This document shows, in pieces, positions 1 through 35,929 of a stretch of 35,929 nucleotides of DNA (position 1 is the first letter of the stretch; each line of letters begins with the position of its first letter). The DNA is taken from contig JBCCIM010000043.1 in assembly GCA_039111535.1 (NCBI GenBank), positions 1 through 35,929 of the forward strand, in the 5' to 3' direction. A model generated the notes under the pieces. It was not told where the DNA came from. It searched no databases and saw nothing but the letters and a program-made list of their open reading frames with translations. The translations under genes and the position numbers were made by a program. This DNA comes from Bacteroidota bacterium. GTDB taxonomy: Bacteria > Bacteroidota > Rhodothermia > Rhodothermales > JAHQVL01.

Positions 1-1
1 C

Positions 2-64
2 GCTTTTATCTCCTTTCGCACAGGTCCTCCTGAATTTTATTCAGGAAAACGCTCCGATAAAAGC
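2..64. other. Nested inverted repeats
   Basis: Nine bases at 2-10 (gcttttatc) are perfectly complementary to 56-64 (gataaaagc). Inside them, 28-34 (tcctgaa) pairs with 40-46 (ttcagga) around a 5-base loop. There is no T-tract directly after either stem, so this is not a clear intrinsic terminator. It may be the 3' end structure of a gene beyond the left edge or a small structured element. Function unknown. Confidence 0.4.
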
Positions 65-216
65 ACCCACCGCACATCGCCACGCATTTGGTGGACGTCC
101 ACGCGCTAAATTGCTGAAAACGAATTAATCTTTGCTAGCTACTATTTTTCTGAACACCCCTGACACCGAACAAGGAATTTTGAATGTCGAAGGCTTAGAA
201 AAATACCGTGCCTCGC

Positions 217-246
217 AAATGTCATCCTGAGCTGTGCGAAGGATCT
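217..246 (+). repeat. Dispersed 30-bp repeat, copy 1
   Basis: This segment, which contains gtcatcctgag and gcgaaggatct, recurs inverted at 507-536 with one mismatch in 30 bases. A third, more divergent copy lies at 26939-26962 in the right part of the window. Repeats with this core are, to my knowledge, common in environmental bacterial genomes and generate spurious short ORFs. No transposase or target-site duplication is visible next to it. Confidence 0.75.
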
Positions 247-506
247 GTGGCAGAAAATGTACTTTTAGATACCAAACAGCGACTACTCGAGCGAAAGATG
301 ATCCGACTGGCAAGGCTGCTTGCGTATTGTATGAGTAAACTCCAAGTTAACGGACCCGTTCACAATTCTCCATAAGGCCTTTTTCATTTTGTGCCTACCT
401 TTTGTTTGCCTACGTTCCCATCTTGGTTCGGAGCTTGATAAGCCTATCGATACTAAATTAACATGCAGCAGTTGGTGCTAGAAACGACAACCAAAACACC
501 ATACCC

Positions 507-536
507 AGATCCTTCGCACGGCTCAGGATGACATTT
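507..536 (-). repeat. Dispersed 30-bp repeat, copy 2 (inverted)
   Basis: Reverse complement of the copy at 217-246, 29 of 30 bases identical. The pair encloses 260 bases and could form a long stem, or be the ends of a non-autonomous element. The bases outside the two copies do not match each other, so there is no sign of a target duplication. Confidence 0.75.
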
Positions 537-654
537 ACAGGGCAAGCTGCCAACCTACATCAGTTGTGCAATAAGCTGCATCCATACCTTGCCCTGTAAC
601 TTCTCGCTGCTCAAACACTACTCATGGGCATCAATACCAAAAAAAGGCGCAACT

Positions 655-981
655 ATGTGGCAATCAATTGTAGGCTGGTTTATGGGGCTTGGGGCGCAGT
701 ATGGCGTCAATCCTATTATTTTCGGGAGTATCTATGTTGGGGCGATTCCGTTTTTCACGCTGAGCCTTGGGTGGTTTATTCGTAATCTGAAGCAGAAAAA
801 ACCTATTGCTATCCCTGCCCTATCTGCCGGCTTCTTTTTCATCTCAGCTTACCTGTATCTCCTTATTGCCGGCCAAAACATACCCGTATGGGTGTACGGT
901 GTAGTTGCGTTGCTTATTATTTTTGGCGTATACACTACCGTTAACAAGGTGCGTGCGCAGATCGCGCAAGACCAGGCCTAA
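655..981 (+). CDS. Small multi-pass membrane protein, unknown function
   Basis: A 108-residue protein if translation starts at the ATG at 655. An in-frame TTG at 589 would add 22 residues without any hydrophobic or conserved look, so I prefer the ATG. Three hydrophobic segments are visible: one near residues 18-42, one near 52-72 and one near 77-94. A basic stretch (RNLKQKKP) follows the first and a charged, Gln-rich C-terminus ends the protein. It is probably an inner membrane protein. It lies 44 bases before the flavoprotein gene on the same strand and may be transcribed with it. I do not recognise the family, and no catalytic motif is visible. Confidence 0.6.
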   Translation: MWQSIVGWFMGLGAQYGVNPIIFGSIYVGAIPFFTLSLGWFIRNLKQKKPIAIPALSAGFFFISAYLYLLIAGQNIPVWVYGVVALLIIFGVYTTVNKVRAQIAQDQA

Positions 982-1006
982 AGACGCCACCAGACACTCC
1001 TTCCAT

Positions 1007-1016
1007 CTATAATTCT
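1007..1016 (+). promoter_or_regulatory. Candidate -10 element just before the flavoprotein gene
   Basis: The sequence ctataattct contains a perfect TATAAT (1008-1013) 12 bases before the ATG at 1026. The same ten bases occur again just before the sigma-54 regulator gene (11025-11034). If it is a promoter, the transcript would have a very short leader. No good -35 element is seen 17 bases upstream, so this is weak evidence. Confidence 0.3.
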
Positions 1017-1025
1017 GATATTTTC

Positions 1026-2498
1026 ATGGCATACGACTACGACGTCATCGTAATTGGCGGCGGTGCAGCTGGGCTCACTGCATCCGGAATGGCGGCTAAC
1101 TTTGGCGCAAAAACGCTCATGCTGGAGCGTCACAGGCTGGGCGGCGACTGTACCTGGACGGGGTGCGTCCCGAGTAAAGCAATCCTTAAAGCTGCAAAGG
1201 TTGCCCACCATGTACGCGAAGCAAATGCCTATGGCCTGACCGACCACCCGGTTGAAGTTGATTTTGCCCGCGTGATGCAGCGCGTACACCATATCCGGGA
1301 TGAAGTCTATGAAGATGCTGACCGGCCTGAAATCTATACCAATATGGGGGTGGATGTGATGGAAGCAGAAGCTTCTTTTGTCGATGATCACACGCTCGCA
1401 TTAAAAACGTCAGAAGGTACAAAGCGGCTCAGTAGTCGATTCATCGTTATTGCTGCCGGCGCCAGCGCTTTTGTGCCCCCCATCGAAGGCATACAAGACA
1501 CGCCCCACTTGACCAACGAATCCCTTTTCGAAATCGACACGCTGCCCAAACGCTTTGCCATTGTCGGCGGTGGTCCGATCGGGACGGAAATGTCACAGGC
1601 ATTCAACCGCCTGGGTAGCGAAGTTTACGTACTGGAACGTGGCGCGCAGATTATGGGCAACGACGACACAGAGTTGGCCGGCATGCTGCAATCCCGGCTG
1701 GCAAAAGAAGGGGTTAATTATGTGCTAAACGCAAGCGTACAACAACTCTCAAAATCAGTCGGAGGCGTTACCCTGGCCTATAAATCGGGCGAAGAGACCA
1801 AAAAACTGGAAGTTGACCAGGTATTGCTGGCCACGGGGCGGCGGCCCAACGTAGCCGGCCTCAACCTTGAAGCAGCCGGCGTCACTTACACCACGCGAGG
1901 TATTCCTGTCAATGAAAAATGCCGCACAAACAGACGGCACATTTATGCAATAGGCGATATCGCCGGCCGATACCAATTTACACACATGAGCGAGCACATG
2001 GCTAAAGTGGCCGTGACCAATATGCTCCTGAAAGTGCCGATGAAAATCGACATGAAACATGTACCCTGGGTGACCTATACCGACCCGGAGCTCGGCCATG
2101 TCGGCGCAACCCAAAAAGAGCTGAAGGAAAAAGGCATCAACTACGAAGTCTATGCCTTCCCCTATACCAAAGTAGACCGGGCCGTTACGGAAAGCGAAAC
2201 AACCGGAATGATCAAGGTCTACGCCAAAAAGTTCAACGGCAAAATCCTGGGTGTTGATGTATTGGGCACAAGCGCCGGCGAACTCATCAGCGAATACGGT
2301 CTTGCTATGCGAAATGGACTAACACTCCGGCACATGGCAGATACCATCCACGCCTATCCAACCTACGGCCTCGGGGCCCGACGCGCAGCGGATCAGTGGT
2401 ACGTGCGCAAACAGTCTGCCGGCCTGGTGAAATTCCTGAAGTTCATCTTCCGCTACCGTGGCCCTGTGAATGAGTATGTGCCAGGGACGATTGTGTAG
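1026..2498 (+). CDS. FAD-dependent pyridine nucleotide-disulfide oxidoreductase, mercuric reductase-like
   Basis: A 490-residue flavoprotein of the class I disulfide oxidoreductase family (lipoamide dehydrogenase, glutathione and mercuric reductases). Visible motifs: the FAD-binding GGGAAG at residues 11-16; the redox-active cysteine pair C42 and C47 in GGDCTWTGCVPSK; a second dinucleotide fold GGGPIG at 181-186 for NAD(P)H; ATGRRPN at 269-275; the FAD-contacting GD at 310-311; and the C-terminal HAYP with H442 acting across the dimer. It lacks both the N-terminal metal-binding domain and the C-terminal Cys pair of true MerA. The true substrate is therefore unknown and annotation as mercuric reductase would be unsafe. 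It is probably cytosolic. It follows a small membrane protein gene by 44 bases and ends before a strong terminator. Confidence 0.9.
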   Translation: MAYDYDVIVIGGGAAGLTASGMAANFGAKTLMLERHRLGGDCTWTGCVPSKAILKAAKVAHHVREANAYGLTDHPVEVDFARVMQRVHHIRDEVYEDADRPEIYTNMGVDVMEAEASFVDDHTLALKTSEGTKRLSSRFIVIAAGASAFVPPIEGIQDTPHLTNESLFEIDTLPKRFAIVGGGPIGTEMSQAFNRLGSEVYVLERGAQIMGNDDTELAGMLQSRLAKEGVNYVLNASVQQLSKSVGGVTLAYKSGEETKKLEVDQVLLATGRRPNVAGLNLEAAGVTYTTRGIPVNEKCRTNRRHIYAIGDIAGRYQFTHMSEHMAKVAVTNMLLKVPMKIDMKHVPWVTYTDPELGHVGATQKELKEKGINYEVYAFPYTKVDRAVTESETTGMIKVYAKKFNGKILGVDVLGTSAGELISEYGLAMRNGLTLRHMADTIHAYPTYGLGARRAADQWYVRKQSAGLVKFLKFIFRYRGPVNEYVPGTIV

Positions 2499-2518
2499 CC
2501 TGTTTTTTTGTAGAACAC

Positions 2519-2549
2519 AAAAGGCCCGCGCTTGAAACGCGGGCCTTTT
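2519..2549. terminator. Bidirectional intrinsic terminator
   Basis: A perfect 12-base stem (aaaaggcccgcg, 2519-2530, with 2538-2549) surrounds a 7-base loop. It is flanked by A and T runs, so it can stop transcripts from both sides. It lies between the flavoprotein gene and the convergent short-chain dehydrogenase gene. Confidence 0.9.
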
Positions 2550-2571
2550 CGTATTTAGTTCATTTCTACGC

Positions 2572-3291
2572 TTAGCCTCTCGGCCGCAGTGGTCGCATCA
2601 TCAATTCGGAAATCAAGTAATTGTCTGGCGCTTCCAATACATGAACCAATGTGCGGGCAATGTCGATAGACTGCATCGGATTAGGGGCACCTGTTGTGCC
2701 GGCAACTGAGCCAAACTCTGTTGCAATAGAACCCGGGTACATGCAGGTTACTTTTACACCATCATTACGCACCTCTTTCATGAGGGCTTCGCTGAAGCCG
2801 CGGAGTCCAAATTTGGTGGCATTGTACCCTGTAAGGTTTGGATTACCCACAAGGCCGGCAACCGACGCAATATTTACAATGTGGCCGCCAAATCCTGATG
2901 CTTCATTCTGCGCTTTCATTGCTGGCAGTACTGCTTTCGAAAAGAGGAATACGCCACGCAGGTTTGTATCCATCTGCACATCCCACTGCTCGAGGCTCAT
3001 TTCACCGATAGGGCCAAACTGCCCAAGGCCGGCGTTGTTAACAAGCACATCGATACGCCCCTGCTCGTCCATTACCTGTTGGATGGCCGCAGCAACCTGC
3101 TCAGGTTCACGTACATCTCCACCAACCGGATGAAAATGATCACCTAGCTCTGCTTGCAATGCTTCAAGTTTTGCAACCCGGCGCGCTGTACCATATACAT
3201 GCACCCCTTTACCAACCAACGCGCGCGCAAAATCAGCCCCAAGGCCGGCGCTGGCTCCTGTAACAATTGCAACTTTATCCTTAAGAGTCAT
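2572..3291 (-). CDS. Short-chain dehydrogenase/reductase (SDR family)
   Basis: A 239-residue classical SDR with a single Rossmann fold. The nucleotide-binding TGASAGLG is at residues 11-18 and the structural NNAG at 85-88. The catalytic Ser-Tyr-Lys set is S143, Y156 and K160 (YNATK). Length and motif spacing are normal for NAD(P)-dependent oxidoreductases of small alcohols, ketones or sugars. An arginine pair (R37, R38) after the second strand suggests a preference for NADP. The ATG start sits just before the first beta strand as expected. The gene stands alone on the minus strand, divergent from the RNA methyltransferase gene and convergent with the flavoprotein. The substrate cannot be told from sequence. 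Confidence 0.9.
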   Translation of the reverse strand: MTLKDKVAIVTGASAGLGADFARALVGKGVHVYGTARRVAKLEALQAELGDHFHPVGGDVREPEQVAAAIQQVMDEQGRIDVLVNNAGLGQFGPIGEMSLEQWDVQMDTNLRGVFLFSKAVLPAMKAQNEASGFGGHIVNIASVAGLVGNPNLTGYNATKFGLRGFSEALMKEVRNDGVKVTCMYPGSIATEFGSVAGTTGAPNPMQSIDIARTLVHVLEAPDNYLISELMMRPLRPRG

Positions 3292-3508
3292 ACTTGTTTG
3301 GATGTATTTATGAATCGTTTTTAATTGCCTACGGTGTAAATTGGCTACACCATTTATTGCTGCTTGCTATACCGCTCGTTGTTTATGCAGTGGGCTACAT
3401 AAAACCAAGAGAGGGTAACGCAGTTAGACGGGTTTTATTCCTCAGTTACATCTTGTTAACAGACCAGTGCCTGGGCATAGCCTGTCGCGCACCGTACAGT
3501 CATTTGTC

Positions 3509-4180
3509 ATGGAGCACCTCGAACAGCCTCCCGCTGAAATAATACGCCTGCTTACCCCGTTTCTTTCTACGGAACGGATGGCCCGGCTGGCAGACGTCAT
3601 TTCCAGGCGAACGGATACGGTGGTCACCGTTATAGAAGGCCTTATCAACTTTGGCAACGTAAGCGCCGTTATGCGCAGCGCTGAAGCCCTCGGTTTCCAT
3701 AAGTTTCACATCATTGAGGGAGATGCTGCATTCAAAAACTCCCAGCGCACAAGTCAGGGTGCAGACAAATGGCTGGACGTTTCCAAATGGTCCACTCCTG
3801 CAGCCTGTATCCCCACCCTGCAAGCGCAGGGATACAACGTAGTTGCAACCCATCTTGATGAGACAGCAGTGAACATCGACGAAATTGATTTCACCAAACC
3901 TACCGCCCTGGTATTTGGCAATGAGGCCGATGGCGTAAGCGACGCACTACTTGAACTTGCGGATCAACGGTGCATCATTCCAATGGCGGGATTTGTGCAG
4001 AGCTTCAACATTTCGGTGGCAGCAGCAGTTGCGCTCTACCATGCATACCATGACCGCATGAGCCGGCAAGGCTTCCACGGCGACCTCGGCGAAGCAGCGC
4101 AGGAAGCACTCCTGGCTTCGTATTGCTACAGGAGCGTCAATCACGCAGATGATATCCTCCTTAAAATCAGGGAAGGCTAG
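3509..4180 (+). CDS. trmH: SpoU/TrmH-type RNA 2'-O-methyltransferase
   Basis: A 223-residue SPOUT-fold methyltransferase from the ATG at 3509. An upstream in-frame start at 3467 would add 14 residues of no obvious value. All three SpoU motifs are present: NFGNVSAVMRSAEALG (motif 1, with the conserved Asn and Arg), LVFGNEADGVS (motif 2) and IPMAGFVQSFNISVAAAVAL (motif 3). These build the knotted S-adenosylmethionine site. The compact size and C-terminal tail after motif 3 fit tRNA (guanosine-18-2'-O)-methyltransferase TrmH, which methylates the D-loop. A related rRNA-modifying SpoU enzyme cannot be excluded. It is divergent from the SDR gene, with about 217 bases between them that must hold both promoters. 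Confidence 0.85.
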   Translation: MEHLEQPPAEIIRLLTPFLSTERMARLADVISRRTDTVVTVIEGLINFGNVSAVMRSAEALGFHKFHIIEGDAAFKNSQRTSQGADKWLDVSKWSTPAACIPTLQAQGYNVVATHLDETAVNIDEIDFTKPTALVFGNEADGVSDALLELADQRCIIPMAGFVQSFNISVAAAVALYHAYHDRMSRQGFHGDLGEAAQEALLASYCYRSVNHADDILLKIREG

Positions 4181-4316
4181 CAGATTTCAGCTTTATCACA
4201 CCCCACTGTACGCCCTTATTATTTACAGGGATTGCAAATTATTTACCATTTCTGGAGCCATAACCGATACTTGCGCGTAATAACGAGGCTAATCACTCAT
4301 ACCTGACACTGTTTCC

Positions 4317-5132
4317 ATGAAACTGGAACGCATCCAAACCGTCCAGCGCCTGCCCATCCAAATCGAAGAGGCCTGGGACTTTTTCACAAGCCCGAAAAAT
4401 CTCCGGTTAACCACGCCGCACTGGCTTGACCTGCGCCTGAATACAGAGCCCCCCGAGTATTTACACCCAGGCATGATCGTAAGCGCCACTATCCGGCCGT
4501 TTCCCGTGATAACAAGTAGCTGGATTTCTGAGCTGACACATATACGTCCGCCGCAGTTTTATATCACAGAGCAGCGCGTCGGCCCGTTTAAAATGTGGCA
4601 CCACGAGCATCATTTCAGATCGATCGACGGGGGGGTTGAGGTAGAAGACATTATCCTGTACGGCATGCGTTATGGCATGCTTGGTGCTTTTTTCCATAAT
4701 GTATACGTACGAAAGAAACTGCACGAGGCCTTCTCGTTTCGAGCACAGGCCCTTGAGCAACGTTTTGGTTCGCTCACGAAGCCGCGTCCAAAAGAAGTTG
4801 CTAAACCAACCATTTCGGATGTTTTCGAGCAGCAAAGACCACAACCTGTTCAACAACAGCCGCAAAAGCCGCAGCCCAAGCGATATCCTTCTCTGCAGCC
4901 GCCAGACGAACAAGTACCCAATCTTCGCCCCAAGCAGCCGGCCCAACAAACCCCAAATCTTCGTCCGAAACCACCGGTACAGCAGCCGCCCAAACCTCAG
5001 CCTGCCGCAAATAAGCCGCGCCCAGCGCCAAAACCTGACCAGCAGGCCGGCGCAAAACCGGGACAGCAGCCAGGCAAACCTGTGCCGCAAAAAGTCACAC
5101 TTGATGACATTTTCCGGGGTACGGAAGATTAA
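4317..5132 (+). CDS. SRPBCC-domain protein with Pro/Gln-rich C-terminal tail
   Basis: 271 residues. Residues 1-150 look like an SRPBCC (START/Bet v1-like) ligand-binding domain of the type often labelled as a cell-division-inhibitor-like domain. It has an opening beta strand, the helix IEEAWDFFTSPKNL, and a late helix near 130-150. From about residue 155 to 260 there is a disordered tail made mostly of Pro, Gln, Lys and Ala. The tail contains an imperfect tandem copy of PNLRPK (201-206 and 213-218). It is bracketed by two similar short motifs, TISDVF (165-170) and TLDDIF (261-266), which may be binding peptides. The ligand is unknown. The stop codon overlaps the start of the aminotransferase gene (TAATG), so the two are probably translated together. 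Confidence 0.8.
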   Translation: MKLERIQTVQRLPIQIEEAWDFFTSPKNLRLTTPHWLDLRLNTEPPEYLHPGMIVSATIRPFPVITSSWISELTHIRPPQFYITEQRVGPFKMWHHEHHFRSIDGGVEVEDIILYGMRYGMLGAFFHNVYVRKKLHEAFSFRAQALEQRFGSLTKPRPKEVAKPTISDVFEQQRPQPVQQQPQKPQPKRYPSLQPPDEQVPNLRPKQPAQQTPNLRPKPPVQQPPKPQPAANKPRPAPKPDQQAGAKPGQQPGKPVPQKVTLDDIFRGTED

Positions 5133-6322
5133 TGGCATCTGCGTCTGCCCAAAACTTCAACCGGCACGTGGCATGGACCAGTGATGAGCCGCTTGGACTT
5201 GAGGTCGATTTTGCGGAAGGGGCTTACATCTATCTCAAAGATGGCCGGCGGATCATAGACTTGATTAGTGGCATTGCCGTATCATCCCTGGGTCACCGTC
5301 ACCCTGAAGTTGTTGCCGCCATTCACAAACAGGTTGACCGCCATCTGCACGTCATGGTTTATGGCGAATTTGTTCAAAATGCGCAGGCTGACTTTGCGGC
5401 ACTTTTGGCTGCCCAGTTACCGCCGGCCCTGCAAGTTGCCTACTTCACCATGTCGGGTACAGAAGCCAATGAAGGGGCGCTAAAACTGGCAAAGAAGTAC
5501 ACGGGCCGCACAAAAATGGTGGCATTTGAGCGCTCGTACCATGGCGATACACACGGCTCACTCTCTGTCACGGGCCGGCAAGTCTACCAAGACCCTTTTC
5601 GCCCGTTGCTCCCAGACGTGACCTTCCTCCCCTTCAACGAAATTGAGGCCCTTGAGGCCATCAACACCGACACAGCATGCGTTATCACGGAACCGATCCA
5701 GGGAGAAGGTGGCATTCGGGTACCCGACGATGCATGGATGCAGGCCCTCCGCCAACGGTGTACGGATACAGGGGCCTTGCTGATCTTTGATGAAATACAG
5801 ACCGGATTTGGACGTACGGGCTCTCTGTTTGCCTTCGAGGGATTTGGCGTTGTCCCGGATATTCTAACGCTTGCAAAAGCAATGGCCGGCGGCATGCCAT
5901 TGGGTACCTTTGTATCAAGCCCCGAAATTATGCAGGCTTTTCGCAACAACCCGCCACTTAGCCATGTGACAACATTTGGCGGCCATCCCGTATCTTGCGC
6001 TGCTGCAGAAGCTAACCTGAAGGTTTTGCTCAATCAGAACCTCGCTGTACGCGCACAGAAAATAGGGCAGCATATACGCAACAAACTGGTTCATAGGCAG
6101 ATTAAAGAGGTACGTGGGCGTGGAGCCATGCTGGGCATGGATCTGATTAACGCTGAAGTAACTGCAGCCATGGTAACGTACTGCCTCGAAAAAGGCGTAT
6201 TGCTTGGCTGGACCCTCCATGCTAATTCACTGGTCAGGATTGCACCACCACTTACAATCCCGTTTGATGTCCTCGATGAAGCATTGACCATTATATGTGA
6301 TGCCCTCGACCAAACCACCTGA
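5132..6322 (+). CDS. Class III PLP-dependent aminotransferase (ArgD/GABA-aminotransferase type)
   Basis: A 396-residue fold-type I aminotransferase. Visible features: GTEAN at 109-113 binding the cofactor phosphate; YHG at 136-138; the EPIQGEGG segment at 187-194; the ring-contacting D220 in LIFDEIQTGFGRTG; and the Schiff-base lysine K249 in TLAKAMAGGMPLG. Size and motifs match acetylornithine, ornithine or 4-aminobutyrate aminotransferases. No arginine, lysine or GABA pathway gene is nearby, so I do not assign argD. The ATG at 5132 overlaps the previous stop by one base, indicating translational coupling with the SRPBCC gene. No Shine-Dalgarno sequence is seen. The next gene follows after 62 bases. 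Confidence 0.9.
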   Translation: MASASAQNFNRHVAWTSDEPLGLEVDFAEGAYIYLKDGRRIIDLISGIAVSSLGHRHPEVVAAIHKQVDRHLHVMVYGEFVQNAQADFAALLAAQLPPALQVAYFTMSGTEANEGALKLAKKYTGRTKMVAFERSYHGDTHGSLSVTGRQVYQDPFRPLLPDVTFLPFNEIEALEAINTDTACVITEPIQGEGGIRVPDDAWMQALRQRCTDTGALLIFDEIQTGFGRTGSLFAFEGFGVVPDILTLAKAMAGGMPLGTFVSSPEIMQAFRNNPPLSHVTTFGGHPVSCAAAEANLKVLLNQNLAVRAQKIGQHIRNKLVHRQIKEVRGRGAMLGMDLINAEVTAAMVTYCLEKGVLLGWTLHANSLVRIAPPLTIPFDVLDEALTIICDALDQTT

Positions 6323-6384
6323 CGGTTTTATCCCAGTTGTTGCTTGCAAATAGTAGTTTATTGTTGATCAATCTTTTTGGAACC

Positions 6385-7716
6385 ATGGATCTACTCAGAC
6401 AGCATTTTCTCAAATCCCTTGCATTGGGGCTCACCATGCTGTTTTTCGCCGGCTGCGCCTCTTCAGGCAAGCTTCTTGAAAAAGCCACCGAAGCTGAAGA
6501 ACAAGGCCGGTACAAACAAGCCGCAGCGTATTACATTGGTGTGCTGGAAAAAGAATCAGACTGGGATGACCTGCGCGATGACCTCATGCGCGTAGGTACC
6601 ATCGCCGTTGACAACCTGCTGGAAAAAGCAAATCAGCTGGAAGAAACAGGTGAATTTGACGACGCCATCACCAGCCTGAATGAATTGGATGATTTGAAAG
6701 CGGATGCTATGGGTGTAGGCGTCAGCCTCTCGGTACCTGCTGACTACGAAGAATACAAAGAACGCCTAAGCGAAGCCGCCATTCTCTCGCTGATCCGCAA
6801 AGGAGAGCGCGCTGAAGAAGAAGGTGAATGGGAAGATGCCATTGAGATTTACGAACTGGTCACCAAGAAATACACGCTGAGCGTTGATCAGGACGAAGAA
6901 ATGTTGCTCTCGCAGGCCCGCGTATTTGGTAAATGGGCTGAGCAAGATATTGAACAGGGGCGGTATCGCCGCGGCTTCGACCGGGCAGCGGAAGCGATTG
7001 GTGTACTGGGTGAAGACCACCCGCGCGCCGGCGCTGCGTTCGACCTCCAGGATCGCGCCATTGATGAAGGCACCCGTTTTGTCGCCTTCCTCCCCATCTG
7101 GCAAACTGATGATGTAAACGATGCTGCACCAGGCGGGCTCATCGAAGAAATTGATGACCTCCTGCAGTATGACTACTGGGCCAACCCGCCACTTTTCATT
7201 GAACCGGCAGACCCAACCCAGCTTCGTCGCGAATTGCGCCGGCTCCGCTATGACGACCGCCTTATCACCCGCTCAGAGGCATCCAACATTGGCAACGTTG
7301 TTGAAGCAGACTACGTGGTACTCACCCAGGCTGTGCTTTTCAACTTTGAAGAGCGCAAAATGCGTGAGAAGACCAAAAAGACAAAAACCAACGGCCGCAA
7401 TAGCCAGGACACCACGTACATAGAGCAGAGTTTCACCGGCCAGCTTGAAGCCGAAATCGAGTACCGCATTATCAATGTAGAAACGCGCAGGGAAGTTGCT
7501 GACGGCAGCGTAACCGCATCTTCTTCATCAAAAATGAAGCGCGGTGTATACACGGGCGACTATCGTGACCTGGACCTCTCTCGTAGTGAGCGCAAGCTTT
7601 TCGACGACGAAGAAATTGACCTTGCCCTCAGAGAACTGGAAGACGATGTTATTGATGACATCACCCCGGCCCTGGCAGATGAGGTATTCAAAGAAATACT
7701 TGAACGGATAGAGTAA
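6385..7716 (+). CDS. Lipoprotein with TPR-like repeats and a CsgG/LpoB-like C-terminal half
   Basis: 443 residues from the ATG at 6385; an upstream in-frame start at 6337 would place 16 extra residues before the signal. The N-terminus is a lipoprotein signal ending in FFAGC, with lipidation expected at C24. Residues about 28-210 are rich in Glu and Ala helices with the pattern AEEQGRYKQAAAYY and AEEEGEWEDAIEIYE, typical of TPR-like helical repeats. Residues about 230-440 begin with a strand (RFVAFLPIW). They continue with EASNIGNVVEADYVVLTQAVL and a paired strand region (EIEYRIINVETRREV), an order reminiscent of CsgG/LpoB-type domains. That similarity is an inference. It is probably a periplasm-facing envelope lipoprotein. 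The small membrane protein gene begins 4 bases after its stop. Confidence 0.8.
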   Translation: MDLLRQHFLKSLALGLTMLFFAGCASSGKLLEKATEAEEQGRYKQAAAYYIGVLEKESDWDDLRDDLMRVGTIAVDNLLEKANQLEETGEFDDAITSLNELDDLKADAMGVGVSLSVPADYEEYKERLSEAAILSLIRKGERAEEEGEWEDAIEIYELVTKKYTLSVDQDEEMLLSQARVFGKWAEQDIEQGRYRRGFDRAAEAIGVLGEDHPRAGAAFDLQDRAIDEGTRFVAFLPIWQTDDVNDAAPGGLIEEIDDLLQYDYWANPPLFIEPADPTQLRRELRRLRYDDRLITRSEASNIGNVVEADYVVLTQAVLFNFEERKMREKTKKTKTNGRNSQDTTYIEQSFTGQLEAEIEYRIINVETRREVADGSVTASSSSKMKRGVYTGDYRDLDLSRSERKLFDDEEIDLALRELEDDVIDDITPALADEVFKEILERIE

Positions 7717-7720
7717 CGAG

Positions 7721-8044
7721 ATGGGTTGGCTTAAAGATGCGGTCATAGACATTGCGGTTACAGTACTGATTGTGCTTGTAACCGTCAATGCTTTGCCTGA
7801 ATGGGCAGACTGGATTATCCTGATATACACACCTTTCATTCTGGTGCTAAAGGCCATTACTTTCTTTGGGGGTATTCAGATGAAGAAACCCAAAGGAGCA
7901 GACGCCCCGCCTGTTTGGTTCTTTCATGCACTTTATGCAATCAATGTAGCAGCACTGCTCTATAGCCAATGGTGGCTTGTTGGTGGTCAATGGGTATTGA
8001 TATGGCTGCTTTCCTTTCTCATCGAAAAGCCGGCTACTAACTAG
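7721..8044 (+). CDS. Small membrane protein, unknown function
   Basis: A 107-residue protein with about three hydrophobic segments (near residues 9-25, 31-50 and 67-100) split by a short basic loop (MKKPKGAD). It is rich in Trp towards the C-terminus. The ATG is 4 bases after the stop of the TPR lipoprotein gene, so the two are almost surely co-transcribed and perhaps work together in the envelope. rqcH follows after 20 bases. I do not recognise the family. Confidence 0.7.
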   Translation: MGWLKDAVIDIAVTVLIVLVTVNALPEWADWIILIYTPFILVLKAITFFGGIQMKKPKGADAPPVWFFHALYAINVAALLYSQWWLVGGQWVLIWLLSFLIEKPATN

Positions 8045-8064
8045 ACAGGCTTCACAAGCAGCAC

Positions 8065-9711
8065 ATGGTAACCAACTATTTCACGCTGAAGGCACTTGCT
8101 GAATCCTGGTCAGCGGAAATGACCGGTTGTATTGTAGGTGATGTTTATTCCCAATCACGCGACGAACTCACCATCGCGCTGGCATCCAAATCTGACACCT
8201 GGATGCTGCGCGCCTCAACCCACCCATCGCTGCAATTTATTTTCAGGAGTGCCGGGTACAACAAAGCGCGACGGAATGTAGCTGCACTCTTTCCTGGTGT
8301 GCTCGACAAATCCATCCAGCACATCAGCCTCGCTGAACGCGACCGCGTTTTGTTTATCACCTTCGAGGACAACACCCGACTCCAGTTTACCCTCTTTGGT
8401 CCACGGGCCAATGTCTTACATGTCGGCCCGGATAACGTCATCCTGGACGCGTTCCAGCGCAAAGAGCAGTTGGTTGGTACAGCGGCACCCCCGACGCGAC
8501 CAGCAGCTGTTGTAGATACTTTAGCGGCGCTTAAAGCACGTTGGCATATTGACAAGAAAACAACCACGCGCGCAGTTACTTCCGCATTTCCTTTTTTCAA
8601 TGCAGACCTCGCACGAGAGGTTGTACACCAGGCCGGCCCCTTGCCGGCAAATCCCGCAGACGTCGATGCATCCGGTTTAGCCAGCATTTTTAAAGCTGCA
8701 AGCGACCTTGCGCAACAGCTCACCTCACCTGCCCCCATAATCTACTGGCAAGGAAAGCGTGCGGTCCAGTTTGCGCTGGTCCCGCTAAACCAACAGACGG
8801 ATACCCGCGAAGAACCGTTTGAGACCGTTGACAAGGCTGTAACCATTTACGTCCGCCGACGCCTCGGCCAACGCGCGTTTGATGCCGTATACTTGCCACT
8901 GGAAAAAGCCCTCACAGCAGCACGAGACAACCACGCCGCCCGGCTTGAAACCATGCTTACCTCGCTCAGCGAGGGCAGCCGCGCAGACAAATACGAACGC
9001 TGGGGGCACCTGCTCATGGCAGCACAGGCCGACGTACCGCAACAAACCGAAGAAGTAACGCTGCCAGACCTTTTTGCAAACAACGAAGCGGTGACAATAC
9101 CGCTCGACCCCGCACTGACAGCTGTAGAAAATGCACAACGGTATTATGAGAAAGCCCGCAAAACGCGGCAGGCACGGGTACATGCAGAAGAGCGGCTTGC
9201 GATAACCGAACAACGCCAAATGGAAGCAGCTTCGTTGCTGGAAGCCTTACAGACCAAAGAGACACGCGCCGACGTGGAGAAGTTTGAAAAAGCCAACAAA
9301 GACAAACTGGCGTATTTCCTGGGCCATCAAAGTTCAAACCAGCCGCAAATTCCCTTTCGTCGATTCCCTCTATCAGCCGGCTATGAAGTGTGGGTAGGTA
9401 AAAACGCAAAGCAGAACGACGCCCTTACGTTTCAATATGCGCGGAAATTCGATTTTTGGATGCACGCGCGCGGTGTCCCCGGATCACATGCCGTGCTGCG
9501 CCGGCCCGGACGAACAGCAACACCCGGCAAACATATTCTCGAACAGGCCGCGGGTATAGCAGCCTACTACAGCAAAGCACGTGGCAGCGCACTGGTACCC
9601 GTAATTATTACCGAAAGAAAGTATGTCCGTAAACCCCGTGGCGCCGCTGCCGGCGCTGTGCTTGTGGAAAAAGAACAGGTTTTACTCGTAGAGCCCATCT
9701 TGCCCGACTGA
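8065..9711 (+). CDS. rqcH: Ribosome quality control factor RqcH / Rqc2-like NFACT protein
   Basis: 548 residues, the usual length for NFACT proteins. The N-terminal NFACT-N domain (about 1-250) contains the D93-R94 pair in LAERDRVL, matching the conserved Asp-Arg needed for tRNA binding in RqcH. A helical, coiled-coil-like middle (about 280-420) includes the charged run YYEKARKTRQARVHAEERL. The NFACT-R domain (about 430-545) carries DFWMHARGVPGSHAVLR (463-479) and RKYVRKPRGAAAGAV (518-532). The family binds the 50S subunit blocked by peptidyl-tRNA and adds C-terminal alanine tails to stalled chains. It also goes by the older name FbpA, a fibronectin-binding label that fits poorly here. It is the last gene of the plus-strand run that begins at 4317. 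Confidence 0.92.
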   Translation: MVTNYFTLKALAESWSAEMTGCIVGDVYSQSRDELTIALASKSDTWMLRASTHPSLQFIFRSAGYNKARRNVAALFPGVLDKSIQHISLAERDRVLFITFEDNTRLQFTLFGPRANVLHVGPDNVILDAFQRKEQLVGTAAPPTRPAAVVDTLAALKARWHIDKKTTTRAVTSAFPFFNADLAREVVHQAGPLPANPADVDASGLASIFKAASDLAQQLTSPAPIIYWQGKRAVQFALVPLNQQTDTREEPFETVDKAVTIYVRRRLGQRAFDAVYLPLEKALTAARDNHAARLETMLTSLSEGSRADKYERWGHLLMAAQADVPQQTEEVTLPDLFANNEAVTIPLDPALTAVENAQRYYEKARKTRQARVHAEERLAITEQRQMEAASLLEALQTKETRADVEKFEKANKDKLAYFLGHQSSNQPQIPFRRFPLSAGYEVWVGKNAKQNDALTFQYARKFDFWMHARGVPGSHAVLRRPGRTATPGKHILEQAAGIAAYYSKARGSALVPVIITERKYVRKPRGAAAGAVLVEKEQVLLVEPILPD

Positions 9712-9979
9712 GGTGTACGGAACATTAAACAGGGATTCCATTTAATTTGCCCAAATCATCACAGTAATTTCCTCTCGTGGCAGGGCCCGATGTAACGATA
9801 TAAGTTCGGCTGCTGCGTCTACATTGTAATCATAGCCCATTGCCGGCGCTTGGGTGCGCTATTATTCCAAGAATTAGTCTTTTCACGCACCCAGACTTGT
9901 ATTGATTGACCCCTTCACGCATCAGCGGCCATATATTCAGGCCCTATTTTAAACATTGAATTAAGCATAATTATACATC

Positions 9980-10798
9980 ATGAATTGGTGGGAAGCGGCG
10001 CTGTTAGGACTGATCCAGGGTTTAACCGAGTTTTTACCTATCTCATCTTCAGGTCACCTGGTCCTGGGTAAATACTTGCTGGGGCTGACAGATGCAGCAG
10101 CAGACAATGTAACCTTCGAAGTATTTGTCCACTTTGGCACAGCCCTGAGTATTTTGACGGTTTACAAAGACCGCATCTTGAAAATTATTACCGGCACATT
10201 GGGCGCACTTGTGAAACCTGGTAAAATTGTGCAGTCCTACCAGGAAAACGACGCGTTTCGAACAGCGATGTATATTCTGATTACGCTTGTGCCAACAGGT
10301 ATTACCTACATTTTTTTGAAGGACTTCTTCGAAGCAAAGTTTAATGACCCACGCTTTGTTTGCGGGATGTTGTTTGTTACAGGCATTTTGCTGTTGCTCA
10401 CCTTGTTAAGGAAAAATCCCCAGGGAAAAATGACAGCACTCAAAGCCGTTGTGACCGGCATTGCGCAATCAGCAGCCATGATCCCCGGAATATCGAGATC
10501 CGGCTCAACGATCTGCGCTGCGTTGTATCAGAATGTGTCGCCCCAACGGGCTGCCGACTTTTCGTTTCTAATGCTGCTGCCTGTTGTGCTTGGTGCAACC
10601 CTGATCCAGGGGCTTGAAATCCTGGAGCACGGATTTACACTGGGATGGGCACCATTGGTGATTGGAACCGTTGTAGCTTATGTATCAGGCATCATCGCCA
10701 TCAAAATGATGCTCGATTTTGTTCGGCGCGGTAATCTGCAGTATTTTGCCTATTACTGCTTTGCTGCCGGCGCCCTCGGATTGTGGTTGATCCCTTAA
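9980..10798 (+). CDS. uppP: Undecaprenyl-diphosphatase UppP (BacA)
   Basis: A 272-residue polytopic inner membrane enzyme. It removes a phosphate from undecaprenyl diphosphate to recycle the lipid carrier for peptidoglycan and other glycans. The first signature is GLTEFLPISSSGHLVLG, with E17, the Ser cluster 22-24 and H26. The second is IPGISRSGSTI, with the catalytic Arg, in the second half. About eight hydrophobic segments are seen and the length is standard. High levels of this protein give bacitracin resistance in other bacteria. It stands alone, with 268 bases before it and 237 after; the upstream gap holds no feature I can name beyond A/T-rich sequence right before the ATG. Confidence 0.95.
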   Translation: MNWWEAALLGLIQGLTEFLPISSSGHLVLGKYLLGLTDAAADNVTFEVFVHFGTALSILTVYKDRILKIITGTLGALVKPGKIVQSYQENDAFRTAMYILITLVPTGITYIFLKDFFEAKFNDPRFVCGMLFVTGILLLLTLLRKNPQGKMTALKAVVTGIAQSAAMIPGISRSGSTICAALYQNVSPQRAADFSFLMLLPVVLGATLIQGLEILEHGFTLGWAPLVIGTVVAYVSGIIAIKMMLDFVRRGNLQYFAYYCFAAGALGLWLIP

Positions 10799-11024
10799 TC
10801 CAACAAAAAAAGCTACACTTACCTGATGCGCCTAAAGAATAAATACAATATATTTGCTGGCTCGAATCATTATTTATACTAACTCACAGACTGGCTTGCC
10901 CCGGTAACTCCCGACTGCATATTCATCCTCACGCTCTGTGGGTGATGCCCTCGATTTTAGATTATTCCAGCCAATCCGATTAAGAGGGTTGGTCCCATTT
11001 ATGCAAGCCCCTCTCGCTAACTGT

Positions 11025-11034
11025 CTATAATTCT
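11025..11034 (+). promoter_or_regulatory. Candidate -10 element at the regulator start
   Basis: The ten bases ctataattct (TATAAT at 11026-11031) sit directly before the ATG at 11036. They repeat exactly the ten bases found before the flavoprotein gene (1007-1016). A promoter here would make a nearly leaderless message. No clear -35 element is present. Confidence 0.3.
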
Positions 11035-11035
11035 C

Positions 11036-12508
11036 ATGGGATTTCGCATCTTCGTTGTTGACGACGATCGCCACTACGCCCGCATGATCAGCTACCATCT
11101 GGACAAAAATCCAGATTATACGGTAACGGTCTTTGCCGATGGCCAAGAAGTGCTCGACAAACTTGATGATCAACCTCACCTCCTCGTACTGGACATTATG
11201 ATGCCCGGCATTGGTGGAATTGAGACGCTCAAAAAAATCAAGGAAAAACTACCCGACGTACCTGTCATCATGGTATCAGCGCAGGGGGTGGTAGATACCG
11301 CCGTTGAAGCCATGAAAGAAGGGGCTTACGATTATATCACCAAGGGACGCGACGACCTGAACAAGTTGTCTATTGTTGTTAAAAACGCCCTTGAGAAAGT
11401 ATCGCTGGCCCAAGAACTGGAGTCTTTACGCGAAGAGGTTACTTCCCAGTATGGCATTGAAGGCATCATTGGTGAAAGCCAGGCCATGCAATCTTCCTAT
11501 CGCCTTATCCACAAAACCTTGCGAGGTGACCTTACGGTAGCCATTCAGGGAGAGAGTGGTACGGGTAAAGAACTTGTTGCACGTGCCATCCATTTCAACT
11601 CACCGCGCAAAAACGGGACGTTCGTCGTGGTCAACTGTGCGGCCATTCCCCGTGAGTTGATGGAGAGCGAGTTTTTCGGACACGAAAAAGGCTCGTTTAC
11701 CGGTGCGCACGCCAGAAAAATTGGTAAGTTTGAACAGGCACACGGCGGTACCATCTTCCTCGACGAAATTGGCGAACTGGACCTCGACTTGCAGGCAAAG
11801 CTGCTTCGTGCGCTTCAGAACTACGAAATCCAGCGCGTTGGCGGAAATGAAACCATCAAGTTTGACGCCCGCGTTATTTCGGCGACAAACAGGGATATCA
11901 TCCCCATGATTCGCAAAGGCAAGTTCAGAGAAGACCTGTACTACCGCCTGTTCCAGTTCCCGATTCACCTGCCCCCACTCAGGGAGCGGGAGAAAGATGT
12001 GATTTTGCTTGCCAATCACTTCCTGAAAAGCTACCTCAAGTCACATCCTGAGTTTAAAGGCAAAACCCTTTCTTCTGAAGCCCGCCGTGCCATCCTTAAT
12101 TATAAATGGCCAGGGAACGTGCGCGAGATGAAGAGTGCTATTGAGCGGGCAATCCTGATTTCGGATGCAAACGAGATCAGTGTTAATGACATGATGCTCA
12201 ATGCGCGCACTATGATTTCGCCATGGGAAGAACGCTCTCAGCACACCATGCAGGAGTCAAGCTATGCGCCGGCAACGCAACCTCTGAACGGAGAACACGG
12301 TATAGTGGAAGAATCCGCAGACGCGATAGCCGGCATTTCGCTCGGAGGCAATGGCAACGCAATTGTCTCTCTTGAAGAGATCAAACATAAAGCTGTTGAA
12401 CGCGCTTATCGTATCTGTGATGGGAATGTGGACAAGGCAGCCGTAGAACTTGGCATTGGCCGGGCTACCATGTACAGACTCCTCAAAAAGTACGAGCTGA
12501 TTGGCTAG
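11036..12508 (+). CDS. Sigma-54-dependent response regulator (NtrC family)
   Basis: 490 residues in three parts. A receiver domain (1-120) has acidic residues D10-D11, phosphorylation site D53 and K103. An AAA+ domain (about 143-385) has Walker A GESGTGKE (172-179), the sigma-54-contacting loop GSFTGA (219-224), Walker B FLDEIGEL (241-248), the arginine-finger region FREDLYYRL and sensor II WPGNVREM. A Fis-type helix-turn-helix lies at 451-488. The loop has Ser in place of the usual Ala (GAFTGA), a known natural variant. A linker of about 60 residues separates AAA+ from the DNA-binding domain. It should activate sigma-54 promoters on phosphorylation. No histidine kinase is adjacent, so it is an orphan here; targets unknown. 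Confidence 0.93.
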   Translation: MGFRIFVVDDDRHYARMISYHLDKNPDYTVTVFADGQEVLDKLDDQPHLLVLDIMMPGIGGIETLKKIKEKLPDVPVIMVSAQGVVDTAVEAMKEGAYDYITKGRDDLNKLSIVVKNALEKVSLAQELESLREEVTSQYGIEGIIGESQAMQSSYRLIHKTLRGDLTVAIQGESGTGKELVARAIHFNSPRKNGTFVVVNCAAIPRELMESEFFGHEKGSFTGAHARKIGKFEQAHGGTIFLDEIGELDLDLQAKLLRALQNYEIQRVGGNETIKFDARVISATNRDIIPMIRKGKFREDLYYRLFQFPIHLPPLREREKDVILLANHFLKSYLKSHPEFKGKTLSSEARRAILNYKWPGNVREMKSAIERAILISDANEISVNDMMLNARTMISPWEERSQHTMQESSYAPATQPLNGEHGIVEESADAIAGISLGGNGNAIVSLEEIKHKAVERAYRICDGNVDKAAVELGIGRATMYRLLKKYELIG

Positions 12509-12614
12509 AACCATCGAGACCTTTGCGTAACCATTGTAATTACGCGGATTCGGGCTTATTCTTGCGTATTGTCAGACTCGCCTCTCAGTATTCAACACTC
12601 GGCACCTGATCTGT

Positions 12615-13430
12615 ATGAGATTAAGCCCCTACGAAAAAGAAGTCCAACGCGAAATTGAGCAATGGCAGCACGGAGAAGCTTCACTTTTGGTGAAAGCACT
12701 CAGCTGGGCGATGCAACCCATGGACTGGGTAGTGAATCAGGTTGTCCCAGAGGACATGCTCGATCAGGCAAGTACTGCCGTCGAGCAATTCCTCTCAGTG
12801 CTGAACAATGCATCCGAGTGGACTTACGATGCTGACGACTTGCTCAAACGCGCGCAGGAAAGGGGCCTGGAAGCTGAAACGATCGCCGACTTGCGCGACC
12901 AGCCACTCGAAACGCTTGATGAACTGGCCAAGGGGCTTTTTACGCAGAATGCCATGCTGGCAGCCATCGAAGGTGGTGGTACCGGACTTGGTGGCGCGGT
13001 ACTTATTGCGGCTGATATTCCCTTGCTCTTCGGCATTAACTTTCGTCTGATTCAGCAAATTGGCGCTACTTACTGGTTTGAACTCAAAGGGCCCGATTTT
13101 CAACCGCTTGTCCTGTCGATTTTCAACGTAGCTGCCTCGGGAGAAACCCGCTCAAAAAACGACGCTATCCGTGAAATCAGTGTTGCCGGCGCCGCATTTG
13201 CCAATGACCTGAATTACAAAGGCCGGGTAACGGGCACGCTACGCGACCAAAACAGGCACTTGCCGCGGGAAATTGCGAAGAACATTGTCGGCCGTAAAAT
13301 TGCACAAACCATCCCCATCGCCGGCGCTGCTGTAGGCGCTGGAATTAACTACTGGTTTACAACAGAAACAGCGGAAACAACCTATATGCTTTTCCGCGCG
13401 CTGTACCTGGAACGCAAAGAAAGAATCTAA
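12615..13430 (+). CDS. EcsC-family protein
   Basis: 271 residues matching the EcsC family as I know it: an N-terminal helix with YEKEVQREIEQW, a middle glycine-rich hydrophobic block (EGGGTGLGGAVLIAADIP followed by NFRLIQQIG, about 117-146), and a late Ala/Gly-rich block (IPIAGAAVGAGINYWFT). The family is named after a Bacillus subtilis ABC-exporter operon gene, but many members, like this one, lie away from any exporter, and their biochemical role is not known. The hydrophobic blocks suggest membrane association. It lies 106 bases after the regulator gene and 112 before der; no Shine-Dalgarno sequence is present. Confidence 0.85.
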   Translation: MRLSPYEKEVQREIEQWQHGEASLLVKALSWAMQPMDWVVNQVVPEDMLDQASTAVEQFLSVLNNASEWTYDADDLLKRAQERGLEAETIADLRDQPLETLDELAKGLFTQNAMLAAIEGGGTGLGGAVLIAADIPLLFGINFRLIQQIGATYWFELKGPDFQPLVLSIFNVAASGETRSKNDAIREISVAGAAFANDLNYKGRVTGTLRDQNRHLPREIAKNIVGRKIAQTIPIAGAAVGAGINYWFTTETAETTYMLFRALYLERKERI

Positions 13431-13542
13431 TCGCCCACTTGTTGGTTTCTAGTTGCGCTTTTGTCGATTTTAGCCGGCATTAACCCCGCCTTTGCGGTGT
13501 GTTGGCTTTACGACGCCATTCAGTAATTAGCAGCCAGAATCC

Positions 13543-14850
13543 ATGTCGCTCGTCGCCATTGTAGGCCGGCCCAACGTTGGCAAGTCCACCTTATTCAATC
13601 GGCTTACGGAAGTTAAACAAGCCATCGTGCACGATGAGCCGGGCGTTACCCGTGACCGCATCTACGGACAGGTAGAATGGAACGGCGTGGTCTTCTCGCT
13701 TACCGATACAGGCGGCTACGTCTCCGACTCCTCAGACCGCTTTGAAGCCGCCATCCGCGAACAGGTAGAACTGGCCACCGAAGAAGCTGACTTGCTGTTG
13801 ATGGTTGTGGATGTAGAAACCGGCATTACGGACCTTGACCAGTCTGTTGCCCAAATGCTTAGGAGAACACAGAAACCCGTCATTCTGCTCGCCAACAAAG
13901 CCGACAACAAAGAACGCCGGTGGGATGCCAACGTGTTTTATCAACTCGGCATCCCCGACGTATTCCCGGTCAGTTCGATCAATGGCTCGGGTACGGGCGA
14001 AGTGCTGGATGCGATTGTCGAAAACCTGCCGCCACCGCCACCCGAGGGTAAAAATGACGACAGGCCACACATTGCATTGATTGGCCGGCCGAACGTGGGC
14101 AAGTCGTCTATATCCAATGCGCTGCTGAACCAGAACCGGTCGATTGTAACTGAAATTAGTGGCACCACACGCGACTCTATCAACTCGGTAATGAAATACC
14201 ACGGGCAGGAAATTGTCCTGGTAGACACGGCCGGCTTGCGCCGAAAGGCACGCGTGAAGGAAAATGTAGAGTTTTACGCCAACCTGAGGACCGAGCGGGC
14301 CATTCAGCACTGCGATGTTGCCGTGCTCCTGCTCGACGCAACCCAGGGCCTCGAAGCCCAGGATATTCGGGTGCTCAAACAGGCTGAAACCATGTCAAAA
14401 GGCCTTGTGCTGGCCATCAACAAGTGGGATCTGATCGAGAAGGAAACCAATACCGAACGTGATTACATGCGGTTGATTAAAGAGCGGTTGAAAACGCTCG
14501 ATTATGTCCCCATTGTCACTGTTTCAGCATTGACCAAACAAAGGCTGCATAAACTGATAGACCGGGCGCTTGCCGTTCACCAACAGCGCGGCTACCGGGT
14601 CCCCACCAGCAAACTGAACGATGCACTTCGTGCAGCAGTTGAACGCACACCGCCGCCGTACTACCGCAACAGGCCTGTCAAAATCAAGTACGCAACCCAG
14701 ATCCGTGAAAACCCGCCCGTAATTACCTTTTTCTGTAATTACCCAAAAGGGGTGCGCGAGCCCTACCAGCGGTATCTCGCCAACAGGTTGCGCGAATCGT
14801 TTAATTTTGAAGGCGTGCCGCTCAAATTGACCTTCAAATCCAAATCTTAG
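13543..14850 (+). CDS. der: Ribosome assembly GTPase Der (EngA)
   Basis: 435 residues with the double GTPase layout unique to Der. G domain 1 has GRPNVGKS at 8-15, DTGG at 55-58 and NKAD at 118-121. G domain 2 has GRPNVGKS at 181-188, DTAG at 228-231 and NKWD at 293-296. A C-terminal KH-like domain (about 350-435) follows. The acidic linker between domains includes a run of six prolines (NLPPPPPEG). The protein acts in late 50S subunit maturation and is essential in most bacteria. The start ATG puts the first strand right at the N-terminus, as is usual. It stands between an EcsC gene and holA with its own upstream gap. Confidence 0.97.
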   Translation: MSLVAIVGRPNVGKSTLFNRLTEVKQAIVHDEPGVTRDRIYGQVEWNGVVFSLTDTGGYVSDSSDRFEAAIREQVELATEEADLLLMVVDVETGITDLDQSVAQMLRRTQKPVILLANKADNKERRWDANVFYQLGIPDVFPVSSINGSGTGEVLDAIVENLPPPPPEGKNDDRPHIALIGRPNVGKSSISNALLNQNRSIVTEISGTTRDSINSVMKYHGQEIVLVDTAGLRRKARVKENVEFYANLRTERAIQHCDVAVLLLDATQGLEAQDIRVLKQAETMSKGLVLAINKWDLIEKETNTERDYMRLIKERLKTLDYVPIVTVSALTKQRLHKLIDRALAVHQQRGYRVPTSKLNDALRAAVERTPPPYYRNRPVKIKYATQIRENPPVITFFCNYPKGVREPYQRYLANRLRESFNFEGVPLKLTFKSKS

Positions 14851-15004
14851 CCGGCTACTTCCGCATGTTTCCTCTTGACGGCCAGACCTTGCATTTTGCA
14901 AGCATGTAACACATCAAGCCTAAAAAAAATCAAACAGAGGCGTGCGCATCCAAAATAATTACATTCGGAAGCGCTATTTGGTTTATTTACCCCTTTACAG
15001 TTGG

Positions 15005-15035
15005 TTGTTATTTATTAGATTCTGGCTTATATACT
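15005..15035 (+). promoter_or_regulatory. Candidate promoter upstream of holA
   Basis: TTGTTA (15005-15010) and TATACT (15030-15035) lie in a 293-base A/T-rich gap before holA. Their 19-base spacing is longer than ideal; TTATAT at 15027-15032 would give 16. The gap otherwise shows no gene. Weak evidence. Confidence 0.25.
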
Positions 15036-15143
15036 AAATCAGCCACCTGAATCGTTACACTCAAGACGACCATCTCTTAGTTGTCGCGCTTTCTTGAAGT
15101 GTAGTATAAGCAAGGGACTTTACTTTAGACCCTGGAATAAAGC

Positions 15144-16202
15144 ATGTCGGCTAAAGGTCTAACATATGAGCAGTTGGAGACGTCGTTTAAACACGGCAAT
15201 TTCAAACCTGTGTACTTTTTGTACGGCTCCGAACGGTTTTTAATGAATCAGCTGCAATCCTTGCTGATCGAAAAGGCCCTGGCACCGCATGAACGCGATT
15301 TCAACTTTGACCTCTTATATGGTCCGGAGGCAGACGCAAACCAGGTTATTGGTCTGTGCGCGAGCTTTCCTGCAATGGCCCAACGACGCGTGGTGATCGT
15401 CAGAGACTTCGAACAGCTGAAGGATAACAAGCGATTTTCGCATTATGCAAAGCAACCCAACCCCTCCACTATAGTCTTGTTACTGTGCGGCAAAAAGCCA
15501 AACCTGTCGACACAGCCATACCGAGACTTGAAAGCCAATGCAGCTTGGGGCGAATTCAAGCCCCTTTATGACAACCAGGTGCCGGGCTGGATTAGCAAGC
15601 GCCTGAAAACTCGTCAGGTCCAAGCTGACGCAATGGCAATACAGCGACTGTCCGATTATCTGGGCACTGACCTGCAAGCCATAGAGTCAGAAATAGACAA
15701 ACTTGTCACATATTGTGGCGGAAAACCGCAAATTACGGGGGATGACATCGTGCGAGCCAGCGGCCAAACGCGCGATTTTAATGTATTTGAGTTGCAAAAA
15801 GCAATTGGTGAAGCACGACATAATGACGCACAAAATATCACGGAACAGTTGTTGCGCCAAGCTTCAAACAAACGCGGTGAAGCGCTGATGATTGTTTCAG
15901 TACTCACCTCGTACTTCACGAAACTCTGGAAGCTGACGTATTTTCAGCACAAGAATGTGCCAGAAAAATCGCTGTCTTCGCGGGTAGGTGTTTCACCTTA
16001 TTTCATAAAAGAGTATTTGAAAAGTCTGCGTTTTTACAACAGAAACGCGATTGCCGGCGCTTTTGCCACGTTACTTGCTGCAGATTATGAATTAAAAGGA
16101 GGAGCGAACAGAGACACGCAACTGATACTAACTTTACTCCTTAGGCGATTGGTACCAAACGCCTTACCTAACAATCCGCGAAATACCGTCGTTCGCCGAT
16201 GA
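15144..16202 (+). CDS. holA: DNA polymerase III subunit delta
   Basis: 352 residues with the pattern of HolA, the clamp-loader subunit that opens the sliding clamp. The opening is FKPVYFLYGSERFLMNQ. A strand with QRRVVIVRDFEQLK follows in the first domain, then the TIVLLLCGKKPNLSTQPYR segment. The region LSDYLGTDLQAIESEIDKLVTYCGG sits in the domain II helix bundle, followed by FNVFELQKAIG. The C-terminal domain mediates oligomerisation with other clamp-loader subunits. There is no functional ATP site, as expected for delta. It lies 79 bases before the ECF sigma factor gene on the same strand and may be transcribed with it. Confidence 0.93.
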   Translation: MSAKGLTYEQLETSFKHGNFKPVYFLYGSERFLMNQLQSLLIEKALAPHERDFNFDLLYGPEADANQVIGLCASFPAMAQRRVVIVRDFEQLKDNKRFSHYAKQPNPSTIVLLLCGKKPNLSTQPYRDLKANAAWGEFKPLYDNQVPGWISKRLKTRQVQADAMAIQRLSDYLGTDLQAIESEIDKLVTYCGGKPQITGDDIVRASGQTRDFNVFELQKAIGEARHNDAQNITEQLLRQASNKRGEALMIVSVLTSYFTKLWKLTYFQHKNVPEKSLSSRVGVSPYFIKEYLKSLRFYNRNAIAGAFATLLAADYELKGGANRDTQLILTLLLRRLVPNALPNNPRNTVVRR

Positions 16203-16281
16203 TGTAACGATAGTATGTTCAGATTGTACACATATTCGTAACAAGTTGTGTACGACCCGCACAGATTCAAGCAAGCCTGAT

Positions 16282-16947
16282 ATGCCAAAATCATTAGCAA
16301 AGAAAAATCGCAAGCGTAGCCCTCGTAAAACGGCCCCCCATAGCCATTACGAGATGCTCGTTGATATGAGCGATGAGGACTTAATGTCCTTTTTCCAGGC
16401 AGGAACCGTAGAGGCTTTTGACCTGCTCGTAAGCAGATACAAAGATCCGCTTACGAATTATATTTATCGCTTCCTCGGTGACATGAAGGAGTGCGAAGAT
16501 CTGCTGCAAGAAACGTTTCTCCGCGTTTACCGCAACCGCCATTCTTATCGGCGCATTGCGAAGTTTTCGACCTGGTTGTATACCATTGCAGGTAACCTTG
16601 CGCGGTCTGAATACCGCAAACGCAAGCGCCGCCGGCTCTACTCCTTGCAGTCTGTCAACCGCGATGAAGAAGAGTTCGAGGTAGAGATTCCAGATGAAAC
16701 ATTCTCTCCGGACAGGCATACCGAGAGTACCATCCAAGATTATTATATTCAGGAAGCGCTCAAACAAATACCTGAAGAATTCCGAGAAGTAGTTGTTCTA
16801 CGTGATGTACAGCAGCTTGCTTATGAGGAAATCGCCGAAATCACCGGATTGCCTATGGGCACGGTCAAGAGTCGAATCAATCGTGGTCGAACGAAACTTC
16901 AGGCGCTTCTCAAGGATGTGTATTCACCCCATCCCATGGGGCACTAA
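16282..16947 (+). CDS. ECF-type RNA polymerase sigma factor
   Basis: 221 residues from the ATG at 16282; an in-frame alternative start at 16246 adds 12 residues. A basic N-terminal tail of about 25 residues (KKNRKRSPRK) precedes region 2. Region 2 contains FDLLVSRYKDPLTNYIYRFL and CEDLLQETFLRVYRN and ends with FSTWLYTIAGNLARSEYRKR. An acidic linker follows, then region 4 with IPEEFREVVVLRDVQQL and the helix-turn-helix YEEIAEITGLPMGTVKSRINRGR. No regions 1 or 3 are present, which defines the ECF group. It probably directs an envelope or stress regulon under control of the next gene, a putative membrane anti-sigma factor 133 bases downstream. The basic N-terminal extension is a little unusual. 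Confidence 0.93.
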   Translation: MPKSLAKKNRKRSPRKTAPHSHYEMLVDMSDEDLMSFFQAGTVEAFDLLVSRYKDPLTNYIYRFLGDMKECEDLLQETFLRVYRNRHSYRRIAKFSTWLYTIAGNLARSEYRKRKRRRLYSLQSVNRDEEEFEVEIPDETFSPDRHTESTIQDYYIQEALKQIPEEFREVVVLRDVQQLAYEEIAEITGLPMGTVKSRINRGRTKLQALLKDVYSPHPMGH

Positions 16948-17080
16948 TCGACCAGTATTGACCGCCGGGATTTGAAAAAACCCTGATGGGACGCAAAAAG
17001 GAGCTCACTTCCTTATTTGTTTTTCCCATGTGCGATTTCTTGGAATTGATTCTTGATTCTGGAATCAGCTTCGTACAGAT

Positions 17081-17713
17081 ATGGCCGACGGATACAAAAA
17101 TCCTGGGGAGCAAGACTTCACCGACCTCGACGAGTGGTTGTGTGAATACGTGGACGGTACTATCGATCCCGTTGTTTGTGAAGCCCTGGAAGAATACATG
17201 CAACACAACGAAGCGCTCGCATCTCATGTAGAGCGACTTCGCGAAGCACGCCACCTGCTTTGCCAGTATGGTTGCAGCTATCAGGCCCCTAGCGGATTAC
17301 AACCGCGCCTTCGCCGCCGCCTGGCTACCGAAATTGTACAGGAAGCCCAACCTTTTATGGGCCTCTCCAGCACACACCTCATGACGCTGGCCACCGTTAC
17401 CTCTGTTGTTGCAATTATGCTCATTTTTGGCTCCTCGCGAACTACAGGAAACGCCACGCTAGCCGGCAACGCCACGCCAGCCATGGCCATCCAGGAAGCG
17501 CCGCGGCAGCACCATGGCGCAGCCGCTATTGTGCCCCATAACCGCGTAACACCTGTACGCACGCTGGCCACCAACAAATTCTACTCTAAATTTACCCACA
17601 AGCGGGCTTTCAGCCACGCCCACGCTACAGCAACATATGCAATCCAGGCCAACAGCCGGCCACATACCTTACACGTAACACCTACGATTGCAGATAGTCG
17701 AATGGCCCCATAA
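17081..17713 (+). CDS. Putative membrane-bound anti-sigma factor
   Basis: 210 residues with one membrane segment at about 99-117. The N-terminal part has the general layout of anti-sigma domains (LDEWLCEYVDGTIDPVVCEALEEYM at 16-40, then paired helices). However, the His-x3-Cys-x2-Cys zinc motif of the ZAS family is not present. The C-terminal part (118-210) is Thr/Ala/His-rich, with a short internal repeat GNATLAGNATPA, and would be periplasmic. Position right after the ECF sigma gene is the main reason for the call; the ATG start has no Shine-Dalgarno sequence. An intrinsic terminator follows 88 bases after its stop, closing the pair. It could instead be an unrelated single-pass protein. Confidence 0.65.
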   Translation: MADGYKNPGEQDFTDLDEWLCEYVDGTIDPVVCEALEEYMQHNEALASHVERLREARHLLCQYGCSYQAPSGLQPRLRRRLATEIVQEAQPFMGLSSTHLMTLATVTSVVAIMLIFGSSRTTGNATLAGNATPAMAIQEAPRQHHGAAAIVPHNRVTPVRTLATNKFYSKFTHKRAFSHAHATATYAIQANSRPHTLHVTPTIADSRMAP

Positions 17714-17800
17714 CGCCCCGGCAACATCCCCGCCTCGCTGGTATTTCCCTTGACATTGGGAGCACTGTAACGTACTATTCCCGCCTGCAATGTATTGACG

Positions 17801-17828
17801 AGCCCATCCTCTCTGGTTGGGCTTTTTT
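17801..17828 (+). terminator. Intrinsic terminator after the sigma/anti-sigma pair
   Basis: agccca (17801-17806) pairs with tgggct (17818-17823), with one mismatch and two further pairs inside. The stem is followed by an unbroken run of six T (17823-17828). It separates the sigma/anti-sigma pair from the BioD-like gene. Confidence 0.8.
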
Positions 17829-17921
17829 CATTTTTCATTCAGGCTTCAGCAAGTAAAGCAGAATTTGCTTTGCTTTTTTACTTACCATCTTTATTCTGGT
17901 GATCATCAGGCAGGTCATACC

Positions 17922-18632
17922 ATGGCAGATGGACTCTTCATTGTAGGTACAGATCGTGACGTAGGCAAAACCTTCGTGGGCGTAGGTATTGTGGGCCTGC
18001 TCCGGGAAATGGGTGTCGACGCTACGCTAATGACCCCAATATCTACAGGCGGCTCAGTTGACAGCGCCACAGAGCTACTCAAGCAAATTGGCGTAGAAGA
18101 ACCCAAACGCCTGGTAAGCCCCATCTCTTTTGAAACGCTCGCCTCACCATACGCTGCCAGCCAGGTTGAACGCATTGAAATCAAACTGGCCAAAATCTGG
18201 GACGCGTACAACGAGCTCAAAGCCAAAGGAAAATTTGTCGTCATTGAAGGCGGTGGCCTAATGGTACCGATCACCCGGAATTATGCAGTAGCCGACCTCC
18301 TGAAAGATTTCGATTTGCCGGCGGTCATCCTGGGCAAAACAGCTCGAGGCACGCTAAATCACTGTATTCTTACGTTACGCATGATGCTGGTCATGGGCCT
18401 GCACCCCAGGGGCTTTATTCTCAACGGATTTGGACAGTACGGCGAAGGTTTTGCTGAAGCATTGAACCCCGATGTATTAGAGGAACTGGAAGCACCACTA
18501 AAGGTACTGGCTACTATTGAATGGAGACCTGAGTACCCCGGTAATATACAAGCTTTCATCCGTGCCCTCCGCCAGCACGAAGGCTTGTTATCTTTACTTA
18601 AAGATCTAACCGATACTACTATGAATTTATAG
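17922..18632 (+). CDS. BioD-like P-loop protein (divergent dethiobiotin synthase homologue)
   Basis: 236 residues from the ATG at 17922; a longer in-frame start at 17817 would read through terminator DNA. The fold is that of BioD, which closes the ureido ring of dethiobiotin using ATP and CO2. The P-loop GTDRDVGKT is at 9-17 with K16. Also present are SPYAASQVE near 82-90, VIEGGGLMVPI, and a conserved ILGKTARGTLNH segment. The lysine of the usual KPxxTG motif (E. coli K37) is replaced by Thr: residues 37-42 read MTPIST. This residue helps bind the substrate, so true dethiobiotin synthesis is doubtful. No other biotin gene is in the window. The MEMO-like gene follows after 50 bases on the same strand. 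Confidence 0.75.
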   Translation: MADGLFIVGTDRDVGKTFVGVGIVGLLREMGVDATLMTPISTGGSVDSATELLKQIGVEEPKRLVSPISFETLASPYAASQVERIEIKLAKIWDAYNELKAKGKFVVIEGGGLMVPITRNYAVADLLKDFDLPAVILGKTARGTLNHCILTLRMMLVMGLHPRGFILNGFGQYGEGFAEALNPDVLEELEAPLKVLATIEWRPEYPGNIQAFIRALRQHEGLLSLLKDLTDTTMNL

Positions 18633-18668
18633 TGTGATGCACCCATCACACATTTATCTGTCAAACAT

Positions 18669-18676
18669 AAGGAAGG
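18669..18676 (+). promoter_or_regulatory. Strong Shine-Dalgarno sequence before the MEMO-like gene
   Basis: aaggaagg lies 6 bases before the ATG at 18683. It stands out because nearly every other gene in this window starts without any purine-rich ribosome binding site. Confidence 0.6.
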
Positions 18677-18682
18677 TAGGGT

Positions 18683-19456
18683 ATGGAAATACTGGATTCT
18701 TCGATCTACGCAACGCAACCGCTCCCCCTGCAAAAACAGCTTAAGACACTGTTGAGCGAATCCTCCCAGTATCCTGTAGAAGACGAAATTCTCGGGATCA
18801 TCGTGCCGGACAGCAACCTGCTGAGCGGCGGCCCAGTTGCTGCCAATGTGTTTAAAACCATTGCCGGCAAGTCATATGACACTGTTGTCATCGTTTCATC
18901 GAGCCACACCGGGCCCTTTAAACGTATGACAATTTGCAACCTGAACTCTTATCGCACCCCACTTGGCGACGTCCCGATCAACGAGAAAGTATGCCATGAA
19001 CTCTGCGATGAAGACGACGACATTTATCTCGACGACCAGGGCCATTTTCACAACAAAGGGATAGACGTTCAACTCCCTTTCTTACAAACTGCACTGGATG
19101 ATTTTGACATTGTCCCGATTGTAATGGGAGAAGAATCTCCTGAATTCTGCAAAGAACTGGGCGCTGCCATAGGAGAAATCATGTTCAACCGTAAAACGCT
19201 TGTTGTCGCTTCGGTGGATGTGCTTTCGTCTACACAGGAAGAACTCGAAAAATTCCAAACCCTGTTTGAGTCGAGTAACACCCGGGACCTCATTCCTATG
19301 CTGAATCGCCAGGACATGGCGCTTCAAGGCCGTGGGCCGCTGCTTGTAGCCATGCTTGCTGCGCAACACCGCAATGCGAGACGTTTTCAGGTGCTGGAAC
19401 TCAAACAGCCTGAAAACTCGAACCCCGGCTGGATTGGCGCATACATCAGTAAATAA
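18683..19456 (+). CDS. MEMO-family protein (AmmeMemoRadiSam B-like) with degenerate metal site
   Basis: 257 residues with the backbone of the MEMO family, a relative of class III extradiol dioxygenases. Recognisable parts are ILGIIVPDSNLLSGGPVAANVF (36-57), VVIVSSSHTGPF (68-79), YRTPLGDVPIN, GIDVQLPFLQ (126-135), IVPIVMGEE and GRGPLLVAML. Several key residues are changed: the first His of the PHAGY motif is D43; the EH before the QLPF strand is N124-K125; the SDxxH motif reads VDVLSS (178-183); and the Cys before the GxGP turn is Q215. Only H75 of the usual set remains. It is probably not a normal metal enzyme. The radical-SAM and AMMECR1 partner genes are not nearby. A strong Shine-Dalgarno sequence precedes it, and a BioD-like gene lies just upstream. 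Confidence 0.8.
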   Translation: MEILDSSIYATQPLPLQKQLKTLLSESSQYPVEDEILGIIVPDSNLLSGGPVAANVFKTIAGKSYDTVVIVSSSHTGPFKRMTICNLNSYRTPLGDVPINEKVCHELCDEDDDIYLDDQGHFHNKGIDVQLPFLQTALDDFDIVPIVMGEESPEFCKELGAAIGEIMFNRKTLVVASVDVLSSTQEELEKFQTLFESSNTRDLIPMLNRQDMALQGRGPLLVAMLAAQHRNARRFQVLELKQPENSNPGWIGAYISK

Positions 19457-19511
19457 TGCGATTAGGCATCGTATATACTGACGTTTTAATCTAACGCTAT
19501 TCGCTACAGTC

Positions 19512-20423
19512 TTGCATAAACAGCAAAAACCTCTTCCCCACGACCATGGCCGGCAAACCGGCATCATGATCGTGGGGACCGGCGCTGTAGGCACTACATT
19601 GGCCCTCAGCTTGCAAGCCAAAGACTATACCATCTCAGCGATTGCAAGTCGCTCAAAAGCGCGTGCCCAACAGCTGGCAACTCATGTAGGAGCGCCTGCA
19701 GCTGTTGCCCTTTCTAGCCTCGATCCAGCGCAAGCACAACTCATTTTCCTCTGTGTACCCGACGACGTTCTTCCCGAAATTGCAGACAAACTGGCAAATC
19801 ATACCCAGTGGGCAGGTAGAATAGTGGCGCATACCTCAGGGGCACAAACGGCATCTATCCTGCTCCCGTTGCAAAAAGCAGGGGCCTATGCAATGAGCTT
19901 TCACCCCGTCCAAACCTTCGTAAAACCATCAAAAAATGCGTTTTCTGGTATTTATGTAGGTATTGAGGGGGACGAGCCGGCAGTCAGTGAAGGCATAGTA
20001 TTGGCACAGGCTTTGGATGCAACCCCGCTTGTGTTACAAGCTGCCGATAAAGCGCGGTACCACCTTGCCGCATCAATAGCCTCAAACTTCACTGTTACCC
20101 TTGTTTCAGCAGCATGTGACGTACTGGAATCCATAGGTATGCAGCGCGATGAAGCAGTTGCTTTGCTGAGACCTCTCGTAATGCAGACGTGTACAAACGT
20201 AACAACCCGCTTGCCCGAAGAAGTACTCACCGGACCAGCCGCACGAGGTGACAAAAACACCCTCCAACAACACCTCGATGCACTAGAAAACCACCAACCG
20301 CACCTGCTACCCCTATACCGCGCGTTGCTCGCGCAAACCGTTGAATTAGCTAAACGAGGCGCAACAAGCCCTGATGCAAAAAAACAACTGGATGAGATGC
20401 ACAGCAGCTTGCAGCCTGAATAA
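19512..20423 (+). CDS. Rossmann-fold and DUF2520 domain protein
   Basis: 303 residues if the TTG at 19512 is used, or 285 from the ATG at 19566, which lies only a few residues before the dinucleotide motif GTGAVGTT. I keep the longer form because the ATG version begins inside the first beta strand, but this is open. The N-terminal half is an NAD(P)-binding Rossmann domain resembling ketopantoate/pyrroline-5-carboxylate reductase types (LIFLCVPDDVLPEIADKLA, HTSGAQ, SFHPVQTF). The C-terminal half is an all-helical DUF2520-type domain (HLAASIASNFTVTLVSAA, LTGPAARGD). The substrate is unknown. A long hairpin covers the ATG at 19566. It sits in a plus-strand run from the BioD-like gene to lysS. 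Confidence 0.8.
   Translation: MHKQQKPLPHDHGRQTGIMIVGTGAVGTTLALSLQAKDYTISAIASRSKARAQQLATHVGAPAAVALSSLDPAQAQLIFLCVPDDVLPEIADKLANHTQWAGRIVAHTSGAQTASILLPLQKAGAYAMSFHPVQTFVKPSKNAFSGIYVGIEGDEPAVSEGIVLAQALDATPLVLQAADKARYHLAASIASNFTVTLVSAACDVLESIGMQRDEAVALLRPLVMQTCTNVTTRLPEEVLTGPAARGDKNTLQQHLDALENHQPHLLPLYRALLAQTVELAKRGATSPDAKKQLDEMHSSLQPE
19536..19577 (+). other. Hairpin covering a possible start codon
   Basis: ccccacga (19536-19543) pairs with 19570-19577. After one mismatch, ccatg... (19545-19548) pairs with 19565-19568, and gccgg (19549-19553) pairs with 19558-19562 around a caaa loop. This gives about 17 paired bases in total. The ATG at 19566 is inside the stem. No T-tract follows, so it is not a terminator. 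Confidence 0.55.
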
Positions 20424-20502
20424 CCCACACAAGACAACCTACTACAAACAACCTACTGCACCCACTACAGACCACTATTCTTGAACGATACACCAGGTAG
20501 TG

Positions 20503-21018
20503 ATGTATTTACTCCGTACTGAACGTGTAGTCCTCAATCCCGCCGCACTGGCAATAGATTTTACAACAACCAAAAAGCTCGACGCCCTTTTCGAGCGTGA
20601 AAATACAGCCTCCATCGCCTTCCAATCCGTACTTGTTGCCGCCATACAGATTCTCGAGCGCGTTCGGGAAGAAGAAATTGCAGTTTCAAAAGCGGCAATA
20701 TCCCTCGCACACCGCGAGCAAATGTCGCACATGCTTGCATCCACGGACTCAATGACAAAGTCTCTACGTGACGCGCTCAATGACCAGGGGTCTCGCATCC
20801 TTGACCTGCAACCGCGCGATATGGGCAAAGACGATGGCTCAAATTCGTGGTGGTTTTGCCTTGCAAAAGCCATCGAAACATTAAATGCCGGCAGAGATTG
20901 GATAAATCAGATTGTTTCCGGCCAGCACAAAGATAGCCCCTCCAGATCGCTGGCAACCATTGTTGCCCAGTTTCTGGAAACACACCACACCCAACTGGAT
21001 GACGAAATTCGCTGCTAA
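20503..21018 (+). CDS. Uncharacterised soluble helical protein
   Basis: 171 residues from the ATG at 20503; a GTG directly before it (20500) is an equal choice. The sequence is mostly helical and polar, with no membrane segment or signal peptide and no motif I can name. Notable parts are FERENTASIAFQSVLVAAIQILERVREEEIA and NSWWFCLAKAIETLNAGRDWI. It lies 79 bases after the DUF2520 gene and 53 before the next unknown gene, in the same direction. Function unknown. Confidence 0.65.
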   Translation: MYLLRTERVVLNPAALAIDFTTTKKLDALFERENTASIAFQSVLVAAIQILERVREEEIAVSKAAISLAHREQMSHMLASTDSMTKSLRDALNDQGSRILDLQPRDMGKDDGSNSWWFCLAKAIETLNAGRDWINQIVSGQHKDSPSRSLATIVAQFLETHHTQLDDEIRC

Positions 21019-21071
21019 CCCCGCAAGGTTCTGGCAGTGATAGGGCACCCCCTAAAACCAAGCCTACCACC

Positions 21072-21452
21072 ATGCCGTCTAACATTGATGAACTGTTATC
21101 AATAGAGCATACGGTACTGGAATCACGGTGGCAGGTGTTGCTAGCCTGGCTAGAAGATCATTTTGGTCGCCAGGCAGGCATTGAGTCTATCTTGTTTCTT
21201 ATCGGCATTCAATCCCAGGAACGCGGCTACGAACCCAAGCTGTCTAAAAAGAAAAAGCAGGCCCTGATTATGGAAGGGACACACTGCGCTTTTGAAACAC
21301 TTGGCCTTTATAGACGTGTCGGTAAAGATTCAAATGGACAGATCGTTTGGGAAAGAACGGAAATACCCCTCAAAAAACTTCCGCTTCCTGAACAGGAAAA
21401 ATTGTTACGTGTTGCCATTCTGTCCTACTTTGACAAGCTCAACAACGGATAG
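21072..21452 (+). CDS. Uncharacterised conserved-looking small protein
   Basis: 126 residues, soluble, with a helical N-terminal half (VLESRWQVLLAWLEDHFG, IESILFLIGIQSQERG), a lysine run (LSKKKKQALIMEG) and a C-terminal helix (PEQEKLLRVAILSYFDKL). The size, even composition and lack of overlap with other frames suggest a real gene. It resembles small hypothetical proteins I associate with Bacteroidota relatives, but I cannot name a family. It ends 25 bases before the cyclophilin lipoprotein gene and is probably co-transcribed with it. Confidence 0.65.
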   Translation: MPSNIDELLSIEHTVLESRWQVLLAWLEDHFGRQAGIESILFLIGIQSQERGYEPKLSKKKKQALIMEGTHCAFETLGLYRRVGKDSNGQIVWERTEIPLKKLPLPEQEKLLRVAILSYFDKLNNG

Positions 21453-21477
21453 CTTCAACGTTCAATTTTCCAACACA

Positions 21478-22317
21478 ATGTACAAGTATCTCTTACTCCT
21501 GGCCGCAGGCAGCTTATTGATAGGTTGTGAAGTGCGCGTGCGCGATTCAGGTGCAAATTCAAGTTTGTCCCGCCGCTCTGCAGATACGTCGGCGGTGTTC
21601 AGCATCTCACGAAACAACGGTACTACCCCAACAAGGTCATTTGATCTGACAGAGTCTTCTACCAGCACGTCCATCCAGGCAGAGGTGGTTTCCCCGCTTC
21701 CTCCCTCTAACCTGTATGAGATCGCAACGCCGCTTGGTAACATGACGCTGCGCCTCTTCGACGACACGCCGGAGCACAGAGACAACTTCAAGAAATTAGT
21801 AGAAAACGGATATTACGACCGTACCACGTTTCATCGCGTGATGGCCAATTTCATCATCCAGGGTGGCGACCCTAACTCAAGAGATAAAGACCCCAACAAT
21901 GACGGCATTGGTGGCCCCGGATACACCATCTCGCCCGAATTCAAGTCGAATCATTTCCATAAAAAAGGGGCGATTGCTGCAGCCCGTCAGCCCGATCAAG
22001 TGAACCCCCAACGCCGTTCCAGTGGCAGCCAGTTCTATATTGCACAAGGCCGCGCTTACGAAGCACAGGAACTCGCAGAAGTAGAACGCTACATCGGCAT
22101 CCAGATCAGAGACAGCAACTTCAGATTCTCCCCGGAAGCCCGCGAGGCCTATACGCGAATAGGAGGCATTCCTACGCTTGACATGCAATACACAGTTTTT
22201 GGTGAACTCGTAGACGGTTTTGACGTTCTTGATCGGATCAGTGCAATACCTGTTGATGGCAGAGATCGTCCAAAGGACGACGTGCCCATGACGATCCGTG
22301 CAATTCCTGCACAATAA
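21478..22317 (+). CDS. Cyclophilin-type peptidyl-prolyl isomerase lipoprotein
   Basis: 279 residues from the ATG at 21478. A lipoprotein signal ends LLIGC with C17 as the lipidated residue, followed by a Ser/Thr-rich linker to about residue 75. The cyclophilin domain (79-275) has the catalytic FHRVMANFIIQGGD with R120, F125 and Q128, then SSGSQFYIAQG (181-191), YTVFGELVDG (239-248) and the closing VLDRISAIP. An insert of about 45 residues between the last two, containing VERYIGIQIRD, is typical of Bacteroidota cyclophilins. The enzyme should catalyse cis-trans prolyl isomerisation, helping envelope proteins fold in the periplasm. It lies between an unknown small gene and lysS. Confidence 0.92.
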   Translation: MYKYLLLLAAGSLLIGCEVRVRDSGANSSLSRRSADTSAVFSISRNNGTTPTRSFDLTESSTSTSIQAEVVSPLPPSNLYEIATPLGNMTLRLFDDTPEHRDNFKKLVENGYYDRTTFHRVMANFIIQGGDPNSRDKDPNNDGIGGPGYTISPEFKSNHFHKKGAIAAARQPDQVNPQRRSSGSQFYIAQGRAYEAQELAEVERYIGIQIRDSNFRFSPEAREAYTRIGGIPTLDMQYTVFGELVDGFDVLDRISAIPVDGRDRPKDDVPMTIRAIPAQ

Positions 22318-22437
22318 CATCTCAGCAACCGGTGCATGCGTGGCCGTGAAAGCGAGCTACATTTAACATTTAGCAAACACCTTTCCCCCGGCTGAAATAC
22401 AACAGCATGGCGGGGATCAGGCTGTACCAAAAACCTT

Positions 22438-24000
22438 ATGTCCGAGTTTACCGAACAGGAAGCCCGCCGCAGAGAAGAACTTGCGGCCCTGCAAGAAGCA
22501 GGTATCAACCCTTACCCCACTTCGTGGGACGTCACCGCACACGCCAGCGAGATTCTCGCCAAATTTGACGACGCATTGCATCAGCCAAACGAGGATGGAG
22601 AAATCAAAGAACTGTTTGAAGTCTCGATCGCCGGCCGGATGATGAAAAAACGGGTAATGGGGAAAGCTTCGTTCATTGAACTGCAGGATGCGTCTGGCAC
22701 CATTCAGGTTTACGTAGCTCGAGACTCCCTGCCCGAAGGATTTTACAACACCATTTTCAAGAAATTGCTTGACATCGGTGACTTACTCGGCATCAAAGGC
22801 CGTGTATTTCGCACCAAAACCGGGCACGTATCAGTGCATGCATCCGCACTTGAGTTGATGGCAAAAGCCTTGCGGCCCATCCCAGTTGTCAAGGAAAAAG
22901 AAGGGGTTGTATACAACGAAGTAACGGACAAAGAATTCCGGTATCGCCAACGCTACGTTGACTTGCTGTTGAACCCAGATGTACGCGAGGTCTTTGTACA
23001 ACGCGCCAAACTGGTAACCGCGCTCCGCAAGTTTCTTGATGAAAAAGGATACCTGGAAGTAGAAACGCCGGTGCTTCAGCCTGTTTACGGCGGCGCTTCA
23101 GCCCGTCCGTTTACAACGCATCACAATGCGCTCAACATGGAGCTTTTTCTGCGCATTGCCGACGAACTATACCTCAAGAGGCTCATTGTTGGCGGTTTTG
23201 AGGGCGTTTACGAAATTTCCAAAGACTTCAGAAACGAAGGCCTAAGCCGTTTCCACAATCCAGAATTCACCATGATGGAATTGTATGTCGCTTACAAAGA
23301 CTACAATTGGATGATGGATCTGGTTGAGGAAATGGTAGAGTACGTGGCAACAGCCATTCACGGCAAACCAGAAGCCCAGGTTGGCGAGAATATTATTTCG
23401 TTCAAACGGCCCTGGAAACGCATCCCGATGTTCGAGGCAATTGAAGAGAAAACCGGGCACAACCTGTATGGGAAGTCGCGGGATGAACTGGCAACGGTTG
23501 GTAAGGCGCTCAAGCTGGAAATTGACGATTCGATGGGTAGTGGTAAAATCATCGACGAGATTTTTGGCGAGTTTGTGGAGCCGACGCTGATTCAGCCGAC
23601 ATTTATCACGGACTATCCGGTAGAACTGAGTCCGCTTGCTAAAAAACACCCCAGCAAACCTGGCCTTGTTGAGCGCTTTGAAGCAATCTGTAATGGCAAA
23701 GAAATTTGCAATGCGTTCAGCGAACTCAACGATCCTATTGATCAGCGAGAGCGGTTTGAAGCGCAGGTGGCGCTCAGAGACCAGGGTGATGATGAAGCCA
23801 TGCAAATTGATGAAGACTATTTGCGCGCCCTCGAGTATGGCATGCCTCCAACAGCCGGCCTCGGCGTTGGCATTGATCGGCTTGCTATGATTATGACAGG
23901 CCAGGAATCCATCCGGGATGTGATTCTCTTTCCGCTGCTGAGACCAGAAAGCGCCGAAGCGCAGTTGCCAGCAGAGGAAACACCTGAAACCGTTGAGTAA
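22438..24000 (+). CDS. lysS: Lysyl-tRNA synthetase, class II
   Basis: 520 residues. An N-terminal anticodon-binding OB fold includes [23 protein letters not shown]. The class II core has the motif 1 region [17 protein letters not shown], motif 2 [18 protein letters not shown] and motif 3 [15 protein letters not shown]. The lysine-site segment [32 protein letters not shown] is complete. The enzyme charges tRNA-Lys with lysine in the cytosol. The C-terminus runs about 20 residues past motif 3 as a Glu-rich tail. Its last 8 bases overlap the TTG start of the exporter gene. A small hairpin (22386-22415) lies in the gap before the ATG; no Shine-Dalgarno sequence is seen. Confidence 0.97.
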
Positions 24001-25276
24001 TTCGGCTGCTGATCCATCGAAACAGGAACAGGTGGGGTACCTCACCCTTATCTCGTCGAATACCAACTTTCGGCGACTATGGTTGGGGACCCTGGTTTCC
24101 CAGCTTGGGGACTGGTTTAACACCATTGCGCTCTACAGCCTCGTGGCCGGCCTCACAGGCTCCCCCCTGGCTATGGGGGCCATCTTCCTGTTCAAGCTGT
24201 TACCCTGGGCGCTTGTATCGCCATTGGCCGGTGTATTGGTAGACCGGTACAACCGCAGACAGATCATGATTGTATCTGATCTAATGCGGGCAGTTGTTGT
24301 GCTGGGCTTCATTTTCATCGACGATGCATCGCAGGTCCCGCTAGTCTATCTCCTCATCACGTTGCAAGTGGTCCTGGGCGCCGTATTTTTGCCGTCCAAA
24401 AGTGCATCAATCCCTAATATCACATCAGACCGCGAACTGCTTACGGCAAATGCTTTATCAGCAGCAACATGGTCTATCATGCTTGCCCTGGGCGCCGGCC
24501 TGGGCGGCCTGGCCACCGAGTATCTTGGAACAGATACTGTTTTCATCCTCGACAGTATCACCTACTTGCTCTCAGCTTATTTCATTTTCCGAGCCCGTAT
24601 TCCCCAAGACACCGTTGCGCCAGCTGCAGGTAACCTGATTCGGTCTGCATACAAGGAGATTCTAGAGGGCTGGGCCTACATGCGTGCTGTACCTCGCGTA
24701 GGACGGATTGCCCTGGCAAAAGCCACCTGGGCTGTGGGGGGCGGCGCTACAGTGTACATGCTCACCTTACTCGGACAAGAAGTCATGCCCGGCGCTGAGG
24801 CAGCTGGCATCGGTGTACTGTTTTTTGCCCGAGGGCTGGGCACAGGCATTGGCCCGGTTGTATCGCGGGCGCTGTTCAAAGATCAACGCGTATGGCCGGC
24901 TGTGCTCGGTGCCAGTATTGTTGTCTCAGGAATTTTCTATGCTACTGTTGGCTGGACCGCCTCCATAGCCTGGATTATCTTTGCCGTTGTAGCTGCGCAT
25001 GCTGCGAGCGGTGCAAACTGGGTATTTGCCACCGTACTGCTACAACAACGATCTGTAGACCGCCTCCGGGGGCGCGTGTTTGGCTCTGAGTGGCTGTTTG
25101 TGCTGTTTATGGAAAGCGTATCTATCCTTTGTGCAAGCATTGTATTGGAAATGGCGTGGCTTGATTTACAACAAGCATTTATCTGTTTTGCCCTGGTACA
25201 GGTGATTTGTGGCGTATTATGGCTGGGCATTATCGTTCCTGCAGAGAAAAACAACGCGCAAGAAGAGGGGATGTAG
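23993..25276 (+). CDS. Major facilitator superfamily transporter (efflux type)
   Basis: 427 residues, starting with TTG inside the last codons of lysS (8-base overlap). No ATG in frame lies before the first membrane helix, so TTG is required for a full protein. It has about twelve hydrophobic segments. The early sequence [22 protein letters not shown] and the loop [20 protein letters not shown] between helices 2 and 3 match the MFS branch that includes enterobactin and macrolide exporters. The substrate is unknown. It probably pumps a small hydrophobic compound outward by proton exchange. Coupling to lysS is by translational overlap; a functional link is not evident. Confidence 0.9.
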
Positions 25277-25278
25277 TG

Positions 25279-25297
25279 TTTCTTAAATGTTAAGAAA
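25279..25297. promoter_or_regulatory. Perfect 8-bp inverted repeat between exporter and kinase genes
   Basis: tttcttaa (25279-25286) and ttaagaaa (25290-25297) are exact complements with a 3-base centre (atg). The site begins 3 bases after the MFS stop and lies 90 bases before the histidine kinase gene. It could be an operator for a dimeric regulator or a weak transcript-end hairpin; it has no T-tract. Confidence 0.4.
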
Positions 25298-25386
25298 TGA
25301 CAGGCGGGCGGCATAAAAGGGCTTTTGGCCTCGTATTTGAACACATAGGGTTCTAATCGCCTATCAGTGTTTCCGAATCCGAAAGG

Positions 25387-26820
25387 ATGACCGTTCAGGA
25401 ATTCAACATATTCGCCCAACACGACTCAGAAGTCGCACAGACCTTGCCTGAGCTCAACGACGTTGCCCTTGTAGAAGTGGCAAATGATGGAGGTATTTTA
25501 AAACTCAATTCATTCGGAAAACAGATCTGGGGCTGGAAAAAAGGCGGAAAAATTCCTAAAACTCTCCTATCTTCCCTTCAACAGGGAAAAACCCTGTCCT
25601 TTCCAATTAGCGTAAAAGGACGTGCTGTACTTGGTACAGGCGTTGTACGTCAGAACGGTTGGTTGATTGTTGGCTATCACGAGAAGAACGTGGCTTCAGG
25701 CAAAGGAGAGTCTAGCTATAGGACTCTTATTGAGAAAATCCCCTCGATAAATCATTCGTTTCTTGATCAGGCACCACAGGGTATCCTGTTTCTCGATCGT
25801 ATTGGTAATGTCATTTTTGCCAACCAACAATTCCGTGATTGTCTGCATATAGAGGGGCGCGGCGAAATCTCTGAAAATGTCTTCCAGCTCTTTGGTTTTT
25901 CGGAGTCTTTCACCTCGCAGATTCGCGACCTCCTGGCAAAAGGCATGGCAATACCACAGGATGTCTTGCAACCTGACGAATATTTGCCGCATGGTCTGCG
26001 TGTTAATGGATCACCCGTTCACGACGCCCGCAATAAAATTCTGGGTGCTGTACTCACGTTCGAAGTATTACAAACTGACGATTACAGCGCCGACCCGACT
26101 ACGCATGACGTCGAAGGCCATCACCTGGCGCAATTGAAAAATGTTTTCATTGCGATGATGAGCCATGAAATCCGCACACCACTGGGTGTGATGAATGGGT
26201 ACGCAGAGATTCTCAGTCAGGAATTGGAGGAGTACGAAGCATCCACCGGCAATGCGTTGCCGCCGCAAATCAAAGAATTTGTTGGAGCCATTCATGAGAA
26301 TGCACAACGGCTCCTTGGCATGGTCAACGAGATGTTCGATCTCTCGAACATGCGCCAGTTGCGCCTTTCCCCAATTTCATTACACGACACCCTCTTGCCC
26401 GTGGCAAAAAAAGCACGCGCTTTTCTGGGTGAGAAAAATGTGGCGTTTGAGATGAGTCTGAGCGAGGAAGACCTTATGATCAAAGGGAATTCCAAGCGGC
26501 TAAAACAAGTGCTCAAAAACCTGTTATCCAACGCAGTTAAGTTCACCGACGAAGGCACGGTATCGCTATCGACGCGTAGTGAGGGTGAATTTGCCGTTAT
26601 CGAAGTCAGAGACACGGGTGTAGGCATGTCTCAGGAGCACCTGGACCATCTGTTCACGCCATTTGTGCAGGAAGATGCCCGTTTGAACAGAGACTTCTCC
26701 GGGACCGGCCTGGGTCTTTCTCTTGCCAAACTACTGGTCGACCTGATGAATGGGCGCATCGAGGCAGAAAGCGAAAAAGGCAGAGGCTCCACCTTCCGCA
26801 TCTACCTTCCGGCAGCATAA
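25387..26820 (+). CDS. Cytoplasmic PAS-domain sensor histidine kinase
   Basis: 477 residues, without membrane segments. A divergent sensor region lies at about 20-100 and a PAS-like region at about 125-230 (QGILFLDRIGNVIFANQQFRD). Then HisKA has MMSHEIRTPLGVMNGY with the phospho-accepting H260. The HATPase_c domain has the N box LKNLLSNAVKFTDEG, the G1 box VRDTGVGMS, the F box LFTPFVQ and the G2 box GTGLGLSLAKLL. It should autophosphorylate in response to an internal signal, possibly a redox or ligand cue through PAS. There is no receiver domain and no neighbouring response regulator on the same strand, so its partner is unknown. The 110-base gap before it contains an inverted repeat. Confidence 0.92.
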   Translation: MTVQEFNIFAQHDSEVAQTLPELNDVALVEVANDGGILKLNSFGKQIWGWKKGGKIPKTLLSSLQQGKTLSFPISVKGRAVLGTGVVRQNGWLIVGYHEKNVASGKGESSYRTLIEKIPSINHSFLDQAPQGILFLDRIGNVIFANQQFRDCLHIEGRGEISENVFQLFGFSESFTSQIRDLLAKGMAIPQDVLQPDEYLPHGLRVNGSPVHDARNKILGAVLTFEVLQTDDYSADPTTHDVEGHHLAQLKNVFIAMMSHEIRTPLGVMNGYAEILSQELEEYEASTGNALPPQIKEFVGAIHENAQRLLGMVNEMFDLSNMRQLRLSPISLHDTLLPVAKKARAFLGEKNVAFEMSLSEEDLMIKGNSKRLKQVLKNLLSNAVKFTDEGTVSLSTRSEGEFAVIEVRDTGVGMSQEHLDHLFTPFVQEDARLNRDFSGTGLGLSLAKLLVDLMNGRIEAESEKGRGSTFRIYLPAA

Positions 26821-26867
26821 CATATCTCTGCTACAGTTTACCTTTCTGCAATTCCCCAAGTGTGTAA

Positions 26868-26881
26868 GCCTACGAGTAGGC
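26868..26881. repeat. Tight palindrome gcctac-ga-gtaggc
   Basis: A 6-base stem with a 2-base centre at the edge of the repeat island between two convergent genes. Role unknown. Confidence 0.4.
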
Positions 26882-26883
26882 CC

Positions 26884-26909
26884 TGGCTCCTTTTTCTATT
26901 CTTTTGCCA
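26884..26909 (+). repeat. 26-bp direct repeat, copy 1
   Basis: These 26 bases, with a pyrimidine-rich centre (ctcctttttctattctttt) between tgg and gcca ends, are repeated exactly at 26969-26994. Together with a copy of the left-edge repeat between them they form a composite island in the gap between the kinase and peptidase genes. Confidence 0.85.
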
Positions 26910-26938
26910 GCGAGGCTCGCGGCAAACTGGATTTAAGT

Positions 26939-26962
26939 GATCCTTCGCTTTTGCTCAGGATA
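26939..26962 (-). repeat. Degenerate third copy of the left-edge dispersed repeat
   Basis: gatccttcgc and gctcaggata are arranged as in 507-536, but with a 4-base centre (tttt) in place of 3 bases. It lies between the two 26-bp direct repeats. Confidence 0.6.
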
Positions 26963-26963
26963 C

Positions 26964-26999
26964 GGCTTTGGCTCCTTTTTCTATTCTTTTGCCAAAGCC
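26964..26999 (-). repeat. 26-bp direct repeat, copy 2, within a 9-bp stem hairpin
   Basis: The second copy (26969-26994) sits inside perfect arms ggctttggc (26964-26972) and gccaaagcc (26991-26999), giving a hairpin with an 18-base pyrimidine-rich loop. The right arm touches the stop codon of the minus-strand peptidase gene. It may act as the 3' end of both convergent transcripts. Confidence 0.65.
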
Positions 27000-29191
27000 T
27001 AATTCGCTGGTGGTAGAATCTCCTGGACACCGGCAAGGTCCAGCATAAAGGCATAAGCAAACGCCGTCTCTTTGTAGCGCTCATAACGGCCAGAAGCGCC
27101 GCCATGCCCTGCATCCATGTTGGTTTTCATGATGAGTCGGTTTTGGTCTGTCTTTACATCCCGCAGACGAGCAACCCATTTTGCCGGCTCCCAATATTGT
27201 ACCTGTGAATCATGCAGGCCCGTGGTAACCAGCATGTTGGGATAATCTTTGGCTTCCACATTGTCATACGGCGAATAAGAAAGCATGTAATCGTAATACG
27301 TTTTGTCGTTTGGATTGCCCCATTCATCGTACTCACTGGTGGTAAGGGGAATGGTGTCGTCAAGCATGGTCGTAACAACGTCTACCCAGGGTACGTCGGC
27401 AACCACGCCACGCCACAAGTCGGGCCGCATGTTTATGATTGCGCCCATCAGCAACCCGCCGGCGGATCCGCCTTGCGCAAAGAGCCGCGCCGGATCCGCA
27501 TAAGACTCAGCAACGAGGTACTCCGCTGTATCGACAAAATCGGTGAAGGTGTTTTTCTTCTTCAACAACTTGCCATCTTCATACCACTGCCGGCCCATTT
27601 CTTCACCACCCCGAATGTGAGCGATGGCATAGACAAAGCCACGGTCGAGCAAACTCAGGCGCGCACTGCTGAAGGAGGCGTCCATGCTGTATCCGTAAGA
27701 GCCATACGCATACAGCAGCAATGGCGCTGAACCATCGATCGAAGTGCCCTTTTTGTAAACCAATGATACAGGGACTTTTACGCCATCGCGCGCCGGAGCA
27801 TACAATCGCTCGGTAACATAGTCTTCCGAACTAAAACTCCCCAAAACCTCTTGCTGCTTGAGCAACGTTTTGTCTTTGCTCACCATGTCGTAATCAAACG
27901 TTGATGTGGGCGTCGTCATCGATGCATAGCCGTACCGCAGCACTTGTGTATCAAATTCAGGGTTGGCACTGGTATAGGCCAGGTACGCCGGCTCACCAAA
28001 GTCGATATAATGCTCTGCACTTCCATCCCACGGCCTGATGCGCAATTCCATCAATCCGTTTTTTCGCTCGCTGACTACGAGGAAGTCTTTAAATATTTCA
28101 AATCCTTCCAGCAACACGTCATCCCGATTCGGCAGAACCTCTTCCCAGTTGTCCTTTGTTGTGCGAGAGACAGGCGTACGCACAAGCCGGAAGTTCTTTG
28201 CATCCAGGTTGGTCCGGATATAAAAATGATCGCCAAAGTGGTCCACATCGTACTCGAGACCGCGCTCACGTGGCTGCACGACGGCAAACTCTCCACCAGG
28301 ATTATCTGCATCCAGAAAGCGGTACTCCGCGCTGAGCGTCTGGTATGAACCGATGACGATGTAGCGTTTAGACTTCGTCCTGTACACATAGGCAGAAAAC
28401 GTGTCTTCCTTTTCTTCGAACACTAAAACATCATCCGCAACAGGCGTACCTACAACATGCCGATAAATTTTGTCCCAACGCAAGGTTGTCGGATCCTGAC
28501 GCGTGTAAAACAGCGTTTTGTTGTCATTGGCCCAGGCGATGTTGCCCGTAACCATGGGAATTTCATCTGGGTAGAACGCGCCAGTCTCCAAGTTTTTGAA
28601 GCGGAGGGTATAAATGCGCCGGCCCTGGTTGTCTTCTGCAAAGGCCAGGATATCATTGTTTACGCTTACGGCACGGCCGGCAACTGAAAAGTAGTCATGC
28701 CCTTCTGCCAGCGTATTGACATCCAGCATCACTTCTTCTTCTGCATCCATTGAAGAGCGCTTACGACAATAAATAGGATAATCCAACCCTTCTTCATACC
28801 GTGTGTAATACCAGTATCCATCCCGGAAAACAGGGACCGAAGAATCGTCTTGCTTGATGCGGCCTTTAATTTCTTCAAACAGGGCATCCTGCAAAGACTC
28901 GGTGTGCGCCATTACTTCTTTTGTGTACGCATTCTCTTCTTCCAGGTATGCAATCACTTCAGGGTTCTCCCGCTCCCGGAGCCAGTAATAATCATCTACG
29001 CGTACATCACCGTGCTTTTCCAATTCGTGGGGTTTCTTGGCAGCAACAGGCGTATCAATTTCAGCGATCTGTTTCATTACAGCATCTGAACGTGTGGCAT
29101 TTGCGGATTGATTTGGGCTTTTACAAGCAAACGAACTGCCGGCAATCAGCAGCATCAGGATAAAGGCGGGTACAATATTGGTTCTGGGCAT
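26999..29191 (-). CDS. S9 family oligopeptidase B-like lipoprotein (protease II)
   Basis: 730 residues. The N-terminus is an export signal with C23 in SSFAC; the box is weak, so lipidation is likely but not sure. A seven-bladed propeller (about 110-440) gates an alpha/beta hydrolase domain (about 480-725). The catalytic triad is visible: S576 in QGGSAGG, D661 in GLHDSQV and H696 in DAGHGG. The segment AYGSYGYSMDASFSS (495-509) and RGGEEMGRQWYEDGK (527-541) mark the oligopeptidase B subfamily, which cuts short peptides after Lys or Arg. Export is a difference from cytosolic E. coli PtrB but is common in Bacteroidota. It follows the response regulator gene by 146 bases on the same strand. Confidence 0.92.
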   Translation of the reverse strand: MPRTNIVPAFILMLLIAGSSFACKSPNQSANATRSDAVMKQIAEIDTPVAAKKPHELEKHGDVRVDDYYWLRERENPEVIAYLEEENAYTKEVMAHTESLQDALFEEIKGRIKQDDSSVPVFRDGYWYYTRYEEGLDYPIYCRKRSSMDAEEEVMLDVNTLAEGHDYFSVAGRAVSVNNDILAFAEDNQGRRIYTLRFKNLETGAFYPDEIPMVTGNIAWANDNKTLFYTRQDPTTLRWDKIYRHVVGTPVADDVLVFEEKEDTFSAYVYRTKSKRYIVIGSYQTLSAEYRFLDADNPGGEFAVVQPRERGLEYDVDHFGDHFYIRTNLDAKNFRLVRTPVSRTTKDNWEEVLPNRDDVLLEGFEIFKDFLVVSERKNGLMELRIRPWDGSAEHYIDFGEPAYLAYTSANPEFDTQVLRYGYASMTTPTSTFDYDMVSKDKTLLKQQEVLGSFSSEDYVTERLYAPARDGVKVPVSLVYKKGTSIDGSAPLLLYAYGSYGYSMDASFSSARLSLLDRGFVYAIAHIRGGEEMGRQWYEDGKLLKKKNTFTDFVDTAEYLVAESYADPARLFAQGGSAGGLLMGAIINMRPDLWRGVVADVPWVDVVTTMLDDTIPLTTSEYDEWGNPNDKTYYDYMLSYSPYDNVEAKDYPNMLVTTGLHDSQVQYWEPAKWVARLRDVKTDQNRLIMKTNMDAGHGGASGRYERYKETAFAYAFMLDLAGVQEILPPAN

Positions 29192-29337
29192 TTGTCTCAG
29201 GCAATCGGAAAGGAGTTGTATTCCCTAAGATAATAGTCTGCCTGATAGAAAGGAAGGTTGGACGAAGGAATGCCCTGTTTTATTGCCGAGTTGTATTGCC
29301 AGAGAAGACGTAGGCGTGTAACCGGATCCGCGTTCGA

Positions 29338-30021
29338 TTATTTAGGCTCTGGGCGAATACCGCGGTTCACAGCGACAGCGACGGCTTCGTTTCTAGAATG
29401 GACGTGCAGCTTTTCGTACAGCTTTTTGATATGCGAACGGACGGTATCAATGCTGATAAACAGGGATTCTGCCAGCATTTTGTATGTGAGGCCGTCTACG
29501 AGGCCCTGCAGAATCTGCATTTCACGTTCCGAGAGGTTGAACTCCTTGATATTCCTGTTGTTGTTCGGATTGAACTGCTCAAGGATGCGCATCGCAACAG
29601 GACCAGATAGAGAGCTACCGCCGTCAATAACGGTTTGTATAGCCTGGAGAATTTCGTTTGGCGGCGTTGATTTGAGCAAATAGCCTACTGCGCCGGCCTG
29701 AATTGCTTCCAGGATAATGTCCGTTTCATCCCGCATGGTGAGCATGATCACCTGCGCTTCGGGATAATGCTGTTTGACCTGGCCGGCACCTTGCGTACCA
29801 CTCATACCCGGCAAACCAACATCCATTAGCACGACATCGCCTGACTGTAAAGGATCTTTCTCCCAATTTGCCAGCGCTTCCTCACACGACCCATACGCAC
29901 CAATACACACATAGCCGCTCGAAGAGCCCAACATCCACTCCATGCCTTCACGCAGGGTCTTGTGATCCTCTACGATAGCAACACGTATTAACTCTGCAAT
30001 TTCAGTCTGATCAGGAAGCAT
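29338..30021 (-). CDS. NarL/FixJ-type response regulator
   Basis: 227 residues. The receiver domain has E18-D19, phosphorylation site D67 in LMDVGLPG, T95 and K117. The C-terminal LuxR-type helix-turn-helix (about 158-225) reads LSEREMQILQGLVDGLTYKMLAESLFISIDTVRSHIKKLYEKL. The ATG overlaps the end of the propeller kinase gene by 11 bases (atgcttcctga), so kinase and regulator are translated together and almost certainly form one two-component system. It lies upstream of the oligopeptidase gene on the same strand, a possible target. One feature differs from typical members: a Gly/Gln-rich stretch after the phosphorylation site (SGTQGAGQVKQ). Confidence 0.95.
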   Translation of the reverse strand: MLPDQTEIAELIRVAIVEDHKTLREGMEWMLGSSSGYVCIGAYGSCEEALANWEKDPLQSGDVVLMDVGLPGMSGTQGAGQVKQHYPEAQVIMLTMRDETDIILEAIQAGAVGYLLKSTPPNEILQAIQTVIDGGSSLSGPVAMRILEQFNPNNNRNIKEFNLSEREMQILQGLVDGLTYKMLAESLFISIDTVRSHIKKLYEKLHVHSRNEAVAVAVNRGIRPEPK

Positions 30022-33004
30022 ATTTACGAAGTGGCCATTTTAAATAGACTGTCGTAGCAGAGCCAACGGCCGCGCGTAATTCAAACGTCGCGCCTGATTC
30101 TTTTGCCCTGTCACGCATGGTCGTAAGCCCATAGCCTTTCTCTACAGCATCGGTATCAAACCCTTTTCCATAATCCTGTATCACTACATGGAGCACAACG
30201 AGGTCCTGGGTCATCGCAATATCGATTCTCTCGGCACTGCTATGCTTTATCGCATTGTTGATTGCTTCCTTGATAATCAAATACAAATTACGCCGAGATC
30301 GAGGTGGTAACGCTATTTTTCGCACCCCGTCTTCAACTTTCCAGTTTACTGTGATGTCTGATGCATCGTTTACACGCTGATAAAATGCCTGCAAGCGCTG
30401 AATCACACTCCCTACCGAATCCTGTTTCGGATCCACAGACCATACAATGTCGAGCATATTATCAACCAGTTCGCTCGACATAGAACCAATTTCCTGCAAG
30501 ATGGGCGAAATTTCTTCTTTCGGAGATTTCTCCTGCGTCCGCTGATAAGCTAGATTTGACATAAACGAGAGGCTTGTTAGCGAGCTGCCAATATCGTCGT
30601 GCAGGTCCATTGCTATTTGTGTACGCGTACGCTCAACCTGAAGCATCAAGCGCAATCGGTACAGATGCAAATAGTAAGAGAGCACCATCATGATGACTAT
30701 GATTGTCATCCAGAACATTGGGCGGTGATAATACGGTACAGGTATTTCGAAATTGTATGAGATTGATTCCCCATACGACTCTCTGGAGGTTGTAGCCTGG
30801 ACCTCGAACTCATAGGAGCCGGCCGGCAAGCTGGCAAAATGCACAGAGGGCTTTTTCGTAGATACCCAGTCCGATTCAGGAAGCCCATTTAATCGATACC
30901 GGTACTCAACCTGATGAGGATGCGAAAAGGTTGTCGCGCTAAACTCAAAGCCAATGTTGGTATCTGAAGCTTTGAGTACTACATCCTTGTACTGGGAGCG
31001 CGAAACACCATTGTAGTTGATACTGGTCAACAATACCTGCGGGATGGGCGCTTCGCGACTCAGCAAGCGCCGTGGGATTTGCGTTATCCCACCCGGATGG
31101 GTTACCCAAAGAAATTGTTTTGTAAACGCAGCACCAGAAACTGTGGTTGACATCAACCCATCAGACTGGGTCAGGTGATAGCGAATCGCAGCATCTTTCT
31201 TAAGATGTTCTTCAGGCATATCCGCATCACGTGAAGCTTTACCGTCGCGTTGGCCTTTCGCCTTCCCACCAGATGGTAGGTTGAACACAAACAAGCCTTC
31301 CCGTGCATTGGCAATCAGCAAACTATCCCCTTCGAGCGATAGTTTTTCGATGTGATAATCAGGCAGCAACTGCATTGTGGTATCAGCCTCAACACACAAC
31401 AACCCACTGCTTAAAAGGGCAACCCACGTGCGCCCAAGGTGATCAACAACAATGTCATTAACCGACGTATTCCTGTAATTTGCAACGTTCCGTACCAGCG
31501 TAGCAGGGTACGCATTAATTTGTCGAGACGAGCGCCTGGTATCAATCTTCAGTACCTGCCCATTCGCCCATATCACAAGTTCGCCGTCAGCTGTAAGTGT
31601 CTGTCGATGAAAGTCTTGTTCTTCGAGCGGCCAGCGAAACATTGGCGACGGCGTTTTGCCGGCCCTGTGTTTATAAATGCCATCAGCGTGCCAGAAATAT
31701 CCATTTCCTTTACGGTCTACATCTCCATGGTACCCGCCGGCATAAGCTTCTCGCTGTGCCCACTCCCCATCGTTCCCATAAGTAAACCAGCCACTCCCGC
31801 CAAGCGCGTGCATGCGTCCATCCGCCCCCTTGAACAGATCGGACCACCGGTTTTCGCCGGCAGGCAGCACGGACTTGCGCATCGGGTGCAGTTGAAACAG
31901 GCCTTCTGAATCAGAACTTGCCCACACAGATTGGTCGCGGTGGTTATATACGGCATTCAGGGAAAGCAAAGGCCGGTCCTGCACTTCCATGATGTGCATG
32001 ACACCAAGATGGCTAATCTGAACGAGGCCGATTTGCGTCCCAATCCATGCATTGCCCTCATGATCCCGATAGATACAGTTGACGCGGTTTGTTGGCAGCC
32101 CAGACTCTTCGCTCATCGACATCATCAGGCCGTCTTTCATCAGATTCCAGAACAGCGCGCCGTGGTTGTAAGATGACACCACAATCATTTTCGGCGTAAT
32201 GCAGATATGCCGCAAGCCGGCTTCTGCCAAAACTTGTTCTAGCTCGCCAGTCTCTGGATTAAATCGAAACAATCCTTCTTGCTGATGGGATACCCAGGCC
32301 GTGCCGGCTTCATCAAAACGGAGCGCATACCAGCCTTCTCTGATTTTATCCTCCAGGAATCGAATAGAACCGTCAGACAGTAATCTTCCCGGCCCCCTGG
32401 CGTGATCCAACACCCACTGGCCCCCATCTGCGGCAATATCAGCGCTTACAATATTTGGTATCAGGGCGCCGGCAACAGAATGATCTATGCCGGAAGGTTC
32501 GAAGCGATAATCGCGCTGCAACAGGACATTATCTGTAAGCGATATTTGCCAAACTTCTTCCTGTGCATAAATGTACAGGGAATCATTTCGCGCAAGAATT
32601 CGGCTTGCTTTGATGTCAGCAAGCTCTGGAAACGGTTGGACTGCGTGTTGATAGCGTACGTGCCAGATCCCCATTTGACGCGTGGCTACCCAGACGTCGT
32701 CATTTTCAAGCGGTTCGATTTCTAAAATATTGACGGTACTCGTGGCGTCAATAAAACGAACAGGGACAAAACCAGCACCCGTGTAGAAACTCAAACCGGC
32801 AGACGTGCCTACCCACAGACGGCCATCCGGCGTCTGCTCCAGGGTTTGAATGTTCTCATGGGACAATCCATCAGAAATGGTGTAGAGCCTGTAGGGTATA
32901 CTATTCCCCTGTGCTTCTATTCCCAGAAGCAGAAAACAGCATAACGCAATTAGTCCATGCGCGAAAAACGCGGGATGGGGTCGGGCCCAAGAAATAGATC
33001 TCAT
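30011..33004 (-). CDS. Periplasmic beta-propeller sensor histidine kinase (Reg_Prop / Y_Y_Y / HisKA_3)
   Basis: 997 residues from the ATG at 33004; a GTG at 33034 adds ten. A signal peptide ends near GIEAQG. Two-component regulator propeller repeats begin at ISDGLSHENIQTLEQTPDGRLWVGT and recur as GNAWIGTQIGLVQI and GRTWVALLSSGLL, filling about 35-650. A Y_Y_Y domain follows (about 680-755, VEYRYRLNGLPESDWV), then one membrane segment (763-780). HisKA_3 has H802 in MDLHDDIGSSLTSLSF. HATPase_c has the N box EAINNAIKHS (913-922), DYGKGFD (944-950) and GYGLTTMRDRA. In Bacteroides such sensors are often fused to their regulator for glycan sensing; here the regulator is a separate overlapping gene. 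The signal is unknown; peptides are possible given the neighbouring peptidase. Confidence 0.94.
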   Translation of the reverse strand: MRSISWARPHPAFFAHGLIALCCFLLLGIEAQGNSIPYRLYTISDGLSHENIQTLEQTPDGRLWVGTSAGLSFYTGAGFVPVRFIDATSTVNILEIEPLENDDVWVATRQMGIWHVRYQHAVQPFPELADIKASRILARNDSLYIYAQEEVWQISLTDNVLLQRDYRFEPSGIDHSVAGALIPNIVSADIAADGGQWVLDHARGPGRLLSDGSIRFLEDKIREGWYALRFDEAGTAWVSHQQEGLFRFNPETGELEQVLAEAGLRHICITPKMIVVSSYNHGALFWNLMKDGLMMSMSEESGLPTNRVNCIYRDHEGNAWIGTQIGLVQISHLGVMHIMEVQDRPLLSLNAVYNHRDQSVWASSDSEGLFQLHPMRKSVLPAGENRWSDLFKGADGRMHALGGSGWFTYGNDGEWAQREAYAGGYHGDVDRKGNGYFWHADGIYKHRAGKTPSPMFRWPLEEQDFHRQTLTADGELVIWANGQVLKIDTRRSSRQINAYPATLVRNVANYRNTSVNDIVVDHLGRTWVALLSSGLLCVEADTTMQLLPDYHIEKLSLEGDSLLIANAREGLFVFNLPSGGKAKGQRDGKASRDADMPEEHLKKDAAIRYHLTQSDGLMSTTVSGAAFTKQFLWVTHPGGITQIPRRLLSREAPIPQVLLTSINYNGVSRSQYKDVVLKASDTNIGFEFSATTFSHPHQVEYRYRLNGLPESDWVSTKKPSVHFASLPAGSYEFEVQATTSRESYGESISYNFEIPVPYYHRPMFWMTIIVIMMVLSYYLHLYRLRLMLQVERTRTQIAMDLHDDIGSSLTSLSFMSNLAYQRTQEKSPKEEISPILQEIGSMSSELVDNMLDIVWSVDPKQDSVGSVIQRLQAFYQRVNDASDITVNWKVEDGVRKIALPPRSRRNLYLIIKEAINNAIKHSSAERIDIAMTQDLVVLHVVIQDYGKGFDTDAVEKGYGLTTMRDRAKESGATFELRAAVGSATTVYLKWPLRKYAS

Positions 33005-33335
33005 TTGGGCAAAATTCAGCCTTTGATAACTCACTAAATGCTTGACAGTACAGGCGCTGGCCGTTCAGGAAGCGATAACCGTGATGCGTGGTTTGACCAG
33101 TTGTGCAATAAAATAGGCTTCCAGCAGGATTTTATAGCAAAGATGCGGCGGGCTAACTATGTGCCTTTGACTTGTTTCTTATGCGCCTTTTCTACCAACT
33201 GCATGGGTAGTTCACCCACATTGATGGCAAAATACCCTGTACCTGTCTATCTTTTTTCTTAAAACCACATGGGTATGTGATTGCCGGCCCGCCCGTCGTG
33301 CACTACATTGGGTATACCAATTAAGCAATTGAATG

Positions 33336-33364
33336 CGTGCGTCAACATGATCAACAGACGCACG
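33336..33364 (+). other. 8-bp stem hairpin in the gap
   Basis: cgtgcgtc (33336-33343) is perfectly complementary to gacgcacg (33357-33364) with a 13-base loop. It is part of the hairpin cluster before the plus-strand terminator. Confidence 0.5.
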
Positions 33365-33418
33365 ACATGCATATAGATTTTACTGCAAGCCCTTTAGGTC
33401 GAAATTGACACACCTCCC

Positions 33419-33439
33419 AGGTCGGTTTCGGCCTTTTTT
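33419..33439 (+). terminator. Plus-strand intrinsic terminator with no annotated gene before it
   Basis: aggtcg (33419-33424) pairs with cggcct (33429-33434), with one G-U pair, around a gttt loop, then a T-rich run (33434-33439, with five more T after one G). It reads in the plus direction and thus does not serve the minus-strand genes on either side. Confidence 0.6.
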
Positions 33440-33467
33440 GTTTTTGGCATTTTTGGATTTGACCTAA

Positions 33468-34436
33468 TTATCCCCGGGCGTCGTCCTCAGTCCTGTCACG
33501 CGCAGCTTGCATTGCCATCCGTACGTTTCGTTTGAAACCCTCAAATTTGGTTCGCTTTACCGGATTCTTTCTGAATTGCTTCCTGAAGGCCTCCAGATCA
33601 ATTTCCAACCATTCTTCGAGCCGTGTATCAACCATTCCGTCGCGCGGAGCATAGCGGGCCTCTTGGGTTGGCTGCTTGAATTTATTCCACGGACACACAT
33701 CCTGGCACACATCGCAACCAAAAATCCAATTCTCCAGATTCTGCTGTAAATCATCAGGAATATCATCTGCCCGATGTTCGATGGTCAGGTAAGAGATACA
33801 TCGGTTTGCATCAACCGCGTAGGGTGCATATATCGCATCTGTTGGGCACGCATCAATACAGCGGGTACAAGACCCGCAATAGTCTGGGATTGGCCCATCT
33901 GGTGCCAGTGGCACATCAAGGATCAATTCTCCTATAAAGAAAAATGAGCCCAATGAGCGGTTGATAAGATTTGAGTGTTTACCCATCCATCCAAGGCCAC
34001 TTCGCCGCGCCCAGGCTTTGTCTAACACAGGCGCAGAGTCTACAAACGCACGCCCACTGATTTCTCCTACGCGCGTTTCAATCCAGTTGTAGAGCTCAAA
34101 GAGCCGTTCTTTCATCACAAAGTGGTAGTCGTCTCCCCAGGCATAGCGGCTGATTTTCCCAATGGCTGGATCTTCGACATGGGGGATGGGCTGGTAGTAG
34201 TTTTGCAAGACCGAAATAACGGACTGTGCACCGTCTACAAGCTTACGGGGATCAACCCGTTTTTCGAAGTTGCGTCCCATCCAATCCATGGTACCTTGCC
34301 GGCCGGCGTTCAACCACGTCTCTAGCCGGCGCGCCTCCTCATCTAGCTGGGTTGCCTCAGAAATGCCACACGCATCAAAGCCCAGCCGCCTGGCTTCAGC
34401 CTTGATTTCGAGAGAAAGTTTTTCGCGAGTAGACAT
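33468..34436 (-). CDS. queG: Epoxyqueuosine reductase QueG
   Basis: 322 residues. QueG carries out the last step of tRNA queuosine synthesis, reducing epoxyqueuosine with a cobalamin and two 4Fe-4S clusters. Visible features: FVDSAPVLDKAWARRSGLGWMGKH (131-154) with the likely proton donor D133; the first cluster cysteines CGSCTRCIDACP (C187, C190, C193, C197); a further C213; and the second set CDVCQDVCPWN (C241, C244, C248). It lacks the C-terminal HEAT-repeat extension of some family members. The ATG start gives the normal N-terminal helix. It lies 99 bases downstream of the partial histidine kinase gene, same strand. No other queuosine gene is in the window. Confidence 0.96.
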   Translation of the reverse strand: MSTREKLSLEIKAEARRLGFDACGISEATQLDEEARRLETWLNAGRQGTMDWMGRNFEKRVDPRKLVDGAQSVISVLQNYYQPIPHVEDPAIGKISRYAWGDDYHFVMKERLFELYNWIETRVGEISGRAFVDSAPVLDKAWARRSGLGWMGKHSNLINRSLGSFFFIGELILDVPLAPDGPIPDYCGSCTRCIDACPTDAIYAPYAVDANRCISYLTIEHRADDIPDDLQQNLENWIFGCDVCQDVCPWNKFKQPTQEARYAPRDGMVDTRLEEWLEIDLEAFRKQFRKNPVKRTKFEGFKRNVRMAMQAARDRTEDDARG

Positions 34437-34535
34437 GCAAACGGATTAAACCTGGAAAACATCGTTGCATAATAGGAATTCTTCAGGTCCAATTCCTGTT
34501 TCCAGTTGATCCAAATCAGTTCGCGCAGTGCCTTA

Positions 34536-35929
34536 CTAGGCGGCCAGGTATTCTGTAACGTGGCGGGGATAGGTAATTGTGAACGTAGTGCCTTTGCCCT
34601 TCTTGCTCTCCACCTCGATGGTACCACCCATCAACTCCACCAGCCGTTTTGTAATAGCAAGCCCCAGACCACTACCCTGGAATACGCGAGAAATGCCTTT
34701 TGACTCCTGTTGAAACTCGTCAAAAATGTGCGGCAAAAACTCTTTACCAATCCCAATACCAGAGTCTTTGATTGTCATTTGCACAAATTCCTGATCCGCT
34801 TTGATGGCCAGGACAACTTCACCTTTCCTTGTAAACTTGATGGCATTACTGACAAGGTTGTGCAACACCCGGCGCTGGGCATCCTGATCGAGGAAGACGC
34901 CGGCGGCAACATCATCTTCAGTCTCTAATCGCAAGTCAAGTGCCTTCTCTTCAGCCATTTCTTTGAACTCAGCGATTACTTCCGCTGCGTGCGCTACCAG
35001 ATCTGTTGGTTCAAGTTTTATCTCCAGCGAATGTGCTTCCAACTGCGCCAAATCAAGGACCGCACCCAGGGTATCCATCAAGCGCTGGGCGCTTTCTTCA
35101 ATCAACTGCGTAAATTCCCTGTTGGCATCATCAACTTGTTCGCCGAGGATATCTGCAAAACCAATTATTGAGGTCAGGGGGGTACGAATTTCATGGCTCA
35201 TATTGGACAGGAATGCTGTCTTGAGCCGCATGAGATCTGCAGCAATTTCGCGGTACTGCTCCTGGGTTTCGTGGAATGCTTCATCGGAACACTGAGATGC
35301 GGTGAGTTCAGTGTTGACAAACACGCACTTTTCCACATTCCCGTCGCTGTCGAAATACGGAAACAGCCGGCACAGCACTTCTTTCTGTCCGCCATCTTTG
35401 GTGCCAACGGCCAGCTTAATGCCAGAGATGCGCCGGCGATTGAATACCCGCTGCACCAGCATCTCTATTTTATTTTTTGCATTGGCAGCAGAAAGCAACT
35501 TCACCACAGGCGTTCCTGCCACATCTGTATGGGTATACCCAAAACTATCTACGCATGCCCGATTCCAGGTTTGCACATTCCCTTTTTTATCAACGGCGAA
35601 AAACGGTACGGGCAAACTGGATACAACACGGTCCAGCCGCTTCTCATACCGCACCTTGGAATGCTGGATTTTCTGAGAAGCTTGTTTGATAAGTGAATTT
35701 TCCAGACGGAGCAACACAGCTTCGGAGGCAATCCCACTGAAGTCGTTCAAGATTTTATGCTGGTCGCTTGTGAGCTTGCGTGGTTCGCTATCCAGCACGC
35801 AGAACATACCGATGAGTGCCTTCGAAGAGGTACAAATAGGAAACGCTGCAAAAAACCGTACCCCGCCATTGGTCACCCACACATCATTGGCAAATGTTGG
35901 GTGCTTTGTCGTGTCGCTGATAATTTTAA
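34536..35929 (-). CDS. GAF-PAS sensor histidine kinase, N-terminus beyond the window
   Basis: The frame is open to the right edge. The 15 codons before an internal GTG at 35882 read as normal GAF sequence (DTTKHPTFAND), so the gene continues outside. Visible parts: the end of a GAF domain (FFAAFPI, GMFCVLDSEPRKLTSDQ), a PAS domain (LPVPFFAVDKKGNVQTWNRACVDSFGY), HisKA with MSHEIRTPLTSIIGFADIL, and HATPase_c with LHNLVSNAIKFTRKGEV, IKDSGIGIGKEF, IFDEFQQ and GSGLGLAITKRLVELMGG. It is a soluble sensor kinase with at least 460 residues present. Its partner regulator is not visible. Its 3' end lies 99 bases before queG, an unlikely functional pairing. Confidence 0.93.
   Translation of the reverse strand, partial: KIISDTTKHPTFANDVWVTNGGVRFFAAFPICTSSKALIGMFCVLDSEPRKLTSDQHKILNDFSGIASEAVLLRLENSLIKQASQKIQHSKVRYEKRLDRVVSSLPVPFFAVDKKGNVQTWNRACVDSFGYTHTDVAGTPVVKLLSAANAKNKIEMLVQRVFNRRRISGIKLAVGTKDGGQKEVLCRLFPYFDSDGNVEKCVFVNTELTASQCSDEAFHETQEQYREIAADLMRLKTAFLSNMSHEIRTPLTSIIGFADILGEQVDDANREFTQLIEESAQRLMDTLGAVLDLAQLEAHSLEIKLEPTDLVAHAAEVIAEFKEMAEEKALDLRLETEDDVAAGVFLDQDAQRRVLHNLVSNAIKFTRKGEVVLAIKADQEFVQMTIKDSGIGIGKEFLPHIFDEFQQESKGISRVFQGSGLGLAITKRLVELMGGTIEVESKKGKGTTFTITYPRHVTEYLAA

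Follow-up and report, generated by a model that had tools for sequence, protein, structure and literature searches.

A BioD-like gene, a degenerate MEMO-like gene and a gene for a DUF2520 oxidoreductase follow one another on the forward strand of the 35,929-nucleotide Bacteroidota stretch analyzed here (the window), and this combination of an altered BioD, an altered MEMO and a reductase is an undescribed three-gene unit. Our literature search found nothing describing a BioD–MEMO or a MEMO–DUF2520 pair. We favor, at slightly less than even odds (roughly 0.45), the reading that this is a conserved trio found in Rhodothermales and in a few Bacteroidota besides, in which repurposed BioD-like and MEMO-like proteins serve the DUF2520 reductase as accessories.

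The locus and its conservation

The features of the locus are as follows.

17790–17878, + strand: two terminator-like hairpins with T-runs, 5' of the BioD-like gene
17922–18632, + strand: BioD-like P-loop protein, 236 residues (TIGR00347, PF13500, alignments, AF2 model)
18632–18651, no strand: perfect 8-bp palindrome, GTGTGATG-CACC-CATCACAC, between the BioD-like and MEMO-like genes
18683–19456, + strand: degenerate MEMO-like protein, 257 residues (TIGR04336, PF01875, residue counts)
19512–20423, + strand: DUF2520/Rossmann oxidoreductase, third gene of the module (PF10728, PF10727), with an alternative ATG start at 19566

The open reading frames place the MEMO-like gene 50 bases after the BioD-like gene on the same strand, as the first-pass annotation had stated. 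The terminator it had placed upstream is matched by the two hairpins, the first with its T-run at ~17800–17828 (−15.5 kcal/mol, z −1.8) and the second at 17851–17875, which make a separate transcript starting near the BioD-like gene plausible. The palindrome between the two genes is a possible operator or hairpin, and it resembles a pair of CRP-type half-sites spaced 8 bases apart. As a general operator it was rejected, since it occurs once in the window and has no room in a relative (L072) whose BioD–MEMO gap is only 6 bases. We note that an ECF sigma factor and a putative anti-sigma factor lie directly 5' of the module (16246–17713), an arrangement also seen in G001, G002, G009 and G020. Searches for defense systems (PADLOC) and RNA families (Rfam) gave no match.

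Close BioD-like homologues occur in 10 of the 99 genomes of the order (the nine others 54–78% identical), in a sampling of one genome per species with many drafts, such that absences in incomplete genomes are soft. Two genomes from the class (G113, G164), one from the phylum (G350) and a locus from a named MAG (L077) complete a set of 14. Twelve of these carry BioD-like, MEMO and DUF2520 genes in that order, with gaps mostly of 1–84 bases and 134 at most. In G020 and G027, the BioD-like gene is followed directly by DUF2520 with no MEMO between, and in G023 the end of the contig cuts MEMO short, and another contig carries a MEMO tail and then DUF2520. In fact, DUF2520 lies 3' of the BioD-like gene, with or without an intervening MEMO, in all 13 readable loci.

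The trio is kept in three different chromosomal settings. Within Rhodothermales, holA and the sigma and anti-sigma genes lie upstream and lysS downstream; in G113 the flanks are what we read from sequence as dapB-, priA- and recO-like genes, and in G350 what we likewise take to be sugar-nucleotide and TPR-like genes. Because the flanks differ between settings, the linkage is more than shared gene order. The reading that the three genes are neighbors merely through inherited gene order and do not work together draws on the synteny of the whole holA–lysS stretch within Rhodothermales and on the frequent absence of BioD, but must contend with these three settings, with the short gaps and with a MEMO–DUF2520 adjacency that recurs in families f21 and f40; we consider it quite unlikely.

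The three genes differ in constancy. Among the 99 genomes of the order, DUF2520 is found in 72 and MEMO in 39 (three divergent), against 10 with the BioD-like gene, making DUF2520 the commonest and the BioD-like gene the least constant of the three. MEMO beside DUF2520 without BioD, seen in about two dozen inspected loci, is far commoner than the trio. Beyond the order, a degenerate MEMO is followed by a DUF2520-like reading frame in three genomes of f21 and in one of f40 (G445, DUF2520 recognized by eye); in three further f40 genomes, the 1.5 kb examined showed no DUF2520 beside MEMO. Since the MEMO–DUF2520 pair without BioD is this common and extends to further families of the phylum, the reductase is likely the core of the module, and the BioD-like protein, absent from most genomes with the pair, is dispensable. 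A pattern scan outside Bacteroidota gave one weak match (L079), with no module partners found beside it.

The first-pass annotation had proposed that the BioD-like and MEMO-like proteins form a two-protein module, perhaps an ATP-driven switch. The linkage on which this rested holds, with the two genes adjacent in 12 of 14 carriers and in all three settings, but the constant partner is DUF2520, and MEMO–DUF2520 usually stands without BioD. We regard such a switch as unlikely: the adjacency holds in 12 of the 14 carriers and the P-loop is kept in 12 of the 14 proteins, yet two members have lost its lysine, two carriers have DUF2520 in the absence of MEMO, and the MEMO–DUF2520 pair is common without a BioD-like gene.

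The BioD-like protein and the biotin pathway

The BioD-like protein scores 116 bits against the NCBIfam bioD profile TIGR00347, above its cut-off of 83.3, and 113 bits against PF13500. An AF2 model built from an 8-row alignment reached a pLDDT of 88 (40 from the single sequence), and its top structural matches are all dethiobiotin synthetases, with Z of 22–24 over 206–222 residues. The protein shares with BioD the fold, the P-loop (GTDRDVGKT, including K16, fitting GxxxxGKT), Glu109 (E. coli Glu115) and the GTLNH motif.

The active site is distinct from that of E. coli BioD, in which Lys37 and Thr11 lie at the substrate while Asp54 and Glu115 lie at the Mg. Alignment places Thr38 at Lys37 (LMTPISTG versus GYKPVASG), as the first-pass annotation had recognized together with the K16 P-loop, and Arg12 at Thr11, such that both the Lys of KPxxTG and the Thr are replaced. 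Compared with E. coli BioD, the Asp54 loop is shortened by 7 residues, with Ser48 in the Asp54 column and Asp47 adjoining, and the EGAGG of the E. coli enzyme becomes EGGG; Arg12, the shortened loop and EGGG were missing from the earlier description. The protein further carries two additional motifs, GFGQxGxGFAE..NP and EWRP.

These changes recur across genomes. Arginine occupies the Thr11 position in all 14 BioD-like members and threonine the Lys37 position in 13, while the most distant member, G350, keeps the lysine (MMKPISVG) in addition to the arginine. An aspartate at the Asp54 position is present in G113, G164 and G350 and lost within the order, where most members have an acidic residue one place away. 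The P-loop, Thr17 and Glu109 are conserved in most members, GTLNH is invariant within the order, and the P-loop lysine is glutamine in G030 and L077. Such conservation of the altered residues, seen in the MEMO-like protein as well (below), shows that they are not a matter of chance or sequencing error, and the pattern in the BioD-like protein looks like a stepwise loss, the acidic residue beside the lost aspartate notwithstanding. In an unrooted, small tree, the module BioDs form a clade apart from canonical BioDs with 98% bootstrap. We note that G030 (locus L011) and L077, the two with P-loop glutamine, are related genomes, and that in L011 the match to the query end crosses one TGA near the C terminus.

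The genomic context is not one of biotin synthesis. In the source genome (G000, 97.6% complete), the BioD-like gene is the sole PF13500 match, so that no canonical bioD stands elsewhere; of the other biotin genes, the search covered bioA and bioB, neither of which scores above cut-off. Of the 15 genomes tested, 14 have neither bioA nor bioB above cut-off, among them all ten carriers from the order; the single genome with both, G004, has a canonical BioD and no module. The best evidence that the two BioD forms have different jobs comes from G164 (KatS3mg041), which contains both: in addition to its module BioD, it has a canonical BioD (KPAETG) flanked by homologues of bioA and bioB and close to one of bioF, in a cluster ordered bioF-bioA-bioD-bioB. 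The bioF match rests on a reading frame beside bioB in G004 that we take to be BioF.

We therefore find it extremely unlikely that the BioD-like protein is a true dethiobiotin synthase that tolerates its changes. The score above the NCBIfam cut-off, the shared fold and its position as the only BioD in its genome speak for that identity, which was rejected in view of the missing bioA and bioB and of the separate canonical BioD in the KatS3mg041 biotin cluster; the replacement of Lys37 and Thr11 also counts against it. Repurposing, as first proposed, is supported by these absences, by a separate clade in which the residue changes are fixed and by the coexistence of a canonical BioD in KatS3mg041, and the gene has probably taken on a different role. 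Automatic annotation would nevertheless name it dethiobiotin synthase, as it lies above the equivalog cut-off, and so assign to its carriers a step of biotin synthesis, whose other tested genes are absent, a likely source of wrong pathway predictions.

What this role might be can be framed in two ways. First, the protein could still be an ATP-dependent enzyme, an N-carboxylase or ligase that has switched to a new substrate, with the charge of Lys37 provided by Arg12 and the DUF2520 protein acting on the product or a precursor in a small pathway. With the P-loop and Glu109 mostly intact, and with an arginine that could replace Lys37, such catalysis may persist; the conservation of Thr17 and the invariant GTLNH fit it too, and the invariant arginine, which coexists with lysine in G350, looks like a relocation of charge. 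Set against this are the glutamine at the P-loop lysine in two genomes, the shortened Asp54 loop and the lost metal site of the MEMO partner, and we hold a new-substrate enzyme to be possible, if rather doubtful. Second, in the reading we prefer, the protein would act as an accessory. A BioD fold without dethiobiotin synthesis is also known from the N-terminal domain of long phosphotransacetylases, which has a regulatory role. The BioD-like protein matches the corresponding profile (NF004167) weakly, at 29.6 bits, but unlike those enzymes it stands alone, with no Pta domain. A literature search on this domain returned nothing.

The MEMO-like protein

The MEMO-like protein matches TIGR04336 with 132 bits (cut-off 26) over nearly its full length and PF01875 with 125 bits, and hence shares the family profile of AmmeMemoRadiSam system protein B/MEMO1. 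In human MEMO1, H49, H81 and C244 hold iron, and either H49A or C244S abolishes binding (PMC11081632). Alignment to canonical MEMOs of the phylum (SPHAGY, PSHREYF, SSDLSHYH, EACGGGP) reveals Asp43 in place of His49, Ser in place of His192 and Gln215 in place of Cys244, while His81 alone is kept, as His75. The first-pass statement that the MEMO active site is altered is thereby borne out, and judged by these residues the metal site is gone. Of 31 module MEMO relatives, a single one retains His49 and none retains Cys244, and the family is marked by a new motif, ELCDEDDDI, together with DxGH. Membership in the AmmeMemoRadiSam system was rejected for lack of its AMMECR1 partner, which is absent from the source genome and from all 19 genomes tested. 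Separately, three loci (L148 in G358, L151 in G170 and L154 in G313) hold a degenerate MEMO with NELCDEDDD and no DUF2520 neighbor within 1.5 kb.

The DUF2520 reductase and a model for the module

The DUF2520 protein matches PF10728 with 116 bits and PF10727 with 68 bits and carries a Rossmann dinucleotide motif (GTGAVG, fitting GxGxxG). It shares this motif and its domain architecture with solved DUF2520 oxidoreductases (2i76, 3d1l), from which it differs in adjoining a degenerate MEMO and sometimes a BioD-like gene. As the only member of the module with an intact cofactor motif and the one with the widest distribution, this NAD(P)-type reductase is taken as the likely catalyst. In our preferred model, the BioD-like and MEMO-like proteins would have lost the reactions of the enzymes to which they are related and would probably serve as subunits that bind a ligand or provide a scaffold, with nucleotide binding usually retained in the former. 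It is unlikely that the BioD-like family as a whole hydrolyzes ATP, since two members lack the P-loop lysine. A physical complex, the loss of catalysis, the accessory role and the reductase substrate are alike inferred.

That substrate may be ketopantoate, whose reduction has been proposed for a DUF2520 protein (PMC4572677). The source genome has panB and lacks ApbA_C (panE); all 15 genomes tested have panB, whereas ApbA_C is found in only one of them, a weak hint that the DUF2520 reductase is possibly the missing ketopantoate reductase. However, G015 and G016 have panB and neither ApbA_C nor DUF2520, and IlvC can reduce ketopantoate in other bacteria (PMC11487621). Given these two genomes, pantoate may come from IlvC, and ketopantoate reduction need not be the task of DUF2520. 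A more specific version of the model, which we think improbable, would have the BioD and MEMO proteins, as pseudoenzymes of unrelated origin, form a complex with a DUF2520 ketopantoate reductase that places CoA synthesis under nucleotide-sensing control.

Across several Bacteroidota families, the module gives MEMO, a family that is poorly understood, a specific partner in the DUF2520 reductase, so that the function of both could be tested in a cultured relative. We also note two small proteins without a Pfam match 3' of the DUF2520 gene (20500–21018 and 21072–21452), both conserved in much of the order, in a stretch that extends as far as a peptidyl-prolyl isomerase and lysS.
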